NCBI RefSeq assembly: GCF_900094805.1
Contig: NZ_FMAT01000005.1
Coordinates: forward strand, 1 to 64,000
Length of the DNA stretch: 64,000 bases
Reading direction: 5' to 3'
Source of the DNA: Arthrobacter sp. NIO-1057
GTDB lineage: Bacteria > Actinomycetota > Actinomycetes > Actinomycetales > Micrococcaceae
Part shown: positions 1 through 64,000 of the stretch, piece after piece
Layout of the letters: the number at the start of each line of letters is the position of its first letter
Position numbering within the stretch: position 1 is the first letter of the stretch
Translations under genes and position numbers: made by a program
Notes under the pieces: model-generated
The model's database searches: none
What the model was told of the DNA's origin: nothing
What the model saw: only the letters and a program-made list of their open reading frames with translations

Positions 1-189
1 ATGGGGCCCACGTATCATTCCACGGCGCCTCCGGCGACAGGCTTCGCTCATCAACCCTATAAGCAGTGCATGAGTGAAGCGGAGTGGGTGCAGACCTTTG
101 AGACGTGGTTGAATCAGCCACCAGACCCAGGCAGTGAACCGCCCGGTGATAGTGATGATCCACCAGGAATTGAAGACCTCGCAGCGTGA
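1..189 (+). CDS. C-terminal part of an unidentified protein (cut by window start)
   Basis: The frame is open from the first base, so this is probably the end of a longer gene. The visible 62 residues are Pro/Asp-rich towards the end (PPDPGSEPPGDSDDPPG) and end in IEDLAA. I do not recognise the family. It converges on the SWIM gene, whose stop lies 24 bases away. The ATG at base 1 is only where the window begins and should not be taken as the true start. Confidence 0.4.
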   Translation: MGPTYHSTAPPATGFAHQPYKQCMSEAEWVQTFETWLNQPPDPGSEPPGDSDDPPGIEDLAA

Positions 190-213
190 GATTGAATATC
201 AATTGAAGTCCAA

Positions 214-1023
214 CTAATCATCACCACGTATCGCTCGATAAATTGGTCGTAGTGCGGATTCAACATTTTGATTTCCGAGTTTCAAACCGGTGGCCGGGAC
301 CTGATCAATCAGCAACCCTGTTCCTTTAGCAATCACGGGCGCAGTGGAGAAGTGTCCGGCTAGATAGAAGTCCTCCAACGATTCTTCTAGCGAAATACCT
401 GCGGTTTCTTCCGCTTCTTGGCAACTTTCTGTCCCGTCCTCCAAGGCACCCAGCAGCTGTTCACGGCTGCGTCCCCTCCAAGCCAGAATGCTGAACGGAT
501 TCTCGTCAAATTGCTCGGCCACGATATAAAAGGAGGCGGCAAGATGTTTGCAAGGAACTGCAGAATCCGGGCAACTACAGTGCATTCGAAGTTCCCGCTT
601 GTTGGATGGAAATAAGGATAAACCGAGCGATGCGCACAATGGCTCGATGTCTTCAGGCATTTGGCCGTCTAACAAACTGGCCACGAACCATTGATCTTGG
701 TTCATCGCATCTTCTAATTTGTCCCATTGAGAAGCGGTGAATACTGGTAGCGCGATGCGCACCGAATATGGACGTGGCGATGAGCCTTGGACCACGGCCA
801 GAACTTCACCAGGCTCGATCTGTAGCGACACGACTTGGCCTTTGCGTGCATAGGCCCGGCCTCGAGTCAGACGAGATCCCATGCCGAAGCTTTCCATAAT
901 CCCGATAAATCGCTTGGACCACCAAGTGCTTCCGATGGCTCCCCTGGCGCTGCGTGCACGAAGCCCATTTTCGACCTTCAACGGCTGTGATTCAGGGAAG
1001 AAACCGCCAAATTTTTTACTCAC
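214..1023 (-). CDS. SWIM zinc-finger protein
   Basis: A 269-residue protein with a SWIM zinc finger: the CSC...CKH pattern lies near residues 147-158 (CxCx6CxH). The N-terminal part (ARSARGAIGSTWWSKRF, then ESFGMGSRLTRGRAYAR) matches the actinobacterial SWIM proteins that sit next to SNF2 helicases. SWIM domains bind DNA or protein partners. I chose the GTG at 1023 because it overlaps the helicase stop by eight bases (GTGAGTAA), which implies translational coupling; an alternative start further upstream at 1047 would lie inside the helicase gene. The pair probably acts together in chromatin or DNA remodelling. The exact role is unknown. Confidence 0.85.
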   Translation of the reverse strand: MSKKFGGFFPESQPLKVENGLRARSARGAIGSTWWSKRFIGIMESFGMGSRLTRGRAYARKGQVVSLQIEPGEVLAVVQGSSPRPYSVRIALPVFTASQWDKLEDAMNQDQWFVASLLDGQMPEDIEPLCASLGLSLFPSNKRELRMHCSCPDSAVPCKHLAASFYIVAEQFDENPFSILAWRGRSREQLLGALEDGTESCQEAEETAGISLEESLEDFYLAGHFSTAPVIAKGTGLLIDQVPATGLKLGNQNVESALRPIYRAIRGDD

Positions 1024-4000
1024 CGATGGCCTCCTCAGACAGTGCAAACAACTCGCGTAAGGAATCAGTCGACAATTCGGTCAGCCACCCTTCTCCATCC
1101 CCAACGACGAGATCGGCCAAGGCTTGCTTGTCTCGGATCATGGTGTCAATTCTTTCTTCAAGGGTTCCTCGACAAATGAATTTTCGAACCTGCACATTGC
1201 GACGTTGACCGATACGGAATGCCCGGTCTGTTGCTTGATTTTCGACCGCGGGGTTCCACCAACGGTCAAGGTGCAGCACATGGTTGCCAGAGGTAAGGTT
1301 CAGGCCTGTGCCACCAGCTTTGAGTGACAGTAAGAAAATAGCCGGTCGATCGGTCGATTGGAATTTATTGACCGTTTCCGTTCGTTTGGCCCTGTTCACG
1401 CCACCGTGTAGGTAGAAGATGTCCGCGTCAAAACGCGTTGCTAAATGAGGCAAGAGCATCTGAGCAAATTCGGTGTACTGGGTAAAGCACAGTGCTTTTT
1501 CACCTTCTGCAACAACTTGTTCGAGCAATGACTCAAGCTCCTGCACCTTTCCACTGCGTGCACCAACGGCAGATCCATCGTGAAGGAACTGTGCCGGGTG
1601 ATTACATACTTGCTTGAGCTTGGACATGGTCGCTAACACCAAACCGCGCCGTTCAATGCCGCTGGAGTTTTCAATCCGATCCATCATCTCTGTGAGGACC
1701 GCTTGATAGAGAGAAGCCTGCTCCGCACTAAGATTGTAGAACTGATCAATCTCGATCTTCTCCGGCAGGTCTGGCGCGATCGATGGATCCGTTTTGACAC
1801 GTCGTAAAAGATAAGGCTCGGTGATTGAACGTAGTCGTCGAGCAGCGTCGCTGTCATCGTAGCGTTCGATAGGCAGTTCATAACGATTACGGAATTCTTT
1901 GGGACCACCCAGAAGCCCAGGATTTAGGGTGTCCATCAGTGAATACAATTCATTCAATCGGTTCTCTACCGGAGTACCAGTCAAAGCGATTCGATGATGT
2001 GCCGGAATCTTCCGCAACGCCTTGGCAACGTTCGAGTGGCGGTTCTTTACCGCCTGAGCCTCATCAAAAATCAAGCGTTGCCAGGTGTACCCAACAAAAG
2101 TCTCCACATCTCGCGCCAAAGTCGAATAGGTCGTGATGACTATGTCGTTATTCGCAATGACGTGATCCCATGAGGACTGGCGGCGGCCTGACCCGTGATG
2201 AACATGCAGACGCAAATGCGGGGCAAATTTCGCGGCTTCGGCCTCCCAGTTCCCAATCAAAGACATGGGACACACCAGAAGACTCGCGCCGGTTTCGTAA
2301 TTGGCCTCCCGACGCAAAGATTCGAGGGCGAGCAGTTGAACAGTCTTCCCCAGACCCATATCATCGGCCAGACACGCGCCCAGCCCAAGGTCAGCAAGGA
2401 AGTTTAGCCAAGACAGTCCGCGCAGTTGATAGTCACGAAGGGTTGCGGCGAACTGCGCTGGTGGCTGCACCTGAACGATCTTGCTAGACGCGCTACCGTC
2501 AAGGAACGAACCGAGCCAACCATCTGCGCTGACTTCTTCCAAAACCAACGGTGCCGTTGAATGCCCGGCGGCCAATTGCAACAGTTCATTCGCGGTACCA
2601 CTGTGGTTCTCCTGGTTGGCCAGGAATTCCAAGCCCCTGCGCAGTTGTGCTTGGTCGACCGTGACCCACGTTCCGCGTAGTCGTACCAGCGAAGACTTTG
2701 CGTTTGCCAGTGCAGTCATTTCTTCTTGGGTCAGTTCAATATCGCCAAGGCTCAGGCGCCAGCGGAAGTCCAGCACTTCTTCGAGTCCAAACCTCGTTTC
2801 TGCTGCGGAGCTGTCGGCGCGCACTGCACCGGAAACCTTGAGTTTCAGCTCGGTTTGGGCGTTGTGCCAGCTGGGAAGAAGGACTTCGAAGCCGGCAGCG
2901 ATGAGATCTTCGGCCCCAACACGGAGAAATTCAGCTACCTGTTGTGCACTCAGATCGACGGCAGTGGGCTTGCTGGAACGCAGGCCTTCACGTATAGGCG
3001 GATAGACCCGGGTCGCTTTGCCCAGTTCTGCCAACAAAACTTCGCGGGGGCGCCCCAACCATTTGGTTAGGCTGGTCTCCTCGTCCCAAATTTGCCCAGA
3101 TTGCACGAGCAGGCTCGGGTCAATCGTAGAGCGTAGCGAGAATTCGAGCCGGAACTGCGACTCGGTTTCGCTCAAATGCAGCACCAGGTTGGCCGCGGGT
3201 TGAGCAGGGTGGAGATACTCGTCCCACACGCCAAGGGCCTGATCCAGCTGCCGCATTTCGTTTTCGCTTGCGTGTACCAATCGATTGCTCTCTGATAACG
3301 CTTCAACCCAGGCAACGGTAGCCGTCGTAGTGGATCGACTTCCCAATCTCACTAATGATCGGTGACTGGTTCGTTGTCTCACGGCCGCGTCCACCAACAA
3401 ACTCAGCATGCTGCTAAAGAGTTGCCCCTGATGTTCTGAGCCCTCGGCTGACCTGAATCCTGCTGGCATCGCATGACGTAATTCGGCGGCGCGGCGAGCA
3501 TCTACACCTCGTAAGACCGGCAACCATCGCGATTCAGGAATGTGATTCGCGAGGCCAGCATCGATCCATTGCACCTCCGGCAGGACCCTTCCTCGACGCA
3601 CTAAATCATCAGCGAATTCGAGAACGGCCCGCAGGTACTTTACTGACGGGGCAGCAAGGTAGTCTCCATGATGTCCCGTGCTCATGAGGTCCGCAAGGGC
3701 GCTAGTCTCGGCTGAATCGGTGAGTACGGTTGAGGTCAATTCCTGAGGCTCCAGCCACAATACCGGTACGTTCCACCCGCGAAGTTCCAGTTCCTTGGCC
3801 GATGCCCGACGAGGTTTAGCGCGAATGAGGTACGGCGAATCAACTGGAGCTGTTCCCCGTGATGGCAAACGCAGGTGGGCAGGTTCTACCTGTGCAGGCA
3901 GCAGATGCTGCAGTGATTTCTCGCCCGCAGCAAAAGGATGCGACGTGACCCCACGTGCACGCGAGGCGCCGGCAGTTGGAAGGTCGCTGTCTTCCGCCCA

Positions 4001-4048
4001 TAGCCCGGGACCGTCAAGGATCGAAAAGATTGCATGTACGAGAAACAC
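1016..4048 (-). CDS. SNF2-family DEAD/DEAH-type helicase
   Basis: About 1010 residues, close in length and sequence to the mycobacterial HepA/SNF2 protein. The N-terminal half is the SNF2-associated region. The C-terminal half holds Walker A (DDMGLGKT, about residue 566), the DEAQ box (about 661), motif III LTGTPVENR, and motif VI QATDRAFRIGQRR (about 937). It is an ATP-driven DNA translocase. The open frame runs on upstream to 4204 but would then cross the tRNA gene and its terminator. The GTG at 4048 gives a start aligned with the mycobacterial protein (GLWAEDSDL about 20 residues in). No good ribosome site is visible, so the exact start is uncertain. It is co-transcribed with the SWIM gene. 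Confidence 0.88.
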   Translation of the reverse strand: MFLVHAIFSILDGPGLWAEDSDLPTAGASRARGVTSHPFAAGEKSLQHLLPAQVEPAHLRLPSRGTAPVDSPYLIRAKPRRASAKELELRGWNVPVLWLEPQELTSTVLTDSAETSALADLMSTGHHGDYLAAPSVKYLRAVLEFADDLVRRGRVLPEVQWIDAGLANHIPESRWLPVLRGVDARRAAELRHAMPAGFRSAEGSEHQGQLFSSMLSLLVDAAVRQRTSHRSLVRLGSRSTTTATVAWVEALSESNRLVHASENEMRQLDQALGVWDEYLHPAQPAANLVLHLSETESQFRLEFSLRSTIDPSLLVQSGQIWDEETSLTKWLGRPREVLLAELGKATRVYPPIREGLRSSKPTAVDLSAQQVAEFLRVGAEDLIAAGFEVLLPSWHNAQTELKLKVSGAVRADSSAAETRFGLEEVLDFRWRLSLGDIELTQEEMTALANAKSSLVRLRGTWVTVDQAQLRRGLEFLANQENHSGTANELLQLAAGHSTAPLVLEEVSADGWLGSFLDGSASSKIVQVQPPAQFAATLRDYQLRGLSWLNFLADLGLGACLADDMGLGKTVQLLALESLRREANYETGASLLVCPMSLIGNWEAEAAKFAPHLRLHVHHGSGRRQSSWDHVIANNDIVITTYSTLARDVETFVGYTWQRLIFDEAQAVKNRHSNVAKALRKIPAHHRIALTGTPVENRLNELYSLMDTLNPGLLGGPKEFRNRYELPIERYDDSDAARRLRSITEPYLLRRVKTDPSIAPDLPEKIEIDQFYNLSAEQASLYQAVLTEMMDRIENSSGIERRGLVLATMSKLKQVCNHPAQFLHDGSAVGARSGKVQELESLLEQVVAEGEKALCFTQYTEFAQMLLPHLATRFDADIFYLHGGVNRAKRTETVNKFQSTDRPAIFLLSLKAGGTGLNLTSGNHVLHLDRWWNPAVENQATDRAFRIGQRRNVQVRKFICRGTLEERIDTMIRDKQALADLVVGDGEGWLTELSTDSLRELFALSEEAIGE

Positions 4049-4117
4049 ACTTAAGACTCTAGCGGTTGAGTCCTTGTCGACAGCAAGTATCAAATGAGAG
4101 TCAAAGTACCGGGAAAC

Positions 4118-4151
4118 AAAAATCTCCTGATCTTTTGACCAGGAGATTTTT
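4118..4151 (-). terminator. Terminator of tRNA-Ala
   Basis: Inverted repeat with arms AAAAATCTCCTG and CAGGAGATTTTT around a 10-base loop. On the minus strand it ends in a T-run, directly downstream of the tRNA gene. The flanking A/T runs make it usable in both directions. Confidence 0.8.
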
Positions 4152-4159
4152 ATTGGATT

Positions 4160-4235
4160 TGGTGGAGGTAAGGGGATTCGAACCCCTGACCTTCTGCATG
4201 CCATGCAGACGCGCTACCAACTGCGCCATACCCCC
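4160..4235 (-). tRNA. tRNA-Ala (GGC anticodon)
   Basis: Read on the minus strand, a full 76-base cloverleaf is visible: acceptor GGGGGTA pairing with TACCTCC (one G-T pair), D-arm GCGCAGTTGGTAGCGC, anticodon stem TCTGC/GCAGA with loop ATGGCAT (anticodon GGC), the T-arm with GGTTCGAATCC, discriminator A and an encoded CCA end. A terminator follows. Confidence 0.95.
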
Positions 4236-4426
4236 AAGAGAGTTTGACTCGCCGGTATTTCTACCGGTGAACCGAGATAAAACTCTACCGGAGGACTCGG
4301 AAAACACCAAATTGAGCTTCGGAGACCCTGATCACATCAAAGGTGTTCTAATTGTCGAACGGCAGTGGTAAGAATGATCTCGGAACCGATCGGTTCCACC
4401 AAATTTTCAGCGAAAGGCACGATCTC

Positions 4427-4852
4427 ATGGCCATAGGAATGACCCCGTACCTTCGCTTCGCCGGTGACGCCCGCGAAGCCATGGAATTCTACAACTCAGC
4501 GCTGGGTGGCGAACTGTCGATGATGACCTTCCAAGAAGGCATGAACGACGGCAACCCAGCTACCGCGGACCTGATCATGCACTCTTCGCTTTTCATTGAG
4601 CGCGGCATTCACCTGATGGCCTCGGACACTCCTCCGGAGATGAACGTGACCGGCAATGGCGTGATCGCGTTGAGCAGCGATGCCACCGAAGAAGCCGACG
4701 ACGCAGTGCTTAGCAAATGGTGGGAAGCACTGTCCGCCGGCTCAACCATCGAAGTACCTTTGGATAAGGCCCCCTGGGGCGACTCTTTCGGTCAGCTTCG
4801 CGACAAATTCGGCGTGGTGTGGATGTTCAACATCTCCGCGGTACGCGACTAA
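4427..4852 (+). CDS. VOC-family (PhnB-like) glyoxalase/bleomycin-resistance fold protein
   Basis: A 141-residue single-domain protein of the PhnB/3-dmu-9_3-mt type. It begins TPYLRFAGDAREAMEFY and ends with the typical PWGDSFGQLRDKFGVVWMFN. Members of this vicinal-oxygen-chelate family are dimers whose substrates are rarely known; this one cannot be assigned a reaction. Start chosen at 4427, with AAAGG about ten bases upstream; the frame is open further upstream without a convincing start. It converges on the MFS gene with only four bases between stops. Confidence 0.85.
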   Translation: MAIGMTPYLRFAGDAREAMEFYNSALGGELSMMTFQEGMNDGNPATADLIMHSSLFIERGIHLMASDTPPEMNVTGNGVIALSSDATEEADDAVLSKWWEALSAGSTIEVPLDKAPWGDSFGQLRDKFGVVWMFNISAVRD

Positions 4853-4856
4853 TGAG

Positions 4857-6083
4857 CTAGTCAATCACGGTGCGTTCGTGGGCTGCGATTGCGTCGCGGC
4901 CCACGAGCAAGCCAATCTTCTTGGCACGCGCCTGAGTGATCAACGCAATCAATAGGCCCAGAACAGCCAGGCCTGCGCCCACAACTGATGGTGCACGGTA
5001 ACCGAAACCAGCAGAAATCACTGCTGCGCCCAGAGCAGCACCCAAAGCATTGGCCACATTCAGTGCCGAGTGGTTCAGCGATGCTGCCAAGGACTGAGCG
5101 TGTGGCGCTGAATCCATGAGCAAGGTCTGCAGGCTTGGCGTTAAGAGCGAACCTACAGCTCCAAGAATGAAGACCATAATCATGGTCGGAATAATCCATG
5201 TTGCCACGGCGGCAAAGATCAGCATCGCCCCGGCCATCAGTACGCTGGAGAGCTTGATTGCACCGAAAACAGACCAGTCGGCGAGGCGTCCACCGGCCAG
5301 AGAACCGACGACCATGCCCAGCCCATAGAGGGCTAACGCAATCGGCACCAGGGTAATTTTCAGCCCCGACTCTTCGGTCAGCGTCGGGGAAATGTAGGAG
5401 TACACCGCGAAGAAGCCACCGAAACCGACGATACCGGTAGCCATGGCCAACCACACCTGTGGGCTCTTCAGCGCAGTGAGTTCGCGTCGCACGCTAGCAC
5501 CAGGTTCGGCCTTGCGCCACGGAACGAAGAGGGTGATCAAGACCGCGGTCAGGACACCGACGAGTGCAACAGCGTAGAACATTGAGCGCCAGCCGACTTG
5601 CTGTCCGAGCATGGTCACCAACGGGACACCACCCACATTGGCCACCGACAATCCCAGCATGACCCAAGCAATGGCGCGACCACGCATGGTGCCAGGCACA
5701 AGGCTTCCAGCCAGTACGCCGGCCAGACCGAAGTAGGCGCCGTGGGGTAGCCCGGCAAGGAAACGGGTAATCACCATGGTGTTGTAGTCCGGCGCAAATG
5801 CCGAAGAAAGGTTCGCCACAGTGAAGAAGAGGATCAATAGCTGTACCGCACGTTTGCGTGGGATTTTGGCGGCGATCGCGGTGAGTACTGGCGCGCCGAC
5901 CACCACGCCGATGGCGTAGGAGCTGATCATGAGGCCCATTTGCGAGTTGCTGACACCAAGGTCAGTGGCGCCTTCTTGAAGAAGGCCCATCATCGAAAAT
6001 TCGGTAACGCCGATGCCAAATCCACCCATGGCCAGGGCGAGGATCGCCAGTAGTAGTTTTCCGCCGGAAAGGTAGGCAGTCAT
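4857..6083 (-). CDS. MFS transporter, AraJ/DHA1 type
   Basis: 408 residues with about 12 hydrophobic segments. The first helix carries GGFGIGVTEFSMMGLL, the hallmark of the DHA1 (AraJ/YdhP-like) efflux group, and RFLAGLPHGAYFG is the conserved motif after TM4. Likely a proton-driven exporter in the inner membrane; the substrate is not predictable. The ATG at 6083 has GAGAA a few bases upstream. It stands alone on its strand. Confidence 0.85.
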   Translation of the reverse strand: MTAYLSGGKLLLAILALAMGGFGIGVTEFSMMGLLQEGATDLGVSNSQMGLMISSYAIGVVVGAPVLTAIAAKIPRKRAVQLLILFFTVANLSSAFAPDYNTMVITRFLAGLPHGAYFGLAGVLAGSLVPGTMRGRAIAWVMLGLSVANVGGVPLVTMLGQQVGWRSMFYAVALVGVLTAVLITLFVPWRKAEPGASVRRELTALKSPQVWLAMATGIVGFGGFFAVYSYISPTLTEESGLKITLVPIALALYGLGMVVGSLAGGRLADWSVFGAIKLSSVLMAGAMLIFAAVATWIIPTMIMVFILGAVGSLLTPSLQTLLMDSAPHAQSLAASLNHSALNVANALGAALGAAVISAGFGYRAPSVVGAGLAVLGLLIALITQARAKKIGLLVGRDAIAAHERTVID

Positions 6084-6226
6084 TCAGTTCTCAATTCTTG
6101 GCTGGTGCGTGATGGCGGCTTCCTCGGCGCTCTTCTTCAATGGTAGTGACTGTGGCAAATCATCGCGGTACTTCTCCAGCTGAAAATTACGAATCCCACA
6201 GTATTTTGTGCCACTGTTTAAGTCCT

Positions 6227-7168
6227 ATGTCTCATGCATCGCCCCACCGCCTCTCGGCCTCGCTGATTATCGCGAGGATCTTCTTCATTCTGCTCTGCAT
6301 AGCGCTGGCAGTGTTGATGGTATTCCACCAGCAGATCCCCGATGTCCTGGGTCTGGGCCTGGTCGTAGACAACCTTGCGCCCTGGGCCGGACTTGGCATC
6401 CCGGTGCTGTTGCTCATTGCCCTCGTGGTGCGCGGCCGAGCCAGTTTTATCGGATTGCTGGTTCCGGTGGTGGTGTGGTCGGTACTCTTTGGGCCACAAT
6501 TTATTCCTTCGGCCCAGCGTGCACCGCAGGCTGCCTTGCAGATCGCCACGCAGAATGTTCATGAGTCGGCCGGCGTGCAGGCAGCTCGGGAACTGGCCGA
6601 TGCCGGGGCCCAGGTCATCACGCTGCAGGAAATCGGCGAAGGGCAAGAAGATCAGATCAGCGAAGAGCTGGCGAGCACCCACCCTTACCGCTATATGGTC
6701 AGCACCGTGGGAGTGTGGAGCGCCTACCCACTGAAGAATGCGCAACCGCTGGATCTTGGGCTCGGCTGGAACCGCGCCCTACGGGTTGATGTGAATACCG
6801 ATCACGGCGTGGTGCGCCTCTACACGGTGCATGCCGCGTCGGCGCGACCTACCGGGCACGAAGAACGCGATGCCATGCTCGCCTCCCTGGCCCAGTACGT
6901 TCAAGATGATACGTCTCAAAAGATTGTGGCCGCCGGAGACTTTAATGCCACGAGCACGGACCGACACTTCGCCCCGATGGCAGCCGCCTTGCAAGAAGCG
7001 AAATACAGCGATTGGGGTCTGGCGATGACTTGGCCGCGCTCCCCCTTCCCCGCCTTGGGGATCGACCACGTCATGATGCGCGGGGTCAGCTCCGCGGGGC
7101 TGCAGCGTGCAGCCATCGGCGATTCGGACCATTACGCCCTGCAGGCCACCATCGATCTTGCTAGCTGA
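6227..7168 (+). CDS. Membrane-anchored endonuclease/exonuclease/phosphatase (EEP) family protein
   Basis: 313 residues. Three hydrophobic helices occupy roughly residues 13-95 and are followed by an EEP domain. Visible catalytic motifs are the metal-binding Glu in LQEIGEG (about 134), GDFN (about 238), GIDHVM and the terminal SDH (about 301). The domain should face outside the membrane, as in other actinobacterial EEP proteins with three N-terminal helices. The substrate could be a phosphodiester, a lipid phosphate or a nucleic acid. I start at the ATG at 6227 (MSHASPHRL) because it gives a short cytoplasmic tail before TM1; an upstream in-frame start at 6140 adds 29 unlikely residues. Confidence 0.82.
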   Translation: MSHASPHRLSASLIIARIFFILLCIALAVLMVFHQQIPDVLGLGLVVDNLAPWAGLGIPVLLLIALVVRGRASFIGLLVPVVVWSVLFGPQFIPSAQRAPQAALQIATQNVHESAGVQAARELADAGAQVITLQEIGEGQEDQISEELASTHPYRYMVSTVGVWSAYPLKNAQPLDLGLGWNRALRVDVNTDHGVVRLYTVHAASARPTGHEERDAMLASLAQYVQDDTSQKIVAAGDFNATSTDRHFAPMAAALQEAKYSDWGLAMTWPRSPFPALGIDHVMMRGVSSAGLQRAAIGDSDHYALQATIDLAS

Positions 7169-7180
7169 CTAGTTAGCAAG

Positions 7181-7855
7181 CTAGTTTGCAGGCAGGCCGG
7201 TTTGGCGCAGGGTGATATTGATGCGCCCGGAACCCAAGCGGCACCCGGCCGGTGCGGTACCGGGATGGATTTTGCTCACCGAGTGGTACGCAAAACGCGC
7301 CGGGCCATCGAAGATGAACAGGTCCCCGGAAGCCAGCCGGATCTCCTGCCACGGCCGATTGCGATTTTCGGTATTGCCCAGGCGGAAGGTGGCCGAGTCT
7401 CCGATAGACAGGGATACCAGCGGCGCATTAATACGTTCCTCGGCGTCTTGATGCATTCCCATGGTGGCGTGATGATCATAAAAATTGACGATCGCGGCGT
7501 CGGGAACATAGCTGGCGGCGTACTGGGCATCACCGGTGGCCTCGGCCACGGCCTGCTGTCCTAGTCGCACCAGCCATTGTTCCATGGGTGCCACCGGTGC
7601 ACCGCCGAGATCGTCGGCGGTTTTTGAATAGCGGTTGGGGCTCCAATGCCAGCCCAAACTCAGTGATTGCACACTCATGGGATGACCATTAATGTGCGTG
7701 TGGTGTGGCGGTACCGGTCCGCGTCCCCACTGGAAAAAGCGTGCGACGATCCAATCCTGCGCGGCGACAGATAGCCAACCGGGCAAGTGCCACGCGCCGG
7801 GACGCACTTGTCCCCCGGTGCGGGTCAAGGCGCTGTCATCAAAGAGCGAGTCCAT
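7181..7855 (-). CDS. alkB: AlkB-type 2-oxoglutarate/Fe(II) dioxygenase
   Basis: 224 residues. It holds the iron-binding triad HxD...H (H135, D137 in MHQDAEE; H191 in AYHSVSKI) and the 2-oxoglutarate-binding RINITLR near the C-terminus. AlkB removes alkyl groups from N1-methyladenine and N3-methylcytosine by oxidative demethylation. The start at 7855 (MDSLFDDSAL) matches family N-termini; the frame stays open 41 codons further upstream. Its stop faces the stop of the EEP gene 12 bases away. Confidence 0.9.
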   Translation of the reverse strand: MDSLFDDSALTRTGGQVRPGAWHLPGWLSVAAQDWIVARFFQWGRGPVPPHHTHINGHPMSVQSLSLGWHWSPNRYSKTADDLGGAPVAPMEQWLVRLGQQAVAEATGDAQYAASYVPDAAIVNFYDHHATMGMHQDAEERINAPLVSLSIGDSATFRLGNTENRNRPWQEIRLASGDLFIFDGPARFAYHSVSKIHPGTAPAGCRLGSGRINITLRQTGLPAN

Positions 7856-8039
7856 GCACCCAGCGTGCCCGTTGCAGGCATCGGTCGGCAAGCTCCTGCG
7901 TATTCGCTCACTGAATTTGGCAGGTTGCCGGCCTCGTGCCTTGCAACACTTTATGACATTAATGACCTTGTGTTTCATCGCGCCGACTCGGACATTTCCA
8001 AAAGGTTAACCTTTGGGCTAAAACCGAGTTATTCCGTTT

Positions 8040-8066
8040 GAAACATTTGCGATACCTACGGGAAAA
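8040..8066 (+). promoter_or_regulatory. Possible GlnR-type nitrogen-control site
   Basis: The sequence reads GAAAC-n6-GATAC-n6-GAAAA. This resembles the GaAAC-n6-GTnAC-n6-GAAAC spacing of actinobacterial GlnR boxes. It lies about 50 bases upstream of the leader ORF before cobA and the NnaR-like gene, which belong to nitrite assimilation in relatives. Match by eye only. Confidence 0.35.
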
Positions 8067-8114
8067 GCGCGGGCTCTACGCTGATAAGCACCCACTTATT
8101 CCAAGGAGCATCCC

Positions 8115-8168
8115 ATGTCATTGAGGGAAAACCAGCAAGGCTCAACGCAAGGATCGCAGCAATCATGA
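8115..8168 (+). CDS. 17-codon leader ORF coupled to cobA
   Basis: ATG at 8115 follows an excellent ribosome site (AAGGAG, seven bases upstream). It encodes MSLRENQQGSTQGSQQS and stops at a TGA that overlaps the cobA start (ATGA). cobA has no ribosome site of its own, so its translation probably depends on ribosomes finishing this leader. It is either a regulatory leader or the stub of a lost upstream gene. Confidence 0.5.
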   Translation: MSLRENQQGSTQGSQQS

Positions 8169-9184
8169 TCGGCATAGACCTCGAACTTTCCTCCTGCGTC
8201 GTGCTGCTCGCTGGCGACAAGTCCGCTAGTGAGACCACGGCCGAGCGCTTACGTGCCGAAGGCTGTGAGCTCCTGCTCGCACAAGATGCACCCCAAGCGA
8301 TGGCCTACCTCGAGCAGGCAGGGCTACTGGTGATTTGCGACCACGATCCGCAGCGTTTTGACCCGGTGCTCGCCGCGGCCAAGATTCCGGTGCTGCATGC
8401 CACCCCAGCCGAAAACACCGGCTCGATCACCTTGCTCGGTGGCGGTCCAGGAGCCCTGGATTTGATGACCCTGCGCGGGGTGCGGGCCCTGGCCGAGGCG
8501 CAGGTGGTCTTCGCGGACCGGCTCGGGCCCAGCGAGCACCTGGCGCTACTGGCTCCACAGGCAAAAATCGTTGATGCCGGCAAGCTACCGGGGCATCACA
8601 AACTGACCCAACGGCAGATCGAAGCGCAGATGATTCAGGCTGCGCGCGACGGTGCCAAAGTGGTCAGGCTCAAAGGCGGGGACCCGTTCGTGTTTGGTCG
8701 TGGCTTTGAAGAAGTGGCAGCCGCCACCGCTGCCAACATCCCGGTGCACGTGATTCCAGGGTTGAGCTCCTGCATCACGGTGCCTTCCGCTGCCGGCATT
8801 CCGGTGACCGCGCGCGGTGTGAACACCATGTTCACCGTTCTCTCGGGGCACGATCCGCTGGGCGAACACCAACTGAAGCACCTGGCCCAGCTCGGTGGCA
8901 CCATCGTGATCCTGATGGGCATGGGAACGATCGAAGCGACCGTTGCCGGCTTGTTGCGCGTGGGAATGAGTCGGGACATGCCCTGCGCCATTGTGCAATC
9001 GGGAACCACCGAGGTGCAAAGTACCTCGCACGCACCGCTGTGGGATCTGGCCGCGGCGGCGCGAGCGCATTCGAACCCGGCGGTGATCGTGATTGGTGAG
9101 GTCGCTGCCCTGCCGCAGTCCCTGCTGGCCCAGGCGTCGGGGGCCAGTGCCGGAGCCGAAGCACTATTGGAGGCAGCCTCATGA
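8165..9184 (+). CDS. cobA: Uroporphyrinogen-III C-methyltransferase
   Basis: 339 residues. From about residue 88 it is a complete SUMT/CobA domain: GGGPGALDLMTLRG, then VRLKGGDPFVFGRG, then the GIPVTARG region. It transfers two methyl groups from S-adenosylmethionine to uroporphyrinogen III, giving precorrin-2 for siroheme or cobalamin. The first 85 residues look like a shortened Rossmann-type CysG N-terminal domain (VVLLAGDKSASETTAERL) too small to be an active precorrin-2 dehydrogenase. It overlaps the next gene by ATGA. The context suggests siroheme supply for nitrite or sulfite reductase. Confidence 0.88.
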   Translation: MIGIDLELSSCVVLLAGDKSASETTAERLRAEGCELLLAQDAPQAMAYLEQAGLLVICDHDPQRFDPVLAAAKIPVLHATPAENTGSITLLGGGPGALDLMTLRGVRALAEAQVVFADRLGPSEHLALLAPQAKIVDAGKLPGHHKLTQRQIEAQMIQAARDGAKVVRLKGGDPFVFGRGFEEVAAATAANIPVHVIPGLSSCITVPSAAGIPVTARGVNTMFTVLSGHDPLGEHQLKHLAQLGGTIVILMGMGTIEATVAGLLRVGMSRDMPCAIVQSGTTEVQSTSHAPLWDLAAAARAHSNPAVIVIGEVAALPQSLLAQASGASAGAEALLEAAS

Positions 9185-10281
9185 ACATTCCCAAACCCTT
9201 ATCCGGTTTCCGTATCGCGGTGACCAGTGATCGACGCTCGAGCGAACTCATCGAGGCTTTTGAACGACGTGGAGCCGAAGTCACGCACACCCCGCTGCTA
9301 CGACTGGCGCCCTTGGATGATGAGCAGCAGCTACTGGCGCAGACCCATAAGCTGATCGAAGCCCGCCCGCAGATCGTCGTGATTACCACGGCCTATGGGC
9401 TGCGCCGTTGGCTGGACACTGCCGAAGCGGCCGGGATCGGCGACGATTTGATTACCGCGTTCAGCCAGTCGCAGTTATATGTGCGCGGTGCCAAGGCCCA
9501 CGGTTCGATCCGCGCCCTGGGCCTGGAACCTGCCGGGGTGGCCAAGGATGGACGCAGTTCTTCGCTGCTGGAAATGCTGCATGGCAAGCTTGCCGGGTCC
9601 ACGGTGGCCTTGCAATTGCACGCGGATTCCGATCATGGCCTGCCGCAGCAACTTCGTGAGCTCGGGGCACGTCGGGTGATTAAGGCCGAGCCTTATCGCT
9701 GGCAGGACACCAGTAGTGACGCCGGGATTTCGGCGCTGGTCGAAGGGCTGTGCGCGGCGCACTTTGACGCGGTGACCTTTACCAGTGCCCCGAGCGTGCA
9801 CGCCCTCTTCGCTGCGGCGACTGCCCGCAATCGGCTCCCGGCCCTGCAGCGTTCCTTGGCCGAGCGGGTGGCCGTGGCCACCGTTGGGCCAGTGACCGCT
9901 TCGCCGCTGGAAGAAGCTGGCATCAGCCCACTGGTTCCCGAGCGCCACCGCATGGGTGCAATGATCGGCCAACTGGTCGAGCATCTGGGGTCGTTGGGGA
10001 CCTTGCAAGCACAGACCGTGCATGGTCAGGTGCAATTGCGGGGGCGCACGCTATCCATCGAGGACCAGAATTGTGAGTTGACTCCGGGGCAGGCCGAATT
10101 AGTGCGGGCACTGATCGAGGCCGGAGGCAGTGTTCTCTCACGTGATGAGTTGGGGGCGGCGCTACCCGAGGTCAGTTCGCGTCATGCCCTGGACATGACG
10201 CTGAGCCGTCTACGTAGGGCCTTGCCACAGCCGGAAATCATCACCACGGTCATCAAAAGGGGTTACCGGCTGAACGTTTAG
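9181..10281 (+). CDS. Uroporphyrinogen-III synthase/winged-helix fusion regulator (NnaR-like)
   Basis: 366 residues in two parts: an N-terminal HemD-like domain (about residues 8-260) and a C-terminal OmpR-type winged helix (about 285-366, with ELTPGQAELVRALIEAGG and TTVIKRGYRLNV). This architecture is that of NnaR, which in mycobacteria and Streptomyces acts with GlnR to control nitrate/nitrite assimilation genes, though it is often annotated only as HemD. It starts within the cobA stop (ATGA overlap), so both are made together. Whether the HemD part is catalytic or a tetrapyrrole sensor cannot be told from sequence. Confidence 0.85.
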   Translation: MNIPKPLSGFRIAVTSDRRSSELIEAFERRGAEVTHTPLLRLAPLDDEQQLLAQTHKLIEARPQIVVITTAYGLRRWLDTAEAAGIGDDLITAFSQSQLYVRGAKAHGSIRALGLEPAGVAKDGRSSSLLEMLHGKLAGSTVALQLHADSDHGLPQQLRELGARRVIKAEPYRWQDTSSDAGISALVEGLCAAHFDAVTFTSAPSVHALFAAATARNRLPALQRSLAERVAVATVGPVTASPLEEAGISPLVPERHRMGAMIGQLVEHLGSLGTLQAQTVHGQVQLRGRTLSIEDQNCELTPGQAELVRALIEAGGSVLSRDELGAALPEVSSRHALDMTLSRLRRALPQPEIITTVIKRGYRLNV

Positions 10282-10314
10282 TGGTGCCGGTGAGCTTTTT
10301 GCGCTCAGGATGCC

Positions 10315-10320
10315 TATGAT
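10315..10320 (+). promoter_or_regulatory. Possible -10 element for a leaderless transcript
   Basis: TATGAT ends eight bases before the ATG at 10328. No ribosome site precedes that ATG, and such spacing is typical of actinobacterial leaderless mRNAs. No clear -35 is seen. Confidence 0.3.
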
Positions 10321-10327
10321 CGAAGCT

Positions 10328-11236
10328 ATGGTTTCAATTCAGGTTGCCGGCGAGGCATTGGTCGACATCTATAATTCTCAGGCGCATCCCGGGGGATCCC
10401 CGCTGAATGTCGCCGTGGGATTAGGCAGATTGGGTCATGAGGTGGAGTTATCCACCGAAGTTGGTTCCGATGAGCACGGTCAGCTGATCGTGGAGCATCT
10501 CAAGGCTTCGGGAGTGAAGCTGAGCGAGGGCTCCGTGTCACAGTCGCCGACTTCCACAGCCACGGTGGTACTCGATGGCTGCGCCAATGCCAGCTACGAG
10601 TTCGAGCTGAACTGCACCATGGGGCAGCTGGCCCTAAGCGACGCGCAACTGTTGCATACCGGGTCTATCGCCGCCTTCCGCTCCCCGAGTGCCGCGCAGA
10701 TCATCGAGCTGTTTGCTGCTTCACCGGCAGATCAGCTACGCAGTTATGACCCGAACCTGCGACCTGCCCTGGTGGAAAATCGGGCGCAGAGCATCGACAA
10801 TATTGAGAAACTCTGTTCCTTGGCGCACGTGGTGAAGCTCAGCGATGAGGATGCCATGTGGTTGTACCCGGGTTGGGATACCGACCGGGTCCTTGAACAT
10901 CTTTTAAACCTCGGCGCTTCTTTGGCCGTCATGACCTTTGGTGCCCGCGGCTGCGAAGCTCGAACCCGGCATTGTGAGGTGGCGGTTGCCTCGCGCTCGG
11001 TGAGAACCGTCGACACCATTGGTGCTGGCGATGCCTTTATGGCTGGATTATTGCACGCCATCGCCACCGGAGATCTGGCACAGAATTTGCTAGCCGGCGA
11101 CAGACTGGATCGTGTGCAGTTGGAGCAGGCCTTGGAGCTGGCCACCGCTTGTGCTGGGATGACCGTTGCGCGTGCTGGCGCCAACCCGCCAACCCTAGAA
11201 GAGTTGCAGTCCTTTATGGCCAAAACCATCGCCTAG
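10328..11236 (+). CDS. PfkB-family carbohydrate kinase
   Basis: 302 residues. Family signatures are AGEALVDIY at the N-terminus, PGGSPLNVAVGLGRLG (about 21-36) and the ATP/anion-hole motif DTIGAGDAF (about 231-239), whose Asp is the catalytic base. Closest in style to fructokinases, and a paralogue of the kinase at 29045. It phosphorylates a sugar, probably a ketohexose. I prefer the ATG at 10328 because the protein then begins directly at the first strand; an ATG at 10316 has AGGA upstream and is possible. It lies 40 bases before hutR, with no obvious role in histidine use. Confidence 0.8.
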   Translation: MVSIQVAGEALVDIYNSQAHPGGSPLNVAVGLGRLGHEVELSTEVGSDEHGQLIVEHLKASGVKLSEGSVSQSPTSTATVVLDGCANASYEFELNCTMGQLALSDAQLLHTGSIAAFRSPSAAQIIELFAASPADQLRSYDPNLRPALVENRAQSIDNIEKLCSLAHVVKLSDEDAMWLYPGWDTDRVLEHLLNLGASLAVMTFGARGCEARTRHCEVAVASRSVRTVDTIGAGDAFMAGLLHAIATGDLAQNLLAGDRLDRVQLEQALELATACAGMTVARAGANPPTLEELQSFMAKTIA

Positions 11237-11276
11237 GGTCGCATACTAGAATTCTCGATCGCCCTAAGGAGGCTTC

Positions 11277-12050
11277 ATGGGCAGTAAGGTTCCAGCGGCC
11301 GATAACACCCTGAGGATCCTGCGCCTTTTGGCCAGCAGGAAAAGCCCTACCCCGGCGGCGATGATTGCCTCCTTGCTCCAATTGCCGCGCTCCAGCGTCT
11401 ACCAGTTGCTCACAGTCATGAACGAGCGGGGATTTGTCACCCATTACCCGGAGGATAAGTCCTATGGTTTGGGCATTGCCGCGTTTGAGCTGTCCAGTGC
11501 CTACACCCGTCAGGAACCCCTGGCCCGGCTAGGGGCTCCGCTCATTGCGCAGCTGGTGGATAAGGTCGGCGAGAGTGCCCACCTGGCGATCCTGCACGGA
11601 TCGGATGTCTTGTACATTGTGGAGGAACGTGCCAAGGGTCGGCCTTCGCTGGTCACCGATGTGGGGGTACGCCTGCCCTCGCATCTGACCGCTTCGGGCA
11701 GGGCGATCTTGGCAGCCCTGCCCAAATCTCAGGTCCGGGCCCTGTACCCGAATGCCGCCAGTTTCACAGATCGTGTGGAGCAGTCCTCGATCACCAGCTA
11801 CTCGCAATTGCGTCGCGAGCTAGAGCAATGCACTCAACGTGGTTATGCGGTGGAGCGCGGGGATGTCACCGAGGATTTCCACTCGCTCGCGGTAGAAATC
11901 CGGGATGCGAACGATTGGCCGGTCGCCGCGGTGGCGGTCACCTTCCTCGCTGAGAAGGTCCCCGAAGAGCGTCACGAGATCCTGCTGACCCACATTCGCT
12001 CGACCGCGACCGCCTTGACCTCGCGCATTCAGGGGCGGCGTCCGGCCTGA
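11277..12050 (+). CDS. hutR: IclR-family regulator, probable HutR
   Basis: 257 residues: an N-terminal winged helix (about 5-75, NTLRILRLLASRKSPTPAAM) and an IclR effector domain (about 80-250, VGESAHLAILHGSDVLYIVEE). A perfect ribosome site (AAGGAGG) lies six bases before the ATG. It sits just upstream of hutU. In Corynebacterium resistens the IclR-type HutR activates hut genes through the motif TCTGwwATwCCAGA (as I recall the published consensus), and exactly such a site lies before hutU here. So I infer that this protein controls histidine degradation. Confidence 0.75.
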   Translation: MGSKVPAADNTLRILRLLASRKSPTPAAMIASLLQLPRSSVYQLLTVMNERGFVTHYPEDKSYGLGIAAFELSSAYTRQEPLARLGAPLIAQLVDKVGESAHLAILHGSDVLYIVEERAKGRPSLVTDVGVRLPSHLTASGRAILAALPKSQVRALYPNAASFTDRVEQSSITSYSQLRRELEQCTQRGYAVERGDVTEDFHSLAVEIRDANDWPVAAVAVTFLAEKVPEERHEILLTHIRSTATALTSRIQGRRPA

Positions 12051-12245
12051 GTCTTTCGTGTCATTCGGCGTGCATTCATCAGTGCGATGACATTGGCGAG
12101 CACGATCACGCAAAACCCGCGAAGGTTTATCTATTGTGGCGGGCATCCGACGCCCCTGCGGCGATCGGCAATGTTATTTCCCTGGCGCGGGAGTTATATC
12201 AAGCCAGCGGCGTGGTGTGAGGAAGCTTCGCTGGTCAGGTTGCGA

Positions 12246-13274
12246 TTAGGCGAGATATTGATCCAAGTACTGTTCTGCGCCATTGCACACCAAGTGCCCT
12301 AGCGCGCCGATGATAATGGGCATCTGTGGCGGAACATGGCCACAGTCCACATCGCCAATCATCGGGATGCCGAGCTGGCCCAGGGCATCAAGCACCGCGT
12401 CATCTTGGGTCAGCGTCGCTGAGTCCTGGGCGTTGGTGCGACCGATGAGTACCGCCTCGGCGCCCTCAAAAAAGCCGGCCATGCGTAAGCCGTGGAGCTG
12501 GCGACAAATGGTTGTAGCTTCGACGCCCGAGGCTTCCACGTAAACGATCAATGATTGCGCCGGCGATCCACGCAACGCCCGCGTATCTAGGTTGCCGGTG
12601 CCCGTGAGGTTGCTCAGGGTTTCTATGCAACCCCCGATGAGCCGACCGGTGACATCCACGTTCTGCGTGCGACCGTCCAAATGTCGCCAGGATCCCGATC
12701 CGTTGTAGTGATGCTCGATTACTTGGGGATTAGTTTCCCAGTCGTCCCAATCATTGGCCCTGAAGTAGCCCGGCGATGATTGTCTAAACACCGAGCCCTC
12801 GGGCAGCGATGCCAACTCGATCCATGATTTTAAGGATTCCGGAACTCGGTAGGGCGTATCCGTCAAGTTGTTTCCATGCATGGTGGCCAGTCCCGTACGC
12901 AGCGTCAATGGTGTCAGAAGTGTCGAAATATCAGAAAATCCGACGACCCAGGTGGGTTCCGCTTCAGCCAGTGCGTTGAAGTCGAGGTGCTCAATGAGGT
13001 CGATGGCCATCTCGCCTCCCCAGGGCGGGACGATGGCGCGGATTTCCGGATCCAACAGCATTCGCATCAGCACTTTGGCACGTTGCTCGGCCGGTGCGCT
13101 CACATGCGAAGAACCATTCATGCATTGGCCCACCTGCACCTCAAAACCAGCATCGCGCACCCTGTCTACGGCTAAGTTCAGTCGAGGAACCAGTTCTTCG
13201 GGCACACCGCTGGAGGGTGAGGTCACGCCAATAAGATCACCGGGTTCCAAAGGTCTTGGGTAGCGAATCTTCAT
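12246..13274 (-). CDS. Serine peptidase S66 family (LD-carboxypeptidase/MccF-like)
   Basis: 342 residues. The N-terminal PRPLEPGDLIGVTSPSSG and WVVGFSDIS (nucleophile Ser in the GFSD turn) are family hallmarks. The second domain carries GGCIETL (Glu) and DCGHVPPQMP (His), completing the Ser-Glu-His triad. Family members cleave the L,D-bond of murein tetrapeptides or inactivate microcin C-like nucleotidyl peptides; the MccF subgroup fits best. It is divergent from hutU and shares a 198-base intergenic region with the HutR site, so joint control is possible. Confidence 0.85.
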   Translation of the reverse strand: MKIRYPRPLEPGDLIGVTSPSSGVPEELVPRLNLAVDRVRDAGFEVQVGQCMNGSSHVSAPAEQRAKVLMRMLLDPEIRAIVPPWGGEMAIDLIEHLDFNALAEAEPTWVVGFSDISTLLTPLTLRTGLATMHGNNLTDTPYRVPESLKSWIELASLPEGSVFRQSSPGYFRANDWDDWETNPQVIEHHYNGSGSWRHLDGRTQNVDVTGRLIGGCIETLSNLTGTGNLDTRALRGSPAQSLIVYVEASGVEATTICRQLHGLRMAGFFEGAEAVLIGRTNAQDSATLTQDDAVLDALGQLGIPMIGDVDCGHVPPQMPIIIGALGHLVCNGAEQYLDQYLA

Positions 13275-13372
13275 GAGGCCATCTTTGCATGTACGCCGTG
13301 CCCTGTGGCCAAAAATTCATGGTGCGGCTGGATCAAAAGATCAGCTGCGTGCCATGCCAATAAAGCGGCCGA

Positions 13373-13389
13373 TCTGAAATACCAGACAG
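13373..13389 (+). promoter_or_regulatory. HutR operator upstream of hutU
   Basis: TCTGAAATACCAGACAG. The first 14 bases fit the corynebacterial HutR consensus TCTGwwATwCCAGA without mismatch. It ends 83 bases before the hutU start. Related sequences precede hutH and hutG in this window. Confidence 0.75.
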
Positions 13390-13472
13390 GTCTACCGATT
13401 GGACGGTACTCATCGATCGCCTCATGACCAATCATGGAATTAGTCAGCCACGTTACACCGTTAGGAAAGTCC

Positions 13473-15149
13473 ATGAGTCACGAACCCCGCGTCGTCCGCG
13501 CCCCACGAGGCACCACACTGAACGCCAAGTCATGGGCCACCGAAGCGCCCCTGCGTATGTTGATGAATAACCTCGACCCCGAAGTTGCAGAGCGCCCAGA
13601 AGATCTGGTGGTCTACGGCGGAACCGGCAAGGCTGCCCGCTCTTGGGAAGCTTTTGATGCCATCGTTGAAACCCTGAAGGATCTCGAAGAGAACGAAACC
13701 TTGCTGGTCCAGTCGGGCAAGCCGGTAGGGGTCTTCAAGACGAATAAATGGGCCCCACGTGTACTCATCGCCAACTCCAATCTGGTGGGCGACTGGGCCA
13801 ACTGGGAGCATTTCCGCAAGCTCGAAGCTGAAGGCCTGATGATGTACGGCCAGATGACCGCCGGTTCATGGATCTACATTGGTACCCAGGGCATCTTGCA
13901 GGGCACCTACGAGACTTTCGCCGCGGTTGCCAAGAAGCGCTTCAACGGCACCCTTGCCGGCACCCTGACCCTGACCGGCGGTTGCGGCGGTATGGGCGGA
14001 GCGCAGCCGCTATCGGTCACCTTGAATGGCGGCGCGGTGCTGATCATCGACGTGGACGAGTCCCGCCTGCGCCGCCGCGTTTCCAAGCGCTACCTTGACG
14101 AGGTGGAGCTGGATCTGGACAAGGCACTTGAGAAGGTACTGGCAGCCAAGGCCGAAGGTCGCGCACTGTCCGTAGGCTACGTCGGCAACGCCGCAGAGGT
14201 CTTCCCGGCACTGCTCAAGCGCCACCAGGCTGGCGAGTTCACCATCGACATCGTCACCGACCAAACCTCGGCCCACGATCCACTGAGCTACCTGCCGACC
14301 GAATACACCATGAAACAGTGGGACGCCGAAGCCAAAGCAGATCCCATCGGCTTCACCAAGAAGGCCCAGGCAGCCATGGCTGCCCAGGTCCAGGCAATGG
14401 TCGAGTTCCAGGATGCCGGCGCCGAGGTCTTCGACTACGGAAACTCGATCCGCGACGAGGCGCGCAAGGGCGGCTACACCCGCGCCTTCGAATTCCCGGG
14501 CTTCGTCCCTGCCTATATCCGCCCGTTGTTCTGCGAGGGCCTTGGCCCATTCCGCTGGGTTGCACTTTCTGGCGACCCGGAAGACATCCGCGTCACCGAT
14601 GAGGCATTGAAGGAACTATTCCCAGAGAACGAGCACCTGCACCGCTGGCTTGATGCAGCTGAGGAGAAGGTCGAGTTCGAGGGCCTGCCGGCACGCATCT
14701 GCTGGTTGGGTTACGGCGAGCGCCACAAGGCCGGCCTACTCTTCAACCGGCTGGTCGCCGAGGGCAAGGTTTCAGCCCCGATTGTTATTGGGCGTGACCA
14801 TTTGGATTCGGGTTCAGTCGCTTCGCCATATCGCGAAACCGAAGCCATGAAGGACGGCTCGGATGCAGTCGCAGACTGGCCACTGCTGAACGCGCTGACC
14901 GCCACCAGCTCCGGTGCCTCGTGGGTATCGATCCATCATGGCGGCGGCGTCGGCATGGGCCGTTCCATCCACGCCGGCCAGGTTTCCTTGGCTGATGGCA
15001 GCGAACTGGCTGCCGCGAAGCTCGAAGCGCTGCTCACCAATGATCCGGGCATGGGCGTCATCCGCCACGTGGATGCCGGATACGAACGTGCCGCCGAGGT
15101 CGCCGCCGAGCGCGGAGTGCGCATTCCGATGGCAGCGCAGGAGAAGTAG
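13473..15149 (+). CDS. hutU: Urocanate hydratase
   Basis: 558 residues, normal for the family. It converts urocanate to 4-imidazolone-5-propionate, step two of histidine breakdown, using tightly bound NAD+. Visible: the NAD-binding glycine-rich [12 protein letters not shown] (about residue 175) and the active-site Cys in [11 protein letters not shown] (about 354). The ATG at 13473 has AGGAAAG eight bases upstream. It is transcribed alone and ends in a strong terminator. The HutR operator lies in its promoter. Confidence 0.97.
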
Positions 15150-15163
15150 CACCCTTTTAAATC

Positions 15164-15197
15164 AGCTTGAGGCGCCACCGAGGTGGCGCCTCAAGCT
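15164..15197 (+). terminator. Terminator between hutU and dps
   Basis: Perfect 16-base arms (AGCTTGAGGCGCCACC and its complement) around a two-base loop, between two convergent genes. No long T-run on either side; probably serves both. Confidence 0.75.
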
Positions 15198-15231
15198 ATT
15201 GTCAGCTAATTGCTGGTCATCACTTCCGGCA

Positions 15232-15741
15232 CTATGGCTTGCGGGTTTCGGCACTGATGAACCATGCCTGCTGTTCCAGATCCGCAATGTACTGGTGCAG
15301 GATGTCGGCCGTAGTTGGATCCGCCTCGTCTACCGGATCATGGACCTCGCGCATGACGCCCACGGTTGTCTGCAACGCCTTGACAACCATGTCCACTGCA
15401 TTAGTCGTGAGGATTTCGGTGTTCACCGGTTGTTCCAACTTGGTGTACTTTGTGACCGTTGCCGCCAGTCCATCGGGAGTGGCATGCAATGCGCGCATCC
15501 GCTCGGCGATTTCGTCGGAACCGCGACGTGCGATATCAACGATTTCGTCAAGGTTCTGATGCAGGTCGCGGAAGTTGGGACCGACAACATTCCAGTGGAT
15601 CTGCTTGCCTACCAACTGCAGATCCAGCAGCTGGACCAGCACGGTCTGCAAGGAATCGCGCAGCACCTCCGGGGCCACGAAGCCATTCTCTGCGTTCTCG
15701 CGATCGGTTTTCTTCGCTGGAGTATTCTTCGAATTAGCCAA
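15232..15741 (-). CDS. dps: Dps/ferritin-like DNA-binding stress protein
   Basis: 169 residues. All five ferroxidase ligands of the Dps dimer interface are present: H49, H61, D65, D76 and E80 (KQIHWNVVG, LHQNLDEI, SDEIAE). The Lys/Asn-rich N-tail may touch DNA. It oxidises and stores Fe(II) with hydrogen peroxide in a 12-mer cage. The start codon is TTG, with AAGGAG six bases upstream. It is divergent from the repeat protein at 16123. Confidence 0.95.
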   Translation of the reverse strand: MANSKNTPAKKTDRENAENGFVAPEVLRDSLQTVLVQLLDLQLVGKQIHWNVVGPNFRDLHQNLDEIVDIARRGSDEIAERMRALHATPDGLAATVTKYTKLEQPVNTEILTTNAVDMVVKALQTTVGVMREVHDPVDEADPTTADILHQYIADLEQQAWFISAETRKP

Positions 15742-16122
15742 TGCTTCTCCTTACGTTGTCATGGACGCTTGGGGCAAGACCTTTCTCGGTGTCCCACTTT
15801 TGACAATATCGACTTGGCACCCCGATTCCGAACGAATGGATCTTTCTTTCGGGCAACGTCCAGCTTTCTCTTTTCGCGTGCCAAGTTTCTCCCGCAATCC
15901 CAGGGCGAGTCATGCTGTCTGCCATTCGGATTCACGGAATTGGCTGGAGCCAGCTCCAGTCGCAGCACAGCTTGGTGGATGTTGACCTGTCTCTGCAAGT
16001 TGCATGGGGATTGCATTAACTGCAGGTTGCCAGCTGCTCAGAGCTTCCCGGAAAGCTTGAGCAGGCACCTTCAGGCACCTAGCCCTAGGCACGTCAGGAA
16101 TCACCGATCCACGGAGGACGAC
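15742..16122 (+). other. 381-base intergenic region between dps and repeat protein
   Basis: Divergent promoter region. I see no convincing gene. It holds a tandem copy of CAGGCACCT (16062-16080), an inverted repeat CTGGAGCCAGCTCCAG near 15942, and the ribosome sites of both flanking genes. Short open frames exist on both strands but lack ribosome sites and family resemblance. Confidence 0.4.
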
Positions 16123-16485
16123 ATGTCTGAGCAGGATGCAAACGAGCAATTCGGGAACTTCGACAACAACGGATCTGAAGGCTACGAGAGCCAGTCCAAT
16201 TCAGATTTCGATTCAAGAAGCAATGGCGGATTTGAAAGACAGCCGTCAGAACAGCAGTCCTTTGGAGGCGGAAACGAATCCGGCCAGGAATCATACGGCG
16301 GCGAAAGCCAAGGAGAATCCTACGGTCACGGTGAAGAGTCCGGCCAAGAATCATTCGGAAAGGACGAGGGCCAGCCTTACGGCAGCGACCCGGGGCAGGA
16401 ATCCCTGGGCGATAGCCAGTCTGGCCAAGCGTATGGCAACAATGAAAGCCAGTTTGGTTCCCAAGAACAGGAAGAGGGGTTCTAG
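16123..16485 (+). CDS. Gly/Gln/Ser/Glu-rich low-complexity repeat protein
   Basis: 120 residues with no signal peptide and almost no hydrophobic residues. It is built from degenerate repeats around (S)GQESYGG: SGQESYGG, SQGESYGH, SGQESFGK, PGQESLGD, SGQAYGN. The composition is acidic and Gln/Gly/Ser/Tyr-rich, as in intrinsically disordered or prion-like segments. GGAGG stands six bases before the ATG at 16123, and a terminator follows, so it is a genuine gene. I do not recognise a named family. Divergence from dps suggests, but does not prove, a stress role. Confidence 0.75.
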   Translation: MSEQDANEQFGNFDNNGSEGYESQSNSDFDSRSNGGFERQPSEQQSFGGGNESGQESYGGESQGESYGHGEESGQESFGKDEGQPYGSDPGQESLGDSQSGQAYGNNESQFGSQEQEEGF

Positions 16486-16553
16486 GGAACTTGCAGCTTG
16501 GCAGACACTCCTGCCACGCGGAATTGTGGCCCATTCTCCAGTTGGGCACTTGT

Positions 16554-16602
16554 AATCGCTTCACTGCTTGCACCGGGCAAGTGGTGAAGCGATTATTCTT
16601 TT
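16554..16602 (+). terminator. Terminator of repeat-protein gene
   Basis: Arms AATCGCTTCAC and GTGAAGCGATT with further CTTG/CAAG pairing in the loop, followed by ATTCTTTTT. Confidence 0.8.
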
Positions 16603-16781
16603 TGCAACGCAGAATCGCCAGCAGATCTTCTCGGGTTTGGTCTCGGACCTGCCAATCACCATTAGAGAATATTCGTTCGTTCCTCTGCCACTCCCGTTGG
16701 TTATTAATTGCTGTTCGACGCAGAATGGATATAGGCACCGTGTATCCGAATGTGCTGGCCGGTTCGACTGACAGGATGTAA

Positions 16782-17333
16782 ATGTTCTCGAAAATTGCCA
16801 ATCGCTTCGCTGGCCCGCTGACGGTTGGATTCCTTGCCGTAGCGCTGTCAGGTTGCGTGAGCATTGAATCCTCCAGCGAAGAGACCAAGGCTCCGGAGAA
16901 TGCTGGTCCCATCGAAGGTACCGTCACCCCGAGCGCCAAGGCCTCGGAAGGCGCGGCTACCGGCACGCCTAATGTTCCGAAATCACCTGCGGACAGCACG
17001 TTCCAGTCCGTCTATGATTTCCTCGATGCGCAAGCGACCGAAGTCAGATGCACGGACAGCATGGATATCGCCGACATGGGCCAAATACTCAAGCTCGTCG
17101 GTGATTGTGAAAACGTCACCGTCTCTGGAGACGGAAACATGATCGTCGCTCCGCACATCACGAACCTCGAGCTAAGCGGCAACGGAAATATCGCAGCGGT
17201 CAAGAACATCAAGCAGGTAGCTTTTAGCGGCATCGGCAATTCGGCCGCATCCCTCAACGAGAACGCCAAGTTCACTGACAACGGTTCGTCGAACAAGTTC
17301 GGCGAGGACGCCTTCGAAGGCATCACCTTCTAG
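16782..17333 (+). CDS. DUF3060-type lipoprotein
   Basis: 183 residues. The signal peptide ends in the lipobox LSGC (Cys about 25), then a Ser/Glu/Ala-rich linker to about residue 75. A C-terminal DUF3060-like part follows, with beta-helix-like repeats: VSGDGNMIV, LSGNGNIAA and FSGIGNSAA. It is probably anchored to the outer face of the membrane. The function of DUF3060 is unknown; mycobacterial relatives are secreted. GGAT lies upstream of the ATG and a terminator follows, so it is monocistronic. Confidence 0.85.
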   Translation: MFSKIANRFAGPLTVGFLAVALSGCVSIESSSEETKAPENAGPIEGTVTPSAKASEGAATGTPNVPKSPADSTFQSVYDFLDAQATEVRCTDSMDIADMGQILKLVGDCENVTVSGDGNMIVAPHITNLELSGNGNIAAVKNIKQVAFSGIGNSAASLNENAKFTDNGSSNKFGEDAFEGITF

Positions 17334-17347
17334 AACCCGGAATTTTC

Positions 17348-17388
17348 AACGGACCGCGATTGGCATGCCAATTGCGGTCCGTTCCTTT
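17348..17388 (+). terminator. Terminator of DUF3060 lipoprotein gene
   Basis: Arms AACGGACCGC and GCGGTCCGTT with inner ATTGGCATGCCAAT, then CCTTTCT. Confidence 0.8.
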
Positions 17389-17405
17389 CTGCCTCCGTGG
17401 CGCTG

Positions 17406-17422
17406 TCTGGCATTTCGGACAG
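17406..17422 (+). promoter_or_regulatory. HutR operator upstream of hutH
   Basis: TCTGGCATTTCGGACAG, about 90 bases before the hutH ATG, nearly the same distance as the site before hutU. It matches the reverse-orientation HutR consensus at 12 of 14 positions. Its 22-base context agrees with the hutG site at 18 positions. Confidence 0.6.
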
Positions 17423-17512
17423 ATGACCCGATTATCGATGCCGTGCCATCCCGTTCTGCCGAACAATGGGAATTAGAGACCTCATTGCAGCGCAGAGAAC
17501 GGATTGAACATC

Positions 17513-19054
17513 ATGACTGCTTCCCCACTCGTCACCCTGGACCTTACTGGAGCAACCGCCGATAACGTGATTGCGGTAGCCCGGCACAACGCGCAGATCC
17601 GCATCGCGCCACAGGTCCTCGAAGAACTGGCCACGGTTCGCTCCCACATCGATGCCCTCGCCTCGGCCGACACCCCGGTTTATGGCATTTCCACCGGTTT
17701 CGGCGCCTTGGCTACCCGCCATATCGCGCCCGAGGACCGCGCGAAGCTGCAGCGTTCGCTGATCCGCTCGCACGCAGCCGGCATGGGGGAACCGGTGGAG
17801 CGCGAAGTGGTGCGTGCGCTGATGTTCCTGCGCGCCAAGACCTTGGCCTCCGGCCGCACCGGCGTACGCCCGGTCGTGCTGGAGACCATGGTTGGACTGC
17901 TCAACGCCGGCATCACCCCGGTAGTGCGTGAATACGGTTCGCTGGGCTGCTCGGGCGACCTTGCCCCGCTCTCCCACTGTGCCCTGGTGCTGATGGGCGA
18001 AGGCGAAGCCACCGACCGCGAGGGCGTGCAGCGCCCCGTGCCGGAACTCCTCGCAGAGGCAGGACTGGAACCTGTGGAACTGGCGGAGAAGGAGGGCCTG
18101 GCGCTGGTCAACGGCACGGACGGCATGCTCGGCCAGCTGCTGATGGCGTTGGCGGATCTCGAAGAGCTCGCAGACATTGCCGATGCCACCGCCGCCATGA
18201 GCGTCGAAGCCCAGATGGGCACCGACCAGGTCTTCCGCGCCGAACTGCACGAGCCACTGCGCCCGCACCCGGGACAGGGCCGCAGCGCGGCGAACATGTA
18301 CAACTTCCTTTCCGGTTCCCCCATTGTCGCCTCGCACCGCGAAGGCGATGGCCGGGTGCAGGATGCCTACTCGCTGCGCTGCTCCCCGCAGGTGACCGGC
18401 GCAGTGCGGGACACCATCGCCCACGCACGCCTGGTTGCCACCCGCGAACTGGCGGCGGCCATCGACAACCCAGTGGTCCTGCCATCGGGCGAGGTCACCT
18501 CCAACGGCAACTTCCATGGCGCTCCGGTCGCCTATGTCCTGGACTTCCTGGCCATCGCGGTTGCCGATCTGGGCTCCATCGCCGAACGCCGCACCGACCG
18601 CATGCTCGACCCTGCCCGGTCCCGCGACCTGCCGGCTTTCCTGGCTGATGACCCGGGCGTGGACTCGGGCATGATGATCGCCCAGTACACCCAGGCGGGA
18701 TTGGTTGCCGAGAATAAGCGCTTGGCCGTACCGGCGAGCGTGGATTCCATCCCGTCATCGGCAATGCAGGAGGACCATGTTTCCCTGGGCTGGCATGCGG
18801 CCCGCAAATTGCGCACCGCGGTGGGCAACCTGCGCCGCATCCTCGCCATTGAAATGCTGATTGCCGGCCGTGCGCTGGACCTGCGCAAGCCATTGCAGCC
18901 GGGGCCGGCCACCGGTGCCGTGCTGGAGCTGCTGCGCACCAAGGTCGCAGGTCCAGGCGAAGACCGTTTCCTGTCTGCCGAGCTGGAAGCGGCCTGCGAA
19001 TTGCTGGCTACCGGCGAAGTGCATCGCGTGCTGGAACCCCATCTGGCGAAGTAG
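17513..19054 (+). CDS. hutH: Histidine ammonia-lyase
   Basis: 513 residues. It deaminates histidine to urocanate, the first step of the pathway. The MIO prosthetic group should form from C146-S147-G148 in GSLGCSGDLAPLSH; many family members have Ala-Ser-Gly here. Other signatures: GISTGFGALA, SGNFHG-like SNGNFHG, and QEDHVSLG. I start at the ATG (17513, MTASPLVTL) rather than the in-frame TTG at 17504. The gene has its own promoter with a HutR-like site and is not in an operon with hutU. Confidence 0.96.
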   Translation: MTASPLVTLDLTGATADNVIAVARHNAQIRIAPQVLEELATVRSHIDALASADTPVYGISTGFGALATRHIAPEDRAKLQRSLIRSHAAGMGEPVEREVVRALMFLRAKTLASGRTGVRPVVLETMVGLLNAGITPVVREYGSLGCSGDLAPLSHCALVLMGEGEATDREGVQRPVPELLAEAGLEPVELAEKEGLALVNGTDGMLGQLLMALADLEELADIADATAAMSVEAQMGTDQVFRAELHEPLRPHPGQGRSAANMYNFLSGSPIVASHREGDGRVQDAYSLRCSPQVTGAVRDTIAHARLVATRELAAAIDNPVVLPSGEVTSNGNFHGAPVAYVLDFLAIAVADLGSIAERRTDRMLDPARSRDLPAFLADDPGVDSGMMIAQYTQAGLVAENKRLAVPASVDSIPSSAMQEDHVSLGWHAARKLRTAVGNLRRILAIEMLIAGRALDLRKPLQPGPATGAVLELLRTKVAGPGEDRFLSAELEAACELLATGEVHRVLEPHLAK

Positions 19055-19164
19055 CTGTTCGAGGACAACTGTGTGGGGTGCCGGACATTGCTGAGGGTTC
19101 TGCGGGCAAGGGGCGTAAACTTGGATACCGGGAAACCACTTACCTCGCGTGAAAGAATCATCTA

Positions 19165-19587
19165 ATGCAACGCACCATGTTCAAGTCCAAGATCCACCGG
19201 GCGACTGTCACCCAGGCTGACCTGCACTACGTAGGCTCGGTCACCGTTGACTCCGAGCTGCTCGAAGCCTCGGATATCCTGCCCGGTGAACTGGTCAGCA
19301 TCGTCGACATCACCAACGGCGCACGTCTGGAAACCTACACCATTGCCGGCGAGCCTGGCAGCGGGGTTATCGGCATCAACGGCGCGGCCGCGCACCTGGT
19401 GCACCCGGGGGATCTGGTCATCCTGATCAGCTACGCGCAGATGGAAGATGCCGAGGCGCGCAGCTACGTCCCTAGCGTGGTCCATGTGGATGCCGACAAC
19501 CGCATCATCCACCTCGGTGATGATCCTGCCGAGGCTGTCGCCGCGGATGTGCAGACTCCCCCGTTCGCACAGCTACGCGGCCACTAA
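19165..19587 (+). CDS. panD: Aspartate 1-decarboxylase
   Basis: 140 residues. A pyruvoyl enzyme making beta-alanine for pantothenate and coenzyme A. The self-cleavage site is Gly24-Ser25 (HYVGSVTV), and the family motifs [18 protein letters not shown] and [10 protein letters not shown] are intact. GAAAG stands ten bases before the ATG. It is 110 bases after hutH; no other pan gene is near. Confidence 0.97.
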
Positions 19588-19620
19588 CCAGCAACGCGGA
19601 ACAGCTTGATCGCTCAACAG

Positions 19621-19660
19621 CTTCATGGCAATGGACTTCATTGCCATGAAGCCGTTTTTG
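19621..19660 (+). terminator. Terminator of panD
   Basis: Arms CTTCATGGCAATG and CATTGCCATGAAG followed by CCGTTTTTG. Confidence 0.85.
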
Positions 19661-19681
19661 CATTAAATGAGAGTCGAGACC

Positions 19682-20074
19682 CTATAGCTGGCAGACCGTT
19701 TCGGGGCATCCTTGCCGGGTCTTGGAGAAGTAACCGACAATCTGCAGGGTATGCCGAAGCGGGTAGAACTCGTCGACACCACCGTGTATGGCTTTGGCGG
19801 AATCTTCCACCGCCAGTTCGAAGAAGCGGCAGACTTCTTCGTAGTTCCATACCGTTGCGGTGAGCTGGACCAGTTCCGGGTGAGTCAGCATGCGAGTAGG
19901 CTGCAGGCCGATATCGATTAAAGTACTGAAAACGAAGTCTTCCGTCAGTTCATGGTCCTCTCCGCAATCGCACCATTTGATGCCTCGGCTGGGCATATCC
20001 AAAGCATCCACGGAGATCTGGGAAGAAATCATCCATTCGGGAAGGCTTCCTTCGGAACCGGTACCTTGTGCCAT
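19682..20074 (-). CDS. Protein of unknown function
   Basis: 130 residues, acidic, with a CxC pair followed by an acidic run (KWCDCGEDHELTEDF) and an aromatic-rich middle (VWNYEEVCRFFELAVED). I do not recognise it. The start was set at the ATG at 20074 (MAQGTG), which has AAAGGCGG upstream; the frame is open to a TTG at 20098. It diverges from the DUF6328 gene. Confidence 0.6.
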   Translation of the reverse strand: MAQGTGSEGSLPEWMISSQISVDALDMPSRGIKWCDCGEDHELTEDFVFSTLIDIGLQPTRMLTHPELVQLTATVWNYEEVCRFFELAVEDSAKAIHGGVDEFYPLRHTLQIVGYFSKTRQGCPETVCQL

Positions 20075-20242
20075 CGTCTTCGCCGCCTTTCTATCCAACC
20101 CGCTGTGTCCAATGAAGGCTACGGCTCCGACATTTTGGACGTGCCCACTCTTTGGTTATTGCCTGTTCGACCTAGTGTTGGCATAGTTCAAGTGATCAGT
20201 AGCAAGCCAATCCACACCGAGCCGAGTCTAGGAGTCTTTCCG

Positions 20243-20722
20243 ATGAATACACGGTCCCACCCGGACACCAGCGATGGTGCCGCGCACCGTCAGTGGAACG
20301 AACTGCTCCAAGAAATGCGCGTCATGCAAACCGGTGTGCAGATCCTCGCAGCATTCCTGGTAGTTCTCCCTTTCCAAGCTCGATTCAACATGCTGAACCG
20401 GCCGGAAGAGATGATCTACATCGTGCTCTTGGTCGCGGCGACACTGCTGATCCTCCTGATGATCACCCCGGTTGCAGTCCACCGATTTTTCTTCGGCCAG
20501 CGGCTCAAGGAACAGACAGTCAGCCTCGGACATGCTGTGATGAAAATCGTGGGCATCGGCGTAGGCCTGCTGGTCTCTGGCTGCGTCTGGTTTGTCCTGC
20601 AGGTACTGTTCGGCTGGCAACTAGGCGCATCCGTTGGCGGCGGGCTAGTCGTCGTGACCTTGTTCCTGCTGGTGGCACTGCCGCGCATCCTGCGTCCGAA
20701 ACAGGCGAAGGATGCTGACTGA
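20243..20722 (+). CDS. DUF6328-type membrane protein
   Basis: 159 residues with four hydrophobic helices. It begins with the family's WNELLQEMRVMQTGVQILAA. An Arg/His/Phe-rich stretch (VHRFFFGQRLKEQ) lies between helices 2 and 3, and the tail is positively charged. Function unknown. AGGAG stands ten bases before the ATG. Confidence 0.8.
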   Translation: MNTRSHPDTSDGAAHRQWNELLQEMRVMQTGVQILAAFLVVLPFQARFNMLNRPEEMIYIVLLVAATLLILLMITPVAVHRFFFGQRLKEQTVSLGHAVMKIVGIGVGLLVSGCVWFVLQVLFGWQLGASVGGGLVVVTLFLLVALPRILRPKQAKDAD

Positions 20723-20728
20723 CCTGCG

Positions 20729-21541
20729 CTAGCTGTGGTTCATCCGATCCACATGCCTGAGCATCAGCTTCATCGGAAGGTGCCTGATCGCTCTGGGCAG
20801 CCAGCGGGTGGCGAATCGTACAACAGCAATTGTCCTGTTGTTGCGCCGGAGTACCTTCTCGCCCAATTCAAACCCGAACGCCTCGCGCACCGCTGCCGGC
20901 AGCTGGGCAATGGTGACGTCCCGCATCAGCGGCAGGCCGGCTCGAATCCACCACGGTGCCTCGGGCGCGGTAAAAAGTTCTTCGGCAAGCTGGCGGGTTT
21001 GATCGGTGACTCTCACCGTTGCCAGCGTCTTCTCCAAATAGAGGTCGAAGTCGTGCAGCGTTGCGGGCCAATAGTCCACCGGCATCTGCAGGGCATCACC
21101 CAGCAGCGAATAGTGCTGATATAGCCCTTCATCGTGGGCGAGGTCGTCGCTCAAGATCTGCTCCGCTATGACACGTGCCGAGTCGAAGAGGGTGGCGGCA
21201 ACCCAGAGTTGAAGCCGGGGGTCCAGGGCCGAATAGGCCGGAGTCCCAGCGGTTTCGTTGCGGGTTCCATGGACGTCCTGATGCGCCTTGTTGACGTAAT
21301 CAATCATCGTGCGTTGCTGTTCGGCAGTGCCGTTGCTCAAGGCGTAGATATAGCCGAGCGTATGTATGAGGCGACTGAGCGGGTTGCTGGCGAAGTCGGA
21401 GTGCTGGGCGATAGCGGTGCCGATTTGGGGGTGGGCCAGTTGCATCAATATCGCTCGTCCGGCCCCGAGCAGCAATCCGGCTTCTGGGGCAACGCGAGAG
21501 AAAGTGGTTGTTCCATCAGTTTTTCCTGCGTTCGGGCCCAT
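20729..21541 (-). CDS. DUF2236 (MpaB/latex-clearing-like) oxygenase-family protein
   Basis: 270 residues. The start of the fold shows GLLLGAGRAILMQLAHPQIG and later RLIHTLGYIYALSNG, then LFDSARV, which fit the DUF2236/MpaB family. Some relatives are b-type haem oxygenases such as rubber oxygenase Lcp or the mycophenolate enzyme MpaB. Candidate haem ligands are the His residues in QLAHPQ and QHSDF. The substrate is unknown. It converges with DUF6328 (six bases between stops) and has its own promoter. Confidence 0.8.
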   Translation of the reverse strand: MGPNAGKTDGTTTFSRVAPEAGLLLGAGRAILMQLAHPQIGTAIAQHSDFASNPLSRLIHTLGYIYALSNGTAEQQRTMIDYVNKAHQDVHGTRNETAGTPAYSALDPRLQLWVAATLFDSARVIAEQILSDDLAHDEGLYQHYSLLGDALQMPVDYWPATLHDFDLYLEKTLATVRVTDQTRQLAEELFTAPEAPWWIRAGLPLMRDVTIAQLPAAVREAFGFELGEKVLRRNNRTIAVVRFATRWLPRAIRHLPMKLMLRHVDRMNHS

Positions 21542-21583
21542 GTTCTCGATTCTAGATCTTGAGGCTGTGCTGCGGCTTTAAGC

Positions 21584-21635
21584 AACACGGTGGATGCTGC
21601 CACGTCCTGTGCGACGTGAGAGCATCCACCGTGTT
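21584..21635 (-). terminator. Terminator of levanase gene
   Basis: Long hairpin with arms AACACGGTGGATGCT and AGCATCCACCGTGTT and an inner CACGTC/GACGTG stem, just past the levanase stop. Confidence 0.75.
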
Positions 21636-21651
21636 TGCTGCAGCTGCTGTC

Positions 21652-24267
21652 CTAGTTCGTTGCCGAGGTGAACATCGACGGCTGCAGCTCGGTCACCTTC
21701 AGCGACTTCAGCTTCGCCGTGCCACCGTTGGCGAAGACGCCAAGCTGGTCGGCCCCCGCATTAGGGAAGACCTGGTCGGTCAGAGTTCGCTGGCCATTCT
21801 GAGCGAAGACTTCCACCGAAGAACGGTCAAGGCAAATCCGCAGGGTCACTTCCCCGTTGCTGTTCAGCTCGACCGGCATCTCTTCAACCGAGGCAAAGGC
21901 AGGATGGAATCCGACATTTCCCGAGTTGCTGCGGTCGACATAGACCTTTTTGCTGTCCGCGTCGTAGCCGATCACCGTGGAGCTGTTGGCATCGCCATGA
22001 ACGGTGATGCCCGAGGTCTTGGCGGTGCCGGGATCAAGGACCACGTCGACTTGCGCGATGGATCCAGCTGCTTGCTGTGGCAGCGTGCGGGTTCCCTGAA
22101 CGATTGTCTTGTTGTTTTCCCTGTATTTTGTCTTGCGACTCAGCTTGTTGACTTGTTCCACGGGTGCCTGGGTCAGTCGAGGCCCCTCGGCAGTTTGGGT
22201 TAAACCCACCTTGCGCGGCAGCGTCATGGCGCTGCGCCATGGCGAGGTTGGAATGTCGTTGGCGTAGTCCCAGTTGTTCATCCATCCCAGCATGATGCGC
22301 TGGTCCTGTGGCATGTTGCCGAAGGACACGGTCGCATAGTAGTCGCGCCCGTAGTCCAGCCAGTCATAGTTCTCCAGGGATGACTTGGCCGCGGTATTGG
22401 ACTGGGTGAATTCGTCGGCCAGGATGTGGCCCCAGCCTTCCTTGTTGTTATCGACAATTTCGATTTGGGCCTGCTTGCCGGCGAATTCCTTCACGTTCCA
22501 TGAGGCAAAGTCCAGGCTCTCGCTGTCCGTACCCGTGGCCGTACGCACCGTCTTGTCATCCACCACCAGGTTGACGGTGGTTTCATCGGAGCGCGGAACG
22601 ACTTCTTCATCGGTTTGCACGAGGTGATCCAGGGTCAGGTGGCCCCAGCCGCCGGTGGCCTGGTCCACGACCCGGATCTGGGCTTTCTGCCCTGCATAGC
22701 TGGCGGTGTCGAAGGACTTCCAGTTCATCGCACCAGCGTTGTCACCGGCCAGGGACTGGACCACGTCGCCGTTGACCATCAGCTGGACTTCAAGTTCTTG
22801 GCTTGGATCGTTGCGTCGGTGTCCGCCACCGATCAGCATGCCGATCCGCTGTTTGGTGATAGTGAATTCTGGTGAGGTGGCAGTGCCCATCAGGTCATCA
22901 CCGCCTCCGCCAGCTTCCCACGTGTTGATGATATGGCTCCCGATGGCCATGTTGCCACCGCCTGCGAAAGGCAGGTTCTCTGGAACCAGCGAGCCGGTTC
23001 CCGTCCAACCGAACTCTGACAGGTCGGAACCTTCAGGAACTTCGAATCCGTCGAAAAGTAAGTCACCTATCGGTGCCTTGTTATCCCGCTTGTCGCTGAC
23101 GCGAGGATGTTTGCCTCCGCCGATCAAGAAATTCAGGTAGTCATGCTCTACAGTGAACGGGTCGGAAAGCATGGTGCCTGTTGGTTGGTCCAATCCAAGG
23201 AAGGAATTCACCAGTCCTGTACCTTTGTAGCCGGTGACTTCTTGTTGCCCCGGAACGGTTCCGGCCACTGGCTTGGTTCCGAAGGGCCCTGCCTGGTCGC
23301 TATTCGGATCATTGGTGACAGTCCAACCAGCATAGGTGCCGTCGTTGAACCCGGCCAGCAGTTCGCCTTCCGGCATGGTGGGCGCAGGCTTGGTGGTTTC
23401 CGAGGTGAAGGTGGTGCCGTCGAAGTCGCCGACGAAGTATTGGCCGGCGGAACCGCCGGAGACGCCGCCCGGGTTCATGTTGATGACCATGACCCATTTG
23501 ACGTTGTTCGGGTCGCCATCGACTGCCAGTGGGAACAGATCCGGGCATTCCCAGACGCCGCCGGTGGCGTTGGCCGGGCCGAATTCGCTGAGCTTGGTCC
23601 AGTCCTTGAGGTTCTTAGACTTGTAGAGCACGGCCTTGTGATCGGTGGCTTCCACCGCCGTCATCACCCAGTAGCCCTGGCCGTCTTTGCCGGTGTACCA
23701 GAAGACTTTGGGGTCGCGGAAGTTGGCCGAGTTGCGGTTGAGCACTGGGTTGTTCTTGTATTTGGTCCAGGTCAGCCCGTCATCCAGGCTGTAGGCCAGG
23801 GATTGCGCTTGCAGTCCGGCATGTTCGGATCCTGCCTTGTATGCGCTGGTGTAGACGGCAATCAGTGGCGGATTCTTGGCGGTGCCAAGCCCTGAGGTGT
23901 TTTTGGCGTCTACGACAACGCTGCCCGAGAATACGTCTTCTTCTGCATCGCCCGCAATGGCCAGGGGCTGTTGTTCCCAGTGCACCAGGTCCTTGGAGGT
24001 GGCGTGCCCCCAGGACATATTTCCCCAGACATTGCCTTTGGGATTGTGCTGGAAGTACAGGTGGTAGACGCCCTTGTAATAAACCATGCCGTTGGGGTCG
24101 TTCATCCAGTTCTTTTCTGGGCTGAAGTGGATCCCGGGGCGGTAGGGTTCATCACCCAGTTCTGCGGCGGCAGCTGGCATAGCGCTGATTAGCCCCGCGC
24201 CCAAGCACAGGCTGGCGGCGGTGACAAGCGAGATCGATTGCTTAGTTCGAGCAGTACATTGAGGCAT
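21652..24267 (-). CDS. Secreted GH32 levanase/fructanase
   Basis: 871 residues. Signal peptide about 1-35, cleaved after AMPAAAA. The five-blade GH32 propeller shows the nucleophile D57 in NWMNDPNG, the transition-state stabiliser in NFRDPKVF and the acid/base in GVWECPDLF. The propeller is split: about 335 residues (roughly 293-630) are inserted before the last blade ([16 protein letters not shown]). The insertion contains two similar modules marked by [12 protein letters not shown] and [14 protein letters not shown]-terminal beta-sandwich follows, with [13 protein letters not shown]. It hydrolyses beta-fructans outside the cell, feeding the adjacent fructose transporter. A LacI operator lies 34 bases upstream. 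Confidence 0.92.
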
Positions 24268-24300
24268 TGCTGGACTCTCTAGTTGAAGGGCGACGTTGTA

Positions 24301-24312
24301 GACAACGTTGTC
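24301..24312 (-). promoter_or_regulatory. LacI operator before levanase
   Basis: GACAACGTTGTC, a perfect 12-base palindrome with the central CG typical of LacI-family sites. Variants occur at 25821 and 25888. Confidence 0.75.
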
Positions 24313-24407
24313 GACAGCAAGGACTGTAAGCGAAGTCCAGCAGACAATTCAAGAGTCCCTGAAAAGTATTATTTTACAGGTCAGAGGCTATTTTTTGCAT
24401 GAAAATT

Positions 24408-24434
24408 AGCCCCACCAGCCACCGCTGGCGAGGC
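24408..24434 (-). terminator. Terminator of monooxygenase gene
   Basis: On the minus strand AGCC..CCAGC/GCTGG..GGCT followed by AATTTTC, downstream of the stop at 24457. Confidence 0.55.
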
Positions 24435-24456
24435 TCTGTCCTGGCTCTATGACCTG

Positions 24457-24753
24457 CTATTCGACCGGGCGAAGCCAGGTCAATTCCGAGGCGTCTCCTT
24501 CGATATGCTCGGCGAGCTCGCCATTGAAGACCGCACCGTAGTCGGCCGTAATGTGCTCCTGGAATGCCTGCTCGTCGGCGTAGATCTCGAAGACGAAGTA
24601 TTCGCGTAGCCGTTCTTCGCGCACGTAGGGAAGGAAGAGGATATTCCCTGGTTCTTCGCGCACCTTCTGCGCAAGTTCATTCATCATTTCTGCCACGCGT
24701 GCTTCACTGCCTTCCTTGACAGTGAATTCTGCATAGAGGGTCTTCTGCTCCAC
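24457..24753 (-). CDS. Antibiotic biosynthesis monooxygenase (ABM) family protein
   Basis: 98 residues, one ferredoxin-like ABM domain (YAEFTVKEGSEARVAEMM ... YFVFEIYADEQAFQEHI), similar to YgiN-type quinol monooxygenases. A small cofactor-free dimeric enzyme; substrate unknown. GTG start with AAGGA upstream. It lies directly downstream of the lacI-type gene (28 bases) and may be its co-transcript. Confidence 0.85.
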   Translation of the reverse strand: MEQKTLYAEFTVKEGSEARVAEMMNELAQKVREEPGNILFLPYVREERLREYFVFEIYADEQAFQEHITADYGAVFNGELAEHIEGDASELTWLRPVE

Positions 24754-24781
24754 GGATTGTCCTTCCTAGCGGGTGAGGCGA

Positions 24782-25825
24782 TTAGCTTGCGGGCCGGATT
24801 TCCCCGGAGCCGCGAATAATCAAGGTGGTTTCAATAATGTAGGTTTTGGGCGGCTGGATATCGCCTTCAATCCTGGCCATGAGCCGCTCGGCAGCCAGCG
24901 CGCCGATCTTTTCCGGGTGCTGGGCGATCACGGTAACCCCCGGGTCCATCATGTCCGAGAGCGTGAAGTCATCGAATCCGACCAGTGCCACCGTGTGGCT
25001 TAACCCCAGTTCGCGCAGGGCCCTCATGCACCCGAAGGTCACAAGGTTCTGGCTGGAGAACAAGGCCGTGGGCGGATCATCGGAGGTGAGGATTTCAACG
25101 GCTGCAAGCCGGGCGCTTTCAACATCATGCAGGTTCTCCCTCACGGGAACACTGGCTGTCGAAACACCAAGTTCACCCAGCGCGTCGATGAACCCCCGGC
25201 GACGCTCCCGCGCTGTTTGGATATCCGTTCGGTCACCGAGATAAGCAATCTTCCGATGTCCGACGTCGAATAAATGCCGTGCCGCCTTGGCGCCACCCAC
25301 GGCGTTGTCCGTCACCACGGCGTCCGCCGTAAGACCTGCCGGTTCGCGGTCAATGAAAACCACCGGCAAGTCCCGGGAGTGCTCCGGGATCACATGAGCC
25401 TGATTGCTCGCGATGGGCGTGAGCACCATGCCGTCAACACGGCGCCCGAGGAACGCGCGGACCATCGCCTCTTCACGCTCGGGCTCATCGTCCAGGCTGG
25501 CAGCAAAAACTGCTACGCCCTTCAGGCTCAGTGCATCTTCCATGGCCCGATGGATTTCGGCACTGAATGGGTTGGAGACGCTGGGAAGCAGCAGGCCCAC
25601 CGTTTGGGTGCGCCTGCTTGAGCGGCGCAAGCTTCCTGCGGTGACATCCAATTCATAGTTCAGCTGCTTTGAAGCGAGCAGAACCTTCTCCCTGGTGGAC
25701 TCAGAGACTCCAGGTTCCTCGTTCATGACGCGTGAAACAGTTTTGATGCCAACGCCGGCCAAAGCTGCCACATGTCGCATAGTTGGGCGGGTTTTAGCCC
25801 CGCCGCCGACACTGGGTTTTGACAT
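24782..25825 (-). CDS. LacI-family regulator of the levan/fructose regulon
   Basis: About 347 residues: N-terminal LacI helix-turn-helix (TMRHVAALAGVGIKTVSRVMN) and a periplasmic-binding-protein-like effector domain. It sits between the levanase and fructose ABC genes. Three copies of a GACAAC-GTTGTC-like operator lie in their promoters, one overlapping its own start codon, so autorepression is likely. I take ATG at 25825; a TTG at 25834 adds three residues. The inducer is probably fructose or a phosphate of it. Confidence 0.85.
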   Translation of the reverse strand: MSKPSVGGGAKTRPTMRHVAALAGVGIKTVSRVMNEEPGVSESTREKVLLASKQLNYELDVTAGSLRRSSRRTQTVGLLLPSVSNPFSAEIHRAMEDALSLKGVAVFAASLDDEPEREEAMVRAFLGRRVDGMVLTPIASNQAHVIPEHSRDLPVVFIDREPAGLTADAVVTDNAVGGAKAARHLFDVGHRKIAYLGDRTDIQTARERRRGFIDALGELGVSTASVPVRENLHDVESARLAAVEILTSDDPPTALFSSQNLVTFGCMRALRELGLSHTVALVGFDDFTLSDMMDPGVTVIAQHPEKIGALAAERLMARIEGDIQPPKTYIIETTLIIRGSGEIRPAS

Positions 25826-25832
25826 CGTTGTC
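25821..25832 (-). promoter_or_regulatory. LacI operator at the regulator's own start
   Basis: GACATCGTTGTC (one mismatch from the perfect palindrome) overlaps the start codon of the LacI gene. Confidence 0.65.
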
Positions 25833-25851
25833 AAATCTTTTCTTCTTTCTA

Positions 25852-25881
25852 TTGACTACCGTTTGTGATCCAGCTTACATT
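25852..25881 (+). promoter_or_regulatory. Promoter of the fructose ABC operon
   Basis: TTGACT and TACATT separated by 18 bases, 56 bases upstream of the substrate-binding protein start. Confidence 0.6.
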
Positions 25882-25887
25882 CTACAT

Positions 25888-25899
25888 GATCACGTTGTC
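25888..25899 (+). promoter_or_regulatory. LacI operator after the fructose ABC promoter
   Basis: GATCACGTTGTC matches the levanase operator at 10 of 12 positions. It lies just at the expected transcription start, suited to repression. Confidence 0.5.
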
Positions 25900-25936
25900 A
25901 GGGCATCAGTGAAGCCCACTCGCAAAGGAGCACCAA

Positions 25937-27043
25937 ATGGCAAGTTTTACCACTCGTCGCACCCGCACCACCCGCATGTTGGCAGCAGGAGCAGTCTTGG
26001 GGCTCGCCGCCCTGTCGCTGTCCGCCTGCTCGGGTGATTCATCCGCAGACGCATCGGACGACGGCAATGTCGGTGTCTCGCTGATCGTTAAAACCACCAC
26101 CAACCCATTCTTCGTTTCCATGCAGGACGGCGCCAAGAAAGCAGCTGAAACCAGCGGCGTGGATCTGAAACTGGCCGCCGGAAAATCCGATGGCGACGAA
26201 GCCACCCAGATCCAGGCCATCGAAAACGCCATCTCCGACGGCGACAAGGGAATCTTGATCACCCCGAACGGCCCCTCGGTGGTCGACGCGCTGAAGAAGG
26301 CCCGCGATGCCGGCCTCTACGTCATCGCACTGGACACCCCGCCAGATCCTGCCGATGCCGCTGACATCACCTTCGCCACCGACAACTTCGCCGCTGGTGA
26401 GCAGATCGGCCGGTGGACCGCCGAGAAGCTGGACGGCAAAAAGGCCGTCATCGGCATGGTTGATCTGTTCGACGACAAGCTCGTTTCCGTGGACTACACC
26501 CGTAACCAAGGATTCCTCAGTGGTATGGGGATCGACACCGCTGATGAAAAGGTAAACGGCGATGAAGCCAAGTCCGGCAAGTACACCGGCGGCAAGGGTG
26601 GCGATTACGAAATCGCAGGAAATCAGGCTTCCCAGGGCGCCGAAGACGGCGGCCGCACCGCGATGGAAACACTGTTGGCTGCGAACCCGGATATCAACGT
26701 CGTTTACACCATCAACGAACCCGCTGCTGCCGGAGCCTATGAAGCACTGAAGTCGGCCGGCAAAGACAAGGACACACTCGTGGTCTCGATCGATGGCGGT
26801 TGCTCCGGCGTATCAAACGTGAAGAAGGGAATCATCGATGCCACCGCACAACAGTACCCAGTGAAGATGGCTGAGCTGGGTGTCGAGGCCATCACCACGC
26901 TGGCCACGACCGGCGAGAAGCCAGAGACCTCCGACGGCCTGGACTTCTTCAACACCGGCAGCAAACTGGTTACCGAAGAAAAGGTGAGCGGTGTGGAGAG
27001 CATCGACGCTGCGGAAGCATCAGAAATCTGCTGGGGCAAGTAG
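25937..27043 (+). CDS. frcB: Fructose-type ABC transporter substrate-binding lipoprotein
   Basis: 368 residues. Signal peptide with lipobox LSAC (Cys about 31). The mature part is a type-I sugar-binding fold (VSLIVKTTTNPFFVSMQDG, then DGGCSGVSNVKKG) like FrcB/FruE. It captures fructose or a short fructan product outside the membrane and hands it to the permease. AAAGGAG precedes the ATG. It is the first gene of a three-gene operon that is probably LacI-controlled. Confidence 0.88.
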   Translation: MASFTTRRTRTTRMLAAGAVLGLAALSLSACSGDSSADASDDGNVGVSLIVKTTTNPFFVSMQDGAKKAAETSGVDLKLAAGKSDGDEATQIQAIENAISDGDKGILITPNGPSVVDALKKARDAGLYVIALDTPPDPADAADITFATDNFAAGEQIGRWTAEKLDGKKAVIGMVDLFDDKLVSVDYTRNQGFLSGMGIDTADEKVNGDEAKSGKYTGGKGGDYEIAGNQASQGAEDGGRTAMETLLAANPDINVVYTINEPAAAGAYEALKSAGKDKDTLVVSIDGGCSGVSNVKKGIIDATAQQYPVKMAELGVEAITTLATTGEKPETSDGLDFFNTGSKLVTEEKVSGVESIDAAEASEICWGK

Positions 27044-27081
27044 CCCCGCGGATTGCACCGACCTAAAGATCAGGATTAATC

Positions 27082-28128
27082 GTGACACAGCAACATACCG
27101 TCAGTCCCCCCAACGCTGGGAAAGTTGACCTAGCCGAAGAATTCCTTGACCGCCAAACAACACTGGGTAAGGTACGACAAGCCCTGCACCGCTACCCAGC
27201 GTTAAGCCCAGCACTCGTGCTGATTATTTCGGTAATCGTCTTCGGACTACTCAACGAGCGTTTCCTGCGCGTAGAAAACCTGTCGCTAATCACCCAGCAA
27301 GTCTCGGTGGTTGGCACGATCGCCATCGCACAGACGTTAATTATCCTCACAGCCGGCATTGACCTGTCGGTAGGTGCTGGCATGATCTTGGCCTCGATGG
27401 TCATGGCGCAGACGGCAGTAAATCAGGGAATTCCCGCCCTTCTTGCTCTGCTGATCGGTCTGTTGGCTGGTCTTGCGACAGGGGCAATCAATGGTTTCTT
27501 GGTAACCCGCTTCAAGCTGCCGCCCTTCATCGTCACCCTCGGAACCCTCAACGTCTATCTGGCCCTGACGTTGCTCTACTCGCACGGTGCTACGGTCCGC
27601 GGCAGTGATATGCCTGCATTGTTGACCTGGACCGGGACTACCTTCCCGATCGGTTCGGTGCGTATCTCCACCGGCGTGATCGTCATGTTGGCTTTGTACT
27701 TAGTAATCGCCTACATCCTTGGCAAGACCGCTTGGGGTCGACACGTCTACGCCGTGGGTGACGATAAGGAAGCAGCCCGTCTGGCCGGTATCCCAGTGAA
27801 CCGCGTTTTGATGAGCGTGTACCTCGCTGCTGGAGCGGTCTTAGCGATTTGCGCTTGGTTGCAGATCGGCCGCACTAACTCCGCGAGCCCCAACGCGGGT
27901 CTAGATTTGAACCTCGACTCGATCACCGCTGTGGTGATCGGCGGAACCAGCCTCTTCGGCGGACGCGGTTCAGTCTGGGGCACCCTGCTCGGCGCATTGA
28001 TTGTCGGCGTGTTCCGCAACGGCCTGTCGCTGGCCGGTCTGGACGTGCTCTACCAAACCCTAGCCGTAGGCATCTTGATCATCGTCGCTGTGTCGGTTGA
28101 CCAGTGGATTCGAAAGGCGAAGTCATGA
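27082..28128 (+). CDS. frcC: Fructose-type ABC transporter permease
   Basis: 348 residues with about nine hydrophobic helices, of the ribose/fructose (RbsC/FrcC) family: ILTAGIDLSVGAGMILASM is the family signature and GGTSLFGGRGSVWGTLLGA the C-terminal one. GTG start after AGGA. A single permease gene implies a homodimer. It overlaps the ATPase gene by ATGA. Confidence 0.9.
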   Translation: MTQQHTVSPPNAGKVDLAEEFLDRQTTLGKVRQALHRYPALSPALVLIISVIVFGLLNERFLRVENLSLITQQVSVVGTIAIAQTLIILTAGIDLSVGAGMILASMVMAQTAVNQGIPALLALLIGLLAGLATGAINGFLVTRFKLPPFIVTLGTLNVYLALTLLYSHGATVRGSDMPALLTWTGTTFPIGSVRISTGVIVMLALYLVIAYILGKTAWGRHVYAVGDDKEAARLAGIPVNRVLMSVYLAAGAVLAICAWLQIGRTNSASPNAGLDLNLDSITAVVIGGTSLFGGRGSVWGTLLGALIVGVFRNGLSLAGLDVLYQTLAVGILIIVAVSVDQWIRKAKS

Positions 28129-28919
28129 CCATGACTGAATCAGTAACTTCTAAAGTTGATACCCGCGAACCTATCCTGCGGGCATGTAATCTGGTCAAGA
28201 CCTTCGGCCGCGTGGTTGGTCTGGACGGTGTAAGCCTCGATCTATATCCTGGCGAAGTACTCGCGGTCATCGGTGATAACGGAGCCGGCAAGTCCACCTT
28301 GATCAAATGCTTGACCGGCGCCGAGGTACCGGATTCCGGTGAGCTCTATGTTTCCGGCGAACAGGTCGCATTCAAGCGTCCGCAGGATGCGCGTGCCCAT
28401 GGCATTGAAACCGTATACCAGAATTTGGCGGTTTCCCCCGCCTTGGACGTGGCATCCAACCTGTTCCTGGGCCGCGAGATCCGCAAGCCGGGTCTGCTGG
28501 GCAGCGTCTTGCGGATGCTCGATAGCAAGGGGATGCGTAAGCAGGCGCGTGAAGAACTGACGCGCCTGGGCATCTCTACCCTTCAGGATGTCACTGTTCC
28601 TGTGGAGAACCTCTCCGGTGGTCAGCGCCAAGCGGTTGCCGTGGCTCGCGCGGCAGCCTTCGGTTCCAAGGTCGTTGTCCTTGATGAGCCTACTGCGGCG
28701 CTAGGTGTGCGAGAATCAAATCAAGTGCTCCAACTCGTGCGTGATCTGCGTGAGCGTGGGTTGCCGGTGATCTTGATCAGCCACAATATGCCACACGTTT
28801 TTGACGTCGCCGACCGTATTCATATCCAGCGCCTGGGAAAGTGCGCGGCCACAATTACACCTCAGTCACACAGCATGACCGACGCGGTAGCGATCATGAC
28901 CGGTGCAGCCAGCGCCTAA
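28125..28919 (+). CDS. frcA: Fructose-type ABC transporter ATP-binding protein
   Basis: 264 residues with a single ABC domain, as in FrcA rather than the double-domain RbsA. Walker A GDNGAGKST, signature NLSGGQRQAVAVARA, Walker B VVVLDEPTAALG and switch His in ISHNM are intact. The ATG at 28125 overlaps the permease stop, with AAAGG upstream. Confidence 0.9.
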   Translation: MTMTESVTSKVDTREPILRACNLVKTFGRVVGLDGVSLDLYPGEVLAVIGDNGAGKSTLIKCLTGAEVPDSGELYVSGEQVAFKRPQDARAHGIETVYQNLAVSPALDVASNLFLGREIRKPGLLGSVLRMLDSKGMRKQAREELTRLGISTLQDVTVPVENLSGGQRQAVAVARAAAFGSKVVVLDEPTAALGVRESNQVLQLVRDLRERGLPVILISHNMPHVFDVADRIHIQRLGKCAATITPQSHSMTDAVAIMTGAASA

Positions 28920-28948
28920 GGCCGACCGAAGCCCAATAATATTCATGA

Positions 28949-28980
28949 GCACTGCGCACGGAAAACCCCGTGTGCAGTGC
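28949..28980 (+). terminator. Hairpin between ABC operon and fructokinase
   Basis: 13-base arms (GCACTGCGCACGG and CCGTGTGCAGTGC, one G-T pair) with a six-base loop and no T-run. It could be a partial terminator or an mRNA-stabilising hairpin that lowers fructokinase expression relative to the transporter. Confidence 0.5.
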
Positions 28981-29044
28981 CTACTTCTCGGCCATAGCCT
29001 TCCGCCAAAACATCACGACACGTCGCACAGTAGAGAGATCCCTG

Positions 29045-30001
29045 ATGAATACCGCCCACACACACGCTGATTCCCCTAAGATACTGGTCATCGGCGAAGC
29101 CCTGATCGATATTGTCGCGACCGATCAAGGAACCATTTCCCATCCCGGCGGATCGCCGGCCAATGTGGCCTTTGGTTTGGGCCGACTCGGCGTTGACACC
29201 GAATTACTTACAGCGCTGGGAGATGACGAGTTTGGCTCAAGAATTCAGGACCATCTAGGCACCGCCAACGTTAAGTTAAGGTCTGGGTGCATAAATCTGG
29301 ACCGCACAGCCTCAGCTACCGCGCTATTGGCCACCGATGGTTCGGCCCGCTATGAATTTGATATCGTCTGGGACCTAGCACCATACTGGCTGGACCCGAT
29401 GCCAAGGATTGTGCACGCCGGATCCATCGGTACTTTTCTGGAGCCCGGCGCCGAAGTGGTCGCATCCATTTTATCCCAAGCCAAAGGCCACGCTTTGGTG
29501 ACCTATGATCCAAATATTCGGCCTGCCCTGCTCGGCGAACATAGAAAGGCACTGGCGACATTTGAACGTACTGCGTCATCGTGCGATGTGGTGAAACTCA
29601 GCGACGAAGATTCTCACTGGCTATACCCAGGGCTTGGTCTGGAGGCCGTGGCCAGCACAATTCTTGAGCTCGGCCCAACGCTGGTGGTGCTAACCCGCGG
29701 GGCCGACGGTGCGGTGCTAACCACTCGCGCCGAGCAAATAGAAATCCCTGCCGTGCGCAGCGAAGTAGCCGATACTATCGGCGCCGGCGATTCCTTCATG
29801 TCTTCACTGCTTTTCGGTCTGCTGGCCCAAGGAACTACTGCGCTATGTGCAACACAGTTGGAACAGCTCGGGCGTGGCGCGGTGGCTGGAGGAGCATTGG
29901 CGGTGCGTCATTCTGGAGCAATGCCACCAACTCTGGAAGAGCTGACTGGCTTGTTGGAAGAGCTGGATAAAGCCACCGCGGATAATGTACGAGCCAGTTG
30001 A
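29045..30001 (+). CDS. Fructokinase (PfkB family)
   Basis: 318 residues. VIGEALIDIV at the N-terminus, HPGGSPANVAFGLGRLG (about 33-49) and DTIGAGDSF (about 243-251) are PfkB motifs of the fructokinase branch. It would phosphorylate imported fructose. ATG at 29045 chosen (GAGAG upstream); the frame stays open 25 codons earlier, back into the hairpin. Last gene of the levan/fructose cluster. Confidence 0.85.
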   Translation: MNTAHTHADSPKILVIGEALIDIVATDQGTISHPGGSPANVAFGLGRLGVDTELLTALGDDEFGSRIQDHLGTANVKLRSGCINLDRTASATALLATDGSARYEFDIVWDLAPYWLDPMPRIVHAGSIGTFLEPGAEVVASILSQAKGHALVTYDPNIRPALLGEHRKALATFERTASSCDVVKLSDEDSHWLYPGLGLEAVASTILELGPTLVVLTRGADGAVLTTRAEQIEIPAVRSEVADTIGAGDSFMSSLLFGLLAQGTTALCATQLEQLGRGAVAGGALAVRHSGAMPPTLEELTGLLEELDKATADNVRAS

Positions 30002-30291
30002 TTTCTGAAACCTAAGAAACCTTCAAAGGGTATGAGTGCAGGAGTCTGTGCTGCCTGCCTTTGACCAGCACCAAGATTCAAGAAGTCCAGTACCAGCAAA
30101 AGCAGACACCCGCTGTGTCTGGAGCACTCGAAAGCTACGCCGTGATGCAAAATGACATTCTCAGAGGGAGTGGATTCGCCGGTGCGTCGGGCATCGGCAA
30201 GCCTAAGTAGCCAGCGCACCATTAAGCGGCGCGTTGAGAATTTCGGATTTCAGCACAAAGGCTTCCTTGAGGGCTTACATAGTTCGTAGTT

Positions 30292-31194
30292 CTAGAGGTT
30301 TTCAAGGTTCCTTGGATAGGAAGCCTGAGCACCGTGGGCTTGCACGGTCAGGGCGGCAAATTTGCCGGCGAATTCTGCTGCCTGAGCTAGGTCATCTCCG
30401 TTGGCTAATCGGGCTGCCACAGCACCCGTAAAGGCGTCACCGGCACCGGTGGTATCCACCGCGCTGACCTTCACTGCCGATAGCTGTTGAATCTGTGAAT
30501 CCGGCTCAGCTACGAGGCAACCGTTGGCACCAAGGGTGATGACCAGCGAAGCCAATCCATGATCCATCAGTTTTTGCGCAATCACCGGTTCACTCTCGGT
30601 GCTGATGGTTTCACTGCCATCAAGCTGCGCCAAGATCAATGCGGCTTCGTGTTCGTTCACCACAAGTGGATTCGCCTTGAGCAAGTAGTCGCGCTCAAGT
30701 TCGATAACTGGCGCCAGGTTCAGCACGATACGATCGGTGGCTGCATCCATGGCAGCCTTGATGCCGGAAGCAGGGATTTCGCCCTGTAAGACCACGATGC
30801 CTTCAAGGGCTCCGGCTGACTTCACAGCTTCTTCACTCACGGTGGCGTTGGCTCCGGAGACCACTGCGATGGAGTTCTCGGCTCCGGAGTCGACCTGGAT
30901 AATCGCCACTCCGGTGGGTTCGGAGCTACGAGCCACCCGGTCGAGCTTCACTCCGGCTTCATCGAGCTGGCCGAGCGCGACCTCGGAGTGCGAATCTTTG
31001 CCAACCGCACCGATGAACTCTGTAGCTGCACCAGCTAGTTGCGATGCCAGTGCCTGATTGGCACCCTTGCCGCCGGGCGAAAGCTGATAGGAATCTGCCA
31101 GCACAGTCTCTCCCGGCCCTGGTAGACGTGCCATCAACGCGGTAATGTCCACGTTGCTTGAGCCCACGATAGTGACCTGGATGTCCTGCTGCAT
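30292..31194 (-). CDS. rbsK: Ribokinase
   Basis: 300 residues. PfkB-family signatures of the ribokinase branch: VGSSNVDITA, SPGGKGANQALA and DTTGAGDAFTGA (about 250). It makes ribose 5-phosphate. The ATG at 31194 (MQQDIQVTIVG) has AAGGA eight bases upstream. No ribose transporter is adjacent. The 290 bases between this gene and the fructokinase hold nothing I can identify. Confidence 0.9.
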   Translation of the reverse strand: MQQDIQVTIVGSSNVDITALMARLPGPGETVLADSYQLSPGGKGANQALASQLAGAATEFIGAVGKDSHSEVALGQLDEAGVKLDRVARSSEPTGVAIIQVDSGAENSIAVVSGANATVSEEAVKSAGALEGIVVLQGEIPASGIKAAMDAATDRIVLNLAPVIELERDYLLKANPLVVNEHEAALILAQLDGSETISTESEPVIAQKLMDHGLASLVITLGANGCLVAEPDSQIQQLSAVKVSAVDTTGAGDAFTGAVAARLANGDDLAQAAEFAGKFAALTVQAHGAQASYPRNLENL

Positions 31195-31382
31195 GTTTAG
31201 TCCTTCTACTTCTCTTCGCCCAGCCATCAGAAAGTGCCGGTACCTTGAATTGATACTGCTTACTTGAAGACTACTCATCTACGGTCGTCACGGCGACCTG
31301 AACATCGACTTCAGCTTCTTTGCCGTTGATCAATGTGGAGAGGATCAGCGCCGCAGACTTACAGCTGGCTAAGATAGTAAGC

Positions 31383-32060
31383 GTGTCGGTTAATCAGCTT
31401 TCAGATAGTGCGCAAAACTATCTCAAGATCATCTATGGACTGAACGAATGGTCCAGCGACCCAGTCACCGCCAGCGTCATCGCGACCAAAGCGGGAATGA
31501 AACTTTCCACAGTCTCAGGGGCTTTGAGCAAATTGCGCCAGCAGGGACTGCTCGATCATGCACCCTACGGTGCCGTCACACTCACCGAATTGGGGCGCGA
31601 TTACGCGATGACTATGGTGCGCCGTCACCGACTGATTGAAACGTTTTTGGTTCAGATGCTCGGCTACCGTTGGGACCAAGTGCACGATGAAGCTGAAAAT
31701 TTAGAACATGCGGTTTCAGATTTCATGGTGACACGTATCGATGAACTCCTAGGTCATCCCAATCGAGATCCACACGGAGACCCAATCCCTAACGCGGAAG
31801 GGCGCGTCAACATCCCTGATGCTATCAATCTGAGCGACGCCCGAGATGGAAGCAATGTCATCGTTGAACGCATTGCAGACGACGATTCACAACTTCTCCA
31901 GTATTTTTCGGATCAGGGAATTCACGTCGGCGTGGAACTCAACGTGACCTCGGCCGAAGATTTTTCCGAGACTACCAACGTGCGTGTTGCAGGGGAAAAG
32001 CCAACCTTACGCCTAGGTGCCCGCGCGAGTAGCGCCGTCTGGGTGTCCCTCAAGCCGTAG
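31383..32060 (+). CDS. mntR: DtxR-family metal regulator, MntR type
   Basis: 225 residues: winged helix (QNYLKIIYGLNEW...STVSGALSKL), dimerisation/metal domain (HDEAENLEHAVSDFM) and a C-terminal SH3-like FeoA domain. The residue aligned with Cys102 of DtxR is Glu105 here, as in manganese-sensing MntR. With the manganese-type ABC transporter 1.2 kb away, I infer an Mn-dependent repressor. GTG start at 31383; a TAAGAT -10 lies seven bases before it and there is no ribosome site, so the mRNA may be leaderless. Confidence 0.8.
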   Translation: MSVNQLSDSAQNYLKIIYGLNEWSSDPVTASVIATKAGMKLSTVSGALSKLRQQGLLDHAPYGAVTLTELGRDYAMTMVRRHRLIETFLVQMLGYRWDQVHDEAENLEHAVSDFMVTRIDELLGHPNRDPHGDPIPNAEGRVNIPDAINLSDARDGSNVIVERIADDDSQLLQYFSDQGIHVGVELNVTSAEDFSETTNVRVAGEKPTLRLGARASSAVWVSLKP

Positions 32061-32276
32061 TGCGCGCTGTCTTAACTCGCCAGAATATCCCCGTTGCCGT
32101 GGCTAAGACTTTTGGAACCTAGCAGAGGTTTCGATGACCCCGACGCTTATTTGTCGGATTTTGGATTAGAGTAAGTATCAGCCTCACATACTGGAAAGTT
32201 CAACCTTTCAATCTGCGTAACTCACCAGTACTTTTTGGCCATCACTCGCTTCCTTCATCACACGAAAGACTTTGCC

Positions 32277-33242
32277 TTGCCAAGGAAACTCTTCGCACTG
32301 CTCTGCGCAGCAGTCCTAGTACTAACTGGTTGCAGCGTTCCATCCGATACCGATAACTCAACTGTCTCAGCTTCCGATGTACTTGAACCCACGTCGACTT
32401 CAAGTGAAGAGCTGCACATTGAGCTTGCTTCAACCAAATCTAACAAGGTAAATCCGGGCCCAAAACTCAATGGGCCCAAAGCACTGAGCATGCTTAAATC
32501 CCTTCCGGTCAAAGGTAAGGCCCCAGCCACTGGCTATAACCGAAACAAGAAATTCGGCAACGGTTGGAAAGACTATGACGGCGACAAATGCGACGAGCGT
32601 CAAGACACCCTTTCCCGCGATATGTCCAAGGTGAAGTTCAAAGACCGTAAGAAGTGCACCGTTGCTTCTGGCACCTTGCACGACAAGTACACCAGCAAGA
32701 AGATCAACTGGAAGGTCAAGTCTGGAAGCGTCGACATCGATCACGTGGTTGCGCTGAAAAATGCTTGGATCTCAGGTGCACAACAACTTTCACAATCTCA
32801 ACGCCAAGCTTTGGCCAATGATCCTTTGAACCTTATCGCTGCCGATGCTTCCGCCAACCGCAAGAAAGGCGACAAAAACGCTGCCGAGTGGCTACCGAAA
32901 AATAAAAGCTTTCGTTGCCAATACGTAGCCACCCAGATCAGCGTCAAGAAGAAGTACGCACTGTCGGTAACTAAGGCCGAAAAGAACGCTATGACCAAGG
33001 TTCTTAACACCTGCCGAAACCAAAAGGGTGCAAAGGTTACTGCCATCAAGCCGGCGGGGAATCAGAAGAAGAACACCCAGAAAAAGTCAGCCCCTAAGAA
33101 ATCCCCATCACTGGTTAAGGGCACCGTTCATCCCGGATCCTACTGCAAGAATGCCGATAAAGGAAAGCGCGGAAAAGCGAAGTCGGGCAAGGTGTACACC
33201 TGTAAGTACGATGCCAATGGAAAACTCCGCTGGCGCGTCTAA
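32277..33242 (+). CDS. Secreted HNH nuclease lipoprotein (DUF1524/GmrSD-like)
   Basis: About 321 residues. Signal peptide with lipobox LTGC, a Ser/Thr-rich linker, then a DUF1524-type HNH nuclease: GSVDIDHVVALKNAW (catalytic His) and NDPLNLIAADASANRKKGD. A Lys-rich linker leads to a C-terminal Cys-containing module (PGSYCKNADKG ... YTCKYD ... LRWRV). Probably a surface nuclease. I prefer the TTG at 32277 (MPRKLFALL) because GAAAG lies eight bases before it and it gives a compact signal peptide; a TTG at 32235 adds 14 residues without a ribosome site. Confidence 0.82.
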   Translation: MPRKLFALLCAAVLVLTGCSVPSDTDNSTVSASDVLEPTSTSSEELHIELASTKSNKVNPGPKLNGPKALSMLKSLPVKGKAPATGYNRNKKFGNGWKDYDGDKCDERQDTLSRDMSKVKFKDRKKCTVASGTLHDKYTSKKINWKVKSGSVDIDHVVALKNAWISGAQQLSQSQRQALANDPLNLIAADASANRKKGDKNAAEWLPKNKSFRCQYVATQISVKKKYALSVTKAEKNAMTKVLNTCRNQKGAKVTAIKPAGNQKKNTQKKSAPKKSPSLVKGTVHPGSYCKNADKGKRGKAKSGKVYTCKYDANGKLRWRV

Positions 33243-33246
33243 AGTC

Positions 33247-34131
33247 TCAAGCTGCTCGGTGTGCTGAGGCTAGAGATTTCCTCCGATCTCTAGCCGCAAC
33301 TCTCGTAGCGATTAACCCCTGACGAGGGCTAAAGAGATAGATAACGGTAAAGATCAGCCCCTGAGCAAGAACGACCATGCCACCCGTGGATGCATCAAGG
33401 AAGTAACTGACGTAAACCCCGAGAATCCCAGCACACGCAGCCACCACCGGCGCGATGATGAGCATCTTGGAAAATTTGTCGGTCAATAAGAATGCTGTGG
33501 CACCTGGGATGATCAGCATCGCCACCACGAGAATAACTCCGACCGCCTGCAACGCTACGACTGAGGTCATGGCGAGCAACCCCAATAGCGCAGCCCCGAT
33601 CAGGCGAGGATTCATCCCCAGCGCATGGGCATGGGTCTGGTCAAAGGCGTAGAGGGTGAAGTCTTTGCGTTTGAGGATCAGAATTGAGAAGGTTACCGCC
33701 CCAAGAATCAGCACTTGCCATAAGTCTGTTGAGGAGACTCCCAAAAGGTTGCCAAAGATGATGTGGTTCAAGTCGATATGGCTGGGAGTTACCGAGATGA
33801 GTACCAGGCCAAAGGAGAATAGCGTGGTGAAAACGATACCGATGGCGGCGTCTTCCTTCAGCCTGGTGGTATCTCGTACTCCCCCGATCAGCGCCACTGC
33901 CAGGAACCCAAAGATGAGTGCGCCGAGCGCAAAAGGTGCCCCCACGATATAGGCCAAGACCACCCCGGGAAGCACTGCGTGCGAGACGGCATCGCCCATC
34001 AAAGACCAGCCGATCAGTACCAGCCAGCATGAAAGTAGCGCACACAACACTGAAGCGATGATGGTTACCGACAGTGCGCGGATCATGAACGTATAGCTCA
34101 GCGGTTCGGCAAGCAATTCGATGAGGTTCAT
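33247..34131 (-). CDS. Manganese/zinc-type ABC transporter permease
   Basis: 294 residues, about eight to nine hydrophobic helices of the ABC-3 (MntB/ZnuB) family: LLSCWLVLIGWSLMGDAVSH and ALQAVGVILVVAMLIIPGAT. It forms the membrane channel for the metal. It starts inside the ATPase gene stop (ATGA). Its last codons contain a hairpin (33268-33295) and it ends four bases from the converging nuclease gene. Confidence 0.9.
   Translation of the reverse strand: MNLIELLAEPLSYTFMIRALSVTIIASVLCALLSCWLVLIGWSLMGDAVSHAVLPGVVLAYIVGAPFALGALIFGFLAVALIGGVRDTTRLKEDAAIGIVFTTLFSFGLVLISVTPSHIDLNHIIFGNLLGVSSTDLWQVLILGAVTFSILILKRKDFTLYAFDQTHAHALGMNPRLIGAALLGLLAMTSVVALQAVGVILVVAMLIIPGATAFLLTDKFSKMLIIAPVVAACAGILGVYVSYFLDASTGGMVVLAQGLIFTVIYLFSPRQGLIATRVAARDRRKSLASAHRAA
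33268..33295. terminator. Hairpin within the permease 3' end
   Basis: GGCTAGAGAT and ATCTCTAGCC separated by eight bases. It lies just past the HNH nuclease stop on the plus strand but inside the permease coding sequence. No T-run. Confidence 0.4.
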
Positions 34132-34883
34132 GAGGCGTCTCGTTTCATTGGGTCTAGTCCAAAGGCTAAGGCTAGGTTCTCTGCTCTGAGGACTTCTTCA
34201 GGAGGTCCATGCTTGAGTACTTTGCGCATCAATAAGACTGCTTCATCAGCCAAGTCTGGCAATGCTTGGAGGTCATGGGTCGAAATCAGCACGCTGGCGC
34301 CATCATCAGCGATTTCACGCAGGAGTTTAGTGATGGTGGCTTCGCTACGTTTATCCACCCCTGCAAACGGTTCATCAAGGAGCATGATGCTTGCCCCCTG
34401 GGCGATGCATCGAGCGACAAAGGCACGCTTCTTTTGTCCCCCGGAAAGTTGCCCAATCTGCCGGTCAGCATAGTCCGTGAGTTCTACTCGTTCGAGTGCT
34501 TCGTTCACGGCTGCGTGATCTTTTTTCTTGGCACGACGAGTCCAGCCCATCTGTCCATACCGGCCGGTCATCACCACGTCACGCACCGAAATGGGGAAGT
34601 TCCAATCCACAGCCTCACTTTGTGGCACATAGGCAAGCTTGCCGTTTTTTCGCGCCTGCAATGGATCGGTTCCAGAAATTTTTACGCTTCCGGTATCTGG
34701 CTTGATCTGCCCCATAATGGTTTTGAAGAGGGTGGATTTTCCTGATCCGTTCATGCCCACAAGCCCGCAGACCGTGCCGTGTCCCATGTGCAAGGACGCA
34801 TGATCTAGGGCGAGCACTTGACCGTAATGCACGGTGGCGTCAGTGACGCTGATAGCCAGTTCAGGGTTGCTCTGCGTGTTCAT
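34128..34883 (-). CDS. Manganese/zinc-type ABC transporter ATP-binding protein
   Basis: 251 residues. Walker A GMNGSGKST, signature QLSGGQKKRAFVARCIAQG and Walker B IMLLDEPFAGVD are complete; ISTHDLQ carries the switch His. MntA/ZnuC type. It overlaps both neighbours by four bases. Confidence 0.92.
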   Translation of the reverse strand: MNTQSNPELAISVTDATVHYGQVLALDHASLHMGHGTVCGLVGMNGSGKSTLFKTIMGQIKPDTGSVKISGTDPLQARKNGKLAYVPQSEAVDWNFPISVRDVVMTGRYGQMGWTRRAKKKDHAAVNEALERVELTDYADRQIGQLSGGQKKRAFVARCIAQGASIMLLDEPFAGVDKRSEATITKLLREIADDGASVLISTHDLQALPDLADEAVLLMRKVLKHGPPEEVLRAENLALAFGLDPMKRDAS

Positions 34884-35833
34884 GATGTTTGACCCTTCAA
34901 TGCGCTGGCGATGATTTGCGTGTCGTGCGTGATCAAGTCCAGATAACTTGGCACTGGGCCGCCTGGCTCAGAAAGCGAGTCAACGTACAAGGTTCCGCCA
35001 AAGTGCGCGTCGGTGGACTCAACGACCCGTTGCATGGCGGCATCGGAAACTGTGGACTCACAGAACACCGCAGGAACGTGGTTATCTCTAAGGTAATCAA
35101 TGGCTGAGGCAACTTTTCGCGGCGTTGCCTGCGACTCAGCGTTGACCGCCCAAAGGTATTTTTCTTTCAGTCCGGCATCGCGCGCCAGGTAGCTGAAGGC
35201 TCCTTCGCAAGTTACTAGCACGCGTTGTTGTTCTGGAATTTCTTCCAGCGCCGTCATCAGGTCGTCTTGAACTTTCTGGAGTTCTGCTTGGTAGGCCTTG
35301 GCGTTCGCTTGATAGTCCGAAGCATTATCAGGGTCAAGCTCGCTGAATGCTTTGGCGATAGTCTCCACGTAGCGTTGTACATTGACCGGGCTCATCCAAG
35401 CGTGAGGGTTAGGCTTACCCGCTCCTTCACCTTGAACGATACCGATGGGTTCAATACCGTCACTCACGGTGATATGTGGCGCTGAATTCTCCTGAACGAA
35501 CTGCGAAAACCACGCTTCGAGATTCAACCCATTATCGAGGATCAAATCTGCGTGTGATGCTCTGCGTAGATCATCTGGGGTTGGCTCATAGCCATGAATT
35601 TCTGCGCCGAGCTTGGTGATCGACTCTACCCGCAGATGATCACCAGCGACGTTTTGGGCAATGTCTTGAAGCACCGTGAACGTCGTCAGTACGACAGGTC
35701 GTGAATCCGCTAATCCGGTGCGCTCAGGATCGGTTTCATCACCCGAAGCACATCCGCTCATGCCGACAATGAGCGGCAGAAACAGAAGTGCTAGCCAGTG
35801 AACTGGTCGTCGTCGACCCGTCGCCTTTTCCAC
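34880..35833 (-). CDS. Manganese-type ABC transporter binding lipoprotein
   Basis: 317 residues, cluster A-I metal-binding protein. Lipobox MSGC (Cys about 28). Metal ligands by family comparison: His in EIHGYEPT, His in PNPHAWMSP, Glu in CEGAFSYLA and Asp in YVDSLSEPG. A Glu at the third position and the lack of a His-rich loop are typical of Mn(II) rather than Zn(II) binders such as ZnuA. GTG start with GAGGGG five bases upstream. First gene of the three-gene operon; a palindromic operator lies about 90 bases upstream. Confidence 0.9.
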   Translation of the reverse strand: MEKATGRRRPVHWLALLFLPLIVGMSGCASGDETDPERTGLADSRPVVLTTFTVLQDIAQNVAGDHLRVESITKLGAEIHGYEPTPDDLRRASHADLILDNGLNLEAWFSQFVQENSAPHITVSDGIEPIGIVQGEGAGKPNPHAWMSPVNVQRYVETIAKAFSELDPDNASDYQANAKAYQAELQKVQDDLMTALEEIPEQQRVLVTCEGAFSYLARDAGLKEKYLWAVNAESQATPRKVASAIDYLRDNHVPAVFCESTVSDAAMQRVVESTDAHFGGTLYVDSLSEPGGPVPSYLDLITHDTQIIASALKGQTS

Positions 35834-35889
35834 TTATCCCCTCGAATCCTATGGTTTACATCGGTTGCCTGCTTCATTGCATGGCATCA

Positions 35890-35909
35890 TGAGCGAACTA
35901 CTTCGCTCA
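35890..35909. repeat. Inverted repeat in the Mn-transporter leader
   Basis: TGAGCGAA-ctac-TTCGCTCA, perfect eight-base arms, between the presumed promoter and the start of the binding protein. It could be a 5'-leader hairpin or a second regulator site. Confidence 0.45.
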
Positions 35910-35921
35910 CTCATAGGATAA

Positions 35922-35939
35922 TGTTTGAGGGGTCAAACA
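35922..35939 (-). promoter_or_regulatory. Probable MntR box
   Basis: TGTTTGAGGGGTCAAACA: seven-base arms, 18 bases in all. The size and the TGTT..AACA ends resemble the corynebacterial MntR box as I recall it. It contains the likely -35 (TTGACC on the minus strand) of the Mn transporter operon. Confidence 0.5.
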
Positions 35940-35956
35940 ATCAATCTGTGTCGCTC

Positions 35957-36913
35957 CTACCCCACTGCGATTTCGTAGATTAGTCGAGCCGCACTGCGTG
36001 CCGTACGTGAGTCAATGTCATAACGCGGGTTCAGTTCAACGACCTCAGCGACGACAACCTTTCCGCTAGCGACCACTTGGCGACATACCGAGAGGATCCG
36101 CTCAAAAGGGACACCAAAACCTGCTGGAGCACTAACACCAGGCGCCACGCTAGCCGGCAATACATCCAAATCAATCGTTAGGTAGAGAACATCAATACGC
36201 TCAAGGAAGGCAGCAACAAACTCTCTTATTTGGACAGGCTCGCAATCCTCGTCGAGAAGATAAGGAACACCAAGTTCCTCAGCCTTGTCGAAAAGTGCCG
36301 CAGTGTTTCCCGGTCGCGAGATGCCCAGCACCGCATAGTGGAAATCCCGGCCCTGCTGAACCATCTGACCGTACAAATCTAAAAATGGCGTGCCGCTGGT
36401 TCGCTGACTTTCATCACGCAAATCAAAGTGCGCGTCGAGGTTCAATATTCCGATTCTTGTTGACCGGTCATCTGCCAAATGTTGCAACAACCCCAGGCCC
36501 GTGCCGTAGGCGGTTTCATGTCCGCCGCCAAGCACAATGGGAAATGCACCAGAGTTCAGCGTTTGTGTTACCGCACCAGCCAGTCGCTCCTGACCAGATT
36601 CCAGCTCGTCGCCTTCAACAACAACGTCTCCTAAATCCACGAGCTCACGCTGATTATGGATGGCCATGGGACTCAGCGCCGCACGCAAAGCTGCCGGCGC
36701 ATCCGAAGCGCCAACTCGTCCCTGGTTCCGTTTAACGCCCGCGTCGGAACAAAAACCTATCAGCGCCACCGAATCCTGAATATCCCCAGATTGTTGGGCA
36801 GTAACGAGCTGATTCCAGCGCAAGTGCTGGGCCCCAGAACCGTCCACCCTGCCCGAATACTGTGGTGCTTCACGATCGGTTTGAATCATTGCTGTCTTAT
36901 CGTTTTCATTCAT
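35957..36913 (-). CDS. hutG: Formimidoylglutamase
   Basis: 318 residues, ureohydrolase family. Mn-binding motifs are GGGHETAYG, NLDAHFDLR and TIDLDVLPASVAPGVSAPAG. The GGGHE form is that of HutG rather than agmatinase or arginase (GGDHS). It hydrolyses formimidoylglutamate to glutamate and formamide, ending histidine degradation. Start at the ATG at 36913 (GGA upstream); a TTG at 36952 is possible. It is 17 kb from hutH, but a HutR-like operator lies about 56 bases before its start. Confidence 0.88.
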   Translation of the reverse strand: MNENDKTAMIQTDREAPQYSGRVDGSGAQHLRWNQLVTAQQSGDIQDSVALIGFCSDAGVKRNQGRVGASDAPAALRAALSPMAIHNQRELVDLGDVVVEGDELESGQERLAGAVTQTLNSGAFPIVLGGGHETAYGTGLGLLQHLADDRSTRIGILNLDAHFDLRDESQRTSGTPFLDLYGQMVQQGRDFHYAVLGISRPGNTAALFDKAEELGVPYLLDEDCEPVQIREFVAAFLERIDVLYLTIDLDVLPASVAPGVSAPAGFGVPFERILSVCRQVVASGKVVVAEVVELNPRYDIDSRTARSAARLIYEIAVG

Positions 36914-36954
36914 AAGTCCAGCACAGCAGAACACCGTTCTTTGTTCTAGCAAAA

Positions 36955-36996
36955 TTAATCAGGTGCTGTCCGGAATTCCGGACAGCACCTGATTAA
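36955..36996. promoter_or_regulatory. 42-bp perfect palindrome: HutR-like operator and terminator
   Basis: A perfect inverted repeat from TTAATCAGG to CCTGATTAA, centred on GGAATTCC. Its core, TCCGGAATTCCGGACAG (36969-36985), resembles the sites before hutU and hutH, so it may bind HutR ahead of hutG. It also lies right after the stop of the PTH2-like gene and would fold as that gene's terminator (TTTTG follows on the minus strand). Confidence 0.6.
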
Positions 36997-37003
36997 AGGC
37001 AAA

Positions 37004-37657
37004 CTAGCTTTCCTGGATGTAGACAAAAGCTGTCGTAGATCCCGGTTCAATTTCTGTACGCCCCGCGTCTTGGATCACCGGGCCGCTGGCCTTGTGCGAC
37101 AGCGCGTCAAACTCTTGGCGTGAAAGGTGACGGATCCCCACTGGCGCCTGAACCTTGAGCCATTCTTCGATGCCTTGCCCATCAGACTCCGTGAGCCAAG
37201 CGAAAAGAGCATGTGCGCATTGCGCCGCAGCTTTTCCGGTGGACATCTCCAATGAATCATTTACAGCAATGCTCACCTTAGCATTTAAGATTTCATCGCT
37301 CTTGGGAAGCTCAGTTCCAGATACCTGTAACTTGGCGATGAGTTTGGGAAGGTTAACTGCCGGAAGCGGGGGCAGACCGACCGCCTGAGCTTTACCCACT
37401 TCACTGACCATTTGGTCCGGGAACATTTCTAAGACTTTGGCGAACATCTTCGGATTTGCACGGCGTACCGACTTGGCAAAGGCTTGGGATGCCCAGCGCT
37501 GCCAATCCGGGTTATGCGGATCTTGCAGATAGGCGATGACTGCCGCCCGAGAAACCGCCGAGAGCCCTTCATCTTCAGTCGATGGATCCTCTTTATCAAT
37601 ACGTAAAATGATGGGCTGGACCAGTTCTTCGGGATCGCGTTCGCGCAGTTCATCCAT
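37004..37657 (-). CDS. PTH2-type peptidyl-tRNA hydrolase domain protein
   Basis: 217 residues. The C-terminal part (from about residue 120) matches the Pth2 fold: NDSLEMSTGKAAAQCAHA and later IQDAGRTEIEPGSTTAF, the conserved DAGRT-containing loop. Bacterial-type Pth is unrelated; Pth2 is the archaeal/eukaryal type. The first about 115 residues are a helical extension (SRAAVIAYLQDP, KMFAKVLEMFPDQM) I cannot assign. Whether it acts on peptidyl-tRNA is unproven. Confidence 0.8.
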   Translation of the reverse strand: MDELRERDPEELVQPIILRIDKEDPSTEDEGLSAVSRAAVIAYLQDPHNPDWQRWASQAFAKSVRRANPKMFAKVLEMFPDQMVSEVGKAQAVGLPPLPAVNLPKLIAKLQVSGTELPKSDEILNAKVSIAVNDSLEMSTGKAAAQCAHALFAWLTESDGQGIEEWLKVQAPVGIRHLSRQEFDALSHKASGPVIQDAGRTEIEPGSTTAFVYIQES

Positions 37658-37723
37658 GAGTACATTCTAGGTTGAAGCGATCGGCGAACACCTCAGACAC
37701 CGCAAGCATCGAGACTTCATAGG

Positions 37724-38542
37724 CTATCTGTGTCGCACTTTACGAACAATCACGATGATGACGCTGGTGAGCATAGCGGTAGCAAGAGAGATAATCAGCG
37801 GGGTTTGCCAATCAACTTCTCCAAGCGAAGAAGCAAATTCTTTACCGAATTCACTCAATGCATGACCACTCGTCTTTTCCGACTGAATCACTCTGGCAGA
37901 ACTCTCAATTACGGCCGGCATCACCCATTGAATCGCCAGGGCAAGTACCCAAAAGATCAGGTTTATCGCGCGAAGAAATCCGACAAATCCAAGGATCAAG
38001 CCCAGGACCACAGGCCCTGTGTACCAAAGATAAATATAGTAAGACTGAGCCCCGGCGATCAACGATGCGACAATTTGTAGCCAATAGCTAACGCTGACCG
38101 TGAGCGTTGCATAAAACAAGGTTGCGACAGGCAGTGGCAACTTTGAACTAAGAAAATACCATGCCTGGCCAATGACCAATAGGCCACCAAATACCCACAA
38201 CTGCCTCGTCGTCGTCGGCGAGAGATTCCCGCTGAAAGCATCTGGATCAGTGGCCAAAATTCCCTGTGCGCCCAGAGCCAACATTCCAAGGAACAAGCCG
38301 ACTGCGTTCACTACAGCGAAGCCAGTTCTTCCACGTCCGATTCGGCGAACTAGCCAGCTACCCAGCAATGAAGTTAGGGCGAAGACAACAATCAATCCAA
38401 GAGCATCGTTACTGCCAAGAGGCAAGATCGAATGATCTTCTTCACCGATCCACAACCATGGCATCACAACGATGGCCGCGATCAAGACGCCACCAGCAAT
38501 TTGCATCCACCAGTTTTGCCAGACGCGTCGTATTGAACCCAT
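37724..38542 (-). CDS. Polytopic membrane protein of unknown function
   Basis: 272 residues with about seven hydrophobic segments. The last helix is followed by a short basic tail (VRKVRHR), and a soluble loop of about 35 residues precedes it (SEKTSGHALSEFGKEF). I do not recognise the family. The ATG at 38542 (MGSIRRVWQNWW) has AAAGGGC seven bases upstream; the frame is open 24 codons earlier. Confidence 0.65.
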   Translation of the reverse strand: MGSIRRVWQNWWMQIAGGVLIAAIVVMPWLWIGEEDHSILPLGSNDALGLIVVFALTSLLGSWLVRRIGRGRTGFAVVNAVGLFLGMLALGAQGILATDPDAFSGNLSPTTTRQLWVFGGLLVIGQAWYFLSSKLPLPVATLFYATLTVSVSYWLQIVASLIAGAQSYYIYLWYTGPVVLGLILGFVGFLRAINLIFWVLALAIQWVMPAVIESSARVIQSEKTSGHALSEFGKEFASSLGEVDWQTPLIISLATAMLTSVIIVIVRKVRHR

Positions 38543-38711
38543 TTCGCCCTTTCTAGTTCTTACGCGTTCATTGTTCCAGAGCAAGTCGAGCCTGACGCGA
38601 ACGGCATGGGGCATGTCAACAAAATTGGCACCGAGAGTACATCAAAGGGAACTGTCGCTGGCGTTCGCACATTTGGAAGAAGCTGACCGAGTAGCGTGTC
38701 GAGAAAAGCAA

Positions 38712-38753
38712 TGGCTCGTGAGCGTTTAACCCCATCGGGTTGCTCACGAGCCA
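38712..38753 (-). terminator. Terminator of the 43-residue small ORF
   Basis: Arms TGGCTCGTGAGC and GCTCACGAGCCA plus an inner AACCC/GGGTT stem. On the minus strand it is followed by TTGCTTTTC. It begins one base after the stop of the small ORF. Confidence 0.7.
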
Positions 38754-38885
38754 CTAAGTTATGCTTTCACCGGTCTCTGGCGTGGGTAGCCAAAGCATGT
38801 TCAACGAGGCAGATGCGGGTGGTCGGCGATCGCTATAGGTGGTAGCTGGTCCAGCGGTAGCTTTTCCAACTTCATCTGAATTCAT
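38754..38885 (-). CDS. 43-residue small protein, unknown
   Basis: ATG at 38885, stop TAG at 38754. Sequence features: an acidic/polar start (MNSDEVGKAT), a middle SDRRPP, and a mostly hydrophobic, Pro-rich end (LNMLWLPTPETGESIT). A strong terminator follows directly, which argues that something is transcribed here. No ribosome site is evident. It diverges from the MerR/TipAS regulator at 39070. I know no homologue; it could also be a gene remnant. Confidence 0.4.
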   Translation of the reverse strand: MNSDEVGKATAGPATTYSDRRPPASASLNMLWLPTPETGESIT

Positions 38886-39031
38886 TGAACAACACACAAT
38901 TCATCTTGCGCAACAGACCCCATTACAAGTAGTCAATATGACCAATGGACAACTGAATCTTTTCTCTCAACACATCATTTTGCCACGAGAGCTGAATCAT
39001 ACTTTGATGCACAGGAGTCCTGAGTGAACTC

Positions 39032-39062
39032 TTGACTTTGACGCAACGTCAACCTGTAGCTT
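39032..39062 (+). promoter_or_regulatory. MerR-type promoter with 19-bp spacer
   Basis: TTGACT and TAGCTT are separated by 19 bases that contain the palindrome TTGACGCAACGTCAA. Long spacers of this kind are the mark of MerR-family promoters. The -10 ends seven bases before the ATG, so the transcript is probably leaderless. Confidence 0.7.
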
Positions 39063-39069
39063 GAGAACT

Positions 39070-39858
39070 ATGAACCACTCAATGCAGCATCCAGAACAGA
39101 CGGAATACTCGATTTCCTACGTTTCTCGGGTTGCTGGAATTAGCAGTCGCACCTTGCGACATTATGATCACATCGGCTTATTGGTGCCGGATCACGTTGC
39201 CCTAAATGGGTACCGCTTTTACACGCAAAATCAATTGATTCGATTACAGCGAATACTGCTTCTCAGAGACATGGGTCTGAAGCTGGAACACATCGCGGAA
39301 ATCCTTGAAGAGCAACGCGATGAACGTGAGGCTCTGGCCAATCATATTCAGCAACTACAAGTGCAGCGTCGCACCATTGACCGGCAGATTCGGGCGCTGG
39401 AACGCACCATTTCAGCATTAGAGAATGGAGAGAACATGAAACCCGAGACTAGTTTTGACGGATTTAACGATCAGTACAAGGAAGAAGTCATTGAGCGTTG
39501 GGGACCCGAGGCCTACAACTCTTCGAACCAGTGGTGGCGAAGCAAGAGCGCTGAAGAACAATCCGACTTCTTTGCGCAGGTAAAGGAATTGAACCAGGCA
39601 TGGGTAGACGCCGGGGACAACAAGATTGATCCTGAAAGCGAGACAGCGCTGAATCTGGCGGGACGACATGTTCGCTGGTTGCGCTCAGTACCCGGGACTC
39701 CTTTGGATTCCCCTGATCCGGAACAGCGTCGCACCTACGTTATTACTTTGGCAGAGATGTACGTCGCCGATGACCGGTTCGCCAAAAACTATGGCGGTCA
39801 CGCGCGGTTCGTGTGTGATGCTTTGAAAGCGTATGCCATCAAGACAACAGAGATCTAG
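39070..39858 (+). CDS. MerR-family regulator with TipAS effector domain
   Basis: 262 residues: MerR winged helix (SISYVSRVAGISSRTLRHYDHIGLL), a coiled coil (about 75-118, QQLQVQRRTIDRQIRALERTI) and a C-terminal TipAS domain (about 125-260, NQWWRSKSAEEQ ... YGGHARFVCDALKAYA). TipA-class proteins bind thiopeptide or other peptide antibiotics and activate their own gene. An internal ATG (MKPETSFDGF) could produce a short TipAS form, as in TipA. The promoter has the family's 19-base spacer and operator, so it is autoregulated. Confidence 0.88.
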   Translation: MNHSMQHPEQTEYSISYVSRVAGISSRTLRHYDHIGLLVPDHVALNGYRFYTQNQLIRLQRILLLRDMGLKLEHIAEILEEQRDEREALANHIQQLQVQRRTIDRQIRALERTISALENGENMKPETSFDGFNDQYKEEVIERWGPEAYNSSNQWWRSKSAEEQSDFFAQVKELNQAWVDAGDNKIDPESETALNLAGRHVRWLRSVPGTPLDSPDPEQRRTYVITLAEMYVADDRFAKNYGGHARFVCDALKAYAIKTTEI

Positions 39859-40061
39859 GATTGCGAGTCGTTGGCGATCTCTTCACGTGTTTGGGCATAG
39901 CGTTGCTGGATGTAGTTTTCCAGTTCAACGCGCTCAACACGCCACATTCCACGTCCACCGATTTGGATGGCCGGCAGTTCTCCGCTCTTGACCAGGGCGC
40001 GAACTTGCGGAAGCTTTACATTCAGCTCCTCAGCCACATCTTCCAACCGCATAAACCTCAT
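39855..40061 (-). CDS. BldC/excisionase-like small DNA-binding protein
   Basis: 68 residues, a MerR-like winged helix of the excisionase/BldC class: LEDVAEELNVKLPQVRALVKSGELPAIQIGG is typical (quoted in part: EDVAEELNV, VRALVKSGELPAIQIG). BldC relatives control development and stress genes in actinobacteria. No phage genes are near, so it is not an excisionase. It converges with the MerR gene with a four-base overlap of the 3' ends. Confidence 0.85.
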   Translation of the reverse strand: MRFMRLEDVAEELNVKLPQVRALVKSGELPAIQIGGRGMWRVERVELENYIQQRYAQTREEIANDSQS

Positions 40062-40223
40062 ATGAACAGGGTACTGTGATTGGCTGTCAAATGAGCGTCA
40101 GCGCACGGTTATGTGCATAAAAGGACGATTAAGCGCTACAACATCCATTCGGACTATCGATTCAGCTCGTCCTGCAACAATATCGGTCAGTCCGTGCAAC
40201 ACATTTGGGGTCAACTGGTCATA

Positions 40224-40250
40224 TTGACTAAAATGTGTAGAAGGTACTTA
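40224..40250 (+). promoter_or_regulatory. Promoter/operator of the Lrp-type gene
   Basis: TTGACT at 40224 and TACTTA 15 bases later. The -35 is also the right arm of GTCAA-n9-TTGAC (40210-40228), a likely autoregulatory site. Confidence 0.4.
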
Positions 40251-40287
40251 CGCTCGCGCACCACAACCTGTCACAGGAGACAAGCAC

Positions 40288-40776
40288 ATGAATTCGGATA
40301 CGTATCAGCTCGATGAAACGGACCGACGTATCCTTTTGGCCCTCGATGCTGACCCACGTGTGCCCATCATGATGCTCGCGCAGCAGCTCGGCCTTGCTCG
40401 TGGCACAGTGCAGACTCGTTTGGAGCGATTGGCTCATTCAGGGGCTCTGCGCCCAAACACGGCTCGTATTTTGCCAGCTTCCATGGGACGTGGCGTCAGC
40501 GCATTCGTCAGTGCCGAGTTGAATCAGGCTGCACTGAACGAAGCCATTGCTGCACTGCGCCAGATTCCAGAAGTCCTCGAATGCGTGGCCCCTGCGGGAG
40601 ACACGGATCTTTTGATCCGCGTATCGGCGACTGACCCTGATGATCTGTACCGCGTGAGTGAAGAAATTCGTCTCTGCCCGGGTATTACTCGCACATCCAC
40701 CTCGATGATCTTGCGTGACGTGATTCCATACCGAACCACTGAACTCCTGAAAAAGCTGAGCAAAGACAAGCACTAA
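40288..40776 (+). CDS. Lrp/AsnC-family regulator
   Basis: 162 residues: winged helix (LDETDRRILLALDADPR ... GTVQTRLERLAHSG) and RAM ligand-binding domain (LECVAPAGDTDLLIRVSATD). It senses an amino acid or related metabolite and forms octamers. AGGAGA precedes the ATG. It converges on the MFS gene with 14 bases between stops. Confidence 0.9.
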   Translation: MNSDTYQLDETDRRILLALDADPRVPIMMLAQQLGLARGTVQTRLERLAHSGALRPNTARILPASMGRGVSAFVSAELNQAALNEAIAALRQIPEVLECVAPAGDTDLLIRVSATDPDDLYRVSEEIRLCPGITRTSTSMILRDVIPYRTTELLKKLSKDKH

Positions 40777-40790
40777 TTTCTTAGTGGTAA

Positions 40791-41948
40791 TTAGCTGCTG
40801 ATCTCTTCGAGTTTGGTTTCTGTCAGGTACTTTCGGGCGCGGTAGACCATCGCCATCGATGCTAGGCAGAGTACTGCCAAAATCCCTATGAACAGTGCTG
40901 GGTGGGCGATCAATCGCCACGAAGCAAAGAGCGTAGGGAACGTGAAACCGATAAAGCAGACCATATAAAAACGCCCGGTCAATTTGCCCACGTCCGCTGA
41001 GCCTGCCAGATCGAGGACTTGGCTCAGCCCTGCGACCAGCAGGATTCCATTGGCGGAACCGGCAACAATAAATGCCAAGACTCCCAGTATCTCGGAACCG
41101 GTCAACGAGACGGCCACCATCAGTAGCAATGCCACAAGTGCGGTGCTCAACCCGGCCATTAACAACGAAACTTTTCGAACATCATTAAACCGTCGTACAA
41201 ACGGCTGAATGATGGTTCCCATGCCCATGGTCACCGCGACGGCCACCGTGGAGTAGAACAAGTTTGATCCGCCAGCACCATCACTGAGGGCGGGAACAAC
41301 CGCAAAACCTGTAGCTGCCATGCCAAAGACCCATGGCGCAGAAGGCAAAACCACCCAATAGAATCTGCGCCGATTTTCCGACGTGGTCTCGCCACCAAGT
41401 ACCTTGCCACCTGGCACGTGAATCTTTGGTTCTTCACTAGCCACAGCCAGAAAGACCAGCCAAGCGATCGCAGTGACTGCATGTACTGCGTAGGCTATTT
41501 CCGGATGTGCGCTAATGCCGACGATGACGCCCGAAACGATCGGACCCACCGCGAATCCAAGAGAAGTGCACAAGGCGGCTCGCGTAGCGCCGGCAGGCCC
41601 GGGGCTGAGCAACTTCACCCAGCTGGTAATGGCCACCATGGCCAACCCCATACCAAAGCCGGTGAAAATACGACCAGTATAAAGCCCGGCGACATTCAGC
41701 GTTCCGGCAGCCATCACCAACGACCCAAGAATTGAGCTCGTCAGGGCAATCAGCGAAAAAGGTTTGCGTCCGAATCGATCAGCTAACGGGCCACCAAATG
41801 CCAGCGCGGGGATCATACCCGCCAGATAACTACCCATGACCAGCATGGCCTCAAATTCGCTGAGGCCGCGAAATTGCTGGTACCAGTTAATAAGGGAGAC
41901 GTATTGGTTGGCGCACCATCCGGTGAGCACCAGACAGACGCCCGGCAA
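40791..41948 (-). CDS. MFS transporter, start uncertain
   Basis: At least 385 residues with about 12 helices; GGPLADRFGRKP is the loop 2-3 motif. The first canonical start, TTG at 41948, lies right at TM1 and lacks a ribosome site. The frame is open back to the arsC 3' end and would encode a normal N-terminus (SRGLLKTGTTPWW) if translation began at ATT 41990, which has GGAG eight bases upstream, six bases inside-to-outside of the arsC stop. It would then be 399 residues and coupled to arsC. The substrate is unknown. Confidence 0.8.
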   Translation of the reverse strand: MPGVCLVLTGWCANQYVSLINWYQQFRGLSEFEAMLVMGSYLAGMIPALAFGGPLADRFGRKPFSLIALTSSILGSLVMAAGTLNVAGLYTGRIFTGFGMGLAMVAITSWVKLLSPGPAGATRAALCTSLGFAVGPIVSGVIVGISAHPEIAYAVHAVTAIAWLVFLAVASEEPKIHVPGGKVLGGETTSENRRRFYWVVLPSAPWVFGMAATGFAVVPALSDGAGGSNLFYSTVAVAVTMGMGTIIQPFVRRFNDVRKVSLLMAGLSTALVALLLMVAVSLTGSEILGVLAFIVAGSANGILLVAGLSQVLDLAGSADVGKLTGRFYMVCFIGFTFPTLFASWRLIAHPALFIGILAVLCLASMAMVYRARKYLTETKLEEISS

Positions 41949-41992
41949 CCACCACGGTGTGGTGCCGGTCTTTAAGAGTCCTCGTGAAATTG

Positions 41993-42397
41993 TTACTGCT
42001 CCATCTCGTGGAACAGACCACGAACTCGTTCTGCGATTTCATCTCTGATGATGTTCATGCGTTCAGCTCCGGTGATCCCGTCTTCGCTTGGCTCATAGGT
42101 AACCCATCGCTCGGCGTTGACGGATGGATCCAGTTGCGGATGAGCATCGGTGCCAAGAATGATGACCCGGTCGACTTGTGCAACCACCTTCGGGTCGATG
42201 CCCTTGGGCGTCCCGTGGGACATATCCGCACCGCTTTGTGCCAAAGAAGCTACCGATTCTTGGTTTATCCCCGAGCCGGGGTTGGTGCCTGCCGAATAGC
42301 TGGTGATTTTTCCACCAGAGACGTAGTCCATCAATGCGGCCGCCATCTGCGATTTGCCAGCATTGCGTGAGCAAATGAAAAGTACCGAGTTAGCCAT
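41993..42397 (-). CDS. arsC: Arsenate-mycothiol transferase-type ArsC (LMW-PTP fold)
   Basis: 134 residues, strongly like Corynebacterium glutamicum ArsC1, which forms an arseno-mycothiol adduct reduced by mycoredoxin. The P-loop reads CSRNAGKSQMAAAL: the catalytic Cys is present and Lys takes the place of the usual CX5R Arg, as in the corynebacterial enzyme. YSAGTNPGS, GADMSHGTPKGID and VDRVIILGTDAHP agree along the length. No arsB/acr3 or arsR is adjacent; the downstream MFS gene may be co-transcribed. Confidence 0.87.
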   Translation of the reverse strand: MANSVLFICSRNAGKSQMAAALMDYVSGGKITSYSAGTNPGSGINQESVASLAQSGADMSHGTPKGIDPKVVAQVDRVIILGTDAHPQLDPSVNAERWVTYEPSEDGITGAERMNIIRDEIAERVRGLFHEMEQ

Positions 42398-42406
42398 GAA
42401 CCTATT

Positions 42407-42437
42407 GAACCACCTGTGACGTACTCACAGGTGGTTC
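42407..42437 (-). terminator. Terminator of amine permease gene
   Basis: Arms GAACCACCTGTGA and TCACAGGTGGTTC with a five-base loop, 37 bases past the permease stop. No T-run. Confidence 0.6.
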
Positions 42438-42473
42438 GCTACCGATGAATCATCGGAAGATTACAGGGGTCTT

Positions 42474-43997
42474 TTATTTGAGTATTTTATAGGTCTTGAT
42501 GGTCTCGGCCCTGAAGAACGCAGGTTGGGTGATCCGCATACAAATCATGAGCACAACGCCCAGTAAGAGCACACCAACTCCTAGGATGAAGACCATACCT
42601 ACTCCCCTAATATTTGACCCTGAACCATAATCGGGGTTCATGGATTCGAAGGCCGTTGCGAAGAACATCACGAGCAAGACCACCCCGCCAATTAGTGGGG
42701 CCAAGAACTTAAAAATGATGTTTCGCGGGCTAGCAAAGAGTTCACCGCGGAAGTACCACACGCAGGCTAGGGCAGTCAGTCCGTAGTAGAAACAGATCAT
42801 CAGGCCAAGCGCCGTGATCGTATCCCACAGGGCATTTTCTGAGACTAGTCGGGTGATGACGTAAAAACCTGCAGCGGCAGCTGCCGCAGCGAAGGTTGCG
42901 ACCGATGGGGACATAAAGCGTGGTGAGATCTTTGCAAAGCTCTTAGGCAGTGCCTTGTAGTAACCCATCGCCAGCAGTGTTCGTGCCGGTGAAACCATGG
43001 TGGACTGCAGGGAAGCTGCCGACGATGAGAGGATTGCTAAGGACATCAGCAAGGCCAGTGGCCCCATGACCGGTCCGGAGAGCACGGCAAAGATGGATTC
43101 TTGATTCGCTGGATTACCTGCACCAAGCCCGGTGGATCCGACACCTGCCCAGTAGAGCACTCCTAATGACACTGCGACATACAGTGCCATGATCAACAGT
43201 ACCGTCCATGTCGCTCCGCGGCCTGGCACCTTTTTCGGGTCGGTAGTTTCCTCATTCATGGTCAGGGTGACATCCCACCCCCAGAAGACAAAGATCGACA
43301 AAGAAATGCCTGCAGCAAAGGCTGAGAAACTTTCAACGCCGGCAGGGTTGAACATCTCCAAGGTGATGGGTGTCTTGTCAAAGGGCTGGTCCGAGGTGAA
43401 AGCCATGATCGCGAAAAGCAACAGTACGCCGATCTGAAATCCAACCAACCCATATTGGAAGGCCTTGGTGGCGTTGAGGCCACGGTAGGAAATGTAAGAT
43501 GCAGCGGCGATGAAGACCAAGGTGGTGGGGATATTGACCCACAAGTTATTGGTCAGATCTGCAATCTCCGGGTGGCTGGTTAGCTGGGCGAGCAGGATGT
43601 AGAAGAAGTCCACGGCGACCGCGGCGAGATTGGAAAGCACGATCACCGTAGCGGCGATCAATCCCCAACCACCCATCCAACCGATCATCGGGCCAAAGGC
43701 ACGGGTGGCCCAGGTGAAGGACGTCCCCGAATCGGGCATCGCGTTATTCAGCTCGCGGTAGCCTAAGGCCACCAGCAGCATGGGCAGGAATCCGGCCAGC
43801 AGGATGGCTGGCAAGCTGGTACCAACTTCGGCCACCGTTGCGCCGAGTCCCGCGGTGAGCGTATAGGCCGGAGCAATACTTGAAATTCCGATGACTACGA
43901 GGCCGAGCACCCCGACGGTGCCCTTGGAAAGGCCTTTATCGTGCAATCCGCTTTCGGCGGCAGCAGGTTGGATATCCTGCTTCTGATCTTGCGACAT
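42474..43997 (-). CDS. APC-family amine/amino-acid permease, probable putrescine importer
   Basis: 507 residues, 12 predicted helices. The first helix IGISSIAPAYTLTAGLG and YRELNNAMPDSGTSFTWA are typical of the APC group that includes putrescine/amine importers. It lies downstream of the putrescine oxidase and universal stress genes on the same strand (114 bases gap). So I infer uptake of putrescine or a related amine. AAAGG precedes the ATG. Confidence 0.85.
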   Translation of the reverse strand: MSQDQKQDIQPAAAESGLHDKGLSKGTVGVLGLVVIGISSIAPAYTLTAGLGATVAEVGTSLPAILLAGFLPMLLVALGYRELNNAMPDSGTSFTWATRAFGPMIGWMGGWGLIAATVIVLSNLAAVAVDFFYILLAQLTSHPEIADLTNNLWVNIPTTLVFIAAASYISYRGLNATKAFQYGLVGFQIGVLLLFAIMAFTSDQPFDKTPITLEMFNPAGVESFSAFAAGISLSIFVFWGWDVTLTMNEETTDPKKVPGRGATWTVLLIMALYVAVSLGVLYWAGVGSTGLGAGNPANQESIFAVLSGPVMGPLALLMSLAILSSSAASLQSTMVSPARTLLAMGYYKALPKSFAKISPRFMSPSVATFAAAAAAAGFYVITRLVSENALWDTITALGLMICFYYGLTALACVWYFRGELFASPRNIIFKFLAPLIGGVVLLVMFFATAFESMNPDYGSGSNIRGVGMVFILGVGVLLLGVVLMICMRITQPAFFRAETIKTYKILK

Positions 43998-44111
43998 GCT
44001 GGTTTACCTTTTGCTTTAGTGAGGCGAGAGTGCGTCGGTCAGAAGTACCGCGCCACCTTTCGATCAGTGCTTTGAAGATTGTTGACTGTTATGAGTGCGA
44101 ACTCGTTGCGG

Positions 44112-44984
44112 CTAACTATTTGATCCGGGGTTGGGGATGACTCCCATAGGGACGGACAGATTGCCTAGGATGCGCTGGGCTTTGGGCCCGATGAAGAGTT
44201 TGCGGTCGGTGGCTAACCTGGCCGAGCCGAGCAATGCCAGGTCGCCGGGTTGCCAGGAGAGCTGTGCGGTGGCTTCATCCAAATTGCGTCCGACGACCAC
44301 TTCGATGTTGACATCCAGGTTCATGGAGCCGGTCAGTTCAGCAAGGTAGGCGCGAGTGCTCTGAACATGCGCCTCAAGATCGCGTTCTGGATCTTGAACA
44401 TCAAAAGGCAAAACCAGAGTGGCAATGCGTAGTGGCAGGGCACAGTCTGTGGCGATTCGGGCTGCCTGTTCGATGACGTCTTTGGCTCCGGGGCGGTCTC
44501 CCACAAAGGCGGTGAGCCTGGTGAGTTTCCCGTGGGCATTCCTCAAGGTTTTTAGGGCCGGCGGCGAGGACATGAATACTGCCACCGGCGAGGAATGCAG
44601 TAGTGCGTTGGCAATAGCGCCAGGTAGGAAGAATCCGGCCCGGTGTCGTTTGCGACCGCCGAGAACGATGCCGTCGGCTTGGTGTTCTAGGGCCAGCTCG
44701 ATGAGTCCTTCGGCCACCGATGACACTGATCGGGCGACACCACTCGCACTGATTCCCGCCGGCACCCTCGCTAAGGCTTGTTCGGCCCACTGGTCTACCT
44801 GGGCGGAGAGGATACTGGAGTATCCATGGTCTCCACCCGGGTAGACGGCATTGAATGGTGCAGTTGCGGGCAACACAATGGCGATTTCTAAGGCCGCTTC
44901 GGGTGTACCGGAAACTAACGCGCTAGCAAGTTCGATGGCCTCGGCACCACGGTCATCGGCCGTATAGCCTACGAGCAATTTCAT
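44112..44984 (-). CDS. Tandem universal stress protein
   Basis: 290 residues with two Usp domains (about 1-140 and 150-290). Both retain an ATP-type glycine-rich end: GGRKRHRAGFFLPGAIANAL with SSPVAVFM, and GSARLATDRKLFIGPKAQRI with LSVPMGVIP. Its ATG lies three bases after the putrescine oxidase stop, so it is made with the amine operon. The role there is unknown. Confidence 0.88.
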   Translation of the reverse strand: MKLLVGYTADDRGAEAIELASALVSGTPEAALEIAIVLPATAPFNAVYPGGDHGYSSILSAQVDQWAEQALARVPAGISASGVARSVSSVAEGLIELALEHQADGIVLGGRKRHRAGFFLPGAIANALLHSSPVAVFMSSPPALKTLRNAHGKLTRLTAFVGDRPGAKDVIEQAARIATDCALPLRIATLVLPFDVQDPERDLEAHVQSTRAYLAELTGSMNLDVNIEVVVGRNLDEATAQLSWQPGDLALLGSARLATDRKLFIGPKAQRILGNLSVPMGVIPNPGSNS

Positions 44985-44987
44985 GAT

Positions 44988-46415
44988 CTAGGCGCTGACC
45001 TTCTGATCAATCTCGTTCAAGGTCTGCACACCGTCGTAGCTTTCGTCATAGCTGGTGCCATCCAGTGTGGCGATGATGCGTGCTGCGGTGCGTCGGCCCA
45101 TGCGTACTGCGCCGTCCACGTGCTGGAAACCTTCGCCGGCCAGATCAGAGGAGGAGAAGTAGATCGGTCCGACATTGTCGTTTTGTGCCGGGCCAAAGCG
45201 GTATAGACCGCCAAGGTCGTAGCTGGTGGCGTAGGCGCCACGGGTCCACTCTTCGGCCGCGAAGTCTGAGAGGTAGAAGACCTTCGGATCCAGGGCTTTC
45301 TCACCTAAGTAGGCGGCGAGTCCCTTGAGCACCGCAGCGCGACGAGCCTCCTCATCTAATTCCCACATGGCATCAGCCTTGGCATCGGAGATGAAGCCCA
45401 CCAAGGTACCGGTGCTTTCGCCGGTGTACGTGTTGTCGTAGATTTCCTGTACCAGTGCGTCGGGTCCGAAGCAGGTTCCGGACAGTCCTTGTTCACGCCA
45501 GAATGGGGTGTCATAAACAGCGTGCACCTTGATGACCAGGCCCATGGACTGGTGCTGGTGGGTGACGTGCTGCTTGCGTGGCAAGGCAGGAACGTAGGTG
45601 ATGCGGGAGTACAGGTTTGGTGGAATCGCCAGGATGACTTTTTTAGCCGAAACGGTCACCGACTGGCCATGAGCCACCACGCCACCGTCAAACCATTCCA
45701 GCTTGAGTACTGGGTTGTTCAGGAAGACGATCTCTTCGCCCAAACGTTCTGCAACGGTCTTGGAAACGCCCTGCATGGTGCCAACAATTCGGCAGTCAAG
45801 AATGAAGTCTTCGTCAACGAGGTTGTCGAAGGATCCTGCAGAGGAAGCCATTAGTACAGCTTGGAGCGCCGAGAAAGTATGAGCTGGTTTGGTCAGCATT
45901 CCGCCGGCGATAAACAGTCCCACGTTGTTGCAAGCTAGTTCATCGGTAGAGTGCTGTCGCAAGAAGTGATGGAAAGAAATCTTATCGAGCTCTTCGGCCT
46001 GTGGGTGTTCCCATGGCTTGTCGGGGTTCATCTGTGCTGCCAGTTCATTCATGAGGCTGATCAGCTTGTTCATTTCGGCGACGGTACTTTCAGCAACAGG
46101 GAAGTCTTCGCCTTCATAAACAATGGCTTCGCCCTGCTCGTTGAGGTAAACGCTCTTACCGGCCTTGTAGCGTTCGAAGGTTTCGATGCCGAGTTCATTG
46201 ATCAGAGAGTAGAGGCCTGTCTGGTCCGGGCTGATCCACTGTCCACCGATCTCGATGGTGGCCCCGTCCATGGTTTCGGTCCAGGTACGTCCGCCGACAC
46301 GGTCGCGCGCTTCGAGTACGGCTACGGTTTTGCCTGCTTTGTTCAGCTCGTAGGCCGCGGTCAGACCGGATGGTCCGGCGCCGATGACTACTACGTCGCG
46401 TTCCAGATGTTCCAT
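44988..46415 (-). CDS. puo: Putrescine oxidase (flavin monoamine oxidase)
   Basis: 475 residues, closely like the Micrococcus/Kocuria putrescine oxidase over its whole length (ISFHHFLRQHSTDELACNN, GLFIAGGMLTKPAHTFSALQ). FAD site GAGPSGLTAAYEL at 12-24, RVGGRTWTET, and the C-terminal second FAD motif around YFSSSDLAGEGFQHVDGA. It oxidises putrescine to 4-aminobutanal with release of ammonia and hydrogen peroxide. GGGAG precedes the ATG. First gene of a puo-usp-permease operon, divergent from a TetR regulator. Confidence 0.93.
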   Translation of the reverse strand: MEHLERDVVVIGAGPSGLTAAYELNKAGKTVAVLEARDRVGGRTWTETMDGATIEIGGQWISPDQTGLYSLINELGIETFERYKAGKSVYLNEQGEAIVYEGEDFPVAESTVAEMNKLISLMNELAAQMNPDKPWEHPQAEELDKISFHHFLRQHSTDELACNNVGLFIAGGMLTKPAHTFSALQAVLMASSAGSFDNLVDEDFILDCRIVGTMQGVSKTVAERLGEEIVFLNNPVLKLEWFDGGVVAHGQSVTVSAKKVILAIPPNLYSRITYVPALPRKQHVTHQHQSMGLVIKVHAVYDTPFWREQGLSGTCFGPDALVQEIYDNTYTGESTGTLVGFISDAKADAMWELDEEARRAAVLKGLAAYLGEKALDPKVFYLSDFAAEEWTRGAYATSYDLGGLYRFGPAQNDNVGPIYFSSSDLAGEGFQHVDGAVRMGRRTAARIIATLDGTSYDESYDGVQTLNEIDQKVSA

Positions 46416-46436
46416 GAACTACTCCCTCAAACAATA

Positions 46437-46455
46437 AAATGAATTCGGTTCATTT
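46437..46455. promoter_or_regulatory. Operator between puo and tetR
   Basis: AAATGAA-ttcgg-TTCATTT, perfect seven-base arms, between the divergent starts. It is probably the binding site of the TetR protein, controlling both directions. Confidence 0.65.
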
Positions 46456-46521
46456 ACTTGTCATATAGCATAGGGGAAGAACATCGACTTGTGAAGCAAC
46501 CCACGTCAGGAAGTTAAACGC

Positions 46522-47175
46522 ATGGCCGAATCGGGCACCAGGCGCGCTGGTAGACCACGTAAAGCGGTACTCACACGAGAACGCATCACCGCAAACGCAC
46601 TAGAACTGGTTTCCGACGACGGGTATGAGTCATTCACCATGCAGCGTCTAGCCAAGTCACTAGGGGTTTCCCCGTCCGCCTTGTATAACCATGTGGATTC
46701 GAAGCATGATCTCATGCAGTGGATTCAGGAATTGGTGATGACCGACATTGACGTCACGATTTTTGATACAACGCCACTCAAAGACGCACTGATGCAATGG
46801 GCGACTGACTACCGCAACATATTCGCGCGACACATCCCGTTGATCCCTATCATCGCGGTGCTTCCCGTGTCCGATTCTCCTCGCACCTTAGGCATGTACG
46901 AACGAGTAGCGCAGGCCCTGGAAGACTACGGCCTGGCAGAAAACGAGATCATACCGACGATCGTCGCATTGGAATCATTTATTTTCGGCTCCGCAATGGA
47001 CACCGCTGCACCGCACGATATTTTTGATACAACCAATCATCAAGATCTGACTCCACACTTCACCCAAGCAGTAGCGGCGCAACGCAATACTCAGATCAAT
47101 ACCAGCGACGATTCCTTCCAGCGTGGACTGTCGGCAATGATTACCGGACTCTTAGCCACGGGGAGGGCATCATGA
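46522..47175 (+). CDS. TetR-family regulator of the putrescine operon
   Basis: 217 residues. N-terminal TetR HTH (RITANALELVSDDGYESFTMQRLAKSL then VSPSALYNHVDSKHDLM) and a TetR_C-type ligand domain. Divergent from puo with a palindromic operator between; probably a repressor released by putrescine or its oxidation product. AGGAAG precedes the ATG. Its stop overlaps the next gene (ATGA). Confidence 0.87.
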   Translation: MAESGTRRAGRPRKAVLTRERITANALELVSDDGYESFTMQRLAKSLGVSPSALYNHVDSKHDLMQWIQELVMTDIDVTIFDTTPLKDALMQWATDYRNIFARHIPLIPIIAVLPVSDSPRTLGMYERVAQALEDYGLAENEIIPTIVALESFIFGSAMDTAAPHDIFDTTNHQDLTPHFTQAVAAQRNTQINTSDDSFQRGLSAMITGLLATGRAS

Positions 47176-47393
47176 ATGATGATGAGCGCAAGCCAGCTCG
47201 TTTTGCCCTAAATTCCAAACAATGGACAGCCATCATACTGGTGATTGTCGCTCTGGTTTTCATCCTGCAAAACCTCACCTATGTGCGCGTGGAGTTCTTC
47301 ATCATCCACACCGCAGCGCCACTGTGGTTAGTTTTATTGGTGACGCTGGCAGCAGGTTACGCCATTGGCTGGTTCTCTAAACGACGAGGCTAG
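47172..47393 (+). CDS. LapA-domain small membrane protein
   Basis: 73 residues, two hydrophobic helices joined by TYVRVEFFIIHTAAPLW, as in LapA/DUF1049 proteins, with the C-terminal basic WFSKRRG. Function uncertain (lipopolysaccharide-assembly relatives in Gram-negatives; unknown here). Coupled to tetR by ATGA. Confidence 0.85.
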   Translation: MNDDERKPARFALNSKQWTAIILVIVALVFILQNLTYVRVEFFIIHTAAPLWLVLLVTLAAGYAIGWFSKRRG

Positions 47394-47578
47394 TCATCGA
47401 GAATGGCCCATTCTCCGACTTCTTCATTCTGTGAGTCGAAGACATCTTCTTGGGCACCGGGCTCCAACGGATACATGGCTACACGTTGGGACCAGTCACT
47501 CAAGATCCGTTGGAGCTCCTCCATCGGCTTGAGCTGCATATTCTCGGTATCAAAATTGACTTCCAAAACAAAACGCAT
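47390..47578 (-). CDS. 62-residue acidic protein, unknown
   Basis: AAGGAG lies seven bases before the ATG (aaggagcaggtcATG), which supports a real gene. The sequence begins like a beta strand (MRFVLEVNFDTEN) and ends acidic (EEVGEWAILDD). No family recognised. It converges with the LapA gene with a four-base overlap. Confidence 0.6.
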   Translation of the reverse strand: MRFVLEVNFDTENMQLKPMEELQRILSDWSQRVAMYPLEPGAQEDVFDSQNEEVGEWAILDD

Positions 47579-47684
47579 GACCTGCTCCTTGTTCTTCCGG
47601 TTGCCGCCATCCTATGCCGAGCAGAGATGAAAAACGAGTACTTATGATCATGCGCCGTGGTGAAGATTTGCTGATTGAGGATAG

Positions 47685-47723
47685 AAAAATAGCGAGCACC
47701 CAAATTGCTTTGGATTCTCGCTA
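47685..47723 (-). terminator. Terminator of the 124-residue gene
   Basis: TAGCGAG/CTCGCTA stem, continued by ACCCAAA/TTTGG pairing, and ATTTTTC on the minus strand. Confidence 0.75.
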
Positions 47724-47743
47724 CTAGATTGAGTCGTAGAAGA

Positions 47744-48118
47744 CTACTGGACGCCGCCGCCCATGTAGGCCAGGGACTGAATTGCTTCATTTCCGCCAAC
47801 TTTGTAGAGCGCCAAAAGTAGCCCGCCGAAGACGGTGCCCATCACGGCGCTAAAACCCAAGGAAATCTTGACCAGCGAGCGCACTTCTCCGCGGCTCACT
47901 TCAGCCTCATCGTTCAGGTACTTTGCTGCACCCTTACTGATGCTCGCGGCAGGGGTCAAGGCAGGCGCGGCAACAGTCGACACGTTGGACGCGGAATCGG
48001 TCTGACCGTCACGAAGGAAAGCAATGGTTGCACGGTTCTTACGATCCTGGCGAAGCTTAACGATATTCGCTCCATGGCGGACCAAGAGAATATCTTCACC
48101 TAGTGGGATCGTTGCCAT
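47744..48118 (-). CDS. 124-residue protein with one membrane helix, unknown
   Basis: Soluble N-terminal half (EDILLVRHGANIVKLRQDRK), an Ala/Ser/Thr-rich linker, and one helix near the C-terminus (ISLGFSAVMGTVFGGLLLALY). GAGGAG lies upstream of the ATG and a good terminator follows. I do not recognise a family. Confidence 0.6.
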   Translation of the reverse strand: MATIPLGEDILLVRHGANIVKLRQDRKNRATIAFLRDGQTDSASNVSTVAAPALTPAASISKGAAKYLNDEAEVSRGEVRSLVKISLGFSAVMGTVFGGLLLALYKVGGNEAIQSLAYMGGGVQ

Positions 48119-48322
48119 TACTGTTGCTCCTCGCTAATTTCCATCACGTCTTTCCAGCCATATCAATCATTTCTGAAACGGTTTATCTTCGGAACCCTTT
48201 TGTCGACAACCGCACATAGGCTTGTGACGCAATCCGCATGATTCCGGGGCTAAATGGAGCATTTGGGTGACAGGGAGCATAGGCCAGATAGAAGATAGCA
48301 CCAGGATGTTGCACTTTCAGCA

Positions 48323-48358
48323 ATGAAATACCCCGAGGAATCATTTCCCCGGGGTCAT
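48323..48358 (-). terminator. Terminator of the 81-residue gene
   Basis: ACCCCG/CGGGGT with inner GGAA/TTCC and outer AATGA/TCATT, about 20 bases past the stop. Confidence 0.6.
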
Positions 48359-48377
48359 TCCAAAAACTTGAATCTGT

Positions 48378-48623
48378 TTATGCCGTCTTCAAATCGTTGT
48401 TTTTGTTCTTTTGCTGGCGCTTGGCCTCGCGGATCTGAACACTCAGATCATGGTTAGACAGGTCTTCAGGTGAAGCAACACCGTACTTGTGCGCCTTGGT
48501 CACCAAGGCTTGGCGAATTTCAGCCTGGTGTTCGTTCTTGTAACGGATCACCATCATGACGCTCACGATTGATAAAACAATCAGAGTCACCACTGCAGTA
48601 AGAATCGTAGTTTCCAGAGTCAT
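48378..48623 (-). CDS. 81-residue membrane-anchored protein, unknown
   Basis: One N-terminal helix (ILTAVVTLIVLSIVSVMMVI) followed by a charged cytoplasmic tail (RQALVTKAHKYGVASPEDL, then REAKRQQKNKNN). GGGGAGG lies upstream of the ATG. No family recognised. The topology recalls small YtxH- or EzrA-like anchors, but this is only a resemblance in shape. Confidence 0.65.
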   Translation of the reverse strand: MTLETTILTAVVTLIVLSIVSVMMVIRYKNEHQAEIRQALVTKAHKYGVASPEDLSNHDLSVQIREAKRQQKNKNNDLKTA

Positions 48624-48822
48624 CGTCTTCTCTACCTCCCCATTATTCAGTCACTACTGCATTTGGCTCGTTCGTTTGGTCGAAGAATCTGCTTCGACGG
48701 CCGAAGAACCGCAGTATCGTTCAGAGAAGAACATCAAGTTTAGCATATTTCTTCGAAGAGCGCCCAGAGGCGTCGCTGGCACCTACTAGAAAATTCCGAC
48801 CAGCAAGGGGTTACGGATGGAG

Positions 48823-49311
48823 CTAGAACTCTCCTGAGCCCTGCCCATGTTCAAAGACAAGTGAAGTTTGTGTGGTTGCTACTGCAGGATTCGCCGAAAG
48901 ATTATCAAGGACAAACTGCCTGACATCTGCCGAGTTGCGCACGGCCACATGCAAGACAAAATCATCAGCACCGCCGAGGAAAAACAGTTGACGCACTCCA
49001 GGCTTCGTTTTCATCTCATTAGCAAAATTGGCCATAAGGTGACGTGCACCTGGACGAATTTTCACGAAGATCAACGCTTCAAGCTCGCGCCCTAAAACCT
49101 GCGGGTCCACTTCAATGGTGAACCTGGAAATTACTCCAGAATCACGTAGAGCATTCAGTCGTGCAAGACAGGTCGAAGCCGCAATTCCGAGTTCTTCAGC
49201 TAGGGAATTGTTGGTCCTCCGCGAGTTCTTGCTGAGCAGTGCCAGAAGTTTGCGGTCAATCTCATCGAGTTGCACGGTGCGGTTCTCGCGCTTCGATTGA
49301 TTCAACGACAT
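48823..49311 (-). CDS. Lrp/AsnC-family regulator
   Basis: 162 residues: HTH (LDEIDRKLLALLSKNSRRTN ... ASTCLARLNALRDSG) and RAM domain (RQLFFLGGADDFVLHVAV). Start at ATG 49311 (MSLNQSK, with AGGTG upstream); a TTG at 49338 adds nine residues. It follows the DedA gene by 54 bases on the same strand and might be read with it. Distinct from the Lrp at 40288. Confidence 0.87.
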   Translation of the reverse strand: MSLNQSKRENRTVQLDEIDRKLLALLSKNSRRTNNSLAEELGIAASTCLARLNALRDSGVISRFTIEVDPQVLGRELEALIFVKIRPGARHLMANFANEMKTKPGVRQLFFLGGADDFVLHVAVRNSADVRQFVLDNLSANPAVATTQTSLVFEHGQGSGEF

Positions 49312-49365
49312 AACGTCGCACCTGCTCTCTAGATTCAAGGGTCGGTGACATCATCATACGACCGC

Positions 49366-49878
49366 TTAGTTGTTGATTTGGGAAGATTCCGGATTCGGAT
49401 TCTCGGTCGTGGACCGCTTGCGGGATCGCATTCGAAGCACGACGAAAACCACAAGACCAATCAGGATGAGGCCACCGACAAGCCATGGCCAGTCCAGAGC
49501 CAGCCACGCATAAAAGACCGCCATTCCTACGGTTGTGTAAATCGCAGACCACAGTAACGCACCGAAGGCCACTGCCGGCAAGTAGCGTCGTAACGGCATC
49601 CGGCTCACCCCAGCGGAGGCGTTAACCGCGCTCTGAATCCCAAGGGTGAGGAAACTGAGCGGTACGGCGAACACTCCCCACCGCGCAATAAATCTTTGAG
49701 CTTTGCGGTACACCGGGCCATGTAGATGCTTCTGGAATCGGGTGTGCTCCACACCCTTGGCGATTCCTAGACCTACCCAATAGGTTGCGTTGCCTCTGAT
49801 AAAAGCGCCGAAAAAGAAGAAGATAAACGTCACGCCAAATGGCGCGTCGTTGATCAGCCAGGAAATTGTTTCAGCCAT
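49366..49878 (-). CDS. DedA/SNARE-associated family membrane protein
   Basis: 170 residues, about four hydrophobic segments. FGAFIRGNATYWVGLGIAKG and ARWGVFAVPLSFLTLGIQSAVN fit the DedA/VTT (phospholipid-handling) group, though the helices are shorter than usual. ATG at 49878 lies two bases from the MFS stop. Last gene of a probable operon with the Rieske ferredoxin, reductase and MFS genes. Confidence 0.75.
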   Translation of the reverse strand: MAETISWLINDAPFGVTFIFFFFGAFIRGNATYWVGLGIAKGVEHTRFQKHLHGPVYRKAQRFIARWGVFAVPLSFLTLGIQSAVNASAGVSRMPLRRYLPAVAFGALLWSAIYTTVGMAVFYAWLALDWPWLVGGLILIGLVVFVVLRMRSRKRSTTENPNPESSQINN

Positions 49879-49880
49879 GA

Positions 49881-51137
49881 TTACGGAACACTCATGATTT
49901 TGCGCACGAGCAACGCACCCAGCAGGCTCACCACAACCGAGCTCAGGAACAGCGTCGGATACCCGCCCAGCCACGTCACTGTCAGCCAGGCAACCAGCGG
50001 GGCAACCACCTGTGGCAGTGAATTGGCAATATTGATCATGCCCAGATCCTTACCGCGCGAATCCGCGGTAGGAAGTACTTGGGTGAGCAAAGCAAAGTCC
50101 ACCGCGAGGTAGGCGCCGAATCCGATTCCCAACAGAACGGCGGCGATAATTGCCATGGTGAAGGTGGAGGATACCGCCAATACGCCTGCGGCTGCAGCGA
50201 CGATTACCGATGAAATGATGACGTACTTTTTACGTTGTCCATCGCGGTCCGAGAGCTTGCCGGAAATCACCGAGGAGAAGATCACGCAGAAGGCATAGAT
50301 GGCTGTCAGTACTAATACGCCCTGTGCAGGGTTGGGATGGCCGATAGCGTCTTGCAGGAAGAACAGCAAATACACCAGGCAGAGTTGGCTTCCTAAGTAC
50401 AACAGGAATCGCGTCAACCATGCCCAGCCGAAATCTTTGTGCTTCAGTGGGTTGATCCAGAAGCTACGCAAAAACTGCGCGGTGCTCAGTGGTTCTAGGG
50501 CTCCCTTAGGCAAGGGAGTATCTTGGCGCATCAGCACAAAAGGCACAGCGCATATAGCAACAGCCAGAGCCACCAGCGCGTAGCCGAAGACCAGATTGCC
50601 GGCAGCAACCATGCCAATGACTGCACCGATCAATGAACCGCAGGTCTGACCCAGGGCAACCAGACCACCAACCACACCACGCTGTTCTACTGGCACCCGG
50701 TCAGGGATGGCGGCAAAGATGGCTGCCACCGCAGCATTTCCGGCCGCTTGCATCAGCGCCCAGCCGAGGACCAATACCCCGACCGTGTGAGCCGTGGACA
50801 TCAGCAACAGCGCCAACGCACCACAAATTGTTCCGCAGAAAACCCACGGGATTCGGCGTCCAAATCTTGAGGTGCTGCGATCACTGAGCGCACCAAAAAG
50901 TGGGTTAGCTACCAGCGAGACTGCTGCACCAACACCGGTGACCAACGATAGGATCGCACCTTTTTGGCTCGCATCAAGTTGCTCTGCATGTAGGCCGAGC
51001 AATACCTGGATGGGCGCAAAAAACCCGACGTTAATACCGATTTGTACGGTAACGACGGCCGCGATCCACCCGCGGCTGACGCGTTGGGTGGGCACCTGCA
51101 AAGCCAGTGGGATTTTCGCTGGTTCAGCTGTGCTCAT
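49881..51137 (-). CDS. MFS transporter
   Basis: 418 residues, 12 helices. Loop motif GALSDRSTSRFGRRIPWV and the second-half KLSDRDGQRKKYVI place it near the sugar/cation symporter-like MFS group (the SRFGRR-pW pattern of GPH/SLC45 relatives). Substrate unknown. Its ATG overlaps the reductase stop (ATGA). Confidence 0.85.
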   Translation of the reverse strand: MSTAEPAKIPLALQVPTQRVSRGWIAAVVTVQIGINVGFFAPIQVLLGLHAEQLDASQKGAILSLVTGVGAAVSLVANPLFGALSDRSTSRFGRRIPWVFCGTICGALALLLMSTAHTVGVLVLGWALMQAAGNAAVAAIFAAIPDRVPVEQRGVVGGLVALGQTCGSLIGAVIGMVAAGNLVFGYALVALAVAICAVPFVLMRQDTPLPKGALEPLSTAQFLRSFWINPLKHKDFGWAWLTRFLLYLGSQLCLVYLLFFLQDAIGHPNPAQGVLVLTAIYAFCVIFSSVISGKLSDRDGQRKKYVIISSVIVAAAAGVLAVSSTFTMAIIAAVLLGIGFGAYLAVDFALLTQVLPTADSRGKDLGMINIANSLPQVVAPLVAWLTVTWLGGYPTLFLSSVVVSLLGALLVRKIMSVP

Positions 51138-52276
51138 CGTGCATCCCGCCCTAGTTCGCGAGGACCCACGCTGGGGTCTTCGAGTTGTTCAATGCTCGGC
51201 GTGATGCCTCGTGCGATCAGACGTTTCACGGCCTTGGCCATCAGGCCTCCGTCAACCATGCTGGCGGCCACCAGCGTGCCGTGCTCATCCAAACCAAAAA
51301 CTGTTTGCAGTTTGCCTCGACGATTTTCTCGGGTAATGGTCGTGGCCACCTTGCTAAATTCGCCGACCGTTTCCACATGCATCTCGTGGCGATCAGTCCA
51401 GAACCAAGGCACCGAACGTTGTACCGGGGCAGCATCCATAATGGTGGCGGCAGCCTGAGCGGCATCTTCCATGGCTGCTTCCCAGTGCACTGCTCGAGGT
51501 TCGCCCTGTACTCGGGCTGCATCACCAATAGCCAGAACCTGTCGGTGGCTGATTGAACGCTGCTGAGCATCAACGACGATGCCATCCTCGACGCTCAGAC
51601 CTAGGTTGCTTGCCAGCGTGGTTTCAGGTTCGACTCCGATAGCGCTGACGATCAGGGCAGCTTCAAGGCGTTCACCGTCAACGACTATATGGTCAGCCCC
51701 GATGCTATTTACGGTGCCCGTGATGGTCTTGATGCCTCGTTGAGCATGATCTGCATGCAGTTGCTCAGCAAGCTGTTGGCCCAGGACCGGTGCCAGCGGA
51801 GCATTCGAATTCGAGATCAGCGTGACTTGTGCGCCGAGCATGCTGGCTGTCGAAGCGAATTCGGCACCGATCAGTCCTGCGCCGATCACGATCACCTGTA
51901 CCCCGAACATTGCGGTGTCTAGCTTGTCAGCTAGAGCGGTAGCATCGGCCGCGGTGTGCAAGGTATGAGCGTACTGCGCTCCGGGAACCTGCAACAACGT
52001 TGGGGTGGTTCCGGTGGCTAGGACTACCCAGTCATCCTCAGTCATGGGGAGAGCTAACTCCTGCACATCTTCTTGGACGAGGCTGATGCCGTGTTCGACG
52101 TACCAAGCGATCGGGGCGAAGGGCTCTACCTGTAGCGATTTACTTAACGGTGGCCGATCGTAGGGCAGCCCCTGGGAATCGCTGATGCTGATGGTGCCGG
52201 TGTAGTTCTTTTGCACCAGTTCTCGGGCCAGCGTGTAGCCGGCGACACCGCCGCCAATGATATGTACGGAGGGCAT
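51134..52276 (-). CDS. FAD-dependent ferredoxin reductase
   Basis: 380 residues. Two dinucleotide-binding motifs: FAD at the N-terminus (IIGGGVAGYTLA) and NAD(P)H near 152 (VIGAGLIGAEFA), plus the second FAD motif VLAIGDAARV. YDRPPLSKS is typical of oxygenase-coupled ferredoxin reductases. It should pass electrons from NADH to the Rieske ferredoxin encoded immediately upstream. The Rieske stop directly abuts its ATG. Confidence 0.9.
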   Translation of the reverse strand: MPSVHIIGGGVAGYTLARELVQKNYTGTISISDSQGLPYDRPPLSKSLQVEPFAPIAWYVEHGISLVQEDVQELALPMTEDDWVVLATGTTPTLLQVPGAQYAHTLHTAADATALADKLDTAMFGVQVIVIGAGLIGAEFASTASMLGAQVTLISNSNAPLAPVLGQQLAEQLHADHAQRGIKTITGTVNSIGADHIVVDGERLEAALIVSAIGVEPETTLASNLGLSVEDGIVVDAQQRSISHRQVLAIGDAARVQGEPRAVHWEAAMEDAAQAAATIMDAAPVQRSVPWFWTDRHEMHVETVGEFSKVATTITRENRRGKLQTVFGLDEHGTLVAASMVDGGLMAKAVKRLIARGITPSIEQLEDPSVGPRELGRDAR

Positions 52277-52594
52277 CTAGATGTCGAGCTCCAAGAAACC
52301 GTCAACAACGTTCACCGTGTAGGTGCGGGCATCTACGGTGGCTGGCATGCACTGTGCCCGGCCCGTTTTCAGGTCGAAGGTTGAGGAGTGAATGGGGCAC
52401 TCTACCGAGCAGTCTTCAATCCACCCATCAGACAGGGAGGCAACTTCGTGGGTGCATTCGTCTTGCAAAGCGTAAAAGTTACCGTCTTCGGCGTGGAAGA
52501 TCGCAATGTCTTCGGTTGCCCCGCTGTCCTTTGAATCTACTAATAGTGATTCGCCTTCTGGGACTAGATCTACGGGACCGACTCGGTAGCTCAC
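52277..52594 (-). CDS. Rieske [2Fe-2S] ferredoxin
   Basis: 105 residues. The cluster ligands are in CTHEVASL (C-x-H) and CPIHSSTF (C-x2-H), as in biphenyl/phenylpropionate dioxygenase ferredoxins. GTG start with AAGGAG upstream. First gene of the operon. No oxygenase alpha or beta subunit is found nearby, so its electron acceptor is unknown. Confidence 0.92.
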   Translation of the reverse strand: MSYRVGPVDLVPEGESLLVDSKDSGATEDIAIFHAEDGNFYALQDECTHEVASLSDGWIEDCSVECPIHSSTFDLKTGRAQCMPATVDARTYTVNVVDGFLELDI

Positions 52595-52665
52595 GATGAC
52601 TCCTTAGTGCTCATTACTTATGAACCTATCTTGTCACCTATTTATCTTTAGCACCTAGCTGGCAG

Positions 52666-52679
52666 ATCACGATCGTGAT
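52666..52679. promoter_or_regulatory. Palindrome upstream of Rieske operon
   Basis: ATCACGATCGTGAT, perfect, about 75 bases before the ferredoxin start. Possible operator of an unlinked regulator. Confidence 0.4.
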
Positions 52680-52730
52680 GCTTTTCGCGCTAAATCCCCG
52701 TTTGTCCGGCTATGCCGGAGGAACCATGCG

Positions 52731-52985
52731 CTAGGCAGAGGTTCCAGCTTCAGATGGCTCCTCCATGAACAGCATCTTCTTGAGCACTGCAAAGACGGTC
52801 TTGAAGCTGATTCACGAATTATCTGGCTGAGCTTCTTCAGTGGCTACCACCAACAACGAAGGACCGACGCCGTGGCTTCAGCAATAGTCAGGGTTGTCGT
52901 TGAATTGCCTGACTTCAGTTGCCCAAAATCTGGGCTACCTTCTTATTGGATCCGCAACCTCTGCATCCATGTCAATGATCAATAT
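52731..52985 (-). pseudogene. Probable remnant of a decayed gene
   Basis: One minus-strand frame has protein-like stretches interrupted by three stops: DMDAEVADPIRR*, FWATEVRQFNDNPDYC*, SHGVGPSLLVVATEEAQPDN*, then ISFKTVFAVLKKMLFMEEP to a final stop. A small hairpin follows. I cannot name the ancestor. A chance frame is possible. Confidence 0.3.
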
Positions 52986-52991
52986 CGAGGA

Positions 52992-53789
52992 CTAGCTCAA
53001 CGTCCACGAACGCTTTGAAAGCCCAAACCAGAAACCGTCAATAGCCGTTTGAGCATCAATTCCGCCTGATGCGTAGGCCGCGCCTAGCGCAACATACAAC
53101 GGTGCCCAATGCTCCGAACGCGGGTGCGCTTCACGAGCCGCCGGAGCTTTATGCAAGAAATCAAGGATGGAATCCACATCTCCGCGAGCCATCGCTTCTT
53201 CGGCCCAATGATCAAACTCGCTGGAGGCAGATGGTGGCGCAGCATCGGAACCAGCCGACGGGTTAAACCAACGTAAATTGTGTGTGGTGAACCCGGAGCC
53301 TACAATCAACGTCCCGCGATCACGCAACGGAGCCAGGCTCTTTCCAAGCTCAAAGAGACCGGTGGGATCGAGTGTCGGCATGGACATCTGAACTACGGGC
53401 ACATCCGCTTCAGGGAACATCTCCTTGAGCGGTACATAGGCTCCATGGTCCAACCCACGTGATTCGTCGCGGGCTACGTGGTGGCCGTGAGCAGCGGTGA
53501 GTCGTTGAACTTCGTTGGCCAGCTCAGGGGCCAGCGGTGCGTCATAACGAACGTCGTAGTATTTTTGGTCAAAGCCCCAGAAATCATAAACGAGTTCGTT
53601 CTTGACCTGGGTTGCACTGAGCGTAACCGGAGCATTTTCCCAGTGCGCTGAGATCATCAAGATGTCCTTGGGCTTTTCGAAAGAATCTGACCAGCTTGCC
53701 AGTTCCTGTGTCCACTGTTGGTCATCTGCCAAGGGTGGTGCACCGTGACTTAGGAATAGGACCGGAGGGGCATCTGTCTGCTGTGTCAT
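52992..53789 (-). CDS. DODA-type extradiol dioxygenase (YgiD-like)
   Basis: 265 residues, class III extradiol dioxygenase fold. Metal-binding His residues are expected in FLSHGAPPL (H15), GLDHGAYVPL and in GFTTHNLRWF; ISAHWEN is also conserved. It opens catechol-type rings such as DOPA, or acts on plant-derived catechols. GGAAG precedes the ATG. It is monocistronic or followed only by the decayed frame. Confidence 0.9.
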   Translation of the reverse strand: MTQQTDAPPVLFLSHGAPPLADDQQWTQELASWSDSFEKPKDILMISAHWENAPVTLSATQVKNELVYDFWGFDQKYYDVRYDAPLAPELANEVQRLTAAHGHHVARDESRGLDHGAYVPLKEMFPEADVPVVQMSMPTLDPTGLFELGKSLAPLRDRGTLIVGSGFTTHNLRWFNPSAGSDAAPPSASSEFDHWAEEAMARGDVDSILDFLHKAPAAREAHPRSEHWAPLYVALGAAYASGGIDAQTAIDGFWFGLSKRSWTLS

Positions 53790-53862
53790 GCTTCCAAAAT
53801 AACAACATTTACTTGAAGCGTCAACAAAAACACATAACTCTCGCTCCGGTCCCTACCGTGAT

Positions 53863-54942
53863 CTAAGCACTCACCGCCAAACCAGCTTCGGCAGCCGATT
53901 CCACCGGGAAATGACATTCAGCGATCTGCTGCTCTTCACTGACACCCATCGCCGGCATGCCCAGAGAGATCTTGCCATCGGCTTCTCGCACACGGCTTTG
54001 CGGACGTTCAACGGAGCAAATCGGCTCAGCCTTCCAGCACCGGGTTCGGAAGCGGCACCCCGAAGGCGGATCTAGCGGAGAGGGCAATTCACCTTGCAGA
54101 ACAATGCGCTTCGCGGGTCGCAACGCCGGATCCAGCTTGGGCGAAGCGGACATCAGCGAGGCAGTGTAAGGATGCAACGGAGAATCAAAGACCTGCTGCG
54201 TCGTACCCGTTTCGATAATGCGCCCCAAATACATCACGGCCACCCGGTCGGTGACATGGCGGACCACCGACAAATCATGGGAAATGAAGATATAGCTGAC
54301 GCCGAGTTGCTGTTGGAGATCATTGAGCAGGTTTAATACCTGTGCCTGGACCGAAAGATCCAATGCAGAGACCGGCTCATCCAAAATAATCAAATCTGGA
54401 CCCAAGGCAAGAGCCCGAGCAATGCCAATACGTTGACGCTGTCCACCGGAGAATTCTTGCGGCGACTTATCGGCATCGGTAACTCGCAGTCCGACCAGTT
54501 CCAGCAGCTCATTTAGACGCTGCTTTCGGGCAGCCTTGGTGGGATACAAATCCTTGTGCGTAGCAAAGGGTTCGGTAATGATTTGCCCTGCCGTCATCCG
54601 GGCATTGAGCGAAGCAAAAGGATCCTGAAAAACCATCTGCACCCGGCGGCGCCAGTCCCGTAGCGACTTGCCACGTAGGGCAAAAGGATCCTGACCATCA
54701 AAGCGGACCGTTCCACCGTCGGGTTGCTCGAGCATCATCAGCGTCCGGGCCAGCGTGGACTTACCGCAACCGGATTCACCCACCAGCCCCAGAGTTTCAC
54801 CACGTTTAACACTCAGATTGATCCCGTCCAGGGCCTTGAGCTCGCGGGTTCCGGAAGCACCGGAAGCAACATGGAAAGTTTTGGCCAAGTCCTGAACTTC
54901 AAGGACAGTTCGTTCAGGCACGGCCTGCGTCTGGATACTCAT
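53863..54942 (-). CDS. Peptide ABC transporter ATP-binding protein (DppF/OppF type)
   Basis: 359 residues. Walker A GESGCGKSTLART, signature EFSGGQRQRIGIARAL, Walker B LIILDEPVSALD, and the C-terminal oligopeptide/dipeptide-type extension with a Cys cluster (CRFRTRCWKAEPIC), which in relatives holds an Fe-S cluster. Last gene of a five-gene operon; it starts on the last base of the DppD stop (TGATG). Confidence 0.92.
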   Translation of the reverse strand: MSIQTQAVPERTVLEVQDLAKTFHVASGASGTRELKALDGINLSVKRGETLGLVGESGCGKSTLARTLMMLEQPDGGTVRFDGQDPFALRGKSLRDWRRRVQMVFQDPFASLNARMTAGQIITEPFATHKDLYPTKAARKQRLNELLELVGLRVTDADKSPQEFSGGQRQRIGIARALALGPDLIILDEPVSALDLSVQAQVLNLLNDLQQQLGVSYIFISHDLSVVRHVTDRVAVMYLGRIIETGTTQQVFDSPLHPYTASLMSASPKLDPALRPAKRIVLQGELPSPLDPPSGCRFRTRCWKAEPICSVERPQSRVREADGKISLGMPAMGVSEEQQIAECHFPVESAAEAGLAVSA

Positions 54943-56003
54943 CAGTGTGCATCCTCTCCGGTAGCTGAATCGTCAATAGGCTTCATCTCTGCCACTTGCT
55001 GCGAAAAGTGGCATGCCGAGCGTTGCCCCGGACCGGTTTCGTGCAACTCTGGGCGCTGTTCACGGCATATCGCGGCGGCCAGTGGACAACGATCTTGGTA
55101 AACGCAACCTGCCGGAATTTTGCTCAGCTCCGGTGGGCTACCGGGAATGGAAGTCAGTCCCTGACCACGGTGCGCATCGGTGGGCACCGAGGACAGCAGC
55201 CCCTTGGTATATGGGTGTGTTGGCTGGGCGAAAACTCGCTGGACGCTACCTTGCTCCACCACATTGCCGGCATACATCACGCACACGTCGTCAGCTTCTT
55301 CGGCGACGACTGCCAGGTCGTGGGTAATAAGCACTACGGCCATCTGCTCTTCACTGCGCAACTTACGCAAAAGTTGCATGATCTGAGCCTGCACCGTGAC
55401 GTCAAGTGCCGTGGTCGGTTCATCAGCAATCAGCAGTTTAGGGCTCAACGCCACGGCCATCGCGATCAGAATTCGCTGACGCATACCACCGGAGAACTGA
55501 TGTGGGTAAGAGTTCACACGGGTTTCCGGTTCCGGGATTCCCACCCGTCGCATCAGCTCAATTGCTTCAGCTTTGGCTTGCTTCCTACTTGCCCCTCGAT
55601 GAATTCGGAACGCTTCACCGAGCTGGGTTCCGATGGTGTACACCGGGTTCAGAGCAGCTAGCGCATCTTGGAAAACAATGCCCAACCCTTCACCAGCAAC
55701 GGCACGACGCCGTTTGCCGTTCATGGAGAACAGGTCCTGCGCATCCAGATAGGCCTTGCCACCGGCAACGGAGGCCACCGGATCAAGCAGGCCAGCAATG
55801 GCTTTAGCAGTCATCGATTTTCCGCACCCCGACTCCCCCAGCAGGGCCAGGGTCTTGCCTCGGCGAGCGCTGAATCCGACGCTACTAACGACGCGCACCG
55901 TTCCCTTAGGAGTGCGGATATCAACGTCTAGGCCTTGGACCTGTAGTACTGCCTCATCCATTGCTTGCTCTTTGGCCACTGGGTCTAACATTTCGGTCAT
56001 CAT
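54942..56003 (-). CDS. Peptide ABC transporter ATP-binding protein (DppD/OppD type)
   Basis: 353 residues. Walker A GESGCGKSMTAKAI, signature QFSGGMRQRILIAMAVAL, Walker B LLIADEPTTALD, C-terminal CVYQDRCPLAAAIC. Pairs with DppF as the motor of the importer. TAATG overlap with the permease gene. Confidence 0.92.
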   Translation of the reverse strand: MMTEMLDPVAKEQAMDEAVLQVQGLDVDIRTPKGTVRVVSSVGFSARRGKTLALLGESGCGKSMTAKAIAGLLDPVASVAGGKAYLDAQDLFSMNGKRRRAVAGEGLGIVFQDALAALNPVYTIGTQLGEAFRIHRGASRKQAKAEAIELMRRVGIPEPETRVNSYPHQFSGGMRQRILIAMAVALSPKLLIADEPTTALDVTVQAQIMQLLRKLRSEEQMAVVLITHDLAVVAEEADDVCVMYAGNVVEQGSVQRVFAQPTHPYTKGLLSSVPTDAHRGQGLTSIPGSPPELSKIPAGCVYQDRCPLAAAICREQRPELHETGPGQRSACHFSQQVAEMKPIDDSATGEDAH

Positions 56004-56992
56004 TAGTCGTTGCCTTTCTTGACCTGCATTTTGGCCGCCTGGCGGGTAGCTTTCTCGAAGGCCTTGGTGCTTTTACGATCCAGTTCCAAACGCCAACGCT
56101 GCGCAGGATCGGTGGCAATGCGCATCCAAGCTGCCAATACGTTGGCGGCCACCGCGGTGAGCACAATCGCCAGGCCTGGAAGGATGGACAGCCACCACGC
56201 GGTCTGCAGGTATTGACGCCCCTGAGCGACCATCAAGCCCCAGGAAACATCCGGTGGCTGGATACCAATGCCTAGGAAGGACAGCGAGGATTCTGCCAGC
56301 ATCACAAAACAGAATTCGAGCGTGGCCAGGGTCAACAGGGTGGGTGTGACCACGGGGATCACGTGACGCAGGATGATCGAATTGGACTTGGTACCAAAGG
56401 TCCGTGCAGCGTCAACGAAGGTGCGTGACTGCAATTCTGCAGACTCTGCCCTAGCAGTACGCAGGTAGATGGGGATGCGGGTAATGGCCAGAATGAGCAC
56501 GATATTGGCTGCCGATGGGTTGAACACAAACAGCACGACCACTGCCAGAAGTAGTGATGGGAAGGACATGATGATGTCCGCGATCCGCATCGATACGGCT
56601 TCGCGCCGGCCGCGGTGGTATCCAGCCCAAACACCCCACAAGGATCCAATAATCAATGCCACCAACACTGCTGGTACGGCCACCAAGAGGGTGGTTTGGG
56701 TAGCAACCACCATGCGGGCGAGTACCGAACGACCCAGGGAGTCTGACCCTAGGAAGTAGAGCCACCCATTGGCGGGATCAAAGGGGGCCTTGTTCATGAA
56801 CATTAGGTCCTGCGCCGTGGCGCGATCCCCCATCAGTGCCGGTCCAAAGATCGCGGTGAGTACCACCAACGTCAAGAAGATGGCAGCAACGGTAGCAAAG
56901 CGGTCGCGTAGCAGCATGGTAAACATCGAAACTCGGCTGTCACTGCGCTTCTTGCCCTTTGTCAGTTGTGTGGCTTGTTCAAGTGTTGCCAT
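56003..56992 (-). CDS. Peptide ABC transporter permease (DppC type)
   Basis: 329 residues. N-terminal cytoplasmic tail, a large outside loop after TM1 (FLGSDSLGRSVLARM, the DppC signature) and five more helices with the EAA loop near RAESAELQSRTFVDAARTFG. Two bases separate it from the DppB stop. Confidence 0.92.
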   Translation of the reverse strand: MATLEQATQLTKGKKRSDSRVSMFTMLLRDRFATVAAIFLTLVVLTAIFGPALMGDRATAQDLMFMNKAPFDPANGWLYFLGSDSLGRSVLARMVVATQTTLLVAVPAVLVALIIGSLWGVWAGYHRGRREAVSMRIADIIMSFPSLLLAVVVLFVFNPSAANIVLILAITRIPIYLRTARAESAELQSRTFVDAARTFGTKSNSIILRHVIPVVTPTLLTLATLEFCFVMLAESSLSFLGIGIQPPDVSWGLMVAQGRQYLQTAWWLSILPGLAIVLTAVAANVLAAWMRIATDPAQRWRLELDRKSTKAFEKATRQAAKMQVKKGND

Positions 56993-56994
56993 GT

Positions 56995-58032
56995 CTAGTT
57001 CCCCCTTATGCTTTCGGTCGTGGCCATGCTGGCACCAACGAGTTGAGGCGTGCGTGGATCTGATCCTTGGGTGGGTCCTTGGGCGGCCCGAGCCTTACGC
57101 CGTTTACGGGCACCGGCACTTGGCCTAACTCGTGGGTCCAGTAGTGCGTAGCCCAGATCAATCAGGATGTTCAGGATGAAGATTGCTACCGCGGTGAGTA
57201 GCACACAGGCCTGAAGGACAGCGAAATCTCGTTGCATGATGGAGTCGATCATGAGCTTGCCAATGCCGGGCCAGCCGAAGATTGTCTCCACAACCACTGC
57301 ACCGTTGACCAAACCTACGGTGAGGTCTCCGGCCACGGTCAAACCTGGAGCTGCAGCATTGCGCAGGGCGTGTTGACCAATGACCCGGTACTCGGTGGCT
57401 CCCTTGGAACGAGCCAGTTTGATGTACGGTTCAGACAGGGCCGAGACCATGGCTCCACGAATCACCTGAACCAGCGTGCCGAAGGGCCTCATCACCAAGG
57501 TGGCTACCGGAAGGAACCAGGCGGCCGCCCCGACCACACCGGATGTTGGAACCCACCCCAAGGTGATCGCGAAAACCCAGATGCCCACGATGGCCAGCCA
57601 GAAATCCGGAATGGAAGCAGCGGTCATGGAGATGAAGGAACTGCACCGATCCCAGATTCCATTGGGCTTCATGGCTGCCACCGAACCAACAACCACGGCC
57701 AGCAAGATGGCGATGATCATCGTCGTAGCGGCCAGTTGCAGGGTTGCAGGGAAGGCACGTAGGGCCATGGTGGCCGCGTCTTCACCGGTACGCATGGAGG
57801 TTCCAAAATCTAGCCGGAAGATCCCACCAAAGTATTGGGCCATCTGCACCAAGATCGGCTGGTCCAACCCGTTGCGTGCCGCAAATTCCTCACGCATGGT
57901 GTCGGTGGCATTCAACGGTAGGTAAAGTGCCGCCGGGTTACCGGTCATGCGGGCCAAGGCAAAGACGCCGATGATGACCACAACTAGCGGCAACGCGGAG
58001 GCGATAATCCTTTTTCGCAAATAGGTAAGCAT
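56995..58032 (-). CDS. Peptide ABC transporter permease (DppB type)
   Basis: 345 residues, six helices. RMTGNPAALYLP and FGTSMRTGEDAATM after TM1 are typical of DppB, as is the EAA loop around YIKLARSKGATEYRVIGQHALRN. It carries a longer than usual basic C-tail (about 40 residues, RKRRKARAAQGPTQG). ATG at 58032, 26 bases after the binding-protein stop. Confidence 0.92.
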   Translation of the reverse strand: MLTYLRKRIIASALPLVVVIIGVFALARMTGNPAALYLPLNATDTMREEFAARNGLDQPILVQMAQYFGGIFRLDFGTSMRTGEDAATMALRAFPATLQLAATTMIIAILLAVVVGSVAAMKPNGIWDRCSSFISMTAASIPDFWLAIVGIWVFAITLGWVPTSGVVGAAAWFLPVATLVMRPFGTLVQVIRGAMVSALSEPYIKLARSKGATEYRVIGQHALRNAAAPGLTVAGDLTVGLVNGAVVVETIFGWPGIGKLMIDSIMQRDFAVLQACVLLTAVAIFILNILIDLGYALLDPRVRPSAGARKRRKARAAQGPTQGSDPRTPQLVGASMATTESIRGN

Positions 58033-58058
58033 GATGCTGTACTTTCAGTTGGCGTTGA

Positions 58059-59633
58059 TTACTTGGCCACGGTGACGTCGGCGAGGCGTAGTTCATCGCC
58101 GCTGGAGGAATTTGGCTCGTAGGATACTGCCTTGGAAATGCCGAGCATGCCGGTTTGGTGGGCAATATGGGCAAACTGCACTACTTCGTCATTCTGGTAC
58201 TTGAAGACCTTTTCAAAGGCAGCCTGACGATCATCTCCGGTGGCAGCGTCAGCCTCTTCAATGAGCTTGTCCAGTTCCGGGGTACCGAAGGCCGACTGGG
58301 CGCCCTTGCTGGTCATGTACTGGTCAACGGTAAATGCTGCGTCACCGGCCTGGTTACCGTGCTGGGTCATCAGCATGATCGCCCCGTCCTCATTAGTAGG
58401 GAACGGACGAACCTGGTAGGTCAAGTGCTGGCTGGTTTCGAGCATCTTCAGGTTCACGGTTAGACCGGCCTGGGTGAGCTGTTCCTGGATCACCTGGGCC
58501 AGTTCTTGAATCTTGGGGAACTGGGCGGTGCGTACGACGAAGTTGATCGGTGCCGAAACATCGGTGCCGGCAGCCTTGGCTTCGGCAACGAGATCCTTAG
58601 CCTTTTGTGGATCGTACTCCCAGGCGGGAAGGTCATCGCTGTGTCCCACGACGCCGGCGGGAACCAGCTGGGCGGCCACCGTATCGCGCCCACCGTAGAG
58701 TGAAGCGACGATGGATTCCTTGTCGATCGCGTAGTTCACCGCACGGCGGATACGAATGTCGTCAAAGGGTGCGGTGTCTGCATGCATGCGCAGGGCCACG
58801 GTTTCGTTATTCGGGTAGGAGACCCCAAAGTCGCCAATATTGTCTTCTGGGCTCAGGCCGGTGGCAATATCCGCTTCGCCCGACGTGATCATGGCAGCGC
58901 GCACGCTTCCTTCAGAGCGCCACTGGTAGGTGGCCTTTTTGAATTCTGGCGCATCTCCCCAATAGTCAGCGAAGGCGCTAGCGTTGATGCTTTGGCCGGC
59001 TTGCCATTCATCGAGCTGGTAGGGGCCGGTGCCAATGGGTTCGCGGACCTTTTCTGTGGTTGAGGTTTCTTCTGGAACCACTTCAAGGAAGGACAGACGC
59101 AGTGGAAGAATCGGGTCTTTCTTAGCTGCGGTGACTTCCACGGTATAGTCATCGACTTCTTTGAGCTTCAGATCATCGTCGCCGAAGACGTAGCCCTCAA
59201 CGTTGCAGCCGAGTTTGGAGTTGACGGCGCGGTCGATGGTGGCCACGGCATCTGCTGCGGTGAAGTCGGATCCGTCATGGAACTTAACTCCTTCGCGTAG
59301 CTTGAGCGTCCAGGTTTGATCGTCCTTGCTGGACCATTCGGTGGCTAACTTAGGCTCCAGTTCACCACTGGTTGGATTTCTTTCGATCAACGGTTCGGTG
59401 ATGGTGGAACGGATGACAACGCCGGTGCTGGTCAGGTTGGATTCGCAGGCTTCCAGCGTTGGTGGTTCCTGCTGAAGTACTACGCGCAGGGTGTCACTGG
59501 CAGCTGAAGATCCCCCGGAGAAACTCTCCTGTGAGTTGGCAACGGAGCAGCCGGACAGGGCGGTGGTGCCCAAGAGTGCTGAGGCGGCCAGGGCTAGTGG
59601 GAGGCGACGGGAGCGAGTGGTTCGATTGTGCAT
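58059..59633 (-). CDS. Peptide ABC transporter substrate-binding lipoprotein
   Basis: 524 residues, SBP family 5. Lipobox LSGC (Cys about 29). The fold's motifs appear in order: TEPLIERNPTSGELEPKLA, LREGVKFHDGSDFTAADAV, and IRRAVNYAIDKESIV. It binds peptides or a similar linear solute. ATG at 59633 with AAGGA upstream; the frame stays open 40 codons earlier without a signal-peptide start. First gene of the operon. Confidence 0.92.
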   Translation of the reverse strand: MHNRTTRSRRLPLALAASALLGTTALSGCSVANSQESFSGGSSAASDTLRVVLQQEPPTLEACESNLTSTGVVIRSTITEPLIERNPTSGELEPKLATEWSSKDDQTWTLKLREGVKFHDGSDFTAADAVATIDRAVNSKLGCNVEGYVFGDDDLKLKEVDDYTVEVTAAKKDPILPLRLSFLEVVPEETSTTEKVREPIGTGPYQLDEWQAGQSINASAFADYWGDAPEFKKATYQWRSEGSVRAAMITSGEADIATGLSPEDNIGDFGVSYPNNETVALRMHADTAPFDDIRIRRAVNYAIDKESIVASLYGGRDTVAAQLVPAGVVGHSDDLPAWEYDPQKAKDLVAEAKAAGTDVSAPINFVVRTAQFPKIQELAQVIQEQLTQAGLTVNLKMLETSQHLTYQVRPFPTNEDGAIMLMTQHGNQAGDAAFTVDQYMTSKGAQSAFGTPELDKLIEEADAATGDDRQAAFEKVFKYQNDEVVQFAHIAHQTGMLGISKAVSYEPNSSSGDELRLADVTVAK

Positions 59634-59895
59634 TGTGATTCCTTCGCGACGGTGCGATGTGCAGTGTGGATCAAGCGGGAAATCCGCAAAAGTTCGTATC
59701 CACAGCCTTGACCGGGCTTTGAGTTGGGTCAAGGATTTGCTGGCCCGTGACAACCGTCCGCGAGGCGCACTTCGTCATTACCTTTCAGTAGCCAAAGTGT
59801 GACTTGCGCTACATTCCGGGCCTTATTGATCATCCATGCTTCAAGGGCATTGATTCATCTAATTTGCGTGTTGGACGTGAATTGATCACGCTCCC

Positions 59896-59901
59896 TACGA
59901 T
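59896..59901 (+). promoter_or_regulatory. Possible -10 of a leaderless transcript
   Basis: TACGAT ends six bases before the ATG at 59908, with TTGGAC 19 bases upstream of it. No ribosome site is evident. Confidence 0.35.
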
Positions 59902-59907
59902 GCAGGT

Positions 59908-60900
59908 ATGCCGACATATACCAGCGCTCAAGCGCAAGAACAGAGCACCCCGATCACCGGCGAACAGATCCTCCGAGTTGGCCCGGTAAACCCGACCGTA
60001 GCTGAGAGTCTCAAGTCTGAATTTGCCACCCTCGTTCTCCCGGACTCAGGACCAGAACGTGAGGCTCTAATTGCTTCCCATGGGCAGAACATTCGTGTGG
60101 CCGTTTGTTCCGGGCGCATCGGAGTGGATAGCGAGCTCATGGCTCAGCTGCCAAATCTGGAAGCCATCATTAACTTCGGTGTTGGCTACGACGCTACGGA
60201 TACCAAACAAGCCTCCGAACGCGGAATTGTCGTCAGTAATACTCCCAATGTACTCAACGACTGCGTTGCCGATACCACCCTAGGCCTTTACCTATCGACC
60301 CTGCGTAGCCTCGGAGCAGCCGAACGTTTTGTCCGCAACGGCTCATGGGCCGCCGGCCAAAACTTCCCACTAGCTACTCGTGCCAGCGGTAAAAAAGTTG
60401 GAATCCTCGGACTGGGACGCATTGGCCAAGCCATCGCTACCCGTTTGGAAGCGTTTGGGTGTGAAATCCACTATCATAACCGCAACCAGAAACCTGGCGT
60501 CAACTACCAGTACCACTCATCTGCAGTGGACCTGGCAGCCGAAACCGACGCGCTGATCGTCGCCGCCGCTGGCGGGCCACAGTCGGCCAAGCTCGTCAAT
60601 CAAGAGGTTCTCGCCGCCGTCGGCCCGCAAGGATTTGTCATCAACATCGCCCGCGGCACCGTCATTGATGAGCAGGCACTTGTTGAGGCCCTGCGCTCCG
60701 GTGGCATTGCCGGCGCTGGATTAGATGTCTTCGAAAAGGAACCGCAAGTCCCTGCGGAACTCCTAGAGCTGGATAACGTCGTTCTCTTACCCCACCTGGG
60801 TAGCGGCACCCACGAAACCCGTGCCGACATGGCGTCATTAACGCTGAAAAACCTGCGCACCTACCTAGAGAAACGAGAGCTGATCACTCCCATTTCCTAG
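59908..60900 (+). CDS. D-isomer 2-hydroxyacid dehydrogenase
   Basis: 330 residues. NAD(P)-binding GILGLGRIGQAIATRL (about 170), catalytic Arg in INIARGTVID, Glu in FEKEPQVPAEL and His in LLPHLGSGT. It belongs to the glyoxylate/hydroxypyruvate reductase group. Substrate not certain; it lies beside the hexarate genes but has its own terminator, so a role there is only possible. Confidence 0.88.
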   Translation: MPTYTSAQAQEQSTPITGEQILRVGPVNPTVAESLKSEFATLVLPDSGPEREALIASHGQNIRVAVCSGRIGVDSELMAQLPNLEAIINFGVGYDATDTKQASERGIVVSNTPNVLNDCVADTTLGLYLSTLRSLGAAERFVRNGSWAAGQNFPLATRASGKKVGILGLGRIGQAIATRLEAFGCEIHYHNRNQKPGVNYQYHSSAVDLAAETDALIVAAAGGPQSAKLVNQEVLAAVGPQGFVINIARGTVIDEQALVEALRSGGIAGAGLDVFEKEPQVPAELLELDNVVLLPHLGSGTHETRADMASLTLKNLRTYLEKRELITPIS

Positions 60901-60918
60901 CTCGCCCATTCATAAACC

Positions 60919-60963
60919 ACGCCCCGCTTTGCCTGTCGAGTGCAGGTGAAGCGGGGCGTTTGC
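60919..60963 (+). terminator. Terminator of hydroxyacid dehydrogenase gene
   Basis: ACGCCCCGCTT and AAGCGGGGCGT with inner CCTG/CAGG, then TTTGC. Confidence 0.75.
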
Positions 60964-61015
60964 GTGCCGGAGAAACGCTTGTGAAAAACGTTCCAAAATA
61001 CTCCTCGAAAATCAC

Positions 61016-61057
61016 TTGTGAGATAAGTTGATAACTTGTACTATAAGTTCAGAAGTT
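61016..61057 (+). promoter_or_regulatory. Promoter and GntR operators of the hexarate gene
   Basis: Promoter TTGTGA-n17-TACTAT. Over it lie four five-base elements in the order AAGTT (61025), AACTT (61033), AAGTT (61045) and AAGTT (61053). The central pair forms AACTT-n7-AAGTT, of GntR/FadR-site size. Probably bound by the GntR protein encoded downstream. Confidence 0.55.
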
Positions 61058-61086
61058 ATCCACCTCACCCCGGGAGCACGCTTTCC

Positions 61087-62220
61087 ATGACTTACACTCC
61101 AGACGCCATCCGCCACGTCAAGCTCTCCACCGCACGCTTGCCATTGGCCACCCCAATCTCAGATGCCAAGGTCTTCACCGGCCGCCAAAAACCAATGACC
61201 GAGGTTGTTTTCCTGTTCGCAGAAATCACCACGGAGCAGGGCTTCGAAGGCATGGGCTTCTCCTACTCCAAGCGAGCAGGTGGACCGGCTCAGTACGCAC
61301 ACGCCAAGGAAGTTGCCGAAACGATGATCGGCGAAGACCCTAACGACATTGCCAAGCTCTACACCAAGCTGCTTTGGGCTGGCGCCTCCGTGGGTCGTTC
61401 CGGTGTAGCCACACAGGCATTGGCCGCCCTCGACATTGCGCTCTACGACTTGAAGTCCAAGCGCGCTGGCCTACCACTGGCCAAATTCTTGGGCTCGCAC
61501 CGCGATTCGGTGCGTACCTACAACACTTCGGGCGGATTCCTCAACGCCTCCATTGAAGAGGTCAAGGAACGCGCCAGCCAGTCCATTGAAGAAGGCATTG
61601 GCGGCATCAAGATCAAGGTCGGCCTGCCCGATAGCGCAGAAGACCTGCGCCGCGTCGCAGCAGTGCGCGAGCACATCGGTAATGACGTACCCCTAATGGT
61701 TGATGCTAACCAGCAGTGGGATCGCGCTACCGCACTACGCATGGGCCGCAAGCTAGAACAGTTTGACTTGGTCTGGATCGAAGAGCCACTGGACGCCTAC
61801 GACGCAGAAGGACACGCAGCCCTCGCCGCCGCCTTGGATACGCCCATTGCCACCGGTGAAATGCTTGCTTCCGTTGCAGAACACGAACGACTGATCGCCG
61901 CACGCGCCTGCGACATCATTCAGCCAGATGCCCCACGCGTTGGTGGCATCACCCAGTTCCTGCGCCTGGCCACCCTTGCAGACCAGGCCGGCTTGGATCT
62001 AGCTCCACACTTCGCAATGGAAATCCACCTTCACCTGGCAGCCACCTACCCACGTGAACCTTGGGTAGAGCACTTTGACTGGCTGGACCCACTGTTCAAC
62101 GAACGACTGGAAACCAAGGAAGGCCGCATGATCGTTCCAGATCGTCCAGGCTTGGGCTTCACCTTCAGCGACCAAGCACGTGCTTGGACCACCGAGACCG
62201 TGGAATTCGGCCGCGCATAA
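61087..62220 (+). CDS. L-talarate/galactarate dehydratase
   Basis: 377 residues, enolase superfamily, mandelate-racemase branch; very similar along its length to the Salmonella L-talarate/galactarate dehydratase. Catalytic Lys in GGIKIKVG, metal ligands Asp in LMVDANQQW, Glu in WIEEPLDAYD and Glu in IATGEML, and catalytic His in LAPHFAMEIH. It dehydrates the hexarates to 5-keto-4-deoxyglucarate. ATG at 61087 with GGGAG upstream; 17 codons earlier the frame begins inside the operator region. Confidence 0.9.
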   Translation: MTYTPDAIRHVKLSTARLPLATPISDAKVFTGRQKPMTEVVFLFAEITTEQGFEGMGFSYSKRAGGPAQYAHAKEVAETMIGEDPNDIAKLYTKLLWAGASVGRSGVATQALAALDIALYDLKSKRAGLPLAKFLGSHRDSVRTYNTSGGFLNASIEEVKERASQSIEEGIGGIKIKVGLPDSAEDLRRVAAVREHIGNDVPLMVDANQQWDRATALRMGRKLEQFDLVWIEEPLDAYDAEGHAALAAALDTPIATGEMLASVAEHERLIAARACDIIQPDAPRVGGITQFLRLATLADQAGLDLAPHFAMEIHLHLAATYPREPWVEHFDWLDPLFNERLETKEGRMIVPDRPGLGFTFSDQARAWTTETVEFGRA

Positions 62221-62290
62221 CTATATGACTAACCGGCTCCGGTGCCCGCATCACGTGGACACCGGAGCTTATGCTTTAAGGATGCAGTCC

Positions 62291-62977
62291 ATGAAACCGA
62301 ATTTGGCTTCTTCGTTGGTTGACCACCTGCGTGAACGAATCAGCTCCGGAGATATTGCCGCTGGCGAAAAACTGCCGAGCGAAAATACGCTTATCGCCTC
62401 CCACGGTGTTTCGCGCACCGTAGTACGTGAGGCCATCACGCGTCTACAGGCCGAAGGACTGATTTACACTCGCAGGGGCGCTGGCAGTTTCGCGCTCACA
62501 CCTCCCCCTGAAGCAACGCCTGAGTCGCAGACCCACATCCCACGCACGCTAGAGGAACGGCGTCAGCTGATCGAGTACCGCTTAGGATTTGAAACAGAAG
62601 CAGCAGCCAGCGCCGCGCTCAGGGCTACCGAAGCAGATCTGAATGCCATGGATGCAGCACTTGAGGGCTTCGAAGCTTCATTGGGCAATGCGTCGGTGAG
62701 TATGAGCTGCGACTTTGAATTTCATTTAGCGGTGGCTCGTGCCACCGGTAACCCGTACTTCAGCCAAGCAGTCCAGAATTTCGGCCCAGCCATGATTGCC
62801 ATGCCTCGGCGTCGAATGGATTCAGCTGACTCTGTTTCTTCAGGCAGACTCGATGCCGTTGCCGCAGAGCATCGAGCCATTCACAAAGCTATCGCCACCC
62901 AAAACCCGCAGTTGGCTTCTGCTGCCATGAGAATCCACCTATCCAATTCCATGAAACGACTGCAGGCCGAAGCCTAA
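62291..62977 (+). CDS. GntR-family (FadR/FCD) regulator
   Basis: 228 residues: N-terminal winged helix (LVDHLRERISSGDIAAGEKLP ... VSRTVVREAITRLQAEGLI) and FCD ligand domain with the metal-binding D-H-H pattern (CDFEFHLAVARATGNPYF, EHRAIHKAI). Probably controls the hexarate dehydratase and the GntP permease. ATG at 62291 has AAGGA eight bases upstream; an ATG at 62282 is too close to it. Confidence 0.88.
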   Translation: MKPNLASSLVDHLRERISSGDIAAGEKLPSENTLIASHGVSRTVVREAITRLQAEGLIYTRRGAGSFALTPPPEATPESQTHIPRTLEERRQLIEYRLGFETEAAASAALRATEADLNAMDAALEGFEASLGNASVSMSCDFEFHLAVARATGNPYFSQAVQNFGPAMIAMPRRRMDSADSVSSGRLDAVAAEHRAIHKAIATQNPQLASAAMRIHLSNSMKRLQAEA

Positions 62978-63025
62978 CGCTTCAGTTTCTGGGCTCCTCA
63001 TAGCCTCTCTGGCAGTGCACCAACA

Positions 63026-63070
63026 GCAGTGAGCCCCGAACGGATTTCCGCTCGGGGCTCACTGCTTTTT
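63026..63070 (+). terminator. Terminator of gntR-type gene
   Basis: Arms GCAGTGAGCCCCGA and TCGGGGCTCACTGC followed by TTTTT. Confidence 0.85.
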
Positions 63071-63084
63071 ACTACTTTTCTGAT

Positions 63085-64000
63085 TTAGGAGATGAACTGG
63101 CTCAGGAGCAAAACTCCGAGTAGCCCGATCACCGCAAGTGTGGTCGTATAGGTGGTACGTACCGCCAGCGCCTGACCGACATTGAGGTTGAAGTACTCTT
63201 TGAACATCCAGAAGCCAGGATCGTTGACGTGGCTGAAGGCGATCGAGCCACAGGCAGTAGCCAGAACCATCAGTTCTGGAGATGCGCCGGTCGCGGCGAC
63301 CAGAGGGGCCGCGATACCTGCGGCGGTTGATACCGCTACGGTGGCTGAACCCAAAGCAATACGCAGGATCACTGCGATCAGCCAGGCAAGGATCAGCGGG
63401 CTCAGGTTCCAACCGGAGGTGGTCTGCGCGATGTAGTCAGCGATTCCAGCCGATACGAGCACCTGCTTGAACGCACCACCTGCACCGATCACTAAGAGGA
63501 TCATGGCCATCGCACGAGCTGCCTCGCTCATCGACTTGGCAACCTGATTCATGGTTCGGTTACTCATCGGCCCAAAAGCGATGATGGCGACAATCAAGGC
63601 AATCAGCAGTGCGATTTCTGCCGAGCCGAGCAATTCCAAGAGATTATTTACCGGATCACTGAGCTGCAACGTCATGCGAGCTACTTCAGAACCAGCGATG
63701 AGCACGATCGGTAATAGCGCAACGATGAAGGACATCGCCGTGGATGGCAGTTCTTCATCCTTGAATTCTTTTTCCGCCAAGAGACCGGTAGGCATTTGTG
63801 GGTTCATCTTGCGCACGAATGCCAGTCGGGGCCAGACCATAGCGATCGCCACGCCTGCAGGAATGGCAATGAGCAGGCCGTAGGCCAGTGTGAGACCCAC
63901 CGAAGCGTTGTAGAGACCTGCTACTGCCGTGGGGCCCGGATGTGGCGGCAGGAAGGAGTGCATGGTGGACAGCGAGATCGACATTGGCAGGCCGACCCAC
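63085..64000 (-). CDS. GntP-family sugar-acid permease (5' end outside window)
   Basis: The C-terminal about 305 residues of a normally 440-460-residue permease are present; the frame is still open at the window edge. SFLPPHPGPTAVAGLYNA, VSTAAGIAAPLVAA and FSHVNDPGFWMFKEYFNL are GntP signatures. Family members are proton symporters for gluconate and related acids. Next to the galactarate/talarate dehydratase, hexarate uptake is likely. Confidence 0.9.
   Translation of the reverse strand, partial: WVGLPMSISLSTMHSFLPPHPGPTAVAGLYNASVGLTLAYGLLIAIPAGVAIAMVWPRLAFVRKMNPQMPTGLLAEKEFKDEELPSTAMSFIVALLPIVLIAGSEVARMTLQLSDPVNNLLELLGSAEIALLIALIVAIIAFGPMSNRTMNQVAKSMSEAARAMAMILLVIGAGGAFKQVLVSAGIADYIAQTTSGWNLSPLILAWLIAVILRIALGSATVAVSTAAGIAAPLVAATGASPELMVLATACGSIAFSHVNDPGFWMFKEYFNLNVGQALAVRTTYTTTLAVIGLLGVLLLSQFIS

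Follow-up and report, generated by a model that had tools for sequence, protein, structure and literature searches.

A HutR-type site forms the center of a perfect palindrome between a PTH2-like gene and hutG in the window analyzed here, i.e., the first 64,000 nucleotides of contig NZ_FMAT01000005.1 of Arthrobacter sp. NIO-1057, hereafter the host. We consider it probable that this center is an activator site of HutR, that the hairpin formed by its RNA copy terminates the transcript of the PTH2-like gene and that HutR activates four hut loci. The most likely history, judging from the sequences, is that the intrinsic terminator of the upstream gene took over the activator site as its upper stem. 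The features on which this reading rests are collected in Table 1.

Table 1. Features of the window bearing on the hutG palindrome and on the histidine genes
Feature	Position	Strand	Evidence or remark
IclR-family regulator, proposed HutR	11277..12050	+	PF01614, PF09339; orthologs near hut genes elsewhere
HutR-type site of hutU, ATCTGAAATACCAGAC	13372..13387	+	1 mismatch to core pattern
Putative -10 hexamer of hutU, AATCAT	13430..13435	+	offset 58 from core start
hutU, urocanate hydratase	13473..15149	+	TIGR01228 above cut-off
Separate hairpin between upstream stop and hutH site	17348..17383	+	18-nt arms, 94% complementary
HutR-type site of hutH, GTCTGGCATTTCGGAC	17405..17420	+	exact core
Putative -10 hexamer of hutH, AACAAT	17462..17467	+	offset 57 from core start
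hutH, histidine ammonia-lyase	17513..19054	+	TIGR01225 above cut-off
hutG, formimidoylglutamase, ATG at 36913	35957..36913	-	TIGR01227 above cut-off; PF00491
Putative -10 hexamer of a leaderless hutG promoter, TGTGCT	36920..36925	-	-12 to -7 from ATG; conserved spacing
42-bp perfect palindrome; minus-strand RNA hairpin, proposed intrinsic terminator of the PTH2-like gene	36955..36996	-	fold, compensatory changes, single genome copy
HutR-type core site before hutG, palindrome center, GTCCGGAATTCCGGAC	36968..36983	.	exact core, one of two in genome
PTH2-like gene, in tandem upstream of hutG, C-terminal PTH2 domain	37004..37657	-	PF01981, 49.9 bits (cut-off 23)

A terminator-like palindrome behind the PTH2-like gene

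The initial annotation of this DNA had described a perfect 42-bp palindrome directly behind the stop of the upstream gene, with a regulatory site at its center. This was confirmed, the palindrome beginning 7 nt after the stop codon of the PTH2-like gene (37004-37006). Its two 21-nt arms (36955-36975 and 36976-36996) adjoin each other without a spacer and show 100% complementarity, and it is the longest of the four perfect inverted repeats found in the window (arms of ≥11 nt, loop of ≤8). The minus-strand RNA of the palindrome folds with -36.8 kcal/mol (z of -9.2), which none of 200 shuffles equalled, and a terminator scan lists the stem as terminator-like with 19 pairs, followed by TTTTGCTAGA on the minus strand. 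The general scan of the region gave no excess of terminator-like matches (3 found versus 5.8 expected), and an Rfam search of positions 36000 to 38700 gave no match at the gathering score. The product of 37004-37657 scored below the cut-off with the NCBIfam PTH2 models. An origin of the palindrome from a dispersed repeat was rejected, a second copy being absent from the genome.

HutR-type sites at four histidine genes

The three sites quoted in the initial annotation, for hutU, hutH and hutG, are all present, and 18 of 22 positions are identical between those of hutH and hutG, as had been stated. Since hutI, located on a different contig, carries a site too, all four histidine genes of the host are site bearing. 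The earlier claim that hutG is part of the histidine regulon via a common site is supported, and the regulon is wider than proposed, with hutI included. The genome-wide motif scan suggested at the time was run as well: the strict core GTCYGNNATNNCRGAC occurs exactly in only two places of the 3.54-Mb genome, namely at hutH and hutG, and two of its 15 one-mismatch places are those of hutU and upstream of hutI. The 18-mer RTCYGRVATWYCRGACAG has exact matches in the genome only at the four hut promoters, which it was bound to match as it was built from their sites; at ≤2 mismatches it gave 10 forward and 4 reverse matches, compared to 2 and 2 for the control. Loose motif searches were uninformative alone. 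Indeed, a pattern allowing ≤2 mismatches gave 10 matches in the window against a mean of 5.43, as many being reached in 8 of 100 shuffles (not significant), and 335 matches genome-wide against 340 for the reversed pattern, i.e., no excess. The analysis therefore leans on exact cores, context and spacing.

It had also been claimed that the hutU site fits the HutR consensus exactly, and this holds for the 14-mer TCTGwwATwCCAGA, a form which we take to be that of the HutR motif. It does not hold for the 16-mer GTCTGWWATWCCAGAC, the form in which the motif of Corynebacterium resistens is printed in PMC8222616, the first base of the hutU site being different. The host has GTCTGWWATWCCAGAC or a close form of it upstream of the four hut genes, the center of the hutG site, GTCCGGAATTCCGGAC, being such a close form. 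For hutU, the ATG at 13473 was picked as the start because of its AGGAAAG ribosome site. At hutH, a terminator-like hairpin and the site are neighbors but are not fused.

The overlapping hutU pieces of G004 (L219 and L220) lie in different frames and are both 99% identical to the hutU of the host; this split is a frameshift, either in the genome or in its sequence.

The site is linked to hutG rather than to PTH2

The best-named relatives of the hutG of the window belong to Glutamicibacter and Arthrobacter (44-68% identity among the best 80 of 318 loci), and the host is Glutamicibacter-like. Reading adjacency from coordinates, we found hutG directly after PTH2 in 10 genomes of the genus and not in 8. 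The site is present downstream of PTH2 in all 10 genomes with an adjacent hutG (8 exact, 2 with one mismatch), and no site (≤2 mismatches, 200 nt) follows PTH2 in any of the 8 others. Given this distribution, 10/10 with hutG adjacent and 0/8 otherwise, the site belongs to hutG and not to PTH2. Five of the eight (G001, G005, G010, G012 and G015) have hutG 2 to 3 kb off, with its own site there. Likewise, no long palindrome follows PTH2 in the same eight genomes; a palindrome kept in relatives where hutG is absent, which the initial annotation held to speak against its reading, was seen in none of them.

Within the genus, the site (≤1 mismatch) precedes all 15 orthologs of the window-type hutG, with 11 exact cores and 4 with one mismatch, and no site was found at the hutG loci of G003, G009 and G017 (48-50% identity). 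In the 18 genus genomes, sites with ≤1 mismatch are found at hutU in 18, at hutH in 18 and at hutI in 16, the hutI genes of G003 and G017 lacking one at this threshold.

Two hutG genes of unlike type, 63% and 49% identical to that of the window, are present in G005. The other-type hutG of G003, G009 and G017 lies, by eye, directly after an IclR-like frame.

The spacing of the site points to an activator

We analyzed the distance between site and start codon in 101 distinct hutG loci (110 minus 9 second copies), of which 67 have a site (≤2 mismatches, within 300 nt). An in-frame ATG or GTG lies at 69 to 71 nt from the core start in 60 of these 67 loci, and at exactly 70 nt in 51. The same spacing holds for 19 of 22 exact cores and for 40 of 43 cores with ≤1 mismatch. 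Any in-frame start in the range was accepted, for the motif and the controls alike; the reversed motif was found at 3 loci, none of them with this spacing, and of two scrambled palindromes one was found at 3 loci (0 with this spacing) and the other at 2 (1 with it). Similarly, counting from the core start, 16/16 hutI promoters have a -10-like TANNNT hexamer at offset 57 or 58, and NANNNT is found at offset 58 in 16/18 hutU and at offset 57 in 18/18 hutH promoters. For hutG, 10 of 15 loci have TNNNNT at offset 58 and 5 have it at offset 57; as the scores of offsets 53 and 55 are comparable (10 and 9), the hutG argument rests on the start-codon spacing.

According to these distances, hutG and hutI are apparently leaderless, in which case the centers of their sites would be located at -62.5 (hutG) and -61.5 (hutI). 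A fixed spacing of about -62 across promoters and species would, with these putative starts, represent the geometry of an activator. The initial annotation had proposed a common operator: the site is indeed common to the hut genes, but its position near -62 makes an activator site likelier than a repressor operator. If hutG is leaderless, an attenuator in its 5' leader is also unlikely, because the hairpin would lie upstream of the transcript start.

The IclR protein as the candidate regulator

All 17 other genomes of the genus have a match to the IclR protein encoded at 11277-12050 (72-99% identity), which is also matched in other genera and families. In G032, its ortholog is divergent from hutG with a site in between; in G035, G023, G026 and G027, it lies ≤10 kb from hutG, and in G036, G039 and G042, ≤1 kb from hutH. 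Exact cores are present in the hut loci of all eight genomes; the hut locus of G050 has no exact core site. Among the 30 genomes whose hutG locus was examined, the hutG site (≤1 mismatch) was found in 20, and all 20 have the ortholog (E ≤1e-30). The site is found in none of the 5 genomes without the ortholog, and 5 more (G003, G009, G017, G028 and G030) have the ortholog without a site at the hutG locus examined. The value for this co-occurrence, calculated by hand and ignoring relatedness, is 252/142506 = 0.0018; over 31 genomes, a set that includes G033 but no hutG locus from it, it is 0.0027, again ignoring relatedness.

We judge it improbable that a different regulator binds the site or that the 11277 protein is a repressor. 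The genome does contain 12 IclR_C matches, and 40 nt separate the start of the 11277 gene from a preceding pfkB-type kinase frame with which it may be co-transcribed; both facts would favor this alternative. However, the orthologs lie near site-bearing hut genes in several genera and families and accompany the site in 20/20 genomes. As for repression, the promoter is not covered by a site near -62, and according to PMC4401554, the IclR factor of C. resistens was shown to activate hut.

In G030, the IclR ortholog adjoining hutG has an internal TAA (L159), and hutG has no site in the stretch examined. It is possible that regulator and site decayed together.

The hairpin around the hutG site varies by compensatory change

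A long hairpin is present at hutG in 5 of the 10 genomes having PTH2 adjacent (G000, G004, G002, G014 and G016) and absent in the other five, and a branch of the PTH2 tree (95/91) sets the long-arm genomes apart from the rest. When the hairpins of the five species were aligned, 7 of 18 pairs were found to vary, 5 of them by a double-sided change. Overall, 95.6% of the cells are paired, which 0/500 shuffles reach (slid pairings give 26-43%), and five double changes were reached by 2/500 shuffles. The six core pairs are invariant, the variation being confined to the outer stem, and one G-U pair is found on the transcript strand. This comparison of the intergenic region in relatives, one of the checks named in the initial annotation, thus indicates that outer-stem pairing is kept by compensatory change, which supports the idea that the hairpin has been selected for. 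The site would be older than the hairpin, the latter having been added around it in some lineages.

Site and hairpin are also fused at hutI and in another genus

The hutI genes of the host and of G002 have a separate 14-bp hairpin immediately beside the site. In G013, G010, G015 and G012, which the hutI tree groups in a different clade (99/99), a tandem frame, identified in G013 as a transport permease, is followed closely by a long hairpin that includes the site. In the alignment of these hutI hairpins, 95% of the cells are paired and three pairs are double changed, a number reached by 90/500 shuffles, the number of pair types being reached by 313/500; compensatory change would thus be only partly evident here. 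The arm count of 8 for the hutI of G012 is due to an internal mismatch, the fold showing a longer stem. Finally, in G035, the sole genome found in its genus, a hairpin with 16-bp arms encloses the hutG site, 26 nt past the stop of a tandem xanthine/uracil-family permease frame. Overall, the tandem frame ends 17 to 32 nt before the core in 10/10 fused cases, so that a separate terminator could hardly fit in between. Barring repeated losses of the hairpin, the fusion of site and hairpin would apparently have at least three separate origins. The T-tracts of the ten fused cases weakly support the proposed direction of termination, with 60 T on the proposed side versus 43 on the opposite one; the count favors the opposite side in G016 and G012, and the tracts are mediocre outside the species of the window.

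The hutH sites of G014 and G002 were considered as further fusions and rejected, their 14-nt arms (with a wobble and one mismatch) being reduced to 9 and 8 perfect pairs.

Could the long palindrome represent only an extended protein site, bound by two HutR dimers or a tetramer, and not terminate at all? According to PMC8222616, tetrameric binding is possible for IclR proteins, many of which have tandem sites 18 to 22 nt apart, and the mediocre T-tracts of several cases would fit such a role. Nevertheless, we regard it as quite unlikely: the palindrome has a single center instead of two shifted ones, most other sites of this regulator lack the outer arms, which vary freely among species with the pairing retained, and the hairpin stands right after the tandem stop in every one of the ten cases.

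Still far less credible, in our view, is a mobile or repeat-derived element or a DNA cruciform overlapping the site incidentally. Perfect palindromes without a spacer are unusual among terminators. In Escherichia coli, inverted repeats with the potential to form cruciforms are overrepresented near promoters and behind stop codons (PMC6060812). Yet the genome holds no second copy, the centering on the site is exact in three apparently separate cases, and the G-U pairs of two aligned hairpins fit RNA better than DNA.

The hutI of the host (L248) is 98% identical to that of G002 (L249) and 85% identical to that of G004 (L252), G004 being the nearest genome to the host for hutG, HutR and PTH2 (97-99%). 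An exchange of the hutI locus between species seems to have taken place. The hutI regions of G010 and G013 are nearly identical as well. Upstream of hutI, the permease frame has 157 open codons in G015 (L258) versus 321 to 376 in G012, G013 and G010, possibly owing to a frameshift.

Discussion

From the site, its spacing, its linkage to hutG, the hairpin, the compensatory changes and the recurrence, all of which are read from the sequence, we infer HutR binding, activation, transcript starts, termination and shielding as follows. The IclR protein HutR would bind the center of the palindrome and, from about -62, activate the leaderless hutG promoter. It would likewise activate hutU, hutH and hutI, so that four scattered histidine loci would be under the control of one regulator. 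In the clade of the host, a long hairpin immediately past the tandem upstream stop would have arisen by outward extension of the dyad of the site, and the RNA copy of this hairpin would end the transcript of the PTH2-like gene. One stretch would thus serve as an activator site in its duplex form and as a terminator in its RNA form, and the hairpin may shield the hutG promoter from read-through. The initial annotation had suggested that one element ends one transcript and controls the next. The linkage to hutG and the compensatory changes support this view, with the amendment that the control is more likely exerted by an activator than by a repressor.

Two constraints are visible in one stretch of DNA, one on the letters of the core, which activator binding would impose, and one on the pairing of the flanks, which the RNA hairpin would impose. 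Three apparently separate origins suggest a general route by which a tandem gene may acquire its terminator, a palindromic regulator site just behind it serving as the seed. More tentatively, and we would rather doubt this extension, palindromic activator sites would repeatedly become such seeds before close tandem targets, and the overlap would couple the two functions, bound HutR aiding the halt of the upstream polymerase and read-through clearing HutR from the hutG site. Were this true, transcription of the upstream gene and histidine catabolism would influence each other. A further prediction of our reading is that, across the Micrococcaceae, the HutR regulon is scattered and its sites have the geometry of an activator. 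Terminator callers and motif scanners may each detect just half of such elements.

HutR, its motif and intrinsic terminators are already known. What seems new, going by the literature searched, is the probable use of an activator site as the upper stem of the terminator of the preceding gene, in several lineages. Our search covered HutR, site/terminator overlap and the hut genes of Glutamicibacter, with most subscription journals outside its coverage, and the arrangement was not found in it.

Schroder et al. (2012) reportedly described the HutR regulon of C. resistens DSM 45100. According to PMC8222616, PMC3350403 and PMC4401554, the proposed regulon of the host resembles this IclR-family system in the regulator, the motif, the histidine genes and the reported activation. 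However, C. resistens has one hut gene cluster, whereas the host has four separate hut promoters, and the hutG site of the host lies within a terminator-like hairpin.

The position of the site is reminiscent of class I activator promoters. CRP acts at -61.5 in such promoters, and the center of the HutR-type site would lie at about -61.5 to -62.5 across the four promoters of the host. Unlike CRP, the regulator proposed here belongs to the IclR family, and the starts are putative ones, hutG and hutI being apparently leaderless. Lastly, the hairpin is similar to intrinsic terminators between tandem genes in that it is stable and located just past a stop, and in the species of the window a possible T-rich tail, TTTTGCTAGA, comes after it. 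It differs from them in the mediocre T-tracts of the relatives and in the putative activator site, which in the host would fix the upper stem and the loop so that only the outer stem drifts.
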